Origin: an uncultured Eubacteriales bacterium
GTDB taxonomy: Bacteria > Bacillota > Clostridia > Lachnospirales > Lachnospiraceae
Reading direction: 5' to 3'
Assembly: GCA_949292795.1 (NCBI GenBank)
Contig: CASFBR010000015.1
Coordinates: forward strand, 1 to 41,382
Length of the DNA: 41,382 nucleotides
Part shown: positions 1-41,382 of the stretch, piece by piece
How positions within the stretch are numbered: the stretch's first letter is position 1
How the letters are laid out: each line of letters begins with the position of its first letter
The notes under the pieces: generated by a model
Seen by the model: the letters and a program-made list of their open reading frames with translations, nothing else
Told to the model about the DNA's origin: nothing
The model's database searches: none
Position numbers and translations under genes: made by a program

Positions 1-1
1 G

Positions 2-802
2 GATTTATTTTCCTTCGCCTACGTCCCGAACTGGTACTCCCAGCTTGATATGCTGGCGGAGATGGCCCTGCCGGAACCGTGGCGATTCAAAAACCCTATA
101 TACTTAACGAAAAATCCAGATACTCCGATTTTGGAGCGATACATCCATGCGATCTTTAAGAAACAACTGATTGACTACAAGGAAGAACGGATATCCAGCA
201 GTGCAGCAAAATTCTTTCATATCGAAAATGAGTTTTGTTGTTTCCATACGGGTCTCTACACCCGGCGGTATAAGGCCATTTATGCCTGCTTTGACCGGAA
301 TAAAAAGAAGGACTCCCTGCTGGAATGGTATTTCAGGGGCTTTGCGGAAGAGCTGTCGCCGATGCTCCGGCACATCTCCCCGCTGCCGAAGAAGCCCAGC
401 TACTATATGACGCAATATGGCGTCAATTACAACCCGGAATGGCCGATCCGCGTCAACGTGGATCATATCCTCGGCGATGAGGAGAACCTTTCCCGTATCC
501 CGGCAGAAATCCGCGAAGCGCAAAACCTGCCCCTGCTTTTGGAAACGGCAGTTGAGCTGGCGCGGCGGAAGGCTGTGGTGGAACCGAGCATTGTGGTTCC
601 GCAGGGGTATCAGGGCCGGGTGCAATACTTGCTGCCGATCTGTCTGAGCGATATGGAGCAGCCCGACCTTGCCATGACCCTCACGATCATGGATGGGTAT
701 TACTTGGGGAATACCTGCCTCACCTTAGAGATGGCGTACCTCAATGCGCGGCTTCTTTCCAGACCGGTGGCGCATTGGCTCACGGATATAGTGGAGGAAT
801 AG
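2..802 (+). CDS. DUF3825 domain protein, 5'-truncated by window edge
   Basis: The reading frame is open from the first bases of the window, before the first ATG at 50, so the gene starts outside. The visible 266 residues match the DUF3825 pattern as I know it: an opening FAYVPNWYSQLDMLAEMALP, a central block with FHTGLYTRRYKAIYACF, a WYFRGF motif, and a VNVDHILGDEENL segment. DUF3825 is often the C-terminal part of larger proteins with NYN or OST-HTH/LOTUS RNA-binding domains, so the missing N-terminus may carry one of those. The molecular function is not established. The neighbours to the right look like mobile-element scraps, so this may be accessory cargo. The family call is fairly secure; the role is unknown. 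Confidence 0.75.
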   Translation, partial: DLFSFAYVPNWYSQLDMLAEMALPEPWRFKNPIYLTKNPDTPILERYIHAIFKKQLIDYKEERISSSAAKFFHIENEFCCFHTGLYTRRYKAIYACFDRNKKKDSLLEWYFRGFAEELSPMLRHISPLPKKPSYYMTQYGVNYNPEWPIRVNVDHILGDEENLSRIPAEIREAQNLPLLLETAVELARRKAVVEPSIVVPQGYQGRVQYLLPICLSDMEQPDLAMTLTIMDGYYLGNTCLTLEMAYLNARLLSRPVAHWLTDIVEE

Positions 803-916
803 CTGCGCACAGATCGCAGGCCTGCTCCCCGGCAGCCGGATTGGCTCTGGCGGAAAGGAGTGACCGGTTTGCGCCAAGGCAAGAAGGAGGTTGAACAGAA
901 TGACATAAGAGATAAA

Positions 917-1075
917 ATGCGTCCAGTGTACTGTCCGAAATGCGGGTGGAAATTGCTGGACGCAGTAAAGGGTACAAAGACACAGACCAAGATCCCCCAC
1001 AAGGGCCGGTATCCCGATTTATATGTGAAGTGCGGGCACTGCGGCGCGGAGGTTGGGATCATCAAAACTGAATAG
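917..1075 (+). CDS. Small two-CxxC zinc-ribbon protein
   Basis: A 52-residue protein with CPKC near the N-terminus and CGHC near the C-terminus, separated by a basic stretch containing KTQTKI. That is a one-zinc ribbon resembling the cysteine-rich KTR or Com-like proteins carried by phages and conjugative elements. The start is doubtful. A strong AGGAGG at 885-890 points to an ATG at 900 that reads only Met-Thr-stop, and the frame of the zinc ribbon first offers ATG at 917 or GTG at 860. Either translation reinitiates after the two-codon frame or a one-base indel has shifted the original start. Function is unknown. Confidence 0.5.
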   Translation: MRPVYCPKCGWKLLDAVKGTKTQTKIPHKGRYPDLYVKCGHCGAEVGIIKTE

Positions 1076-1148
1076 CTACCACCGAATGTTCCGGGCTGGT
1101 TCCGGGACTTACCGGATAGCTGCGGCAATACGACAGTCTCCATAAGGA

Positions 1149-1583
1149 ATGTATGTGAAAAACGTAACGGACTATGAGCGTGTCATCTATTTTGGCGGTT
1201 TGTATGCGGGCGGCGTGAAAGGCTTAAAGAGTACAGTGCGGAAATTATCTTCGAATACAAAATTGATTATTGTGACCGTCGGATTAGCAGATGTATGTGA
1301 TCAAGAAAATATAAGCAATATCAGAAGTGCAATAAGAAGACAAGTGCCAGAGTATTTATTAAAAAAAGCATCTTTCTTTCACTTAAGAGGAGGGATTGAT
1401 TATCAAAAGCTGACGTTTAAGCATAAAACGATGATGACGCTCTTATATAACAAGGTCAAAAAATTGCCGGAAGAAAAGAAAACTGCGGAGGTTAAAGCCA
1501 TGATAGAAACCTTTAACTCAAAAGTTGATTTTGTTGATTTTAATGCCTTAAACCATATAAAGGAAAGGTATGAAAATATTTGA
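1149..1583 (+). pseudogene. Flavodoxin-domain protein lacking its N-terminus
   Basis: The 144-aa frame begins in the middle of a flavodoxin fold of the HemG/Flavodoxin_5 type. The VIYFGGLYAGGVKGLKS segment corresponds to the usual DYDxVIxGGxIYAG strand-loop, and FFHLRGGIDY and the helical C-terminus follow normally. The first strand and phosphate-binding loop (TxTGxT), needed to hold FMN, are absent, and a TAA stop lies at 1143-1145 directly before the first ATG. I therefore read it as a gene cut at its 5' end by a rearrangement near 1140, at the edge of the mobile-looking sequence on the left. It could still be expressed, but FMN binding is unlikely. Confidence 0.6.
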
Positions 1584-1779
1584 AAAAGTTTTGGAGAGGA
1601 AAAGAAAAAACGGGAATCGGGGTTTTCTTCCATTTGTTCAGGAAGGTTCAAATCTGACACGACGGTATCCAAGAGAAAAAACGGTGGAACGCATTGCCTG
1701 TATTAAGGAGCTGAGGGATCAAAAGAAAACGATTCCTCAGATTAAAGAGATTTTGCGGGAAAAGGATAAAATTATTTAA
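1570..1779 (+). CDS. MerR-like HTH fragment or small hypothetical protein
   Basis: A 69-aa basic protein overlapping the end of the flavodoxin-like frame by 14 bases, with AAAGGAAAGG just upstream of its ATG. The second half (LTRRYPREKTVERIACIKEL, then a segment ending IPQIKEIL) resembles the later part of a MerR helix-turn-helix, where an R-Y-Y-x-x-x-x-V/L-x-R-L segment is followed by a QxxxxxEI helix. The first half does not look like the start of a MerR domain. It is probably a remnant or chimera, in keeping with the broken gene before it. No effector domain is present. Confidence 0.4.
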   Translation: MKIFEKVLERKRKNGNRGFLPFVQEGSNLTRRYPREKTVERIACIKELRDQKKTIPQIKEILREKDKII

Positions 1780-1849
1780 ATGGGCTCGCAGGAAAAATGA
1801 AGTTCTACAATCGGTGCGGCGCTCATTGTAAAGTAGCCCGGATTCATTG

Positions 1850-1896
1850 AAACGGTTTTTGTTTGCAGCTATACTGTATTCAAAGACCGTTTTTCG
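1850..1896 (+). terminator. Intrinsic terminator after the left-hand fragments
   Basis: AAACGGTTTTTG at 1850-1861 pairs with CAAAGACCGTTT at 1881-1892 (one G-T wobble), followed by TT and a short T-rich end. It separates the flavodoxin/MerR fragments from the promoter at 1964. Confidence 0.65.
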
Positions 1897-1963
1897 TTTC
1901 AGAACCTTGGTCTGAAGTACGCTGCCGGATAAGGATAAAAGAGACATTATTATTTTAAATGAC

Positions 1964-1992
1964 TTGACAAATCATTGAAATGACAGTATACT
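1964..1992 (+). promoter_or_regulatory. Sigma-A promoter of the HMA/DUF3793/flavodoxin locus
   Basis: TTGACA at 1964-1969 and TATACT at 1987-1992 are separated by exactly 17 bases. The expected start site falls inside the dyad at 2001-2018, so a repressor bound there would block initiation. Confidence 0.8.
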
Positions 1993-2000
1993 AAATGTAG

Positions 2001-2018
2001 TTAGTTAATACTAACTAA
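2001..2018 (+). promoter_or_regulatory. Dyad operator TTAGTTA-N4-TAACTAA (site 1)
   Basis: TTAGTTAATACTAACTAA is an almost perfect palindrome (only the bases flanking the central TA break the symmetry) and contains GTTAG-N6-CTAAC at 2000-2015. It lies on the expected transcription start of the HMA gene. The same GTTAG-N6-CTAAC spacing recurs at 2381-2396. Placement and symmetry suggest a dimeric repressor, perhaps a DtxR-type metal regulator given the genes; the identity of the regulator is inference. Confidence 0.65.
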
Positions 2019-2058
2019 GAAAGCGTAATAAGATATGCTAAAATGGGAGTGGAGAGCA

Positions 2059-2304
2059 GTGTGGAAATATACAGTTGAGGTTAATGGGATGATGTGCGGG
2101 ATGTGTGAAGCCCATGTTAATGATGCGGTGCGAAAAGCTTTACCGGTCAAAAAGATCACATCTTCCCGCAGCAAAAAACAGACAGTGATCCTTTCTGAGA
2201 CCGAACTTGACACAGCGGTGCTTGCAGATGCGATCCGTCATACCGGATATGAGGTTGGAGGGATTCAAAAGGAGCCATATAAAAAGAAAAGACTGTTCGG
2301 TTAA
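2059..2304 (+). CDS. Heavy-metal-associated (HMA) domain protein, CopZ-like
   Basis: A small ferredoxin-like-fold metal-binding protein of about 81 residues. The metal site is GMMCGMCEAHV, a CxxC on the first loop as in CopZ and P-type ATPase HMA domains; the later DAIRHTGYEV fits the final helix and strand. Family members usually begin a few residues before the first strand (here WKYTVEVNGMMCG), so the GTG at 2059, preceded by GGAGTGGAG, is a better start than the ATG at 2035. The tail is basic (KKKRLFG). It sits behind a strong promoter with a dyad operator. It may chaperone or sense a metal, copper or iron; the sequence does not say which. Confidence 0.8.
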   Translation: MWKYTVEVNGMMCGMCEAHVNDAVRKALPVKKITSSRSKKQTVILSETELDTAVLADAIRHTGYEVGGIQKEPYKKKRLFG

Positions 2305-2380
2305 TTACTGCGACAAAAGCATAGATGAAAAGCATAGATGATTTAGAATGTTGAGAATAGTATTATTTTTTTGAACATAA

Positions 2381-2396
2381 GTTAGATACCACTAAC
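2381..2396 (+). promoter_or_regulatory. Dyad operator GTTAG-N6-CTAAC (site 2)
   Basis: GTTAGATACCACTAAC repeats the half-sites and spacing of site 1. It precedes the DUF3793 gene and overlaps a weak -10 region downstream of TTGAAC at 2371-2376. Two matching dyads in front of adjacent genes suggest one regulator for the locus. Confidence 0.6.
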
Positions 2397-2440
2397 TATA
2401 AAAAGCTATTGTCTTTATGCTCCGCGAAAGGAAGGTGACT

Positions 2441-3001
2441 ATGTCAGAAGATTTAGTGATCCGCCATTGCGCGCCTACACTTGCCGGAATCAAGACCGGC
2501 AATCTGTTTTCATGTGCCTGCCCAAGCAGGAAGGCGCTGACGAAGACCTTATCTGTTTTAAACAGAAAACTGGTTTCCAAAGGGATTCGTATTGTACCGC
2601 TTCGGGTTCGGAAAGGATATGTTCTGATTTACACTTACCGGCCTCATGCGCTGAAAAACGATCTGGCAGATGACCACGCCAGGAAGCTGCTGTTGAAATA
2701 CGGTTATCTGCCGGGAAATCCAAACGCCTGCGTGATCCGTCTGATTCAGCGTCTCCGTGATTCAGAGGAATTTCCACATGAAATCGGATTGTTTTTAAGC
2801 TATCCTCCGGAGGATGTCCAGGGATTCATTCTTAACAAAGCCTGCAACCACAAATGCTCAGGCTGTTGGAAAGTATATGGAGACGCACAGGCGGCAAATC
2901 GTATCTTTGAAAAATACCATGTATGCAGTAAAATTTATTTTCATCAGTGGAAACAGGGGAAAACCATCGAGCAGCTTACAGTAGCTGACAGATGTTTCTA
3001 A
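2441..3001 (+). CDS. DUF3793 family protein
   Basis: A 186-aa protein starting MSEDLVIRHCAPTLAGIKTG, with GNLFSCAC soon after, a central EIGLFLSYPPEDVQGFI segment, and a GCWKVYGD motif. This is the signature layout of DUF3793, a clostridial family with no known biochemical activity that I associate with flavodoxin and ferrous-iron (Feo) genes. The ATG at 2441 has AAGGAAGGTG just upstream; an in-frame ATG at 2417 has no ribosome binding site. The conserved cysteines and a flavodoxin gene 34 bases downstream suggest a metal or redox role, but that is inference. No feoA/feoB is in the window. Confidence 0.75.
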   Translation: MSEDLVIRHCAPTLAGIKTGNLFSCACPSRKALTKTLSVLNRKLVSKGIRIVPLRVRKGYVLIYTYRPHALKNDLADDHARKLLLKYGYLPGNPNACVIRLIQRLRDSEEFPHEIGLFLSYPPEDVQGFILNKACNHKCSGCWKVYGDAQAANRIFEKYHVCSKIYFHQWKQGKTIEQLTVADRCF

Positions 3002-3035
3002 AATAAATAAACGAATCGAAAGGAAGTGTTATTTT

Positions 3036-3458
3036 ATGAGTAAAATAGCAGTTGTTTATTGGAGTGGAACTGGAAATACGGAGGCCATGGCCGCTGCGGT
3101 TGCCGAAGGGGCAAAGAACCAGGGGGCAGAAGTGTCTGTGGTTACCGCTGCCAATTTTTCACCAGATCAGGTTGGCAGCTATGATGCAATCGCCTTTGGT
3201 TGTCCGTCTATGGGTGCCGAACAGCTGGAAGAGGGGGAATTTGAACCGATGTTTACCAACTGTGAAAGCAGCCTGAGAGGAAAAAATATTGCGCTGTTTG
3301 GTTCCTATGGCTGGGGCGATGGGGAATGGATGCGCAGCTGGGAGGAACGCTGCACGGATGATGGGGCGAATCTTGTTTGTGATAGTGTGATTTGTAACGA
3401 GGCGCCGGATGATGAAGCACTGGCAGCCTGCCGCGAGTTGGGTGCGGCCCTGGCTTAA
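3036..3458 (+). CDS. Short-chain flavodoxin
   Basis: A complete 140-aa flavodoxin. The FMN phosphate loop SGTGNTEAMA lies at residues 10-19, the 50s loop is AFGCPSMGAEQLEE, and the 90s loop is FGSYGWGDGEW with the aromatic residues that stack on the isoalloxazine. It carries electrons at low potential in the cytoplasm and typically replaces ferredoxin when iron is short. It is probably co-transcribed with the DUF3793 gene (34-base gap, AAAGGAAG before the ATG), which fits the idea of a metal-responsive locus. It is intact, unlike the flavodoxin-like fragment at 1149. Confidence 0.92.
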   Translation: MSKIAVVYWSGTGNTEAMAAAVAEGAKNQGAEVSVVTAANFSPDQVGSYDAIAFGCPSMGAEQLEEGEFEPMFTNCESSLRGKNIALFGSYGWGDGEWMRSWEERCTDDGANLVCDSVICNEAPDDEALAACRELGAALA

Positions 3459-3460
3459 CG

Positions 3461-3551
3461 GGAAATATTAAGGCAATTAGAAAATCAAAGGGACTTTCGC
3501 AGCAGGAGCTTGCTGTTAAGCTGGACGTTGTGTGGCAAAACGTTTCTAAAT
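3461..3551 (+). pseudogene. XRE-family HTH remnant
   Basis: Directly after the flavodoxin stop, one frame reads NIKAIRKSKGLSQQELAVKL and then a stretch ending QNVSKW. That is the recognisable helix-turn-helix of an XRE regulator (compare LRKxxGLSQEELAxxLxVSRQxVSKW). It has no start codon and after SKW the similarity ends abruptly near 3551, so it is a stub left by a deletion or insertion. The tryptophan at the usual SRQ position (VVWQNVSKW) also departs from the consensus. Confidence 0.7.
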
Positions 3552-3794
3552 GGGCGCATACCGCCTTTTCTTGTGGTGTGAAGCCGTAAGCGCAGGTCTG
3601 GTTTCAACAGCAGACAGGACGTATATGAAAGCCCCATCTCTCGTCCTACGCTCCGACTTGTGGCCAAAGTTGTCCCGAAGATGTAGCCACACTCTTAGAA
3701 AAGTAGCAGGACAGCGGGCAACCGTCAAGGCTGAAATGAACGGTTTTACACCCGGCTTTAGCCGCTGCCCGCCGCCCCGCTGAATGGGAAACTT
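3552..3794. other. Non-coding, transposon-like debris
   Basis: About 240 bases between the XRE stub and the acetyltransferase. Frames in both strands are open but show no domain, no ribosome binding site and odd composition (runs of His, Arg, Ser, Cys). The abrupt end of the XRE homology at its left border marks it as inserted or recombined sequence. I see no terminal inverted repeats or transposase. Confidence 0.4.
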
Positions 3795-4340
3795 TCAATC
3801 CAATTCCAGTCTCATTGAAATCAACTCCTGCCAGCCTTGATAGCGTGAACGAAAGCCTCTTGGATTGCGCCCGAATTCCATAAACCCTATACTTTTGTAC
3901 AAAGCGATCGCATTGCTGTTTTCGCTTACGACATTTAATTCCAGTTGAGAATATCCGGCAGCTTTTGCGCACTCTATGCAAGCTTCAACTAAGGCCCGGC
4001 CTATTCCGATGCCGCAAAAATCTTTATCAATCGCAATCCCCAATAACGCGCGATGCCCCACCTTATTTTCTCCTATACTGTCTACATTAGCAGTCCCAAC
4101 AATATGTCCATCGACAATAGCACAGAGATAAACTTCCCGGTCCGCACGCTCTTTATTAGTTAAAAATTGCTTTTCAAAAGCTACGTCGAAGGTTGCTTCA
4201 TCTTTGTAGGATGATAAAAAATCTGTTTGCTCATGAGTTAGAAGAAAAACATTTAAGACCTCTTGGGCATCGTTACCAGTAGTGTTTCTGATTAAACATT
4301 TTTTATCATTTTTCAGAAATACATTTTTTTCGTATTTCAT
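3795..4340 (-). CDS. GNAT family N-acetyltransferase
   Basis: A 181-aa acetyl-CoA-dependent acyltransferase. The acetyl-CoA loop is GIGIGRALVEACIECAKAAG (the Q/RxxGxG/A motif), followed by LELNVVSENSNAIALYKSIGF, the usual beta5/alpha4 end of the fold. The ATG at 4340 is preceded by GGAGGCG at a good distance; an upstream in-frame start adds six residues but has no ribosome binding site. The substrate cannot be predicted; members acetylate amines, antibiotics or protein N-termini. It lies alone on the minus strand among mobile-looking debris, which suggests acquired cargo. Confidence 0.85.
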   Translation of the reverse strand: MKYEKNVFLKNDKKCLIRNTTGNDAQEVLNVFLLTHEQTDFLSSYKDEATFDVAFEKQFLTNKERADREVYLCAIVDGHIVGTANVDSIGENKVGHRALLGIAIDKDFCGIGIGRALVEACIECAKAAGYSQLELNVVSENSNAIALYKSIGFMEFGRNPRGFRSRYQGWQELISMRLELD

Positions 4341-4432
4341 TCTTAATCGCCTCCCCAAATTCCGATTTATCTCTTTGTACTTATCATTCTATCACAATTC
4401 CGAAAGCGTGGAAATGCTTGTTTTTTAGGCGA

Positions 4433-4531
4433 TTTTCTACCTTTTGGATATACGGGACGGACGGTCATTTAGGTGTAGACTTAAGGGAGTTCATTGATGG
4501 ACAGTACGACAGTACCTTGAAAACAGAATGA
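4433..4531 (+). pseudogene. C-terminal remnant of an unidentified gene
   Basis: One frame reads YGTDGHLGVDLREFIDGQYD and then STLKTE-stop. It looks like a genuine protein tail because its stop overlaps the next start as ATGA (4528-4531), a typical operon junction. I do not recognise the family. Nothing upstream continues it, since the sequence towards 4433 turns into the promoter region of the acetyltransferase. Confidence 0.35.
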
Positions 4532-4698
4532 CCGTCCGAAAAGGAATCTTCCGGCTGGGGAAGTACAGCAAGGAGCCGGACTTCGATACAAAATGTCCCG
4601 AAGCTGTGTGGAGCGCGCCAACGCCGGAATACGCTGCTATTATCGGTCACCCGCAAAGCCGCATGGCTTTGTGGGGAGAGGAGGAGCTGGCGGCTTGA
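4528..4698 (+). CDS. 56-aa hypothetical protein
   Basis: MTVRKGIFRLGKYSKEPDFD opens this frame, which ends GEEELAA. It starts by a four-base ATGA overlap with the remnant before it, so the pair were once neighbouring genes, probably on a conjugative element. There is no recognisable domain and no ribosome binding site apart from the coupling. The promoter of the following two-component system overlaps its stop codon, another sign of a recombination joint here. Confidence 0.4.
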   Translation: MTVRKGIFRLGKYSKEPDFDTKCPEAVWSAPTPEYAAIIGHPQSRMALWGEEELAA

Positions 4699-4722
4699 TT
4701 ATGGCTGAATAGCGAGTATAAT
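4695..4722 (+). promoter_or_regulatory. Promoter of the two-component system
   Basis: TTGATT at 4695-4700 and TATAAT at 4717-4722 with a 16-base spacer. It leaves a leader of about 85 bases before the response regulator start at 4813. Confidence 0.6.
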
Positions 4723-4812
4723 GTTAAGAAAGTGGTGATTGAACAAAGGTGTATTTTCAAATCCATTTTGGAGTAAATTACCACCGCGGGAAATTTTGAA
4801 AGGACGATAAAA

Positions 4813-5517
4813 ATGGACGATCATAAAATCATGATTGTGGATGATGAACCGGATATTTTAGCGCTGCTTGAGAAGGCTCTGGAAATGGAAGGCTTTCATC
4901 ATATTGTTAAAGCGGAACGCGGAGATAAGGCTGTAAGCATCTGCAGGGAGGAAAAACCGGATGCGCTCATTCTGGATGTGATGCTTCCGGATATAGACGG
5001 TTATGAGGTATGCAGGCAGATACGGCAATTTTCCCATTGTCCGATTTTATTTCTATCTTCAAAAAATGATGAGATCGATAAAATTCTTGGACTGGCCGTG
5101 GGCGGCGATGACTATGTGACAAAGCCGTTTAGCCCCAAAGAGGTGGCCTTCCGGGTGAAAGCGCAGCTGCGCCGGGCCGGCTACCAGCAACGAGCAACAA
5201 CGTCCCGGGCAGTACACATCGGAGCTTTGCGCATTGACCCGGATGGGTGCCGGGTCTTAAAAAACGGGAAGGATATGGCGCTGACTGCCAGGGAATTTGA
5301 AATTTTACGTTATATGGCAGAAAATATCGGGCGTGTCGTCAGCCGTGAGCGGCTGTATGAAACAATATGGGGCGAGGACAGCTTTGGCTGCGATAATACG
5401 ATCATGGTGCATATCCGGCATCTGCGCGAGAAAATCGAGGATGATCCGACAAGGCCTCAATACATTATTACCATGAAAGGACTGGGCTATAAGCTGGTGG
5501 ATCCTTATGAAAAATAA
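4813..5517 (+). CDS. OmpR/PhoB-family response regulator
   Basis: A 234-aa regulator. The receiver domain (1-120) has the acidic pair in VDDEPD, phospho-acceptor Asp55 in LILDVMLPDIDGYE, and the conserved Lys in YVTKPFSPKEV. The C-terminal winged helix (135-230) has LTAREFEILRYMAENIGRVV and GLGYKLVDP. Phosphorylated dimers bind direct repeats in promoters. GAAAGGA precedes the ATG. Its last four codons overlap the start of the sensor kinase, so the pair are translationally coupled. Targets are probably the ABC transporter genes downstream, by analogy with similar clusters. Confidence 0.93.
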   Translation: MDDHKIMIVDDEPDILALLEKALEMEGFHHIVKAERGDKAVSICREEKPDALILDVMLPDIDGYEVCRQIRQFSHCPILFLSSKNDEIDKILGLAVGGDDYVTKPFSPKEVAFRVKAQLRRAGYQQRATTSRAVHIGALRIDPDGCRVLKNGKDMALTAREFEILRYMAENIGRVVSRERLYETIWGEDSFGCDNTIMVHIRHLREKIEDDPTRPQYIITMKGLGYKLVDPYEK

Positions 5518-6937
5518 ATGGAAAACGAATCCGCTTTTAAGGATTCTCATGCTGCTTGTCATTTTGGCAGCAGCCGGAATCGTATCGGGAATCGGACTGC
5601 TTTATTGTGTCTTTGCAATCCCCGAACCGGAAGGCTTAAGTCTCGCGGATTGGCCGAACCGCTTTACAGATAATTTTAAACTATGGATGGAAGATGAAGA
5701 CGGGACATTGCAAATAAAAACGATCGGTCTGGAACGGCTGGATGAATATGGGCTATGGCTCCAGGTTCTTAATGAGGACGGCCAGGAGATTTTTGCCTAT
5801 GGCAAACCGGAGAACTATCCGGACCATTATCGCGCATCGGAGCTGCTTCGTCTCGGAACAAGCCCCTATGAAGATGGATATACGGTTTTTGTGAACAGCT
5901 TTGAAACGTCCGGTCAGACTTGGAATTATCTGATCGGTTTTCCTTATGCGGTCGGGAAATATGTGCTGTACTACAACGGGGCGGCCGTGAGCCGTCTCTC
6001 ACCGCTATTGCGCATGATGATTGCCGGCCTTTCCTTTGCCGCCGCCGGTCTGTTTCTTATTTACGGCTTCTGGCTTACACGGCAGACCGGAAAAATAACG
6101 AAGGGAATTGGAAAAATTTCCATGCGTACCTATCATCAGCTGCCGGAAAAAGGGCTGTTTCGCGGCGTTTATGAAGCGCTGAATCAAATGGATCAGGAAA
6201 TCCGGTACAGTGACCAGCTCAAAGAGGCTACGGACCGTGCGCGCCGGGAGTGGATTACAAATATTACACATGATCTGAAAACGCCGCTTTCACCGATCAG
6301 GGGCTACGGTGAACTGCTTGCCGGAGGAACAGTAACAGAAGCTTTGGCGGTTCGGGAATATGGCTCTGTGATCGTAAAAAATGCGGATTATGCTGAAACG
6401 CTGATCAATGATCTGAAGCTGACCTATCAGCTGGAATCCGGCTCCTTTCCATTTCATCCGGAGCCGGTGCGGCTGGTGCGCTATTTAAAAGAGCTGGTGA
6501 TCGATATTGCCAATGATCCGGCATTTTCTGAAAGGACGATCAGTTTTGAAAGCGAAGCCGGGCTTGCGGAGCTGACCGCTGCCATTGATACCGGCCTTTT
6601 TCGCCGTGCTGTGGGGAATCTTGTAATCAACGCTCTTGTCCATAATCCGCCGGAAACAGAAGTAATCACAGCGGTTGCATATGATCAGGAAGGCAGTATC
6701 CGCATTGATGTTTGCGATAATGGCACCGGTATAAGCAAGGAGGAGCAGGCCGGGCTTTTTAACCGCTATTACCGGGGAACCAACACGAAAGAAAAAACGG
6801 AAGGCAGCGGGCTTGGCCTGGCGATTGCAAAACAGATTATTACTTTGCATGGCGGCAGTATCGATGTATTTAGTAAACCCGGAGAAGGGACGGTATTTTC
6901 GATCCGGCTTCCGGTCAATAAAGATGCCGCAAATTAA
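5507..6937 (+). CDS. Membrane sensor histidine kinase
   Basis: A 476-aa kinase. The first membrane segment is near residues 11-33 and a second near 168-188; between them is an extracytoplasmic sensor region of about 135 residues rich in acidic and aromatic residues. After a HAMP-like linker comes the dimerisation H-box ITNITHDLKTPLSPIRGYGE with His255, then the HATPase domain with N-box NLVINALVHNP, DNGTGISKEE and GSGLGLAIAKQI. It autophosphorylates and passes phosphate to the regulator encoded just before it. The signal is unknown; genes of this layout next to ABC-2 exporters often sense envelope stress or peptides, which is inference here. Confidence 0.92.
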   Translation: MKNKWKTNPLLRILMLLVILAAAGIVSGIGLLYCVFAIPEPEGLSLADWPNRFTDNFKLWMEDEDGTLQIKTIGLERLDEYGLWLQVLNEDGQEIFAYGKPENYPDHYRASELLRLGTSPYEDGYTVFVNSFETSGQTWNYLIGFPYAVGKYVLYYNGAAVSRLSPLLRMMIAGLSFAAAGLFLIYGFWLTRQTGKITKGIGKISMRTYHQLPEKGLFRGVYEALNQMDQEIRYSDQLKEATDRARREWITNITHDLKTPLSPIRGYGELLAGGTVTEALAVREYGSVIVKNADYAETLINDLKLTYQLESGSFPFHPEPVRLVRYLKELVIDIANDPAFSERTISFESEAGLAELTAAIDTGLFRRAVGNLVINALVHNPPETEVITAVAYDQEGSIRIDVCDNGTGISKEEQAGLFNRYYRGTNTKEKTEGSGLGLAIAKQIITLHGGSIDVFSKPGEGTVFSIRLPVNKDAAN

Positions 6938-6971
6938 GCTTAACTTAAGATACACAAAAGTCAGACCTAAG

Positions 6972-7014
6972 ATGGATGTTCTATGCTATAACCATAGAGC
7001 ATCCATTTTTTTGA
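6972..7014 (+). terminator. Intrinsic terminator behind the kinase gene
   Basis: ATGGATGTTCTATG at 6972-6985 pairs with CATAGAGCATCCAT (one wobble) and is followed by seven T residues. It sits between the kinase and the ABC genes, so the ABC genes either depend on read-through or have their own promoter, which I could not identify. Confidence 0.8.
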
Positions 7015-7036
7015 TTTGATGAATAGGAGGATCTGT

Positions 7037-7927
7037 ATGGAACTGCAATTACAGCGTTTGTGTAAACAGTATGGGAAAAAATCCGCAGTTGATCATGTAA
7101 GCGTTCATTTAAGGCCCGGGGTATACGGCCTGCTTGGCGCAAACGGCGCGGGAAAAACAACATTAATGCGGATGATCTGCGGCATTTTAAAGCCCACCTC
7201 GGGAAGCATCCGCCTGGACGGAAGGACGATACAGGAGCTTGGTGAACGTTATTATACACATCTGGGCTATATGCCCCAGGAGTTCGGCTTTTATCCGGAT
7301 TTTACCGCCCGTGAGTTTATGCACTATATGGCAGCGGTCAAGGGGCTCAATAAGAAAAAAGCCAAAGCGCGGGCCGGACAATTACTTGAGCTGGTCAATC
7401 TGGGAGCTGCGGCAGATAAGAAAATCCGGTCGTTTTCCGGCGGGATGAAGCAGCGTCTCGGGATCGCGCAGGCTCAGCTAAATCATCCGGACATTCTGAT
7501 TTTAGATGAGCCGACCGCAGGGCTCGACCCGAAGGAGCGGGTGCGCTTCCGTAATCTGATTTCTGATTTTGCCAGAGATAAAATCGTGATTTTATCGACC
7601 CATATCGTGTCGGATGTTTCCTACATTGCGGATGTGATCCTGATCATGAAGCAGGGAAGAATTTTGATGCGCGAGCCTATGGAACATGTGACGGAAAGCA
7701 TCTGCGGTAAAGTGTGGGAAATTTGGGCCGATGAAAGGGAAGCAAAGCGGTATAGCCAGAAGCTTTGCGTTGTCCGCTTCCACCATGAAAATGGCCGGGT
7801 ACGTTTACGCATTGTAGCGGACAGCGCTCCGGCGCCGGATGCATACAATGTGGAGCCAAGCCTGGAAGATTTGTTTTTGTATTATTTTAATGAAGCTATG
7901 CACAGTGAAGGGAGTGAAAAACAGTGA
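7037..7927 (+). CDS. ABC-2 type transporter, ATP-binding subunit
   Basis: A 296-aa ATPase. Walker A is GANGAGKTTLM, the Q-loop is GYMPQEFGFYPDFTAREF, the signature is FSGGMKQRLGIAQAQ, Walker B is ILILDEPTAGLDP, and the switch histidine lies in LSTHIVSDV. The C-terminal 80 residues are the variable extension usual in drug or lantibiotic exporters. The start at 7037 follows AGGAGG at 7025-7030; the ATG at 7016 has no ribosome binding site. It energises the permease encoded next, with which it shares a GTGA overlap. Confidence 0.93.
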   Translation: MELQLQRLCKQYGKKSAVDHVSVHLRPGVYGLLGANGAGKTTLMRMICGILKPTSGSIRLDGRTIQELGERYYTHLGYMPQEFGFYPDFTAREFMHYMAAVKGLNKKKAKARAGQLLELVNLGAAADKKIRSFSGGMKQRLGIAQAQLNHPDILILDEPTAGLDPKERVRFRNLISDFARDKIVILSTHIVSDVSYIADVILIMKQGRILMREPMEHVTESICGKVWEIWADEREAKRYSQKLCVVRFHHENGRVRLRIVADSAPAPDAYNVEPSLEDLFLYYFNEAMHSEGSEKQ

Positions 7928-9156
7928 GCGCATTGGTGAAGTATGAATTTTTGAAAATTATACGGAAAAAATCGACATTGCTCATCATGGCGGCAAGCCT
8001 GCTTGTCACGGCTGTTTTTTTCGGCCTGCCGGTCGTACAGTTTCAGACCTACAATCAGGACGGCGTTGTCCGCGGGAGCAGGGGCATTGCCATTGAAAAA
8101 GAGCAGTATGCCAGGCTTTCAGTTGTGCTGACCAATACATACATTGCTGAAACAATTAAGGAAGTACAGGAGCTTTTTAAAGACCCAGAAAATGTCGGCT
8201 ATGACGGCTACGAACAATTTTTGATTGAAGACGCTTATTGGGATGGTATCGCGCCGCGGGAAAAGCTGCTGGATATGATTGCAAAAAATTATGCTCAGCC
8301 CAATGTCAGTGTAGGCTATAATGCGCTTGCCGATATGGATATTTCTGACGGAACGGATTTTTATCAGGCAAGACAGGATAAAATAGAAGCGCTGCTGAAC
8401 GATCCGGACAGGGGGCTGTCCGAAGAAGAAAAAGATTATTGGCGGAATATGGACAGCAAGGTTACAGTTCCTTTTCAATATGGTTACTTTGGCGGCTGGG
8501 AGGTGATCATAACAGCCTTTGAGCTTTTGATGTTTGCGATACTGGCCATCTGTATTGTGGTTGCGCCGGTCTTTTCCGGAGAATATCAGGCAGGAACAGA
8601 TGCCGTTCTTTTATCTGCCAAATATGGAAAAACAAGACTGACCACAGCAAAAGTGCTGGCGTCCCTCTTGTTTGGCGTGCTGGCTCTGACCGTCCATGTG
8701 GCGGCTGCATTTGCGCTGGTGCTGACCGCGTTTGGCGCAGACGGCTGGAATCTTCCGCTGCAGATTAACGGAACGGCTGTTCCATATCCGTGGAACTTTC
8801 TTGAAGCGGTGCTCATCCAGCTCGGTGTTATTTATCTTGTGCTGATTGCCATGATCGGGCTGACGCTTTTTTTATCAGCCCGGATGAAAAGTCCGTATCT
8901 TGTATTGATCGTTATTGTGCCGGTACTTTTTATCCCGATGTTCCTTTCACCCAACGGAACAAGCGGTATTTATAACAAGCTTATCTTTTTGACACCCTAT
9001 CAGTCACTGATTCCAAAATTTGGCTCCTACATTTCCTATCAGGCGGGGCCGGTCGTTTTGGATGCCTTTTGGATGAGAACCGTTGTATATGTGATACTGG
9101 CGCTGCTTTTGTTGCCTCTGTCCGGAAGAGGATTTAAAAAGCATCAGCCTGCATAA
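7924..9156 (+). CDS. ABC-2 type transporter, permease subunit
   Basis: A 410-aa membrane protein starting at a GTG that overlaps the ATPase stop. One membrane helix lies at about residues 20-38, followed by a long extracytoplasmic region (40-195) rich in Glu, Asp and Tyr. A cluster of five helices then runs from about 200 to the C-terminus (for example LLMFAILAICIVVAPVF and LVLIVIVPVLFIPMFL). This one-plus-five layout with a large first loop is typical of ABC-2 exporters. The substrate is unknown. The adjacent two-component system is the probable regulator. Confidence 0.88.
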   Translation: MSALVKYEFLKIIRKKSTLLIMAASLLVTAVFFGLPVVQFQTYNQDGVVRGSRGIAIEKEQYARLSVVLTNTYIAETIKEVQELFKDPENVGYDGYEQFLIEDAYWDGIAPREKLLDMIAKNYAQPNVSVGYNALADMDISDGTDFYQARQDKIEALLNDPDRGLSEEEKDYWRNMDSKVTVPFQYGYFGGWEVIITAFELLMFAILAICIVVAPVFSGEYQAGTDAVLLSAKYGKTRLTTAKVLASLLFGVLALTVHVAAAFALVLTAFGADGWNLPLQINGTAVPYPWNFLEAVLIQLGVIYLVLIAMIGLTLFLSARMKSPYLVLIVIVPVLFIPMFLSPNGTSGIYNKLIFLTPYQSLIPKFGSYISYQAGPVVLDAFWMRTVVYVILALLLLPLSGRGFKKHQPA

Positions 9157-9213
9157 GCTAAAGCCGGCCGCAGCCTGATCGTTATAAATATGTAGAAATG
9201 ACGTTTCTTAGAC

Positions 9214-9242
9214 TTGACATTGAATTTTAATAGTGTTATATT
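9214..9242 (+). promoter_or_regulatory. Promoter of the J-protein gene
   Basis: TTGACA at 9214-9219 and TATATT at 9237-9242 with a 17-base spacer, about 80 bases before the start codon. No CIRCE element (TTAGCACTC-N9-GAGTGCTAA) is present, so HrcA control is unlikely. Confidence 0.75.
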
Positions 9243-9328
9243 ACAAATAGAACAGATATAACATTATTTCAAGCATATACTGCAAATCAGGCGGTATTGA
9301 TGTGGATTTAAGATAGAGGGTGATGATC

Positions 9329-10354
9329 ATGGCACAAAAAAGGGATTATTATGAAATTCTTGGAGTAAGTAAAGGCGCCGATGAGGCTGCCATAAAAAAA
9401 GCATATCGAAAGCTGGCTAAAAAATATCATCCGGACACAAATGCAGGAGACCCGAAGGCTGAGCAGATGTTTAAAGATATTACAGAGGCATATTCTGTAC
9501 TGAGCGATCCAAAAAAACGAAAGCTTTACGATCAGTTTGGCCATGCGGCCTTTGACGGGAGTGCTGCCGGAGGCCAGGCATATCAGGGCGGCTTTGACGG
9601 CTTCGGGCACGCAGGTACAGACGGGTACCATACATGGCATTTTGAAGGCGGCGATGCCGATGATATTTTCGGTGATCTGTTTGGCGATCTTTTCGGAAAG
9701 AAAGGCGGCAAAAGCGGTGCGTCCCGGAATTTTGGGGGCGGCCGTTATTACAGTCAGGACGGCTTCTTTGGCGGAAATTTTGGAGGCAGCCGGGGATTTT
9801 CATCCAGAGGGCAGGATTTGAACGCGGATATTTCCGTGAGCTTTAACGATGCGGCCTTTGGCTGTGATAAGGTGATCCAGCTTAAGGATTCCGGCGGAAA
9901 AGTGCAGTCTCTTAAGATTCATATTCCGGCCGGTATTGATGATGGAAAGACGATCCGTCTGCGGGGCAAGGGCGCGGCCGGTGCTGGCGGCGGCGAAGCC
10001 GGAGACCTTCTGATCTGTGTACATGTTGAGAGCCGGCCGGACTTTGAACGTAAGGGAATGGATGTTTATTCAACGGTTCAGATACCGTTTACCGTGGCTG
10101 TTTTTGGCGGCGAAGCGATCATCCCCACATTAAGCGGGCAGGTTCAGGTCAATATCAGGCCGGGAACGCAGTCAGGCACAAAAATAAGGCTTAAAGGGAA
10201 GGGCATTGTTTCCATGAAAGACCCTTCAAGCTATGGCGACCAGTATGCGGTCGTAGAGATTCAGGTACCGCGCTATTTAAGCCGGGAAGCCCGGCAGAAG
10301 CTTAAGGAATTTGAGGAAGCCTGCCGTCATTCCTCTGGCTTTGGAGCGGCATAA
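9329..10354 (+). CDS. DnaJ-type co-chaperone without zinc finger (CbpA-like)
   Basis: A 341-aa J-protein. The J-domain (6-70) has the HPD motif at residues 34-36 and the DYYEILGV opening. A Gly/Phe-rich linker (about 75-165) follows, very rich in GG, GF and DGF, then two C-terminal beta-barrel domains ([37 protein letters not shown]). The four CxxCxGxG zinc repeats of true DnaJ are absent, making it a class B protein. It stimulates DnaK ATPase and delivers clients. AGAGGG precedes the ATG at 9329; in-frame starts at 9320 and 9323 are too close to it. It stands alone, with no dnaK or grpE nearby. Confidence 0.9.
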
Positions 10355-10371
10355 TCGTCCGGCTTTGGAAC
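10331..10371 (+). repeat. Duplicated 3' end of the J-protein gene
   Basis: The last codons before the stop (10331-10347, coding SSGFG) recur imperfectly just after it at 10355-10371 (14 of 17 bases, again reading SSGFG in frame). It looks like a small tandem duplication spanning the stop codon. Confidence 0.5.
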
Positions 10372-10464
10372 TGTATGCGCCTCTAACTTTGCCGCAGCGT
10401 GATGCCCTGGCCTTTGTGCCGCATAATGGCTGGTATGCAGGTAAACAAGTAAATCGTGTCCAGC

Positions 10465-10503
10465 GGAAATCAGAAATGGAAATCAGAAATGAAAATCAGA
10501 AAC
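10465..10503 (+). repeat. Three tandem copies of a 13-bp unit
   Basis: GGAAATCAGAAAT occurs at 10465 and 10478, with a variant at 10491, running into the terminator hairpin. It is short and AT-rich and probably arose by slippage. Confidence 0.8.
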
Positions 10504-10530
10504 GGTGTAGCTTTGGCTATGCCGTTTTTT
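10501..10530 (+). terminator. Intrinsic terminator of the J-protein gene
   Basis: AACGGTGTAGC and GCTATGCCGTT form an imperfect hairpin around TTTG, followed by TTTTTT to 10530. Repeat copy A begins immediately after the T-run. Confidence 0.75.
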
Positions 10531-10684
10531 GTGCGATACGCCCGTCGGACGGTGCTGCGTGCCGGTGGCACGCGCCCTGCACCGACCGAAGCAAAGCGAA
10601 GACCCGCCGTGCTTGCACGGGCGGGCATCCGACGGGCAACGGTCATCGAGTGGCAATGCCGCGAGATGAGCGAGGCATCGCGGG
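10531..10684 (+). repeat. GC-rich structured repeat, copy A
   Basis: An element of about 150 bases with a diverged second copy at 26038-26189 in the same orientation. CCCGTCGGA (10541) can pair with TCCGACGGG (10628), enclosing two hairpins: GCGTGCC-GGT-GGCACGC at 10557-10573 and CCCGCCGTGC-TT-GCACGGGCGGG at 10603-10625. Both copies start right after a terminator T-run with TGTGCG. Frames read through it on the + strand but show no protein-like composition. It may be a palindromic intergenic repeat family or a structured RNA tail; the genome-wide copy number would tell. Confidence 0.75.
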
Positions 10685-10724
10685 AATCGGGTAGGGGAAG
10701 GAATCTTCCCCTACCCGATTCCCG
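10681..10724. repeat. Perfect 20-bp inverted repeat
   Basis: CGGGAATCGGGTAGGGGAAG at 10681-10700 is followed by GAAT and then its exact reverse complement at 10705-10724. There is no T-run on the + strand, so it is not a normal terminator. It overlaps the right end of repeat copy A and is missing from copy B. Confidence 0.9.
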
Positions 10725-10781
10725 TCAAAATAGTCAAAATACAGATGGAATATTTGTGGTAAATGGACAGCACATTCAGAC

Positions 10782-10809
10782 TTGATTTTTAGGGTGTGTG
10801 TGATATAAT
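10782..10809 (+). promoter_or_regulatory. Promoter of the ptb-buk-vor operon
   Basis: TTGATT at 10782-10787 and TATAAT at 10804-10809 with a 16-base spacer and an extended -10 (TGATATAAT). It leaves a leader of about 140 bases, which contains ATCTTGCAAGAT, a perfect short palindrome. I recognise no riboswitch in it. Confidence 0.75.
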
Positions 10810-10956
10810 AAAAACATAAAATCTTGCAAGATATATAATACATGATTCAGAGAACGATGCAAGAAGAAATAAGTTGTATGATAAATATGAAAGCTCTTAT
10901 GGGGATGACGATAGACCATGGGAGACACAAAACAGCAGTCAGAAAGGAGACGTGTT

Positions 10957-11862
10957 ATGGTATTCACAAATTATGAGCAGCTCATCAATAAGGTGAAGGG
11001 CTACCCTGAAAGAAAGCGTATGGCTGTGGCGGCAGCAGGCGATGAGCACACTCTGGAGGCCGTTATGCACGCCCGTGCGGAAGGCATCGTCGATCCGATA
11101 CTTGTGGGTGATAAAGCGGAGATTGAGCGTATTCTTAAGGAGATGGGCGAGAGCGTTCCTCAGGAACACATCTATGATTATCCGGACGTAAAGGCGGCTG
11201 CGGAGTATGCCGTGCAGCTTGTGCGCGAAGGCAGGGCCGATTTCCTGATGAAGGGCAAGCTGGACACCGCGGTGATCTTAAAAGCGGTTGTCAATAAGGA
11301 GCACGGTCTTGGTCAGGGACGTACGATGTCGCATTTTACGATGTTTGAAGTGCCTTCCTATCATAAGATTCTTGTAGCCGTGGACGGCGGCATGGTAACC
11401 TATCCGACGCTGGAGCAGAAGAAGGACATTATTAATAATACAGTGGAAACGCTTGTGGCTATGGGCTATACATGTCCGAAGGTCGGCGTGCTGGCCTGTG
11501 TGGAAAAGGTGAACCCGAAGATGCCCGAGACGATCGAAGCCAATGAATTAAAAGAAATGAATCAGCGCGGCGAGATTAAAAACTGTATCGTTGAAGGCCC
11601 GATTTCCTATGACTGCGCGGTAAATAAAGAGATTGCTGATTTTAAAGGCTATAAAAGCCCTGTGGCCGGTGATGTGGATATTCTGATTGCGCCGAACATC
11701 CATGCCGGAAATATTATGGGCAAGATGTTCGTATGCAGCTGCGGCGCCCGTATGGCAGGCTTTATCGTCGGCGCAAAATGCCCAATCGTCCTGACCTCGA
11801 GAGGCTCGTCTGCTGAAGAGAAATATCTGTCGATCGTTGTCTGTGCGGCAGCGGCAAAATAG
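10957..11862 (+). CDS. ptb: Phosphate butyryltransferase (phosphotransbutyrylase)
   Basis: A 301-aa enzyme of the phosphate acetyl/butyryltransferase family that exchanges CoA for phosphate on short acyl-CoAs. Family segments include the DPILVGDKAEIERIL strand, ADFLMKGKLDTAVILKAV, SHFTMFEVP, and the C-terminal GAKCPIVLTSRGSSAEEKYLS. The ATG at 10957 has AGGAG eight bases upstream; a longer frame back to 10918 lacks one. Ptb differs from acetyl-specific Pta mainly in length and sequence, and pairing with butyrate kinase directly downstream supports Ptb. In this operon it probably acts on isobutyryl-, 2-methylbutyryl- or isovaleryl-CoA from the Vor enzyme. Confidence 0.93.
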   Translation: MVFTNYEQLINKVKGYPERKRMAVAAAGDEHTLEAVMHARAEGIVDPILVGDKAEIERILKEMGESVPQEHIYDYPDVKAAAEYAVQLVREGRADFLMKGKLDTAVILKAVVNKEHGLGQGRTMSHFTMFEVPSYHKILVAVDGGMVTYPTLEQKKDIINNTVETLVAMGYTCPKVGVLACVEKVNPKMPETIEANELKEMNQRGEIKNCIVEGPISYDCAVNKEIADFKGYKSPVAGDVDILIAPNIHAGNIMGKMFVCSCGARMAGFIVGAKCPIVLTSRGSSAEEKYLSIVVCAAAAK

Positions 11863-11872
11863 GAGGTTGTTT

Positions 11873-12946
11873 ATGGAAAAATTACTGATTATTAATCCAG
11901 GCTCCACATCTACAAAAATTGCAGTTTACGATGGTGAGACGCCGCTGTTTGTGGAGAGCATCACGCATACGGCCCAGGAGCTTGAAAAGTATGACGCCCT
12001 TGTCGATCAGTTTGAATTTCGCAAGGACCTGGTTATTGGAGCGATGGAAGCGCATGGGATTATCGTCAAGGACCTGACAGCGATCGTAGCCCGCGGCGGA
12101 CTGCTGCCTCCGATCAAGGCCGGCGCCTATGAAGTGAATGAAGATATGGTATGGCAGCTAAAGTATGCGCCGGCACACGAGCATGCCTCCAATTTAGGGG
12201 CACTGATCGCCTATGCGATCTCTGAAAAGGCACATATCCCGGCCTATATTTATGACGGTGTGACGGTAGATGAGATGCTGCCAATTCTTAAGGTGACAGG
12301 GCTGACCTTTATGGAGCGCGAGGGCAGAGGCCATAACTTAAACATGCGCGCTGCGGCGATGCGCTATGCCCGCGAGCATCATAAAGCCTATAAAGACTGT
12401 ACGCTGATCGTTGTCCATCTTGGCGGAGGCATTTCCGTAAGCCTTCACCATGACGGGAAAGTGGCAGATATTATCAATGATGATGAGGGCCCCTTCGCAC
12501 CGGAGCGCTCCGGCGGACTGCCGCTGTTTCAGGTGATCGATATGATGACCAGCGGCAAGTACGACCATAAATCAGCGATGAAGCTGGTTAAGACCCAGGG
12601 CGGTCTTATGGCGCACCTCGGAACGAATGATACCCGTGTGGTTCAGAAGATGATCGATGACGGCGATGAACACGCCCGGTTTATCTATGAGGCGATGGCT
12701 CTGAGCGTTGCCAGAAATATTGCAAAGGAAGCGCCGGTTGTCTGCGGCAAGGTGGAGGCGATCGTGCTCACCGGAGGTATTGCCTATTCTGAGCTGTTTA
12801 CAAATATGGTCAGGGAGCGGGTCGAATTTTTAGCACCGGTCGTCATCTATCCCGGTGAAAATGAGATGGAGTCTCTGGCATTGGGCGGCCTGCGTGTACT
12901 GCGCGGGGGGGAGAAGGCAAGGAAATTTGTAAAGGTCGTTAAATAA
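11873..12946 (+). CDS. buk: Butyrate kinase
   Basis: A 357-aa acyl kinase of the acetate/butyrate kinase (ASKHA) superfamily that makes ATP from acyl-phosphate and ADP. The phosphate-binding opening INPGSTSTKIAVYDG, the VARGGLLPPIKAGAYEVN segment, the glycine-rich VHLGGGISVSLH and the ATP-site VLTGGIAYSELF are present, as in Buk rather than AckA. The ATG at 11873 follows AGGAGG and lies 10 bases after the ptb stop. With Ptb it gives substrate-level phosphorylation. Branched-chain acyl substrates are likely here because the operon continues into a 2-oxoacid oxidoreductase and has no butyryl-CoA synthesis genes. Confidence 0.95.
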   Translation: MEKLLIINPGSTSTKIAVYDGETPLFVESITHTAQELEKYDALVDQFEFRKDLVIGAMEAHGIIVKDLTAIVARGGLLPPIKAGAYEVNEDMVWQLKYAPAHEHASNLGALIAYAISEKAHIPAYIYDGVTVDEMLPILKVTGLTFMEREGRGHNLNMRAAAMRYAREHHKAYKDCTLIVVHLGGGISVSLHHDGKVADIINDDEGPFAPERSGGLPLFQVIDMMTSGKYDHKSAMKLVKTQGGLMAHLGTNDTRVVQKMIDDGDEHARFIYEAMALSVARNIAKEAPVVCGKVEAIVLTGGIAYSELFTNMVRERVEFLAPVVIYPGENEMESLALGGLRVLRGGEKARKFVKVVK

Positions 12947-12990
12947 ATGCTTTGACGCGCTGTGCGCGGCCTAACGATGCCCCGGGGCTG

Positions 12991-13020
12991 CGGCCGCAGA
13001 TATTGAGGCGGCTGCGGCCG
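12991..13020 (+). other. GC-rich hairpin between buk and the NTPase gene
   Basis: CGGCCGCAG at 12991-12999 and CTGCGGCCG at 13012-13020 form a perfect 9-bp stem, followed by a short T-run. It could attenuate or process the operon transcript between buk and the genes after it. Confidence 0.55.
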
Positions 13021-13046
13021 TGGCTTTTATCGAAAGGGTAAAAAAT

Positions 13047-13739
13047 ATGAGCGGATTTGTAAAAGGTTTGATCGGGAATAAAACAAATTTTGTATTTATC
13101 GGTGAGGCTGGCAGCGGCAAGAGCGAGCTTGCCATTAATTTTGCCGGAATGCTGGCGGCTCTTGGTGATAAACCGGTTCATTTTTTCGATATGGATATGA
13201 CAAAGCCACTGTTTCGTTCCAGAGATGTCATCGGTGAGATCACAGCCATGGGCGTGCATTTTCATCATGAGGAGCAGTTTTATGATGCCCCTGTTTTGGT
13301 CGGCGGTGTGAATATGCGGCTGAAGGATGAAAACAGCTATGTTGTCATGGATGTGGGCGGCGACCATATCGGCGCCCGCGCCATCGGCGGCTATGCGCCA
13401 AGGCTGAACAGGTCAGATACGATGGTCTATTATGTGCTCAATGCTTTTCGGCCATGGTCGGCGGACATTGAACATATTGACGGCACATTGGGGACGATTC
13501 TTGGGACATCCCATATCCGGCTGGAAAATGTTCACCTGGTTAATAATCCAAACACAGGCGTGACAACCACAGCGGAGGAGTTCCTTGAAGGCTTAAAGCG
13601 TATGGAGGATATTGTCGGCCCGTATAAGCCGGTGGATTTTGCCTGCGTCCGCGAGGAGCTTTATGAAACGGTTAAAAATAAAACGTCAGTGCCGGTAATA
13701 CCGATACATCTGTATCTGACGTATCCATGGATAGAATAA
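13047..13739 (+). CDS. Uncharacterised P-loop NTPase of the ptb-buk-vor operon
   Basis: A 230-aa protein with a Walker A motif GEAGSGKSELAINFA near residues 19-33, FFDMDMTKPLFRSRD about 25 residues later (ParA/MinD/ArsA-like deviant strand), and a Walker B-like VVMDVGGDHIGARAIGGY. The overall form resembles small SIMIBI-class ATPases. I do not recognise a named family. GAAAGGG precedes the ATG at 13047. It is co-oriented between buk and vorD and so probably serves the pathway, for example in cofactor or Fe-S insertion or regulation, but that is inference. The second acidic residue of Walker B is replaced by Gly-Gly. Confidence 0.7.
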   Translation: MSGFVKGLIGNKTNFVFIGEAGSGKSELAINFAGMLAALGDKPVHFFDMDMTKPLFRSRDVIGEITAMGVHFHHEEQFYDAPVLVGGVNMRLKDENSYVVMDVGGDHIGARAIGGYAPRLNRSDTMVYYVLNAFRPWSADIEHIDGTLGTILGTSHIRLENVHLVNNPNTGVTTTAEEFLEGLKRMEDIVGPYKPVDFACVREELYETVKNKTSVPVIPIHLYLTYPWIE

Positions 13740-13767
13740 TTATAAAAAAGAGGAGGACAAGGTCGAG

Positions 13768-13971
13768 ATGGCAAAAGTAACGGTTCGATCAGAAAGCTGT
13801 AAAAGCTGCGGATACTGTATCAAGTTTTGTCCAAAGGGCGTACTTGCCGTGGGAGATAAGGTGAACTCCAAAGGCTATGAGTATGTAGTGCCCGTGAATA
13901 TGGAGGCATGTATTGCCTGCTGCATGTGTGCGCGAATGTGTCCGGACGCTGCGATTGAAGTGTACAAGTAG
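13768..13971 (+). CDS. vorD: 2-oxoacid:ferredoxin oxidoreductase, ferredoxin-like (delta) subunit
   Basis: A 67-aa 2[4Fe-4S] ferredoxin. Both cluster motifs are complete: SCKSCGYCIKFCP near the N-terminus and CIACCMCARMCP near the C-terminus. It carries electrons from the thiamine-bound intermediate to external ferredoxin. AGAGGAGG precedes the ATG, and the next subunit follows after 14 bases. The order delta-alpha-beta-gamma is that of VorDBAC/KorDABC complexes. Confidence 0.9.
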   Translation: MAKVTVRSESCKSCGYCIKFCPKGVLAVGDKVNSKGYEYVVPVNMEACIACCMCARMCPDAAIEVYK

Positions 13972-13985
13972 AGGAGGTCAAAAAA

Positions 13986-15062
13986 ATGGCAAGAGTATTT
14001 ATGAAAGGCTGCGAAGCCATTGCTGAGGCTGCGGTTCGGGCAGGCTGCCGGTTTTTTGCCGGATACCCCATTACGCCGCAGAATGAGATACCGGAATATT
14101 TTTCAAGAAGATTACCGGAAGTAGGCGGTACATTTGTACAGGGTGAAAGTGAAGTCGCTTCCGTGAACATGGTCTATGGCGCGGCCAGTGCAGGAACCCG
14201 TTCCATGACAAGCTCTTCAAGCCCCGGAATTGCCTTAAAGAGCGAAGGGATTTCCTACTGCGCGTCCGCAAGGATTCCGATGGTGTATGCGAATGTATCT
14301 CGCGGGGGCCCGGGCGTAGGTTCCATCCAGCCGGCTCAGATGGATTATTTTCAGGCAACCAAGGCATCCGGCAACGGCGGATTTGAGATGCTTGTATTCG
14401 CTCCGTCTACGGTGCAGGAAGCTGTGGATATGACATACAATGCTTTTGATTATGCGGACCGTGACCGTAATCCGGTGCTGATTCTTTGCGACGGCGTGAT
14501 CGGAACAATGATGGAGCCGGTCGTGCTTCCACAGATGAAATCCGACGCGGAAGTCGCTGCCATCAAGGAATCCAAAAAGAGCTGGGCATGTATCGGCCAC
14601 AGCCTGGATACACAGCGCTCCTGGATCGAACCGGGACACTGGCGCACTGAGGATATGCAAAAAGCCAATGAGGATGCGGCAGCTATGTATGAGCGCTGGG
14701 CCAGAGAGGATGTCCAGGTCGAAGAGTATCGTGTGGAGGACGCCGAGGTCATTATTGCAGCCTATGGTATATCTGCCCGGATTTCCAAATCCGTGGTAGA
14801 TGTGCTGCGGGCTGAAGGCAAAAAGATCGGTCTGATCCGTCCGATCACGGTACATCCGTTCCCGTATGCTTCCTTTGAAAAACTGGACTATGGCAGAGTG
14901 AAGGCAATTCTCGATGTGGAAATGTCCATTCCTGCCCAGATGATCTATGATGTGAAGATGGCTGTCAAAGACCGTGCGCCAATCACAGCCTGCCTGTGCT
15001 CCGGCGGCAATGTAATGAAGCGCGAGACTGTCCTTGAAGCGGCCAGAAAGCTTTTTGAATAG
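13986..15062 (+). CDS. vorB: 2-oxoacid:ferredoxin oxidoreductase, alpha subunit (VorB-like)
   Basis: A 358-aa subunit with the pyruvate-ferredoxin oxidoreductase domain I pattern. AGYPITPQNEIPEYFSRRLP and FVQGESEVASVNMVYGAASA contact thiamine pyrophosphate, and SRGGPGVGSIQPAQMDYFQA follows. The C-terminal region (IIAAYGISARISKSVVDVLR, GLIRPITVHPFP) is domain II. It is the size of four-subunit enzymes for branched-chain 2-oxoacids (Vor) or 2-oxoglutarate (Kor). The ptb-buk genes in the same operon favour branched-chain acids, since the product must be an acyl-CoA that Ptb can use; the sequence alone does not settle it. Confidence 0.88.
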   Translation: MARVFMKGCEAIAEAAVRAGCRFFAGYPITPQNEIPEYFSRRLPEVGGTFVQGESEVASVNMVYGAASAGTRSMTSSSSPGIALKSEGISYCASARIPMVYANVSRGGPGVGSIQPAQMDYFQATKASGNGGFEMLVFAPSTVQEAVDMTYNAFDYADRDRNPVLILCDGVIGTMMEPVVLPQMKSDAEVAAIKESKKSWACIGHSLDTQRSWIEPGHWRTEDMQKANEDAAAMYERWAREDVQVEEYRVEDAEVIIAAYGISARISKSVVDVLRAEGKKIGLIRPITVHPFPYASFEKLDYGRVKAILDVEMSIPAQMIYDVKMAVKDRAPITACLCSGGNVMKRETVLEAARKLFE

Positions 15063-15076
15063 GAGGATGCGTCAAT

Positions 15077-15814
15077 ATGGAAAAAGTATATTCTCGTACG
15101 ATCGGCATCCGCGACGATATGGTTGACGGATTCTGCCCCGGCTGTATGCACAGTACAGTCATTAAGCTTATCGGCGAAGTTCTTGAAGAGATGAATTTGT
15201 TTGACAGGGCGACATGCGTGCTCGGTATCGGCTGCTGCGGCCTTCACATGGAATATATCACATACGACAATATCACAGCGCCCCACGGACGTGCCTGCGC
15301 GGTGGCCACAGGTATCAAGCGGACCAATCCGGACTCCCTTGTATTTACCTATCAGGGCGACGGCGACTTTGCCTCCATCGGTCTGGCCGAGTCCATTTCC
15401 GCAGCAAACCGCGGTGAAAATATTACAGTTATTTTTATCAACAACGGTATTTATGGCATGACCGGCGGCCAGATGGCGCCCACAACGCTTATTGGCATGA
15501 AAGCATCCACAGCGCCCAAGGGACGTATTGCCGAAGAACACGGCTATCCGATGCATATGTGCGAGATTTTAAATCAGCTCACTGCACCGGCTTACCTTGT
15601 CCGCACAAGCTGCAATACTCCGGCCAATGTCATTAAAACGAAAAATGCCATTAAAAAGGCATTTACAAACCAGATCGAAGGCAAGGGCTTCTCGATGGTT
15701 GAGATCGTCACAAGCTGCCCGACGAACTGGGGATTGGACCCGTTAGATGCGCTTGACTTTATTGAACAGAAGATGCTTCCGGAATTTCCACTGGGTGTCA
15801 TCAGAGATAAATAA
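15077..15814 (+). CDS. vorA: 2-oxoacid:ferredoxin oxidoreductase, beta subunit (TPP-binding)
   Basis: A 245-aa thiamine pyrophosphate-binding subunit. The PGCMHSTVIKLIGEVL opening, the GIGCCGLHMEY segment, the TPP/Mg motif YQGDGDFASIGLAESISAAN, and INNGIYGMTGGQMAPTT are all typical. It binds the 2-oxoacid and performs decarboxylation with the alpha subunit. AGGAGG and a 14-base gap separate it from vorB. The C-terminus SCPTNWGLDPLDALDFIE is usual for Vor/Kor beta subunits. Confidence 0.9.
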   Translation: MEKVYSRTIGIRDDMVDGFCPGCMHSTVIKLIGEVLEEMNLFDRATCVLGIGCCGLHMEYITYDNITAPHGRACAVATGIKRTNPDSLVFTYQGDGDFASIGLAESISAANRGENITVIFINNGIYGMTGGQMAPTTLIGMKASTAPKGRIAEEHGYPMHMCEILNQLTAPAYLVRTSCNTPANVIKTKNAIKKAFTNQIEGKGFSMVEIVTSCPTNWGLDPLDALDFIEQKMLPEFPLGVIRDK

Positions 15815-15828
15815 ATAGGAGGAAGATT

Positions 15829-16374
15829 ATGGAAACAAATTTACTTGTTGCCGGCTTTGGCGGCCAGGGGGTCATGACCCTCGGTAAATTCCTGGCCAGC
15901 GCCACATGCGATTCTACCGATAAAAATGTCACCTTTTTCCCGTCCTATGGCGCAGAGCAGCGCGGCGGCACAGCCAACTGCTATGTTGTGATCTCCGATG
16001 ATATGGTAGGAACGCCGGTTGGCGATGTGATGGATGATCTGATCGTGATGAACGGGCCTTCGCTGAATAAATTTATTCATGTGTTAAAGCCCGGCGGAAC
16101 ACTGTTTATTAACAGCTCCATCGTCAGCGATGACATTCCAAGAAATGATGTAAAGGTTGTAAAGGCTCCGGTTACAGAGCTGGCATTAGAGCTTGGCAAT
16201 GCCAAAGTGTTAAATGTGATCATGCTTGGCGTTTATATCGGTTACACAGAAGTCATAGCACCAGAGATCGTATGGAATACGATCGAGCATAAGCTTGGCA
16301 AAAAGCCAAAGCTTCTCCCGCTGAACCGTCAGGCATTTGAAAAGGGTCTGGAAATCGGACGTTCACAAAGATAA
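15829..16374 (+). CDS. vorC: 2-oxoacid:ferredoxin oxidoreductase, gamma subunit
   Basis: A 181-aa gamma subunit. It opens with GFGGQGVMTLGKFLA, the glycine-rich loop that defines the POR gamma family, followed by SYGAEQRGGTANCYVVISDD and PVGDVMDDLIVMN. It helps bind CoA and completes the alpha-beta-gamma-delta complex. It is the last gene of the operon; AGGAGG precedes it and two hairpins follow. In the forward direction the complex gives acyl-CoA, CO2 and reduced ferredoxin. Confidence 0.9.
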   Translation: METNLLVAGFGGQGVMTLGKFLASATCDSTDKNVTFFPSYGAEQRGGTANCYVVISDDMVGTPVGDVMDDLIVMNGPSLNKFIHVLKPGGTLFINSSIVSDDIPRNDVKVVKAPVTELALELGNAKVLNVIMLGVYIGYTEVIAPEIVWNTIEHKLGKKPKLLPLNRQAFEKGLEIGRSQR

Positions 16375-16431
16375 AAACGATCCGTAAAGCGAAAGACGAT
16401 CAAGATAAAGAAGATCAGCAAAGATAAAAAA

Positions 16432-16491
16432 CGACCGGAACAATACCGGTCGAAGTATAAAAGGGACTGCCATTGCCAGGCGGTCCCTTTT
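16432..16491. terminator. Double hairpin, bidirectional terminator
   Basis: CGACCGG/CCGGTCG (16432-16452) is followed by AAAAGGGACTGCC/GGCGGTCCCTTTT (16459-16491). The second stem has A-run and T-run flanks, so it can end both the vor operon and the converging LysR transcript. Confidence 0.85.
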
Positions 16492-16500
16492 GCTTAAAAT

Positions 16501-17379
16501 TCAAAGACTTTCAATAAAATACTTGGCAGCCTCGGAAATCGGCACCTGGTCATTATATCCCACAACAAGATGACGGGAAGGGAGTATTTCCGTTGTCTGT
16601 ATTTTGAAAAGGTCCGGGTCATCCTCCGGCAGGCAGAAATCCGGGACAAAAGCAATGCCAAGGCCAATGCGCGCCAGATCGATGAGCAGATCATTGCTGG
16701 ATAACTCCACCTCCGGTACAAGATCGAGCTGGCGCTGCTGAAACAGGCTGTGGAGAAATTCACTGGTCATGCTTTGCTTGTCAAGCATGAGGATCGGATA
16801 GCCAAGAAGCTCCTTAAGACTTAAGGCCTTGTCCTTAAGGTAAGAAAAATGCTGGCTGTTGGCAATAAAAATATCTTTAAATTCTTTGACCTGGCGCACC
16901 TTTTGAACGGTATTCATCCGCGGATTCGGGGCATTGGTCACAATAAGATCAACCTGACCATTATCCAGAAGATCGACGCACCGTGCGCTTGTCTGATTGG
17001 TCACTTTAATATGGACATTTGGAAAATGCGCGTGAAATTCCTTCAGATAGGGGACGAGGTAGTAGCGGCATATTGTATCGCTGGCGCCGATACGGAGCTG
17101 GCCGCCGTTTAATGTATTGGCGTCAAGAATCTGATTCTCTCCGCGGATAATCAGGTTCACTGCCGGCTCGATATGCTTAAACAGCATTTCGCCCTCCGGC
17201 GTCAGCTTGACCTTTTTTGTACTGCGGACGAAAAGATGCTGATTTAACTTTGTCTCAAGCGATTTAATAGACTGGCTCACCGCAGACTGGGAGATATAAA
17301 GCTGCTTGGATGCCTCCGAAAAGCTCAGCGTTTTTGCAACATAATAAAAAACCTTATAGAGTTCATAATTAATATCCAT
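16501..17379 (-). CDS. LysR-family transcriptional regulator
   Basis: A 292-aa regulator. The N-terminal winged helix reads VAKTLSFSEASKQLYISQSA followed by a recognition helix ending LETKLNQHLFVR; the rest is a periplasmic-binding-like effector domain (LRIGASDTICRYYLVPYLKE; IDLARIGLGIAFVPDF). It is convergent with the vor operon and divergent from purL, with 246 bases between the start codons. LysR proteins commonly act on the divergent gene or on themselves, but the neighbour here is purL, so the target is open. The AT-rich intergenic region contains the dyad AGATT-A-AATCT as a possible site. Confidence 0.92.
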   Translation of the reverse strand: MDINYELYKVFYYVAKTLSFSEASKQLYISQSAVSQSIKSLETKLNQHLFVRSTKKVKLTPEGEMLFKHIEPAVNLIIRGENQILDANTLNGGQLRIGASDTICRYYLVPYLKEFHAHFPNVHIKVTNQTSARCVDLLDNGQVDLIVTNAPNPRMNTVQKVRQVKEFKDIFIANSQHFSYLKDKALSLKELLGYPILMLDKQSMTSEFLHSLFQQRQLDLVPEVELSSNDLLIDLARIGLGIAFVPDFCLPEDDPDLFKIQTTEILPSRHLVVGYNDQVPISEAAKYFIESL

Positions 17380-17625
17380 AAATGATCACCTGTAATTTTA
17401 TATCCGATTTTGCTGTATGGCTTCATAGTAGCATATTCACGAAGGGGAGTAAAGCTAAAAATATTTTATTAATATGACTAATGATAAAGATTAAATCTAT
17501 TAATTTTAATTATAAACATAGTAATGCTATAATAACATAGAGTAAACGGACATGCTGCGCGCAGCGCGGCATAATCATGTACAAAAGCCGATTATCCGGT
17601 TTTACAGTAAAAATGGAGGTATCGT
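17380..17625. promoter_or_regulatory. lysR-purL divergent region with purL leader hairpins
   Basis: TATAAT at 17528-17533 is a good -10 for purL, with a poor -35 (TTTAAT at 17505-17510). The leader then folds ATGCTGCGC-GCA-GCGCGGCAT (17552-17572, nine pairs with one wobble) and AAAGCCG/CGGTTTT (17584-17603), the second ending in four T residues like a weak terminator. It could be an attenuator. I see no purine riboswitch core and no PurR box that I can identify. Confidence 0.5.
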
Positions 17626-20600
17626 ATGAGCCAGGTGAAAAGAATTTATGTCGAGAAGAAACCCGACTATGCCGTTGCCGCCCAGGAATTGCAGGAAAAT
17701 ATCCGTGATTACCTTGGAATTGACGGCGTTGAGAGCGTACGCGTGCTGATCCGCTATGATATACAAAATATTTCCGATGAGACTTACGAAACGGCAAAGG
17801 TGACGATCTTTTCCGAGCCGCCGGTAGATATGCTCTACGAGGAAAGCCTGCCGCTAAAGGACGGCGAGAAGCATTTTTCCGTAGAAGCGCTCCCGGGACA
17901 GTTTGACCAGCGGGCCGACTCGGCGATGCAGTGCGTGAAGCTGCTCAGCGAGGACGAGGAGCCGGTTATTAAATCGGCAACGACCTACCTGATCGGCGGA
18001 AGCTTTTCGGACGAGGATTTTTCCAAGATCAAGGCCTTTTGTATTAATCCGGTCGATTCCCGTGAAAATAATGATCCAAAGCCGGAAACCCTTGTGACCG
18101 AATATGAGGAGCCGGCAGATGTTAAAATTTTTGACGGCTTCAGAAAGATGGATGAGGCGGCGCTTAAATCGCTGTATCTGTCTTTAAATCTGGCGATGAC
18201 ATTTAAGGATTTCCAGTTTATCCAGACCTATTTCGCAGAAGAGGAAAAACGCGACCCGTCCATGACGGAGATACGGGTACTGGATACATACTGGTCGGAT
18301 CACTGCCGCCATACGACCTTCCAGACGGAGCTTAAAAACATCCGTTTTGAGGACGGCGATTATAAGCAGGTGGAAGAGGCAACCTATCTTGAATATAAGA
18401 AAGCACACGATGAAATTTTTGCAGGCCGCGACGATAAATATGTCTGCCTGATGGATATTGCGCTGATGGCTATGCGCAAGCTGAAAAAAGCCGGGAAGCT
18501 TGAAGATATGGAGCAGTCCGACGAGATTAATGCATGCAGCATCGTTGTTCCGGTAGAAATCGACGGAAAAACAGAAGAGTGGCTGATTAGCTTTAAAAAT
18601 GAGACACATAATCATCCGACGGAGATCGAGCCCTTCGGCGGTGCGGCGACCTGTCTTGGGGGCGCTATCCGTGACCCGCTGTCCGGACGTTCCTATGTAT
18701 ATCAGGCAATGCGCGTGACCGGTGCGGCAGACCCGACGGTTTCCTTAAAAGATACCCTTGAGGGCAAGCTTCCGCAGAGAAAGATCGTGACCGGCGCCGC
18801 AAAAGGTTACAGCTCTTACGGCAACCAGATCGGTCTTGCCACAGGACTTGTCAATGAAATCTACCATCCCAATTATGTGGCCAAGCGTATGGAGATCGGT
18901 GCAGTGATGGGCGCAGCGCCCAGACGCAATGTCATTCGTGAAAACAGTGATCCGGGTGATATTATTATTTTACTCGGCGGACGTACCGGGCGCGATGGCT
19001 GCGGCGGCGCAACCGGTTCATCCAAAGCACATACAGTGACATCCATTGACACATGCGGAGCGGAGGTACAGAAGGGCAATGCGCCGACCGAGCGTAAGTT
19101 ACAGCGCCTTTTCCGCAATCCGAAGGTCAGCCGGCTGATCAAAAAGTGTAATGACTTTGGCGCCGGCGGTGTATCCGTAGCAATCGGAGAACTTGCGGAT
19201 GGCTTAAACATCGACCTGGACAAGGTGCCGAAAAAATATGCCGGACTGGACGGTACGGAGCTGGCGATTTCTGAATCCCAGGAACGCATGGCCGTTGTGA
19301 TCGACCCGAAAGATGTCGGGCAGTTTCTTGCTTATGCGGATGAGGAAAACCTTGAGGCCGTCTGCGTGGCTGTTGTTACAGAAAGCCCGCGCCTTGTAAT
19401 GTCCTGGAGAGGTAAGGAGATCGTCAATATTTCCAGAGCCTTTTTAAATACAAATGGTGCACATCAGGAAACGGATGTCGTTGTAGCGGTGCCATCAAGA
19501 AGTGACAGCTATTTTGAAAAGAAGAAATGCCTCGATGATCTGCATCAGGCATGGCTTGACAATCTTTCAGACTTAAATGTCTGCTCTCAAAAGGGTCTGG
19601 TGGAAATGTTTGACAGCTCCATCGGTGCTGCATCCGTATATATGCCTTACGGCGGCAAATATCAGCTGACACCGGTGCAGACGATGGTTGCCAAGCTTCC
19701 GGTGCTTCACGGCCGCACAGAGACTGTGACGATGATGAGCTATGGCTATGACCCGTACTTATCTTCCTGGAGCCCGTATCACGGTGCAGTCTATGCGGTT
19801 GTGGAATCTGTGGCAAAGATTGTAGCCGCAGGCGGTGATTATTCAAAGATCCGCTTTACCTTCCAGGAGTATTTTGAGCGTCTTGGTGTAGACCCCAAGC
19901 GCTGGGGCGTTCCGTTTGCCGCTTTGCTTGGCGCTTACAACGCACAGATGGGCTTCGGCCTGCCTTCCATCGGCGGTAAAGACTCCATGTCCGGAAGCTT
20001 TAATGATATTGATGTTCCGCCGACGCTTGTATCGTTTGCGGTGGATGTCGCAAAACATTCACAGGTGATCACGCCGGAGCTTAAAGGCGCCGGTAATGCA
20101 CTTGCATTTTTATCCATCGACCGCGATGAAAATGATCTGCCGGTTTATGATAAAGTTATGGCACTGTACCGTACCGTCCATGAGCTGATCGCACGCAAAG
20201 AGGTCATTTCCGCGTATGCGGTTGGTCACGGAGGTATTGCGGCGGCTGTAAGTAAAATGGCGTTTGGCAATAAGCTTGGTGTTTCCCTGGATTCAAAGGT
20301 GCCGGCAGATATGCTGTTTGCACCGTCCTATGGCAGCCTTGTTGTTGAAGTTGCCCCGGGCTGCGCGGCAGACGTGACCGCAGCGATGGAAAATGCCAGA
20401 CTTGAGAAAAATCTCGTATGGCTTGGACAGACTACGCAGGAGCCTGCGTTTGTATATGGTCTGACACGGGTGACGATGGAGGAAGCCTTAAGCGCATGGA
20501 CGCGCCCTCTGGAAAAAGTATTCCCGACCCGTTCCGGTGTGGAGGAAAAGACGATCGATACACCGCTGTATACCGGCGGAAGTGTTTATGTGTGCAGGCA

Positions 20601-21408
20601 TAAGGTTGCCAGACCGAACGTATTTATTCCGGTGTTCCCGGGAACAAACTGCGAATACGATACATTAAAGGCGTTTGAGCGGGCCGGTGCGGATGTGCAG
20701 ACGTGCGTCTTTAAAAATCTTGATGCCAGAGGCATCCGTGAATCGGTGGAGGCTTTTGAAAAGGGCATCAGCCAGGCTCAGATTCTTATGTTCCCCGGCG
20801 GCTTTTCAGCCGGTGATGAACCGGACGGCTCCGGTAAGTTTATCGCTACGGCATTTAGAAATGAGCGCATCCGCGAGGCTGTGATGAAGCTTTTAAATGA
20901 GCGTGACGGACTGGCGCTTGGTATCTGCAATGGTTTCCAGGCTTTGATTAAGCTCGGGCTTGTGCCTTACGGCAAAATAACCGCACAAAAAGAGGATTCC
21001 CCGACGCTGACGACCAACCATATCGGACGTCATATTTCAAAGATTGTCTATACAAAGGTCGTTTCCAATAAATCGCCATGGCTTTCAAAAGCACAGGTGG
21101 GCGGCGTTTACGCGATTCCGGCATCTCATGGCGAGGGCCGTTTTGTAGCCAGTGACGACTGGATCAAAAAACTCTTTGAGAGCGGCTGTGTGGCGACACA
21201 GTATGTGGATGTGGATGGTCATCCGACAATGGATGAGGATTTCAATCCCAACGGCTCTTATTATGCGATCGAAGGTATTACAAGCATGGATGGACGCGTT
21301 CTTGGAAAGATGGCCCATTCTGAACGTATCGGCGAGGCTGTGGCTATGAACATTACCGGTGATCAGAATCAGATGATCTTTGAATCTGGTGTGGAATATT
21401 TCAAATAA
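17626..21408 (+). CDS. purL: Phosphoribosylformylglycinamidine synthase, single-chain
   Basis: A 1260-aa enzyme for the fourth step of purine synthesis: FGAR plus glutamine plus ATP gives FGAM. A PurS-like N-terminus (about 1-90) is followed by the ATP-binding core with TYWSDHCRHTTFQTEL (near 220) and FGAGGVSVAIGELADGLN, a second AIRS-like half with GLPSIGGKDSMSGSFNDI, and a C-terminal glutaminase from about 995. The glutaminase has PGTNCEYDTLKAFERAG, the nucleophile Cys in LGICNGFQALIKLG (near 1099), and the His/Glu of SHGEGRF. It fuses what B. subtilis splits into PurS, PurQ and PurL. GGAGG precedes the ATG. No other pur genes are nearby. Confidence 0.97.
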   Translation: MSQVKRIYVEKKPDYAVAAQELQENIRDYLGIDGVESVRVLIRYDIQNISDETYETAKVTIFSEPPVDMLYEESLPLKDGEKHFSVEALPGQFDQRADSAMQCVKLLSEDEEPVIKSATTYLIGGSFSDEDFSKIKAFCINPVDSRENNDPKPETLVTEYEEPADVKIFDGFRKMDEAALKSLYLSLNLAMTFKDFQFIQTYFAEEEKRDPSMTEIRVLDTYWSDHCRHTTFQTELKNIRFEDGDYKQVEEATYLEYKKAHDEIFAGRDDKYVCLMDIALMAMRKLKKAGKLEDMEQSDEINACSIVVPVEIDGKTEEWLISFKNETHNHPTEIEPFGGAATCLGGAIRDPLSGRSYVYQAMRVTGAADPTVSLKDTLEGKLPQRKIVTGAAKGYSSYGNQIGLATGLVNEIYHPNYVAKRMEIGAVMGAAPRRNVIRENSDPGDIIILLGGRTGRDGCGGATGSSKAHTVTSIDTCGAEVQKGNAPTERKLQRLFRNPKVSRLIKKCNDFGAGGVSVAIGELADGLNIDLDKVPKKYAGLDGTELAISESQERMAVVIDPKDVGQFLAYADEENLEAVCVAVVTESPRLVMSWRGKEIVNISRAFLNTNGAHQETDVVVAVPSRSDSYFEKKKCLDDLHQAWLDNLSDLNVCSQKGLVEMFDSSIGAASVYMPYGGKYQLTPVQTMVAKLPVLHGRTETVTMMSYGYDPYLSSWSPYHGAVYAVVESVAKIVAAGGDYSKIRFTFQEYFERLGVDPKRWGVPFAALLGAYNAQMGFGLPSIGGKDSMSGSFNDIDVPPTLVSFAVDVAKHSQVITPELKGAGNALAFLSIDRDENDLPVYDKVMALYRTVHELIARKEVISAYAVGHGGIAAAVSKMAFGNKLGVSLDSKVPADMLFAPSYGSLVVEVAPGCAADVTAAMENARLEKNLVWLGQTTQEPAFVYGLTRVTMEEALSAWTRPLEKVFPTRSGVEEKTIDTPLYTGGSVYVCRHKVARPNVFIPVFPGTNCEYDTLKAFERAGADVQTCVFKNLDARGIRESVEAFEKGISQAQILMFPGGFSAGDEPDGSGKFIATAFRNERIREAVMKLLNERDGLALGICNGFQALIKLGLVPYGKITAQKEDSPTLTTNHIGRHISKIVYTKVVSNKSPWLSKAQVGGVYAIPASHGEGRFVASDDWIKKLFESGCVATQYVDVDGHPTMDEDFNPNGSYYAIEGITSMDGRVLGKMAHSERIGEAVAMNITGDQNQMIFESGVEYFK

Positions 21409-21435
21409 AACAGGTAATTCAAATAAAACAGGTAA
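21400..21435 (+). repeat. 18-bp tandem duplication of the purL 3' end
   Basis: TTCAAATAAAACAGGTAA occurs at 21400-21417, where it includes the last two codons and the stop of purL, and again immediately at 21418-21435 without a mismatch. Confidence 0.95.
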
Positions 21436-21441
21436 AATGGG

Positions 21442-21484
21442 ACTGCCATATCAAACATATACTGCTTGGTATGGCAGTTTTTTT
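21442..21484 (+). terminator. Intrinsic terminator of purL
   Basis: ACTGCCATATCAA pairs with TTGGTATGGCAGT over 13 positions (one wobble) and is followed by a run of about eight T residues. Confidence 0.9.
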
Positions 21485-21584
21485 CGGGATATTCATTGCC
21501 CAGCCGGTCAGTGATGCGCTGGCATTAATCCTTTCTGTTATTTTAGTTGCCTGCGAGCACCGTAAGTTGCTGCATCAGGCATAA
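21480..21584 (+). pseudogene. C-terminal remnant of a MATE-type transporter
   Basis: Starting within the terminator T-run, a frame reads FFGIFIAQPVSDALALILSV, then ILVACEHRKLLHQA and a stop. The AQPVSD-ALALILS pattern followed by a basic tail resembles the last helix and C-terminus of MATE/DinF efflux proteins. Nothing upstream encodes the other eleven helices, and no start is present. I read it as the stub of a deleted gene; the family assignment rests on one helix. Confidence 0.45.
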
Positions 21585-21790
21585 GTTCGCAGAGCTTCAT
21601 TTGCGTGTATCTTCATTTTATTTTCCGGGGCTGCTGCGGCAGCCCTGGAAAATATTTAACTGATTATTCAGACAATATAATAATAAATACAATAAAAAGA
21701 GAAAATAATACATATAAAATATATATAATAAGAAAAAATGTGTACAAATAGAATAATGCGAGTAAAAAATAAAAATTTTTGAAAATTGTG

Positions 21791-21819
21791 TTGACATTTA
21801 CGGGGCGGTGAGGTATAAT
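21791..21819 (+). promoter_or_regulatory. Perfect consensus promoter of ncRNA copy 1
   Basis: TTGACA at 21791-21796 and TATAAT at 21814-21819 with a 17-base spacer. The upstream 60 bases are A/T tracts resembling an UP element. This predicts very strong constitutive transcription starting near 21826. Confidence 0.9.
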
Positions 21820-21825
21820 AAAATC

Positions 21826-22480
21826 ATCAAAAGAGAACAGACAAATTTCTAAATCGCGTTGGATTTGGAAAGGCGTTGAAGGAGGAGATTCCATTGAAAA
21901 AGTAGTTAAGTGGTAGATATGATATTCGTAAAACGATAGCTGCTTGAAAGATAAGTTCTCCGTCATGGATTTATCTTAGGTAAGAAAATCAAAATTCCTA
22001 CCGTACACACTGAGCAATATCCATTTTACAACATATGATAGCTGTCACAGGGGTATCGGTTTTATAAGGCCAGACGATTAAAGAACATCATAACTGTTGG
22101 AGAAGTTTTATAAAACAGTCATGATCGGTTGAACAGATAGCCGGATTTCATACAGATGATACAGCTTATAGTTGTAGATGCTGAAGTGATTTTCAAAGGT
22201 TTTATCGTTTAAGGATAGTGATAAATTTTATAAATTCACAGCAGCAGAAGTTATTAAGAAAGATCAGGATGTCAGATAGTCGGAAGGTCAGAAAGAAAAG
22301 TGAATATATTATATACTGACGAGAAAGGTATATAAACGAGGGAAAATTGAATAAAGAAAACTGGATGAAAAATCTGAATCAAAATTTTTAGAAGAGGTAA
22401 TTGTAAATGATTGAACCAGTTCAGCAGTGAAGAGATCGTTCTTTGATACACGCAATGTTCAGGAGCGGTCTCTTCGTTTT
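21826..22480 (+). ncRNA. Large structured non-coding RNA, copy 1 (about 655 nt)
   Basis: No convincing protein frame exists between the promoter and the terminator at 22429-22480. The 5' part folds TTTCTAAATC/GATTTGGAAA (21846-21871, ten pairs). Then come GGAGGAGATTCCATTGAA (21881), a stem ATCAT-A-ACTGTT/AACAGT-C-ATGAT (22087-22125), TTTATC/GATAAA around 22202-22227, the block TCGGAAGGTCAG with ATATACTGACGAGAAAGGTA (about 22280-22330), and a 39-base block (22405-22443) identical to copy 2. The blocks occur in the same order in copy 2 at 22607. Size and expression signals resemble large ornate bacterial RNAs such as ROOL or GOLLD, but family membership is untested. Confidence 0.75.
22429..22480 (+). 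terminator. Terminator of ncRNA copy 1
   Basis: GAAGAGATCGTTC (22429-22441) pairs with GAGCGGTCTCTTC (22463-22475) over 13 positions with wobbles, followed by GTTTTG. The loop differs from that of copy 2 while the stem is kept. Confidence 0.9.
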
Positions 22481-22571
22481 GTGTAGAAAAAACAAAAAAA
22501 GGATAATTAAAAGATAAAAAGCGATATATAAAAAAGATAACAAAAAATAAATATAAAAATTAAAAATTGTA

Positions 22572-22600
22572 TTGACATTTTAGCAGGATACGTTTATAAT
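22572..22600 (+). promoter_or_regulatory. Perfect consensus promoter of ncRNA copy 2
   Basis: TTGACA at 22572-22577 and TATAAT at 22595-22600, again with a 17-base spacer, in an A/T-rich context (AAAATTGTATTGACATTT) nearly the same as for copy 1. Confidence 0.9.
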
Positions 22601-22606
22601 AAAACC

Positions 22607-23206
22607 ATCAAAAGAAAGTAACTTCTTTTAAAGAAAGCAGATTTAAAAGAAGGACAAAGGAGGAGATACCATTGAAGTAAAAATATCGTGATCGTTATCA
22701 AAAGAGAGGCTTTCCGCTTACAGACATAGATTCATCGGAAGAATCTATCAGAGAAGATAAGGAAGTTTATAAGAGGATATATACAGCAGGATTGTTATAC
22801 CTGATTATAGAAGTTTTATCTGAAGCGGCAGGATGATCGGAAGATACGTCACAGGAAGAAATTAATATAGATGCTGTCCAAAGATAAGAAATAATAAAAG
22901 CTGCTGTCCCATTCCCGGAAGGGGACATCGCTCAGACAGCACTGAGGATAACGTTCATATTTCCAGAGGAAGCAGCAGTCGGAAATCATAAGAAAAAGCG
23001 AAAGATTATAGATTATCGGAAGGTCAGTGAGAAAAGCTGGTTATATACTGACGAGAAAGGTATATATCGATAGGAAAACTAAATAGAGAAAAAGAAACTT
23101 TACAACCGATTTTTTAAAGAGGTAAATGCAAATGATTGAACCAGTTCAGCAGTGAAGAGATCGTTCTTAAACACCGATGATGTTTTTGAGCGATCTCTTC
23201 TTTTTG
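22607..23206 (+). ncRNA. Large structured non-coding RNA, copy 2 (about 600 nt)
   Basis: The second, diverged member of the tandem pair. The 5' stem is CTTCTTTTAAA/TTTAAAAGAAG (22622-22652, eleven perfect pairs), with no sequence in common with the copy 1 stem but in the same place before GGAGGAGATACCATTGAA (22659). Other hairpins are TAGATTC-7-GAATCTA (22727-22747) and CTCAG-6-CTGAG (22931-22946). TCGGAAGGTCAG, TATACTGACGAGAAAGGTAT and the 39-base 3' block at 23130-23168 match copy 1. No credible protein frame is present. Kept pairing with changed bases is strong evidence for RNA-level function. Confidence 0.75.
23154..23206 (+). terminator. Terminator of ncRNA copy 2
   Basis: GAAGAGATCGTTC (23154-23166) pairs with GAGCGATCTCTTC (23188-23200), followed by TTTTT. 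A U-G pair of copy 1 is a U-A pair here. The reverse strand also offers an A-rich flank for the converging membrane-protein gene. Confidence 0.9.
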
Positions 23207-23223
23207 TCTGTCTGAAAAATTGT

Positions 23224-24522
23224 TTATGCCGGCGTATGCTCCGCCTTAGGCAGATAGATATGTAATTTGTCGATCCGGTTCTTTTCCATAGAATCGACGG
23301 TCAGCCGGATGCCGTCCGGGGTTTCGATAAATTCTCCGGTCGAGGGGATATGCTCAAGCTCGTTGATGACATGTCCGGCGATGGAATCATAGTCTTCCGA
23401 TTCAAAATCAGTCCCAAGGGCATCGTTAAGCTCATCCAGCTTGACTGAGCCATCGACAATATATTCGGTGTCATTGATTTTTTTGATCGTTTCTTCTTCC
23501 TCCTCGTCATACTCGTCACGGATGTCACCGACGATCTCTTCCAGAAGATTTTCCAGTGTAATCAGTCCGGAGGTGGCGCCGTATTCGTCCAGGACAATGG
23601 CGATATTGACGGACTGGGCTCTTAACTGGATCATCAGATCGGATGTTTTCTGATATTCATAAGTAAAAAAAGCCTCACGAAGATGCTCCTTAAGCACAAA
23701 GTCCTCCGGCCTTCCCTGATAGCAGAAAATATCCTTCAGATTGACGATACCGATGACGTTGTCCTTTGTGTCCTCATAAACCGGAATACGGGAATACTTT
23801 TCCTCGCGAAACAGGCGGATCAGCTCTTCATAGCCGGTGTCCGCGCTGGCAAATACGACGTCGATTCTGGGGACCATTACATCTTTAGCCAGGGAATCGC
23901 CGAAATCGACCACATTGGTGATCATCTCTTTTTCTTCGCTTTCAATAACGCCCTCCTCGTGGCTTACGTCAATGATCGTAAGCAGTTCATTCTCGGTCAT
24001 GGATTTCTTTTTCTTTTCCGGGTCCATGCCAAGTATATGCAGAAAGAAGCGGGAGAGTATATTCATTAAAAATATCAGCGGCGTCAGCACGACCGTCACA
24101 ATATACACAGGCTTGGAATAGCCCAGAGAAATCTTTTCCGCATTCATCGAGGCGACGGTCTTTGGAAGAATCTCTCCGAAAATGAGAATACCGACGGTTA
24201 ATATTCCGGTTGCAACACCGACGATACTTGCAGTGGCTGTTCCGGCGCCCATGGATGAGGCAATCTTTGTTGCAAATAATGTCGTCATGGAGGATGCGGT
24301 AAGATTGACGATATTGTTGCCAATCAGCACGGCTGTTAAAAGCTTTCCGGTATTATCCGTCAGCTTTTGCACAAGACGGGCCTTTTTACTGCCTTCGTCG
24401 CTCAATGTTTTGATTTTGATCTTGTTTACTGTTGTCAGAGCTGTTTCAGCAGATGAGAAAAATGCTGATAAACAGATGAGAATAAAAATAATAATAAGCT
24501 GCGTGACCGCGTCTGCGTCCAA
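23224..24522 (-). CDS. CNNM/HlyC/CorC-type membrane protein with CBS pair
   Basis: About 432 aa. An N-terminal DUF21 membrane domain of four helices carries the SAFFSSAETALTTVNKIKIK motif. A CBS-domain pair follows (VMVPRIDVVFASADTGYEEL; RIPVYEDTKDNVIGIVNLKD), then a CorC_HlyC C-terminal domain (DEYGATSGLITLENLLEEIV; VDGSVKLDELNDALG). Relatives are Mg2+/Co2+ or Na+ linked transporters, often misnamed haemolysins. I prefer the TTG start at 24522 because TAGGAG lies eight bases upstream; longer in-frame starts at 24579 (ATG) and 24594 have no ribosome binding site. It converges on the ncRNA pair. Confidence 0.9.
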   Translation of the reverse strand: MDADAVTQLIIIFILICLSAFFSSAETALTTVNKIKIKTLSDEGSKKARLVQKLTDNTGKLLTAVLIGNNIVNLTASSMTTLFATKIASSMGAGTATASIVGVATGILTVGILIFGEILPKTVASMNAEKISLGYSKPVYIVTVVLTPLIFLMNILSRFFLHILGMDPEKKKKSMTENELLTIIDVSHEEGVIESEEKEMITNVVDFGDSLAKDVMVPRIDVVFASADTGYEELIRLFREEKYSRIPVYEDTKDNVIGIVNLKDIFCYQGRPEDFVLKEHLREAFFTYEYQKTSDLMIQLRAQSVNIAIVLDEYGATSGLITLENLLEEIVGDIRDEYDEEEEETIKKINDTEYIVDGSVKLDELNDALGTDFESEDYDSIAGHVINELEHIPSTGEFIETPDGIRLTVDSMEKNRIDKLHIYLPKAEHTPA

Positions 24523-24853
24523 AAAATCATCTCCTAAATCATAAAATAGCGTTTCATTATAAAAGACAACAGGTTCCATTATAAAAAACAACAATAAGAA
24601 GCACTTTTAATTGTAGCCGATGTCCATGAAGGTGTCAATGGCCGAAATAAAGTCGTCCCTGTGTAGTATTTTCTTTTGTAATATGTTTCATGATATAAAA
24701 AAATTACAAAAAATATATGAAAAATTATAGAAAAATGTTGAAAAAATGAGATAATAATACATATCAAGGTAATCGTTTATGCAGCCTGCCCGGCGGGCTG
24801 CCGTATGCCGGTGCGTTTTTGCCGGCGGTTTTATTCCAGGGGAGGAAACAAAA

Positions 24854-25888
24854 ATGAAGCGAAATATGAAACAGTGGGTAGAAGAACTGAAAATGTCGGA
24901 TGTTAAAAAGCCGCTGCCGGTATTATCATTTCCCGGCATCCAGCTCATGAATATCTCCGTGAAGGACCTCATTGGCAGCAGTGAGCTCCAGGCTCAGTGC
25001 ATGAAGGCGGTCGCCGACCGTGTGGACACTGCCGCTTCGGTGAGCTTTATGGACCTTTCGGTGGAGGCGGAGTGCTTCGGCTCTGTCATCCGTGTATCAG
25101 AGGATGAGGTGCCTACGGTGATTGGCTCGATCATCAAGGATGAGGATGATGCACAGGCGCTTCAGGTGCCGGAGGTAGGCGCCGGGCGCAGCGGAATTTA
25201 TGTTGATGCCATTGCCCGTGTATGCGAAATGATCACGGACCGTCCGGTGCTGGCCGGCGTAATCGGGCCATTTTCTCTGGCCGGACGTCTCCTCGATGTT
25301 TCTGAGGCGATGATTTATTGCTATGATGACCCGGATATGGTGCATGTCGTTTTGGAAAAAGCTTCCGAATTTATAAAAAATTATATTCTTGCATTTAAGG
25401 CTGCCGGAGCCAACGGCGTAGTGATGGCCGAACCGCTGGCCGGCCTGCTTTCACCGGCTCTGGCGGAGGAATTTTCCGCGGAATATGTCAAAAAGATCAT
25501 TGACACAGTGCAGGATGATGAATTTATTGTTGTGTACCATAACTGTGGCAACTGTACGATCCAGCAGATTGATTCCATTCTTGCCACAGGCAGTCCGCTG
25601 CTTCATTTTGGCAATGCCATTGATATTAAGGAAATGATGACCCATATTCCTCCGGAAATCGTGGCGGCCGGAAATGTGGATCCTGCCGGACAGTTTAAAA
25701 ACGGCACTGAAAGCTCGATTTACGAGGCAACGCTCAACGTATTAAAGGACTGCGGTTCTTATAAAAACTTTGTAATCTCCTCTGGCTGCGATATACCGCC
25801 GATGTCCCGCTGGGAAAACATCGATGCATTTTTTAAGGCTGTGAAGGATTTTTATGATGGGCTTGCACAACCTGTGCAAAGCGTGTAA
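24854..25888 (+). CDS. Uroporphyrinogen decarboxylase-family methyltransferase (MtaA/MtbA-like)
   Basis: A 344-aa TIM-barrel protein of the UroD superfamily. HNCGNCTIQQIDSI and the C-terminal SSGCDIPPMSRWENI supply His/Cys zinc ligands as in corrinoid:CoM-type methyltransferases; the substrate-binding arginines of true HemE (the PVWxMRQAGRY opening) are absent, so this is not haem synthesis. Members move methyl groups between corrinoid proteins and acceptors such as CoM or tetrahydrofolate. GGGGAGG precedes the ATG at 24854. No corrinoid protein or substrate methyltransferase is adjacent, so the partner is unknown. The folC gene downstream is separated by a terminator. Confidence 0.82.
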   Translation: MKRNMKQWVEELKMSDVKKPLPVLSFPGIQLMNISVKDLIGSSELQAQCMKAVADRVDTAASVSFMDLSVEAECFGSVIRVSEDEVPTVIGSIIKDEDDAQALQVPEVGAGRSGIYVDAIARVCEMITDRPVLAGVIGPFSLAGRLLDVSEAMIYCYDDPDMVHVVLEKASEFIKNYILAFKAAGANGVVMAEPLAGLLSPALAEEFSAEYVKKIIDTVQDDEFIVVYHNCGNCTIQQIDSILATGSPLLHFGNAIDIKEMMTHIPPEIVAAGNVDPAGQFKNGTESSIYEATLNVLKDCGSYKNFVISSGCDIPPMSRWENIDAFFKAVKDFYDGLAQPVQSV

Positions 25889-25995
25889 AATAAACACTGG
25901 AAGCCGCAGGCAATGCGTGTTTTCCAGGGTGCTTATAGCGAATGTGCAGGCCGGTGAAGGCCGGCCGTGAATGAATAAAGATACAGTTACGATCA

Positions 25996-26036
25996 AAGAC
26001 CCCGGATGCTTCCAAAGGATGTATTCGGGGTCTTAT
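25996..26036 (+). terminator. Intrinsic terminator of the methyltransferase gene
   Basis: AAGACCCCG (25996-26004) pairs with CGGGGTCTT (26026-26034), with further imperfect pairing inside, followed by a short T-rich end. Between the gene end and this hairpin are about 100 bases with GGCCGG/CCGGCC palindromes and nothing recognisable. Confidence 0.8.
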
Positions 26037-26037
26037 T

Positions 26038-26189
26038 GTGCGGGTGCGCCCTCAGGTCGGTGCCGCGTGCCGGTGGCACGCATCACCGGCCGAAGCATAA
26101 GCGAAGACCCGCCGTGCTTGCACGAGCGGGCAGCCGACGGGCAGCGGTCATCAAGCGGTAATGCCGCAAGATGAGCGGGGCATCGCGAT
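26038..26189 (+). repeat. GC-rich structured repeat, copy B
   Basis: The second copy of the element at 10531. GCGTGCC-GGT-GGCACGC (26065-26081) is identical to copy A, and the CCCGCCGTGCTTGCACG block (26108-26124) is also kept. The outer pairing is weaker (GTCGG with CCGAC). It again begins right after a terminator, and its right end reaches to about 24 bases before the folC start, so the folC ribosome binding site lies at its border. Confidence 0.75.
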
Positions 26190-26212
26190 GATTGAGCAGG
26201 AGAGACAGATCG

Positions 26213-27535
26213 ATGGATTATCAGGAAATTGTGGACTATTTATACGGGCTTCCAAGGTTTACAAAGGGCGGGCATATGGATAATGTTAAAAAGCTTTTGG
26301 AGGCCCTTGAAAATCCCCAGGACAGCTTTTCTTATATACATGTGGCCGGGACGAACGGTAAAGGCTCAGTGAGTGCATATATGGAACGGTGCTTAAGGCT
26401 CTGTCACAGGCGGACGGGGCTTTTTACATCCCCGCATCTTGTGCGGGTAAATGAGCGGATGCGGATATGCGGCAGGGAAATTACAGATGCGGATTTTGTG
26501 CGCATCTTTCATCAGGTCGATGATACAGCCCGCAGGCAGATGGCCCGGGGCAGTTGTATGCTGCCGACCTTTTTTGAATATATTTATTTAATGGCCATGG
26601 TCTATTTTAAGGAACAAAGGATCGATTACGGGATTATTGAGGCCGGGCTTGGCGGACGGATGGATTTTACCAATGCGGTAGGGCACCCGAGACTGACGGT
26701 GATTACTCCGGTTGGCATGGATCATGTGCCGGTGCTCGGAACGACGCTTGCGGAAATTGCCCGGGAAAAAGCCGGCATTATCAAAGCCGGATGTCCTTTA
26801 GTATGCGGCCGCCAGGAGGCACCGGCGCTGGATGTGATCAAGGACTGTGCCCGAAGGGCTGGCGTACCGGCTGTTTATCTGGATGATGAAACGATTGAAA
26901 TTATTTCCGATCCCGGCAAAAACATTGATTTTTCCATGAAATCCGGGTATCATGGTAAATATACATTTTCGTTAAATACAACCGCCGTTTATCAGGCGGA
27001 AAATGCCGCTTTGGCGGTGGCCGCGCTTAAGGAGCTGTGGAAAGACCCGCTGCTGGCTGATGAGCCGTTTATTCCGACAGTGTCTGGCGGGCTTGCAAGA
27101 ACCCGGTGGCCGGGACGCATGGAAGCGCTCGGCGAACGCTTTTATGTGGACGGCGCGCATAATGTGGCCGGAATTGACGCTTTTGTAAAAACGATTGCCC
27201 GCAGCTTTTCCAGACAGCCGCTTTATCTTGTATTTGCAGCAGCCGGAGACAAGGATTATACAGAGATGATCCGGCAGCTTACGTCCATACCGAATCTGAA
27301 GGGGGTCGTGGTGACGGAGATCGACAGCGGACGGCGCGCGCACCTTGAAGAAACTGCGGAGGTATTTCATAAAAACTGGAATGGAATGATTACCAGCACA
27401 TATAATATTAAAGAAGCCGTCAGTCTCGGGCTTTTAATGCGGGGCCCGGACGGGGTTTTGTGCTGCGTAGGTTCCCTGTATCTTGTAGGCAGTATTAAAG
27501 AAATCGCAGGAGGAAATTCAGATGATCAACTTTGA
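26213..27535 (+). CDS. folC: Folylpolyglutamate synthase / dihydrofolate synthase
   Basis: A 440-aa Mur-ligase-like ATPase that adds glutamate to folates. The P-loop is HVAGTNGKGSVSAYMERCL, with FTSPHLVRVNERMRICGREI (folate loop), the GIIEAGLGGRMDFTNAV segment, the VITPVGMDHVPVLGTTLAEI stretch with AREKAGIIK, and RWPGRMEALGERFYVDGAHN linking to the C-terminal domain. CAGGAGAG precedes the ATG at 26213; a TTG at 26192 has none. Its last 14 bases overlap the start of a 53-aa gene. The neighbouring one-carbon enzyme (UroD-like) is suggestive, but a terminator separates them. Confidence 0.95.
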   Translation: MDYQEIVDYLYGLPRFTKGGHMDNVKKLLEALENPQDSFSYIHVAGTNGKGSVSAYMERCLRLCHRRTGLFTSPHLVRVNERMRICGREITDADFVRIFHQVDDTARRQMARGSCMLPTFFEYIYLMAMVYFKEQRIDYGIIEAGLGGRMDFTNAVGHPRLTVITPVGMDHVPVLGTTLAEIAREKAGIIKAGCPLVCGRQEAPALDVIKDCARRAGVPAVYLDDETIEIISDPGKNIDFSMKSGYHGKYTFSLNTTAVYQAENAALAVAALKELWKDPLLADEPFIPTVSGGLARTRWPGRMEALGERFYVDGAHNVAGIDAFVKTIARSFSRQPLYLVFAAAGDKDYTEMIRQLTSIPNLKGVVVTEIDSGRRAHLEETAEVFHKNWNGMITSTYNIKEAVSLGLLMRGPDGVLCCVGSLYLVGSIKEIAGGNSDDQL

Positions 27536-27683
27536 TGAAGAATTAAAAAAGTTTCAGCCGAGCCTTGAGGTCGATCAGGCGGAGGATGCGATCTATAAAA
27601 ACGACTTAAGAGACGTTATGGATATTGTGGAGGACATGCTTGCGGAAATGAAAAAGGAGAAACCGCTGTACAAAAGAAGCTAG
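27522..27683 (+). CDS. 53-aa acidic small protein, conserved-looking
   Basis: MINFDEELKKFQPSLEVDQA begins a 53-residue, highly charged, probably helical protein ending KKEKPLYKRS. AGGAGG at 27509-27514 lies correctly before the ATG, the frame overlaps the end of folC by 14 bases, and its stop is 12 bases before the TPR gene, whose ribosome binding site starts at the stop codon. Those three facts support real translation. There is no membrane segment or cysteine. The function is unknown; it may couple expression of the TPR protein or bind it. Confidence 0.75.
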   Translation: MINFDEELKKFQPSLEVDQAEDAIYKNDLRDVMDIVEDMLAEMKKEKPLYKRS

Positions 27684-27695
27684 GAGGATGAGCGG

Positions 27696-29141
27696 ATGAA
27701 TTGTACGAATTGCAATACGCCTCTGATCAATACATGGATTTGTCCAAAGTGCGGTCAGAAGGACGAGCTGGCCCGGAAGATCATATATGCTTCCAACTGG
27801 CATTATAATCAGGGACTGGCAAAGACAAGAGTCAGAGACCTGACCGGGGCGACCAATTCACTGTTAATGAGTTTAAAATACAATAAACGTAACACACAGG
27901 CACGCAACCTTCTCGGACTGGTTTACTATCAGATTGGCGAGATTGTCAATGCTCTGGGGGAATGGGTAATCAGCGTTCATTTTCAGCCGGAGGACAACAT
28001 TGCCAATACATATATTAAAGCCATTCAGAACAATCCGGGAAAGTTACAGTCCGCCAACCGGATCATTCAAAGATATAATCAGGCACTGGAATATTTAAAC
28101 CAGGGAAATATGGATATGGCGATCATTGAACTGAAGCGGGCCATTAACCTGAATCCGAATTATATCCGCGCTTATCAGCTCATGGGATTGCTGTATTTCA
28201 GGACAAAACAGTATGCGGCGGCCCGAAAGGTGCTTGTGCGTTCCTTAAAGATCGACCGCAATAACATTACAAGCCTGCGCTATATTAAGGAGATCGATGC
28301 GGCGGCCGGTGAGCGGGCGCGTTTAAAGACACGCAGCCGGGACGGCTTTACGCAGATCAATGACCCGAATCCGGTGGTGATCGAGGAAAAATCAGATAAT
28401 AAATATACGGACTTTAATACAGGACTTTTGTCCATTGTCAATGTGATTATCGGCGTTGTCATCGGAGCGGCGGTTGTCTGGCTGCTGCTTGTGCCGTCGG
28501 TTCGGCAGAGCGAGGCGCGCAAGCATAACCAGGCGGTTGTGGAGTACAGCAGCCAGATTTCCGAGGATAATAAGCTGATTTCCTCTTATGAAATGGAAAA
28601 TGCGGACCTTAAGGCTAAAAACCAGGCGCTCCAGGATCAGATCGATACCTTAAACAGCTCCGAGGATGCGGCCGGAAGTGAGGATGCGCTGTACCTGGCG
28701 ATCAAGGAATACATCGCCGGGAGAGACGGGGAAGCCGGAGAATATCTGGCAGATGTGGACAAGGACACCCTGACCAACGAGGACGCCATTGATATTTATA
28801 ATACAATCTATGAAGCGACGAAATCGTCTGCGGAGACAGCACTGTATAATGACGGCTATGCGGCATTTCAGAACCAGGAATATATGGATGCGATCGATGC
28901 GCTGGAAAAGGTGCTGAATCTTAACAGCGAAAATCTCGACGCGATCTATTATATTGGCGCCAGCTATCAGCGGATGGCAGATTTGGAAAATGCCATGACT
29001 TATTATAATCGTCTGATCGATGAATATCCCACATCAAACCAGGCCGTTATGGCTCAGGAAGCGGTCGATGAGATTTTGGAAGCTTCGGGCCAGAGCAGTG
29101 ATACACAATCGCAGACAGAGGAGTCTCAAAACGGCTTATAA
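27696..29141 (+). CDS. Zinc-ribbon, TPR and coiled-coil membrane protein
   Basis: A 481-aa protein. An N-terminal zinc ribbon (CTNCNTPLINTWICPKCGQK) is followed by TPR repeats over about 25-200 (for example ALEYLNQGNMDMAIIELKRA and AYQLMGLLYFRTKQYAAARK). One membrane helix (VNVIIGVVIGAAVVWLLLV) lies near 248-268, then a short coiled coil (EDNKLISSYEMENADLKAKN) and more TPRs to about 465, ending in a Ser/Gln-rich tail. The TPR sets therefore lie on opposite sides of the membrane: zinc ribbon inside, second set outside. It probably scaffolds a complex. The preceding 53-aa gene is in the same transcript; a strong terminator follows. Confidence 0.8.
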   Translation: MNCTNCNTPLINTWICPKCGQKDELARKIIYASNWHYNQGLAKTRVRDLTGATNSLLMSLKYNKRNTQARNLLGLVYYQIGEIVNALGEWVISVHFQPEDNIANTYIKAIQNNPGKLQSANRIIQRYNQALEYLNQGNMDMAIIELKRAINLNPNYIRAYQLMGLLYFRTKQYAAARKVLVRSLKIDRNNITSLRYIKEIDAAAGERARLKTRSRDGFTQINDPNPVVIEEKSDNKYTDFNTGLLSIVNVIIGVVIGAAVVWLLLVPSVRQSEARKHNQAVVEYSSQISEDNKLISSYEMENADLKAKNQALQDQIDTLNSSEDAAGSEDALYLAIKEYIAGRDGEAGEYLADVDKDTLTNEDAIDIYNTIYEATKSSAETALYNDGYAAFQNQEYMDAIDALEKVLNLNSENLDAIYYIGASYQRMADLENAMTYYNRLIDEYPTSNQAVMAQEAVDEILEASGQSSDTQSQTEESQNGL

Positions 29142-29161
29142 ATTAAGAAAAATGATACAAA

Positions 29162-29230
29162 GCCTGCAAAAACAAAGCACACGCGCGAGATGAAAAATGC
29201 CGGAGCGCTTTGTTTTTGCAGGCGTTTTTA
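29162..29230 (+). terminator. Strong terminator with perfect 17-bp stem
   Basis: GCCTGCAAAAACAAAGC (29162-29178) and its exact reverse complement (29207-29223) are followed by GTTTTTA. The long stem is unusual for a simple terminator. Confidence 0.92.
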
Positions 29231-29353
29231 TTGGCCCTGAAATCCCCGGGCGGCGGCCGGCTGCCAGTGCGTGCCTGCGCACAATGACAGCCGGACATCG
29301 GGCGGGCCAGACGGTATGAGCACAAAAAATCAAAAATATGGAGGATTGGGAAT
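29231..29353. promoter_or_regulatory. spoIIA upstream region with nested hairpin
   Basis: CCGGCTG (29257-29263) pairs with CAGCCGG (29288-29294), enclosing GTGCG (29267-29271) with CGCAC (29278-29282). Further out, GGCCC and GGGCC can pair. In sporulating Firmicutes spoIIA is usually driven by sigma H. I cannot point to a sigma-H site here with confidence. Confidence 0.4.
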
Positions 29354-29689
29354 ATGGAAGCAGAATATCAAGTGATCCGGAAAAATCTGATTTTGTCCAT
29401 CGGACCGGAGCTTGACCACCACAGGGCACGAAAAATCCGGCAGCTCAGCGATGAACAGCTGCGCAGAAGTCGGGCGAGGAATATTATCCTTGATTTTTCC
29501 AATACGGATTTTATGGACAGTGCCGGTATCGGGATGATTATCGGCCGCTATAAAGAGGCGAATCTTCGCGGCGGCAAGGTGTGCGTGATCCATGCCGGCC
29601 ATACGATACGCAAGCTGATTGAGATTTCCGGCCTGTATAAGCTTGTGTATGAATATGAGGATTTGGATGAGGCGCTCAGCCATTTATAA
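29354..29689 (+). CDS. spoIIAA: Anti-sigma F factor antagonist
   Basis: A 111-aa STAS-domain protein. The phosphorylated serine is Ser56 in LDFSNTDFMDSAGIGMIIGR, the conserved site modified by SpoIIAB and dephosphorylated by SpoIIE. Unphosphorylated SpoIIAA displaces sigma F from SpoIIAB in the forespore. GGAGG precedes the ATG. It is followed after 24 bases by spoIIAB and then sigF, the standard operon order. Confidence 0.95.
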   Translation: MEAEYQVIRKNLILSIGPELDHHRARKIRQLSDEQLRRSRARNIILDFSNTDFMDSAGIGMIIGRYKEANLRGGKVCVIHAGHTIRKLIEISGLYKLVYEYEDLDEALSHL

Positions 29690-29713
29690 AATATTGGGAG
29701 GAGGATGTTTAAG

Positions 29714-30178
29714 ATGGATGGTTCAAACGCGATGATTACCAATGAAGTGTCCCTTATTTTTGACAGCCGTTCGGAAAATGAGGCGTTTGCACGCATGGCT
29801 GTGGCGGCCTTTATCATGGAGCTGGATCCGACGATGGACGAGCTTGCGGACGTTAAAACCGCGGTATCGGAGGCGGTCACGAACTGCGTGATCCACGGGT
29901 ACAATCAGGGGCCGGGAAAAATCTATATGAATTGCCGGAGGGAAGGCGACGCTGTGACTGTGGAGATCATAGACTATGGAGTTGGCATTGAGGATATTGA
30001 AAAGGCGATGGAACCGCTGTATACGACCCGCCCGGAGCTTGAACGGTCCGGCATGGGGTTTGCCTTTATGGAAGCGTTTATGGACAGCCTGAGTGTGGAG
30101 TCAACGCCGGGAAAGGGAACGCGTATTGTGATGGAAAAGCTCATCGGGCGGGAAGCCGCTGTGGATGAGGCGTTATAG
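29714..30178 (+). CDS. spoIIAB: Anti-sigma F factor, serine kinase
   Basis: A 154-aa GHKL kinase that holds sigma F inactive and phosphorylates SpoIIAA. The N-box is VSEAVTNCVIHGY, G1 is IDYGVGIEDIE, and the lid is ERSGMGFAFMEAFMDSL. An ATG at 29705 is in frame but lies directly against AGGAGG; the ATG at 29714, nine bases after it, is the better start. Its end overlaps the first possible start of sigF by 14 bases, fitting the tight stoichiometry needed. Confidence 0.95.
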   Translation: MDGSNAMITNEVSLIFDSRSENEAFARMAVAAFIMELDPTMDELADVKTAVSEAVTNCVIHGYNQGPGKIYMNCRREGDAVTVEIIDYGVGIEDIEKAMEPLYTTRPELERSGMGFAFMEAFMDSLSVESTPGKGTRIVMEKLIGREAAVDEAL

Positions 30179-30908
30179 GTATTGGCCTATGGATCGGGTT
30201 CTTGAGCTTTTAAAACGGGCACAGAAGGGAGATAAAGAGGCCAGGAACACTTTAATTGAAGAAAATGTCGGCCTTGTATGGAGCATTGTCCGCCGGTTTG
30301 GCGGAAGGGGCTACGAGCCGGAGGATTTGTTTCAGGTTGGCACCATTGGACTGATGAAGGCCGTGGATTATTTTGACGATGCTTATGATGTGCGGTTTTC
30401 CACATACGCCGTGCCGATGATCACCGGGGAGATCAGGCGTTTTTTGCGGGATGACGGGATGATCAAGGTCAGCCGCACGATTAAAGACCATGCGGGCCTC
30501 GTAAGAAAATGCTGCGTAAAGCTGGCGGAACGGCTTGGCCGGGAACCGACCCCGGCAGAGCTTGCGAAGGAAACCGGACTTTCAGCAGAGGATGTGGTGG
30601 CGGCGATGATGTCCGGCGCTCAGGTAGAGTCGCTGCACAAGGTGGTTTATCAGGGGGATGGCAGCAGCATTGAGCTGATGGACCGGCTGGAGGATACCCG
30701 CGACGAAAATGAGGCTGTGCTGAACCGTTTTCTTGTGCGGGATATGCTGTCCGGGCTGAATGATGAGGAAAAAAAGATTATTATATGGCGGTATTTTGAG
30801 CAGAAAACACAATCCCAGATCGCCAGAAAGCTGGGGATTTCCCAGGTGCAGGTGTCAAGGCTGGAGAAAAGGATACTACGGGGCATACGGATGAAATTTC
30901 CGGAATAG
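30165..30908 (+). CDS. sigF: RNA polymerase sigma factor, sporulation sigma F
   Basis: A 247-aa (or 239-aa) sigma-70 factor. Region 2 is LVWSIVRRFGGRGYEPEDLF with QVGTIGLMKAVDYF and DVRFSTYAVPMITGEIRRFL; region 3 is LAERLGREPTPAELAKETGL; region 4 ends SQIARKLGISQVQVSRLEKR. It is the first forespore-specific sigma. The start is either ATG 30165, overlapping spoIIAB, or ATG 30189 (MDRVLELLKRAQKGDKEARN), which matches the usual N-terminus better; neither has a strong ribosome binding site, so translational coupling is likely. Confidence 0.95.
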   Translation: MRRYRYWPMDRVLELLKRAQKGDKEARNTLIEENVGLVWSIVRRFGGRGYEPEDLFQVGTIGLMKAVDYFDDAYDVRFSTYAVPMITGEIRRFLRDDGMIKVSRTIKDHAGLVRKCCVKLAERLGREPTPAELAKETGLSAEDVVAAMMSGAQVESLHKVVYQGDGSSIELMDRLEDTRDENEAVLNRFLVRDMLSGLNDEEKKIIIWRYFEQKTQSQIARKLGISQVQVSRLEKRILRGIRMKFPE

Positions 30909-30940
30909 GAGCGCTATTTTATGCATAATCCGGCACAGCA

Positions 30941-30972
30941 CAAGGAATAATAAGGAATAATAAGGCATAATG
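30941..30972 (+). repeat. Three tandem copies of a 10-bp unit
   Basis: AAGGAATAAT occurs twice, followed by AAGGCATAAT, in the short gap between sigF and the 46-aa gene. It is a slippage-type repeat that puts several stop codons in tandem. Confidence 0.85.
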
Positions 30973-30998
30973 AAAGTACATGTGAAAGGGGCCTGGCT

Positions 30999-31139
30999 AT
31001 GGAATATAAAAAACATGCGGCGGTCGTTTTAAAGGTTTTGGCGTTAATCATTATCGGTCTGGCGATTTTTGGGGGATGCCGGCTGCTTTTTGGCAAAGGA
31101 AGCGCACTGCCGGATTATATCGGAGCCGTTCTTGTATGA
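30999..31139 (+). CDS. 46-aa single-span membrane protein in the spoIIA-spoVA operon
   Basis: The frame opens MEYKKHAAVVLKVLALIIIG, continues LAIFGGCRLLFGKG, and ends DYIGAVLV. There is a basic N-terminus, one hydrophobic helix of about 18 residues ending GGC, and a short tail. AAAGGGG lies eight bases before the ATG, and its stop overlaps the spoVAA start as ATGA (31136-31139). The coupling makes it a convincing gene despite its size. The GGC could be a weak lipobox, but the following residues do not fit a typical lipoprotein. Its function is unknown; forespore-membrane placement is inferred from context. Confidence 0.7.
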   Translation: MEYKKHAAVVLKVLALIIIGLAIFGGCRLLFGKGSALPDYIGAVLV

Positions 31140-31912
31140 TCCGTGTTTATATACAGCCGGAATCGTCCTGCGAGGTGGATCATGAGGCGGTATGCATCGG
31201 GGATGTGGCCGATGTTTACTGCCGGGATGAGGCTTTGCAGAAGCGTCTTGAAGCGCTTGTATTTATGGAGCTTAAGCCGGACGATGAAACGCGCTATGTT
31301 ATTTCAGCAATGGCGCTGGTGGCCTGCATCGACCGGCAGGCCGGACAGCCGGTGACGGTCTGTAATATCGGCGCCGGTGAACTGATCCTTGCGCGTTCCC
31401 GGCCAAAGCAGCATTTGGGGGCGACAGCAGCCAGGATCGTCATGGTGACGATGATCACATTTTTCGGAAGTATTTTTGCTATTATGACATACAACGAGGA
31501 TGTGGATGTTAATGGTGTCTTTGACCGGCTTTATACGGTGCTTACCGGAAGTGAGCGCATGGCGCCGGGAATACTGGAAGCTGCTTACGCAGCGGGCGTT
31601 GCTGTTGGCATTATTTTGTTTTTTAATCATTTTGGCCGGCGCCGCCAAAGAAAGGAGCCGACGCCTATGGAAATTGAAATGGAAAAGTTTGAGACAGACA
31701 TGGACAATACATGGATGAAAGAGGCGTCCCGGACCGGCGCGGTGATCGTACGAAGCCCTGCGGCTGAGAAAAACGCCGAAGGCCCGGGCAGTGCGCCGCG
31801 GGAAGCGGATGAAGGCCCGGGTAGTGCGCCGCCGCAGGAAGCGCATGAAAGCTCGGGCAACGCGTCGCCGCAGGAAGTGGATGAAGGCCCGGGCAGCGGG
31901 CGGCGCAGCTGA
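31136..31912 (+). CDS. spoVAA: Stage V sporulation protein AA
   Basis: A 258-aa protein. The N-terminal domain (1-90) opens MIRVYIQPESSCEVDHEAVC with IGDVADVYC, typical of SpoVAA; two hydrophobic segments follow (near 103-120 and 146-164). SpoVA proteins move dipicolinic acid into the developing spore. The start at 31136 is set by the ATGA overlap with the gene before it. The last 50 residues are unusual: a 12-residue unit of the form EGPGSAPPQEAH(D)E is repeated about 3.5 times (31778-31905), a hydrophilic tail that SpoVAA does not need. spoVAB follows with a one-base overlap. Confidence 0.88.
   Translation: MIRVYIQPESSCEVDHEAVCIGDVADVYCRDEALQKRLEALVFMELKPDDETRYVISAMALVACIDRQAGQPVTVCNIGAGELILARSRPKQHLGATAARIVMVTMITFFGSIFAIMTYNEDVDVNGVFDRLYTVLTGSERMAPGILEAAYAAGVAVGIILFFNHFGRRRQRKEPTPMEIEMEKFETDMDNTWMKEASRTGAVIVRSPAAEKNAEGPGSAPREADEGPGSAPPQEAHESSGNASPQEVDEGPGSGRRS
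31778..31905 (+). repeat. 33-36 bp coding tandem repeat in spoVAA
   Basis: Units begin GAAGGCCCGGGC or close variants at 31778, 31811, 31847 (GAAAGCTCGGGC) and 31883. The reading frame is kept throughout, coding EGPGSAPREAD, EGPGSAPPQEAH, ESSGNASPQEVD and EGPGSG. Confidence 0.9.
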
Positions 31913-32325
31913 TGGCGGCGCTTTTTGCGGCCGGGCAGGCCGTTGTCGGTTTTTGTGCCGGGATCGCTGTGTCCGCCGGGCTTTTTGCGTTTATTGCGAC
32001 GCTTGGGATCATCACACGGCTGGCTCAGGTTACCCGGACGGCATCGGCGATCCATTGGTATGAAACATGCTTTATTGCCGGCGGGATTATGGGAAATCTT
32101 TTGTGGCTTTATGGCGTGCCGGTGCCCGCCGGAGCGGCCGGCCTTTTATGTACCGGGCTGTTTTGCGGGATTTTTACCGGCTGCCTTACGGGAGCGATCG
32201 CAGAAATACTGGATGCTTTTCCGGTATTTTTCAGACGGATAAATTTAAAGACCGGGACGGCTTTTGTGATAGCTGCGATGGCTGTGGGGCGTTTTCTTGG
32301 CGTGCTGGCGCGCTATTTTGGATAG
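31912..32325 (+). CDS. spoVAB: Stage V sporulation protein AB
   Basis: A 137-aa integral membrane protein with four hydrophobic helices (for example VVGFCAGIAVSAGLFAFIAT and GLLCTGLFCGIFTGCLTGAI). The family motif is the loop RTASAIHWYETCFIAGGIMG and the conserved AEILDAFPVFFRRI. It overlaps the spoVAA stop by one base (TGATG). In Bacillus the operon continues with spoVAC-spoVAD-spoVAE; here it stops, so those genes must lie elsewhere if present. Confidence 0.88.
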   Translation: MAALFAAGQAVVGFCAGIAVSAGLFAFIATLGIITRLAQVTRTASAIHWYETCFIAGGIMGNLLWLYGVPVPAGAAGLLCTGLFCGIFTGCLTGAIAEILDAFPVFFRRINLKTGTAFVIAAMAVGRFLGVLARYFG

Positions 32326-32343
32326 ATATTGGAGAAACAGCTT

Positions 32344-32372
32344 TTGCATTTTTATCGGTACTTTGATATACT
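32344..32372 (+). promoter_or_regulatory. Promoter of the SNF2 helicase gene
   Basis: TTGCAT at 32344-32349 and TATACT at 32367-32372 with a 17-base spacer and an extended -10 (TGATATACT). The 105-base leader is AT-rich with repeated CTATAAGATAA-like words and no clear fold. Confidence 0.7.
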
Positions 32373-32485
32373 CACCATAGAAGCCATATTCTGTTAAGAT
32401 AACGTCTATCAGACGATGCCGTATAAAACAGTATATATGAGACAGTGTCTATAAGATAATGTATATAAAGACAGGAGCGATAAAA

Positions 32486-35400
32486 ATGCTGACAAGGGCC
32501 AAGATCAAGGCGCATTGTTTTTCAACAACCTATCAAAGAGGCTGGCAGCTTTTTGCAAGCCATAGCTGCCGGTCACTGAGCATTACAGATGCATCCGATG
32601 ACCCTTACTGGAATGATGATGATGAGATCACGGTTTTCGGTCAGGTGAAAGGAAGCGGTTCAAAATGGTATCACAGTCAGGTGACTATAAGCCGAGAAGA
32701 TACGATCATTGACTATGAATGTGAATGTCCGGCCTATAATAATTACTATGGCATGTGCAAGCATTGCGTAGCGCTGGCACTGCAATATCAAAGTGAACAG
32801 GATGATGCCGGGGACGGAGCGTTCGGCGCGGCATCCGGACAGGAGCTGTTTCTTGACGAAACGCGCAAAGTAAGAGAAAAGGAAAAGCTGACGAGCGCTG
32901 CCCTTGAGATGCTTATGGAGAACTCTGAACGGCGGGGGCGGGGCTATATTTTTGAAGGCTATAAAGCAGATATTGACTTTATCCCGCAGTTTTCAATGAA
33001 TTATAATGGTTCTTTAAAAGTGGAGTTTAAAATCGGTGCGCAGAGAAAATATATTGTGAAAAATATAGCGTCCGTGCTCAATGCAATGGATCATTTATCA
33101 GAATATTCCTATGGAAAATATTTAAGCTTTGTCCACGACCGCACCGTATTTACGCCAAGAGCGCTAAAATGGCTCGATGCCATGCGGGATGTCTTAAAAG
33201 TGCAGTTTAATCTGAAAAGCTTTGACGCGTACAGCACGTCCTACCATAATAACAGTTTTCGCCAGATCAGCCTCAATGGCTACGGTCTGGAACGCTGTAT
33301 GGATATTGTCATTGGTGAGGATATAGATATTTCCGGCGATACATATCATGTGACGGACGCAGACCCGCAGCTGACCTTAAATATACGCGGAGAAAAGGGC
33401 GGCGCCCGGCTGCTGGCAGAGCCGGTTTTTGGAATGACCGGCAACACGTCGCTGTTTGTGGTGACCGAGCATACGATTTATAAGTGCAGCCCGGATTTTA
33501 AAAATGTTGTCTGGCCGCTGCTTGAGGCGCTGGGGGCAGGCTATACCGGTTATGTGACAGCAGTGCACCCGCTGTATCTGAATACGAAGGATTACCGGCG
33601 ATTTTGCAGGACGATGCTGCCGGCATTGCAGGGATTAATGGATGTTTCTGTGGAAAATCTGGACTTTTCAGAATACATGCCGGAGGAGGCTGTAATGAAG
33701 GTGTACCTGGCTCTGGATAGCGGGGACGCATGGCGTGTTTTGCTTCGGGCGGAGGTGCTTGTGGGCGGTCAGACGTTTGATCTGTATGGTAACGGGGGCG
33801 CGGAGTACCGGGATGTATCTGCGGAATATGAGCTTAAGCAGATTATCGGAGAATATTTTGACAGCACAGCGCAGGAAAACAGCACTGTACCAGGAAGCAG
33901 CACTGTACCGGAAAGCGGTGCAGGGCAGGAATGGGGTGCGGTACCGGGAGGCACTTTGGCAGCGGCAAAGCGGACATATACGCTGTACTGCGACAGCGAG
34001 GAGACTGCCGCTGAGCTTATGGCTGAGGGTATTCCCAGGATGCAGCAGCTTAGTGAGGTGTATGTGGACGAGACACTTAAAGGCATTCGTTTTTATCCGG
34101 CGCCGAAGGTGTCTATTGGGGTTCGCATCCGCAGTCATCTGCTGGAGCTGGATATTAAAAATGATCTCATGGAGCCATCGGAGATCGCCGGCGTGCTGGC
34201 CGCATACCGGAACAAAAAGCATTATTACCGTTTGAAAAACGGCGATATGGTACGGCTGGATGGCGGCGGTCTGAGTCTGCTTAAGGAGCTGGCTGAAGGC
34301 CTTGAGTTCGATACCGGTGCGCTGGCACAGGGGACGGTGACCGTGCCGCTGTACCGTGCCGGTTATGTAGATGCGGCGATTCAAAATATTGAGGGCGCCA
34401 GTGATGTGTACCGCGATAAGAGCTTTCGGAAAATGATCCGGGAAATGAAGGATTATACAGACAGTGATTTTGATGTGCCGGAGGGTGTGGCGGCATCCCT
34501 GCGCAAATATCAGGAGGATGGCTTTCGGTGGCTCTGCACACTGGCCGCTTACGGGCTTGGCGGTATTCTCGCGGATGATATGGGGCTTGGAAAAACTCTG
34601 CAGATGCTTACGTTTATCACATTCCAGAAAGTAAAGACGCTGATCGTATGTCCGGCATCTCTTGTATATAACTGGGAGAGTGAGGCAGAGCGGTTTACCC
34701 CCGGACTTAAAACCGTGGTGGTGGCCGGGGCTGCCGGGCTGAGAGAACGGCAGCTTGAAACGGCCGGGGATGCGGATATTGTCATTACATCCTATGATCT
34801 TTTAAAGCGGGATGTGGATGCTTACAAAAATCAGTCCTTTGGATGCATGGTGCTTGATGAGGCGCAGTACATTAAAAACGCGGTCACCCAGGCAGCAAAA
34901 TGTGTGAAAATGATCCCGGCGCCTCTGCGCTTTGCCCTGACAGGAACGCCGATTGAAAACCGGCTGAGCGATCTGTGGAGTATTTTTGATTTTATCATGC
35001 CGGGCTATTTGTATACTTATCCGAAGTTTCGCCAAACCTTTGAGCGCCCGGCGGTTGACGGCGGGGATGATCAGGTTATGGAACGGCTGAAACGGATGGT
35101 GACGCCGTTTATTTTGCGGCGGCGCAAGCAGGATGTTTTGAAAGACCTGCCCGATAAGCTGGAAAAAACGGTTTATGTCAGGATGGAGGCGGAACAGGAG
35201 CGTATTTACCGCGCCATGGCCAGCCGGCTGATGGAGCAGCTGGAAAAGACAAGCGATGCGGCGTTTAAGCAGGAGCAGATACAGATTCTTGCGCAGCTTA
35301 CAAGGCTGCGGCAGGTTTGCTGCGCGCCGGATTTATGCCTGGAAGGGTATAAGGGCAGCTCCGGAAAGCTTGATACATGTATGGAGCTGATCGACAGCGC

Positions 35401-35869
35401 TGTGGCTTCGGGCCACAGAATACTTGTGTTTTCTCAGTTTACATCGATGCTGGAAAAGCTCGTTAGTGCCTGGAAGCCCAGGGGCGATTTTCTCTATCTG
35501 TCCGGAAGGAGCACAAAGGAACAGCGCCGGCGGATGGTAGAGCAGTTTCAGACCGGGGCATATCCGGTGTTTTTCATTTCTTTGAAGGCCGGCGGCACCG
35601 GCTTAAATCTTACAGCGGCAGACATGGTCATTCATTATGATCCTTGGTGGAATGTGGCGGCGGAAAACCAGGCCACAGACCGTACGCACCGTATTGGACA
35701 GAAGAAGGTCGTGACCGTGCTGAAGCTGGTGACAAAAAATACGATCGAGGAACAGATTTTAAAGCTTCAGGCAGATAAGGCAAGGCTGGCAGAAAATGTC
35801 ATCGAAGGGCGGCAGAGCGCCGATACGCGTTTAAGCCGTGACGAGCTTTTAAGGCTGCTGGAGGGATAA
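32486..35869 (+). CDS. SNF2/Rad54-family helicase with SWIM zinc finger
   Basis: A 1127-aa protein. The N-terminal SWIM finger (CECPAYNNYYGMCKHCVALA, near 75-95) is followed by a long SNF2-associated region (about 130-640), then the motor: motif I ILADDMGLGKTLQMLTF, Ia LIVCPASLVYNW, II CMVLDEAQYIKN, III ALTGTPIENRLSDLW, V SLKAGGTGLNL and VI QATDRTHRIGQKK. It is an ATP-driven double-stranded DNA translocase. AGGAG lies nine bases before the ATG at 32486; the earlier ATG at 32459 has none. Bacterial members are often stand-alone and are thought to act in transcription recycling or repair. An alanine-, serine- and valine-rich insert near 475-500 is low complexity. Confidence 0.93.
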   Translation: MLTRAKIKAHCFSTTYQRGWQLFASHSCRSLSITDASDDPYWNDDDEITVFGQVKGSGSKWYHSQVTISREDTIIDYECECPAYNNYYGMCKHCVALALQYQSEQDDAGDGAFGAASGQELFLDETRKVREKEKLTSAALEMLMENSERRGRGYIFEGYKADIDFIPQFSMNYNGSLKVEFKIGAQRKYIVKNIASVLNAMDHLSEYSYGKYLSFVHDRTVFTPRALKWLDAMRDVLKVQFNLKSFDAYSTSYHNNSFRQISLNGYGLERCMDIVIGEDIDISGDTYHVTDADPQLTLNIRGEKGGARLLAEPVFGMTGNTSLFVVTEHTIYKCSPDFKNVVWPLLEALGAGYTGYVTAVHPLYLNTKDYRRFCRTMLPALQGLMDVSVENLDFSEYMPEEAVMKVYLALDSGDAWRVLLRAEVLVGGQTFDLYGNGGAEYRDVSAEYELKQIIGEYFDSTAQENSTVPGSSTVPESGAGQEWGAVPGGTLAAAKRTYTLYCDSEETAAELMAEGIPRMQQLSEVYVDETLKGIRFYPAPKVSIGVRIRSHLLELDIKNDLMEPSEIAGVLAAYRNKKHYYRLKNGDMVRLDGGGLSLLKELAEGLEFDTGALAQGTVTVPLYRAGYVDAAIQNIEGASDVYRDKSFRKMIREMKDYTDSDFDVPEGVAASLRKYQEDGFRWLCTLAAYGLGGILADDMGLGKTLQMLTFITFQKVKTLIVCPASLVYNWESEAERFTPGLKTVVVAGAAGLRERQLETAGDADIVITSYDLLKRDVDAYKNQSFGCMVLDEAQYIKNAVTQAAKCVKMIPAPLRFALTGTPIENRLSDLWSIFDFIMPGYLYTYPKFRQTFERPAVDGGDDQVMERLKRMVTPFILRRRKQDVLKDLPDKLEKTVYVRMEAEQERIYRAMASRLMEQLEKTSDAAFKQEQIQILAQLTRLRQVCCAPDLCLEGYKGSSGKLDTCMELIDSAVASGHRILVFSQFTSMLEKLVSAWKPRGDFLYLSGRSTKEQRRRMVEQFQTGAYPVFFISLKAGGTGLNLTAADMVIHYDPWWNVAAENQATDRTHRIGQKKVVTVLKLVTKNTIEEQILKLQADKARLAENVIEGRQSADTRLSRDELLRLLEG

Positions 35870-35917
35870 AAATACTGTCGGATCACTTTTATATGGATAA
35901 AATATGGATAAAAAAAT

Positions 35918-35972
35918 GCCTTATATTGAAGGCGCGCCCGGCGGGCGCAGCCTCAATATAAGGCTTATTTTA
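35918..35972. terminator. Bidirectional terminator of the helicase gene
   Basis: GCCTTATATTGA (35918-35929) pairs perfectly with TCAATATAAGGC (35953-35964), with an inner GCGCCC/GGGCGC hairpin. A-run and T-rich flanks allow termination in both directions. Just before it ATATGGATAAA is repeated in tandem. Confidence 0.88.
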
Positions 35973-36168
35973 TTGTATAGGAAACTGCGTTCCTATGCAA
36001 TAAAAAAGCTTCGCTTAAGATGCGCACGCGCGCGATAAGAAAATTGTCGCTGAAGCGACCGCGCTTGGCGCTTAAGTTCCGCAGGCGGAACTCTTTGTTA
36101 TCTGGCAGGAAAATATACTTATGCCGGATGCCGGTTGATTTATGCCGGATATTGGGCAAAGTACAGGC
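35973..36168. other. Hairpin-rich intergenic region with tail repeats
   Basis: It contains GTCGC-TGAA-GCGAC (36046-36059), GTTCCGC-AG-GCGGAAC (36076-36091) and a direct repeat of CGCTTAAG. TTATGCCGGAT occurs at 36119, 36140 and 36169; the third copy is the stop and last codons of the ABC gene on the minus strand. There is no gene here. Confidence 0.6.
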
Positions 36169-38064
36169 TTATGCCGGATTTTCTGCAAAGTTTCCGGTAT
36201 AGAGCTGATAATATTTTCCCTTCTTGGCGATCAGGTCATCGTGCGTACCGCGCTCGATGATGCGGCCCTGTTCCATAACCATGATACAGTCGGAGTTTTG
36301 TACCGTGGAGAGACGATGGGCGATGACAAAGGTCGTGCGGCCCTTCATCAGGGCATCCATACCGTCCTGGACAAGCTTTTCGGTACGGGTATCAATGGAG
36401 GATGTCGCTTCATCAAGAATCAGTGCCGGCGGATCGGCCACAGCGGCGCGGGCAATGGCAAGGAGCTGACGCTGGCCCTGGCTTAGGTTGGCGCCGTCAC
36501 CGGTGAGCATTGTGTCGTAGCCATCGGGGAGACGGCGGATAAATCCATCCGCATTGGCAAGCTTGGCCGCTTTGATACATTCCTCGTCGGTGGCGTCAAG
36601 CTTTCCGTAGCGGATATTATCCATAACCGTACCGGTAAACAGATGAGTATCTTGAAGCACCATGCCGAGGGAGCGGCGCAAATCCGGCTTTTTAATCTTA
36701 TTGATATTGATGCCGTCGTAACGGATTTTTCCGTCGGCAATATCATAAAAACGGTTAATCAGGTTCGTAATGGTCGTCTTTCCGGCGCCGGTAGCGCCGA
36801 CAAATGCGATCTTTTGTCCCGGCTTGGCCCACAGGCTGATATTGTGCAGGACAATTTTATTTTCATCATATCCAAAATCCACATCGTCGAACACGACGCC
36901 GCCTTCAAGCTTTGTATAGGTGACGGTGCCCTCTGCCTTGTGCGGATGCTTCCATGCCCACAGGTTCGTGCGCTCTTTAGATTCCGTAATGTTGCCGTCC
37001 TTGTCGATTTTTGCATTGACAAGCTCCACATAGCCCTCATCGGCTTCCGGAGTAGTGTCCATCAGGTCGAATACACGCTGAGCGCCGGCTGCGGCGTTGA
37101 CAACAAAGTTGACCTGCTGGCTGACCTGAGTGATGGGGTTTGTGAATGCTTTATTCAGGCCGAGGAAGGTGATGACGGTACCTAAGGTGACGCCTGCCAG
37201 TCCGTTGATACCGAGGGCTGCGCCTACGATTGCCACGACAACATAGCTGAGCCAGCCGATATTGGCATTGATCGGCATGAGCAGGTTGGCGTAGCCGTTG
37301 GCCTTGTCGGTGCTGTGCCGGAGCTGCTCATTGATTTTATGAAAATCATCGATCGCCTTTTGCTCATGGCAGAATACCTTTACAACCTTCTGACCATCCA
37401 TCATTTCCTCAATGAAGCCATCGACAGCGCCGAGGTCTCTTTGCTGGCGGATGTAATATTTACCGGACAGGCGCGAGAAATTTTTCGTCACCAGAAGCAT
37501 CGCAACGGCGGTGAGCAAAGAGATTACAGTCAGCGCCGGATTGAGGATGATCATGGTGATCAGCGTAGCTGTCATGGAAAACAGAGAGTTAATGATCTGG
37601 GGAATACTCTGGCTTAAAAGCTGTCTTAATGTATCAATATCGTTGGTGTAGACAGACATAATATCGCCGTGAGCATGGGTATCAAAATATTTAATGGGGA
37701 GCGCCTCCATGCGGCGAAACAGCTCGTTACGCAGGTTGCGCATCGTTCCCTGGCTGACATTAACCATGATGCGGGTATAGGAAAATGCCGTAATAACGCC
37801 CAGAGCCATGATGCATACAAGGCGGAAAATATCGCGGGCGAGCTCTCCGAAAAGATCGGTGCCGTCACGCAGCATAGGCGTAATATAATTGTCAACCAGC
37901 TTTTGCGAGAAGGTGGAGCCCACAACAGTGGCAATAGCTGTAATAATGATACAGACAATGACAAGCAAAAAGCTGAATTTATAGTAATGAAGCATTGTCT
38001 TAATGACACGTTTGAGCAGTGTGGCGCTGGAGCGCACCGCAGGGCTTTGTTTCTTTTCGTTCAT
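36169..38064 (-). CDS. Heterodimeric ABC exporter, subunit with consensus ATP site
   Basis: A 631-aa half-transporter. Six membrane helices span about 25-330 (for example FSFLLVIVCIIITAIATVVG), followed by the nucleotide-binding domain: Walker A VGATGAGKTTITN, signature NLSQGQRQLLAIARA, Walker B ALILDEATSSIDTRTE with the catalytic Glu, and H-loop VIAHRLSTV. An insert near 350-390 (INKDGN-like, with ERTNLWAWKHPHK) between the membrane and ATPase domains is longer than usual. It pairs with the subunit encoded 17 bases upstream, which has a degenerate site. The exporter is probably for drugs or lipids, under the MarR protein of the same operon. Confidence 0.93.
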   Translation of the reverse strand: MNEKKQSPAVRSSATLLKRVIKTMLHYYKFSFLLVIVCIIITAIATVVGSTFSQKLVDNYITPMLRDGTDLFGELARDIFRLVCIMALGVITAFSYTRIMVNVSQGTMRNLRNELFRRMEALPIKYFDTHAHGDIMSVYTNDIDTLRQLLSQSIPQIINSLFSMTATLITMIILNPALTVISLLTAVAMLLVTKNFSRLSGKYYIRQQRDLGAVDGFIEEMMDGQKVVKVFCHEQKAIDDFHKINEQLRHSTDKANGYANLLMPINANIGWLSYVVVAIVGAALGINGLAGVTLGTVITFLGLNKAFTNPITQVSQQVNFVVNAAAGAQRVFDLMDTTPEADEGYVELVNAKIDKDGNITESKERTNLWAWKHPHKAEGTVTYTKLEGGVVFDDVDFGYDENKIVLHNISLWAKPGQKIAFVGATGAGKTTITNLINRFYDIADGKIRYDGININKIKKPDLRRSLGMVLQDTHLFTGTVMDNIRYGKLDATDEECIKAAKLANADGFIRRLPDGYDTMLTGDGANLSQGQRQLLAIARAAVADPPALILDEATSSIDTRTEKLVQDGMDALMKGRTTFVIAHRLSTVQNSDCIMVMEQGRIIERGTHDDLIAKKGKYYQLYTGNFAENPA

Positions 38065-38081
38065 AGTGCAACCTCCTTAAT

Positions 38082-39821
38082 TTAAGCGGGCTGATCGAAG
38101 TCGCCGCCGCCCTGAAGCTGAGATGTGTAAATGTCCTGATAAATTTCATTCGTCTTAAGCAGATTCTCGTGGGTGTCAAAGGCATTGATACGGCCATTGT
38201 CAAGCACAAGGATACGGTCTGCGGACTGTACGCTGGATACACGCTGAGCGATGATGATCTTTGTGGTGCCGGGTATCTCGCGGGCAAAGGCGGCGCGGAT
38301 GCTGGCATCCGTTGCGGTGTCCACGGCGCTGGTGGAGTCGTCAAGGATCAGTACCTTTGGCTTTTTCAAAAGCGCTCTGGCGATACAAAGACGCTGCTTC
38401 TGGCCGCCGGAAACATTGGCGCCGCCCCGCTCGATACGGGTATTGTAGCCATCGGGCATACGGTCGATAAATTCATCGGCGCAGGCAGCCTTGCAGGCTT
38501 TGATGCACTCCTCATCGGTGGCGTCCGGATTGCCCCAGCGGAGGTTTTCAAGGATCGTCCCTGAAAAGAGGGTGTTTTTCTGAAGCACAACCGACACCTG
38601 ATTTCTCAAAACCTCGGTATCATAGCTGCGCACATCGTTGCCGCCGACACAGACGGAACCGTCGTCCACATCGTAAAGACGGCAGATCAGATTGACGAGC
38701 GAGCTCTTGCCGGAACCGGTACCGCCAATCACACCGATTGTCTCTCCGCTTTTAATGTGAAGGTCAATATCTGCGAGGGCATTTTTCCCGCTGCCGTGCT
38801 TGTAGGAGAAGTTCACATGGTTAAAATCGATACGTCCGTCAGGAACGGCCATGATCGGCTGTTCAGGGTCGGTAATATCCGGTTTTTCATTGAGAATCTC
38901 GCTGATACGGCGTACGCTGGCCAGAGACATACTGATCATAACAACGACCATGGACAGCATCATCAGGCTCATCAGCAGAGACATAATGTAGCTGAAAAGA
39001 CTGGTCAGATCGCCGGTGCTCATGGAACCGCCTACGATAAATTTGGCGCCAAACCAGGAGACGGAGATGATGCAGAAATAAACGGCAACCATCATAGCCG
39101 GGTTATTAAAGGCGAGAAGTCCTTCGGCCTTCACGGACAGATCGTAAAGCATCTTTGAGGCTTTGGAAAATTTGACATTTTCGTGCTCCTCGCGGACAAA
39201 GGCTTTGACAACGCGGATGGCGGAAACATTTTCCTGGACGCTGGCGTTAAGATCGTCGTAGCGGCGGAATACCTGATTGAAGATTTTTAAGGTCACAACC
39301 ATGATTGTTCCGATGACGATCACGAGGAAGGCAACAGCGATCAGAAACATGCTGCTTAAGTGCGGGCTGATGATCATACACATGGCAAAGCTGAAGATCA
39401 GGTTTAGCGGAGCGCGCACAGCGACACGGATGACCATCATAAATGCAAACTGAACGTTTGTAATATCTGTTGTCATACGGGTGACAAGGCTTGGAACACT
39501 GAACTTGTCAATGTTTGAAAAGGAAAAGGTCTGAATGTTGCGGTAAATGGCTTCACGAAGATTGGCAGACAGGCCTGCGGAAGCGCTGGCGGCATAACGT
39601 CCGCCAAGGGCTCCGAAAACAAGCCCAAGGGCTGCGCAAACGATCATCAGAATACCGTACCGGTAAACGGCCGGCATATTCTGGGCTTCAAGGCCCTGGT
39701 CGATGATCAGAGACGTGACGAAGGGAAGCAGGATTTCCATAATGACTTCCAGTGTTGTCAGTCCGATACACAAAAAGGTGTTTTTCTTGTACTGTTTGAG
39801 CTGATGCAAAACGTTTCTCAC
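38082..39821 (-). CDS. Heterodimeric ABC exporter, subunit with degenerate ATP site
   Basis: A 579-aa half-transporter with six membrane helices over about 15-300. Walker A is IGGTGSGKSSLVN, the signature is VSGGQKQRLCIARALL, and Walker B reads LILDDSTSAVD, with Asp in place of the catalytic Glu; the H-loop position reads IIAQRVSSV, with Gln for His. Such paired changes mark the non-hydrolysing site of heterodimeric exporters (TM287/288, BmrCD type). The GTG start overlaps the marR stop by four bases and follows AGGAGG. It forms the transporter with the next gene. Confidence 0.93.
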   Translation of the reverse strand: MRNVLHQLKQYKKNTFLCIGLTTLEVIMEILLPFVTSLIIDQGLEAQNMPAVYRYGILMIVCAALGLVFGALGGRYAASASAGLSANLREAIYRNIQTFSFSNIDKFSVPSLVTRMTTDITNVQFAFMMVIRVAVRAPLNLIFSFAMCMIISPHLSSMFLIAVAFLVIVIGTIMVVTLKIFNQVFRRYDDLNASVQENVSAIRVVKAFVREEHENVKFSKASKMLYDLSVKAEGLLAFNNPAMMVAVYFCIISVSWFGAKFIVGGSMSTGDLTSLFSYIMSLLMSLMMLSMVVVMISMSLASVRRISEILNEKPDITDPEQPIMAVPDGRIDFNHVNFSYKHGSGKNALADIDLHIKSGETIGVIGGTGSGKSSLVNLICRLYDVDDGSVCVGGNDVRSYDTEVLRNQVSVVLQKNTLFSGTILENLRWGNPDATDEECIKACKAACADEFIDRMPDGYNTRIERGGANVSGGQKQRLCIARALLKKPKVLILDDSTSAVDTATDASIRAAFAREIPGTTKIIIAQRVSSVQSADRILVLDNGRINAFDTHENLLKTNEIYQDIYTSQLQGGGDFDQPA

Positions 39822-40288
39822 TTGATACTACCTCCTAGCTGCTGATGACTGGCATATTGTGAAAGATTATCCAGCAATTTTTTTTGAAATCGGTCAAGCT
39901 CCTGAAGCTCGGCTTGCGAAAAACCTTCAAAAATCTGACGGCTTGCCTGCTCCATTGTCTGCCTTAATGCAGGCTTTGCGGAAATCCCTTTTTCTGTGCC
40001 AAACAAAAGCTTGCTGCGGTCGTCTCCCGGCTTTTGCTCAACCCGGACATAACCGTTTTTTTTCAGGCGCTTCATCAGACAGGAGAGCGCGGACATGGAG
40101 CCGCCCATTTCCTGCCGGATCGCAGTCAGGGAAGTTCCTTCAGGATGGTCAAGAATATACAGCAGTATATGTGCCTGAACCGCAGTAAAGCCCAGATGGG
40201 CCAGTGCTTTGCTGGTCAGATATTCCAGTTGGATACCGATTTTCCGGTGTTCATGGATCATCGAACTGTAATCCATATCATTTTCCAT
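39818..40288 (-). CDS. MarR-family transcriptional regulator
   Basis: A 156-aa winged-helix protein. ALAHLGFTAVQAHILLYILD and LTAIRQEMGGSMSALSCLMK form the HTH, and the wing is LKKNGYVRVEQKPGDDRSKL, the typical MarR D-x-R pattern. It is the first gene of the exporter operon, with the downstream start overlapping it by four bases. MarR proteins usually repress their own operon and release DNA on binding a small ligand, so the exporter is probably induced by its substrate. GAGGTGAG precedes the ATG at 40288. Confidence 0.93.
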   Translation of the reverse strand: MENDMDYSSMIHEHRKIGIQLEYLTSKALAHLGFTAVQAHILLYILDHPEGTSLTAIRQEMGGSMSALSCLMKRLKKNGYVRVEQKPGDDRSKLLFGTEKGISAKPALRQTMEQASRQIFEGFSQAELQELDRFQKKLLDNLSQYASHQQLGGSIK

Positions 40289-40451
40289 AGAATGTGACTC
40301 ACCTCGATTGCATAATACATAGTTAGTTATTTGTTAGGATGTGAACTATTTAAGCTCTTATTATTTATACCATAAGTTTCCTTGTATGTGAAATTCAAAT
40401 ATGTTATAATCAATAAAAAAATTTTATAGATATTGTTAATAAGAAAGGGGA
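40289..40451. promoter_or_regulatory. Divergent marR-lysR control region
   Basis: On the + strand TTGTAT (40382-40387) and TATAAT (40405-40410), 17 bases apart, form a promoter for the LysR gene. Near the marR start GTTAG occurs as direct repeats at 40322 and 40333 (one helical turn), and ATAGTT (40319) and AACTAT (40344) form an inverted repeat around them, a plausible MarR operator. The half-site GTTAG is the same as in the dyads at 2001 and 2381, though arranged differently. Confidence 0.6.
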
Positions 40452-41372
40452 ATGAACGGTTTAATGAATACAACACAGCTGGAATGTTTTATGGCTGTAG
40501 CCAATTATCTTAATTTTTCCCGTGCAGCAGGACAGCTTCAGATTACCCAGCCGGCAGTCAGTCACCAGATCAGTACGTTGGAGGACGAGCTTGGTGTGAA
40601 ACTGTTTTTGCGCACAAGCAAGAGTGTGCGGCTGACCCGTGCAGGGATGATGTATGTGCAGTATGCGCAGGAGCTTTTGAAGCTGTCGGCGCTGTCCAGA
40701 GCCAGGGTGCAGGAGTTTCAGGAAAGTCTGTCGGTGCGGCTTGGTATAGGCTGCCGCAACTTTTTGGAGCTGAAGCTTCTAACGCCGCTTCTGGAGCGGC
40801 TGCGCCAGTCGATGCCGATGCTTGTCCCGGCGGTGCGCCTTGTGCCGTTTGCTTCCCTGGATAATCTTCTGGAGGAGGAAGAGGTGCAGGTAATCTTTAC
40901 CTTCCGGGACAGTGCGCCGCCGAAGGCCGATTACCGGGAATTTTTCAGATGCCCGGTCGTATGCGCCTGCTCCACGACACATCTTCTGGCCGGGAGGACT
41001 TCTTTGACAATGAAGGAGCTGCAAAATGCCGGGCGGATGGCGACCTGCCCGAGAACGGTTTATCCGGAGCGTTTTTTACAGCTTCAGGGCCATTTAATGT
41101 CCGGGCGGCGGGCAGAGGAATTGTTTTTGTGCGACCAGATGGAGGTTGTTCAGACGCTTGTAGCTTCCGGCTATGCCTTTGCTATTTTGCCGGATATTCC
41201 GGGGACGCATACCGAAGGGCTTTGTTATATTCCGGTGGAAGATACGCCGGAATTTTCCTATGGCGCTGCTTATTTAAAAAGCTCGCTGACACCGTCGCTT
41301 AGGAAGTTTTTGAAGCTTTTGGACGAGCTTTTAAATGAAAAAAAGAATGAAAAAAAGCTGGAGAAGCCATAA
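40452..41372 (+). CDS. LysR-family transcriptional regulator
   Basis: A 306-aa regulator. The HTH reads CFMAVANYLNFSRAAGQLQI followed by TQPAVSHQISTLEDELGVKL, and the effector domain follows (LGIGCRNFLELKLLTPLLER; LVASGYAFAILPDIPG). AAAGGGG lies two bases before the ATG at 40452 and 13 before the ATG at 40464; the second gives the commoner N-terminus MNTTQLECFMAV, so the exact start is unsure. It is divergent from the exporter operon; its own target may lie to the right of the window. The C-terminus is Lys/Glu-rich. Confidence 0.92.
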   Translation: MNGLMNTTQLECFMAVANYLNFSRAAGQLQITQPAVSHQISTLEDELGVKLFLRTSKSVRLTRAGMMYVQYAQELLKLSALSRARVQEFQESLSVRLGIGCRNFLELKLLTPLLERLRQSMPMLVPAVRLVPFASLDNLLEEEEVQVIFTFRDSAPPKADYREFFRCPVVCACSTTHLLAGRTSLTMKELQNAGRMATCPRTVYPERFLQLQGHLMSGRRAEELFLCDQMEVVQTLVASGYAFAILPDIPGTHTEGLCYIPVEDTPEFSYGAAYLKSSLTPSLRKFLKLLDELLNEKKNEKKLEKP

Positions 41373-41382
41373 AAAGACCGAA

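Follow-up and report, generated by a model that had tools for sequence, protein, structure and literature searches.

Lambda bar is one example of a minigene. Others (axe-txe, ycbK and LEE4) are described in an excerpt of PMC8708949 as a strong SD followed by 2-7 codons and a stop, located in leaders and acting in cis on the downstream gene. According to the same excerpt, occupancy of a mini-ORF can protect a leader, strong SDs favour re-initiation, and UAA together with certain last codons, Thr among them, favours the release of peptidyl-tRNA; a Thr-UAA minigene was not toxic and acted in cis. An excerpt of PMC7509114 describes STAB-SDs, which lack a working start codon and can stabilise RNAs, presumably by binding 30S subunits, and also CsrB. 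In sponges of the CsrB/RsmZ type, repeated SD-like motifs could titrate a regulator of translation. Finally, ROOL, GOLLD and OLE are presented in an excerpt of PMC12286853 as large, structured RNAs whose function is poorly understood.

We analysed a stretch of 41,382 nt from an uncultured member of the Lachnospiraceae, which we call the window. It contains two adjacent transcription units, W1 and W2 (Table 1), that resemble each of these systems in part. As far as the excerpted text allows a comparison, they have only size and structure in common with ROOL, GOLLD and OLE, from which they differ in their loose modular layout, in their elements composed of an SD and a mini-ORF, and in lacking any match in Rfam and, for W1, any match in the phage and plasmid collections searched. 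They share with minigenes the strong SD, the few codons and the stop; however, the minigenes of the excerpt belong to leaders, whereas here they form arrays in independently promoted and terminated RNAs, the last of them ending on the terminator. STAB-SDs are a comparable arrangement, in that an SD lacking a functional start codon can recruit 30S subunits and protect its RNA, but here there are repeated, spaced arrays and an additional conserved part, TACRGWCC. In the relatives of W1 and W2, which have up to 11 modules, SD-like repeats could titrate a regulator of translation in the manner of CsrB/RsmZ; W1 and W2 have only two SD sites each. Unlike in those systems, csrA is absent from the window's genome and the modules have in-frame stops. 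W1 and W2 are divergent relatives of a larger RNA family with many layouts, found mainly in Lachnospiraceae and apparently undescribed. We tentatively propose, at somewhat less than even confidence, that W1, W2 and this family are ribosome-loading RNAs, which would hold ribosomes without making protein.

Table 1. Coordinates of W1, W2, their elements and the neighbouring genes within the window
Feature	Positions	Strand	Description or basis
purL (FGAM synthase), upstream neighbour	17626..21408	+	Pfam, synteny
W1 promoter	21740..21819	+	A-tract upstream region; TTGACA-17-TATAAT at 21791-21819
W1 transcript	21826..22478	+	start inferred from -10 box, end from terminator
W1 5' hairpin	21846..21871	+	arms 21846-21855 and 21862-21871; in MFE and centroid; covariation over 8 units
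W1 5' ribosome-binding element	21879..21905	+	AAGGAGG, spacer, TTG AAA AAG TAG
W1 hairpin with loop UGACGAGAAAG	22308..22335	+	loop 22317-22327; covariation, model match
W1 last SD and mini-ORF	22390..22430	+	GAGG at 22394-22397; mini-ORF 22407-22430, MIEPVQQ-stop
W1 terminator	22426..22480	+	stem begins at stop codon
W2 promoter	22530..22600	+	TTGACA-17-TATAAT at 22572-22600, A-tracts upstream
W2 transcript	22607..23206	+	start inferred
W2 5' hairpin	22622..22652	+	11 bp; fold and covariation
W2 5' ribosome-binding element	22656..22680	+	AAAGGAGG, spacer, TTG AAG TAA
W2 hairpin with loop UGACGAGAAAG	23040..23067	+	covariation, model match
W2 last SD and mini-ORF	23118..23155	+	mini-ORF 23132-23155, MIEPVQQ-stop
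W2 terminator	23154..23206	+	
CNNM/CBS/CorC-type protein, convergent downstream neighbour	23224..24594	-	Pfam, synteny

A sequence-only reading of the window had claimed a tandem pair of large structured RNAs with perfect promoters, terminator stems and shared blocks. Both promoters indeed agree with the consensus in 12 of 12 positions, the two boxes being 17 nt apart, and a terminator stem is present at the 3' end of each unit. As to the high expression also claimed there, the promoters alone speak for it. W1 and W2 are direct repeats whose blocks, in identical order, lie 725-781 nt apart: the promoter and start block, AAGGAGGAGATnCCATTGAA, the TCGGAAGGTCAG block, the TTATATACTGACGAGAAAGGTATATA block and a 3' block of 99 nt, which is 83% identical between the units and includes the 39 identical bases reported in that reading. 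Starts similar to TATAATAAAACCATCAAAAG are also found in units of other genera. Each unit folds better than all of 20 dinucleotide shuffles (z -3.70 for W1 and -3.53 for W2). The promoters, the ordered repeats, the terminators and the fold scores therefore all confirm the tandem pair. The further statement that no frame looks like a protein was correct in that no plus-strand ORF of at least 60 amino acids exists between 21409 and 23224, i.e., between purL and the CNNM/CBS gene (a single 100-codon ORF lies on the minus strand at 21664-21966). However, a 7-codon frame within the 39-base block (22407-22430 and 23132-23155) had been missed, and frames of 2 to 3 codons behind the 5' SD had been overlooked.

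None of the families of Rfam 15, including ROOL, GOLLD, HEARO, OLE and raiA, matches the window at gathering thresholds, and a scan of 21420-23260 at E<=10 gave four matches, all of which are far below gathering scores. Among 15 loci of the wider RNA family, the only Rfam match was a ZTP riboswitch beside one unit, and 8 family loci had no match at E<=0.5. Whether these RNAs belong to a known or a new class had been left undecided; given the lack of an Rfam match and the covarying hairpins described below, the class is probably new. The suggested likeness to large ornate RNAs such as ROOL and GOLLD holds for size and structure; however, with their SDs and mini-ORFs these RNAs are not purely noncoding, and they have many layouts instead of a single fold. 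In the literature that we searched, we found no description of such an RNA and no occurrence of an 18-base module string, while the 11-base string of the hairpin loop appeared only in contexts that seem unrelated, judged by title. An excerpt of PMC8040213 reports 3161 candidate RNAs, and fragments of this family may be among these, without the interpretation given here.

We searched W1 against 98 genomes, including the window's own. Substantial matches were confined to four members of the genus, while the matches in two further genomes (L007, L008) span just 32-33 nt. All four genus genomes have the tandem pair, for a total of eight units, and in each of them (the window's, G001, G002, G003) the pair is flanked by purL and the CNNM gene. 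In G166, a single unit occupies this position; G003 and G166 are both Lachnospiraceae. An exact-string scan of genome contigs returned 21 stretches, of which four are Scybalocola/Catenibacillus records and the other 17, from other groups by title, were set aside. When aligned, the eight genus units are conserved at their ends and variable in the middle. The long variable middle of W1 and W2 plays no role in the ribosome-loading picture.

It had also been noted that the 5' hairpins of W1 and W2 differ in sequence but pair nonetheless, and the eight genus units bear this out. In this alignment, 79.8% of cells pair, and covariation is 0.371 compared to 0.196 in shuffled alignments (sd 0.045), a score that 0 of 500 shuffles reach and that slid versions of the hairpin do not approach (<=0.184). 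Two measures are weaker: 7 of the 13 pairs are doubly changed, which 10 of 500 shuffles also reach, and the number of pair types is reached by 69 of 500. In the 5' block, which reads AAGGAGG, spacer, TTG, the SD and the TTG are kept in 8/8 units and are followed, after 1-3 further codons, by a stop that differs from unit to unit.

At the 3' end, the 39 identical bases contain an SD followed by ATG-ATT-GAA-CCA-GTT-CAG-CAG-TGA, a frame with its stop directly at the terminator. This frame lies behind AAAGAGG or AAGAGG, with a spacer of 7-9 nt that varies in both length and letters, and is kept in all eight genus units, where the sole change is synonymous (CAG to CAA in G2b). However, 8 of 9 MIEPVQQ copies are identical even at third positions, so a constraint on the RNA, or recent descent, also acts. 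The 5' and last frames of W1 and W2 thus both have the layout of a minigene, i.e., an SD, a start, a few codons and an in-frame stop.

To place this last frame in the wider family, we used a set of 73 assembled units, of which 63 come from loci and 10 were added by hand (W1, W2, L058, L143 and six genus units; the window, L058 and L143 failed the cut-off of the module matrix described below). The set leaves out L089, L099, L106 and L126, the repeat fetches L090, L091, L093, L100, L114, L119 and L135-L138, and also L132/L139, and hence one real unit (G507). Our script for last frames requires an SD, then a start, then a stop that lies -2 to +6 nt from the terminator stem; in W1 and W2, the distance from stop to stem is 5 nt. 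A last mini-ORF is present at the terminator in 55 of the 73 units (56 script hits minus the spurious L118). Counted per terminator, 58/101 have such a frame, compared to 126/2020 (6%) when the letters of the upstream 60 bases are shuffled. The accepted frames are 4-14 codons long, in most cases 5-7, and a few are weak (e.g., L086). The script finds no last frame in 17 units, although L048 and L050 have one by eye. In units of g187 (L111, L118, L120), the frame extends into the loop of the terminator. Among 30 loci with the UGACGAGAAAG hairpin, 18 have a last frame at the terminator by script, with two doubtful cases (L156, L159).

The encoded peptides fall into the classes MIEPVQQ/MIEPVH/MIEPTQ/MIEPAM, MD(S,N,E,A)(I,E,V)x and MKLxxxx. 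Inside these classes, codons change synonymously between genera while the amino acids stay the same: Leu is encoded by CTT/TTA, CTA and CTG in MKL peptides; Ile by ATT/ATA, Glu by GAA/GAG and Pro by CCA/CCG in MIEP peptides; and Asp by GAT/GAC, Ser by AGT/AGC/TCA and Val by GTT/GTC in MDS peptides. A pattern search for MKL/MIEP imposes these very residues, and its matches were kept out of our claims on conservation.

We reached the wider family through another unit of the window's genome, its third (C162, L022). BLAST with this unit gave matches in 35 of 250 genomes of the bacterial family, many of which cover just the promoter or stem from a dispersed repeat that follows the terminator (near query 346-409), and 17 of these loci entered the unit set. 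The pattern RRGGTACRGWCCAMYG was found in 58 of 299 genomes, with 68 places among the matches listed compared to 13 for a reversed control, and the listed loci include units in many genera. With a position matrix, we then collected 119 modules, while reversed sequence gave at most one hit. Three modules (L089, L099, L106) look like matches to protein genes and are excluded from tests that use 116 modules. The module consensus is GAAAGAGAGGTACRGWCCA, a triplet, a few codons and a stop; a module thus consists of an SD, TACRGWCCA, a start or pseudo-start triplet and an in-frame stop, repeated up to 11 times per unit. At the cut-off of 13, seven of the 73 units, including W1 and W2, lack any module: the 5' elements score 2.8 in W1 and 7.5 in W2, and those of G1a, G2a, G3a, G3b and L058 are likewise below 13, while the paralogous units G1b and G2b score 18.6. 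The membership of W1 and W2 in the family is nevertheless well supported via the hairpin, the last frame, the promoter start and the synteny with relatives.

The triplet of the 119 modules is ATG in 50, CCG in 25, CCA in 20, AAG in 8, TTG in 7 and another in 9, and a start codon is absent from 58 of the 116 modules. With or without a start codon, the stop is in frame with this triplet more often than in either of the other frames. Within 7 triplets, an in-frame stop is present in 54 of 58 modules with ATG, GTG or TTG (compared to 27 in frame +1 and 17 in frame +2), in 41 of 43 with CCG or CCA (13 and 21) and in 12 of 15 with other triplets (2 and 7). Because the matrix spans the usual stop position, the fair test uses the 56 modules that lack a stop at the consensus position; 47 of these stop in frame within 7 triplets, compared to 28 and 16 in the other frames. 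For start-codon modules within 4 triplets, the contrast is modest (32 in frame, 23 in +1 and 6 in +2). Of 79 short modules, 38 have Thr as the last codon and 65 have UAA as the stop, features that PMC8708949 connects with the release of peptidyl-tRNA.

A 30S initiation complex covers roughly 54 nt of mRNA. Of 101 distances between neighbouring modules, 42 are 50-58 nt, 17 are 59-73 nt and 2 are below 50 nt, where module-less units were pooled as one in the counting. The 32-nt motif alone would allow a spacing under 50 nt. The mode at 50-58 nt is contributed by 19 loci, and the number of independent cases is smaller than 42, as some arrays are tandem duplications (L082, L095, L101, L102).

In a sample of the order, the module model matches 25 of 246 genomes, 20 of which are in the family. 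The five matches outside it comprise two convincing arrays (L129, L113), two partial ones (L130, L133) and one that resembles the start of a protein gene (L126). A sample of the phylum yielded 2 of 249 genomes, both in the family, one being the window's own. Viral scans gave six contigs, of which one match lies in a predicted ORF (L140) and four were set aside by eye (L079, L141, L142, L144). The sixth, L143, holds a true unit, located where a 5-kb contig breaks off; it adjoins a gene resembling the radical-SAM gene that accompanies host units, and therefore is probably host DNA.

The block TATATACTGACGAGAAAGGTATATA of the window corresponds to a hairpin whose 11-base loop, UGACGAGAAAG, is constant in all rows of our alignment except for its last base. 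This constancy is partly built in, because rows were picked by the loop or by a model based on it; the variation in the stem is not. For 28 distinct sequences, 91.5% of cells pair, compared to 54.8% in shuffles (0/500), 74 cells are doubly changed, compared to 23.1 (0/500), and covariation is 0.913, compared to 0.227 (sd 0.037; 0/500; slid versions <=0.256). All 8 pairs are doubly changed, although this count by itself is reached by 155 of 500 shuffles. The alignment omits L172 (a protein gene), L153 and L154 (genus repeats), the later loci L180-L189 and two chance matches in L043 and L044. Thus homologues do contain covarying pairs, in this hairpin as in the 5' hairpin, as the sequence-only reading would have it. 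The hairpin model, to which the window's sequences contributed, matches 39 of 299 genomes of the bacterial family, so not every unit of the RNA family has this hairpin, and at least one match (L172) falls in a protein gene. In the order sample, it matches 6 of 246 genomes, five in the family and the other being G444. The loop is located in the terminator in L164, L185, L187 and L188, and near the promoter in a second class (L163, L166, L168, L171, L173, L174, L184, L189). We considered the loop as an rRNA antisense element and rejected this idea, as one 7-kb rRNA stretch of another genome contains no perfect complement of at least 8 nt. We propose that the hairpin might be a separate binding site for a further partner.

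Ribosome loading without protein synthesis is the simplest reading of the SDs, the immediate stops, the packing distance in arrays and the mini-ORF that adjoins the terminator. Packing is argued from the relatives, since W1 and W2 have only two SD sites each, about 460-510 nt apart, and no array. In the mechanism that we envisage, 30S subunits or 70S ribosomes would be recruited at each SD, and the tiny frames, or the missing start codons in about half of the family's modules, would keep them from protein synthesis. In the arrays of relatives, a spacing near one 30S footprint would let ribosomes pack, while at the 3' end a ribosome would be parked between the SD and the terminator. Ribosomes would hold W1 and W2 by their two ends, and the arrays over their whole length; this would protect the RNA, which, if abundant, would withhold 30S subunits from other mRNAs. 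Among these steps, we judge ribosome binding to be the likeliest and effects on translation in trans the least certain. The published stabilisation of RNAs by SDs that lack a start codon, and the protection of leaders by occupied mini-ORFs, support parts of this picture. Against it stand the low module scores of the 5' elements of W1 and W2, the start codons missing from half of the modules, the modest frame contrast within 4 triplets, the poor fit of TACRGWCC to 16S pairing, and the lack of toxicity and the cis action of the published Thr-UAA minigene. The most specific form of the proposal is a class of RNAs in which tandem SD minigenes are set one 30S footprint apart and the last mini-ORF parks a ribosome, such that the cell would store or withhold 30S subunits by transcription, not by a hibernation protein; this form is possible, but doubtful.

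The window's genome yielded no 16S; we compared the SDs with a 16S 3' end from a different genome of the family. For the two 5' elements (W1, W2) and four module sequences, the predicted pairing energy is between -18.6 and -24.6 kcal/mol; for the last SD of W1, it is -10.0 kcal/mol. For extended pairing of the modules, the overall value is -18.71 kcal/mol, versus -17.62 with the downstream part shuffled. Modules with a start codon pair somewhat better than their shuffles (-17.97 versus -16.26), but CCG/CCA modules do not (-19.79 versus -19.43). Complementarity to 16S that extends past the SD was therefore discarded as an explanation: it gives no gain for CCG/CCA modules and leaves the conservation of TACRGWCC unexplained.

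This conservation is one reason to consider that the RNAs are sponges, whose modules mimic the translation starts of mRNAs and titrate an RNA-binding translational repressor, following the logic of CsrB with a different protein. The modules are repeated and nearly identical, GGTACRGWCC is conserved past the SD and poorly explained by 16S pairing, half of the modules have no start codon, and there is a separate conserved hairpin loop. mRNAs with start regions similar to AGGTACRGWCCATG would favour this explanation, and L126 may be such a motif-bearing gene start; however, the pattern hits in protein genes at L089, L099 and L106 look coincidental. Moreover, a sponge needs neither in-frame stops nor last peptides that are conserved at the codon level, and we regard it as rather unlikely. 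CsrA itself was rejected as the titrated protein: it has 0 matches in the genomes of the window (G000) and G003, and csrA is less frequent in genomes that have the strict module pattern (19/58) than in the others (134/241; Fisher p 0.002). The codon-level conservation could instead mean that the last mini-ORF is the product, such that the RNA is an mRNA for a peptide of 5-8 residues (MIEPVQQ, MDSIV, MKLLEIH) and its upstream part controls translation. The classes survive synonymous changes across genera, an SD spacing of 7-9 nt is kept while the spacer letters vary, and a related class has a longer frame, MDNxxE..QYVSGxA.. (read by eye). However, the peptides differ widely between classes and have no signal sequence, the g187 frame enters the terminator loop, and the third positions of MIEPVQQ are nearly invariant. 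A peptide product thus appears unlikely.

It is improbable that these are classical large structured RNAs that assemble like ROOL or GOLLD, with incidental SDs and short frames. Their size, fold scores, covarying hairpins and lack of a protein would be expected of such RNAs, as would the long module-free middle of W1 and W2, but unit length and layout vary strongly, Rfam has no match, and the in-frame stops and codon conservation point to translation. The position of the stop on the terminator stem might also suggest a cis-acting leader or attenuator, in which the mini-ORF controls readthrough into the next gene, and several units are indeed followed by a similar gene for an arginine-rich membrane protein on the same strand. 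However, a crude ORF prediction, some of whose ORFs overlap the unit, puts the following gene on the other strand for 32 of 61 units, and in the window this gene is the convergent CNNM gene, so regulation in cis is very improbable.

The Lachnospiraceae count as one of the most abundant bacterial families in the human gut. Even if these RNAs are sponges, the conserved hairpin loop and module point to an RNA-binding partner. If ribosome loading is true, the arrays would be natural series of minigenes with which to measure initiation, drop-off and re-initiation, and the family would represent an RNA-based tuning of free ribosomes.

A second class of related large RNAs was recognized by eye at loci L163, L166, L168, L171, L173, L174, L184 and L189, and also at L052 and L086. 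In the same visual comparison, the UGACGAGAAAG hairpin, i.e., the covarying conserved-loop hairpin of the hairpin class, lies close to the promoter in these RNAs, while none was seen near the promoter in L052 and L086. Visually, too, the RNAs of this group carry a longer frame (MDNxxE...QYVSGxA...), and CAATATGTnnGTGGTA stands opposite CATATTGA..TACCAC. Judging by eye, their Shine-Dalgarno site, AGGAGGCTTA, could pair with TAAGCCT downstream.

The same UGACGAGAAAG also forms the terminator loop of units at L164, L185, L187 and L188, which encode MKLxxxx peptides, one class of the last mini-ORF, whose stop sits at the terminator stem. Like the window, L187 contains two tandem units.

Directly behind the terminator of the third unit, which belongs to the window's own genome, lies a dispersed intergenic repeat that BLAST also matched in contig C46 of that genome (G000) and in genomes G241, G130, G166, G031, G006 and G244. 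The spacer of some units (L051, L086) includes simple tandem repeats, GATCAAAA and AAAGTACC. By eye, another short motif, approximately TTYAYATAGAT, seems to recur at variable positions in several units, e.g., L043, L080, L088, L103 and L110.

Features located by database search
Feature	Locus	Positions	Strand	Relation to unit	Method
ZMP/ZTP riboswitch	L043	1273-1356	-	~170 bases upstream, opposite strand	Rfam scan
Dispersed intergenic repeat	L022	2045-2108		directly behind terminator	BLAST

Purine genes adjoin the window pair (purL) and the unit at L083 (a gene reading like purC). Hairpin-class units at L044, L046, L081, L092, L109 and L143 are convergent with a radical-SAM-like gene, a name taken from its own sequence (CxLCPRxC start) rather than from a family search. 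Units from several genera (L034, L038, L050, L103, L116, L121, L123 and L124) are followed by a gene that looks similar by eye, encoding a membrane protein with an arginine-rich, RRRRRNQIAAY-like start.
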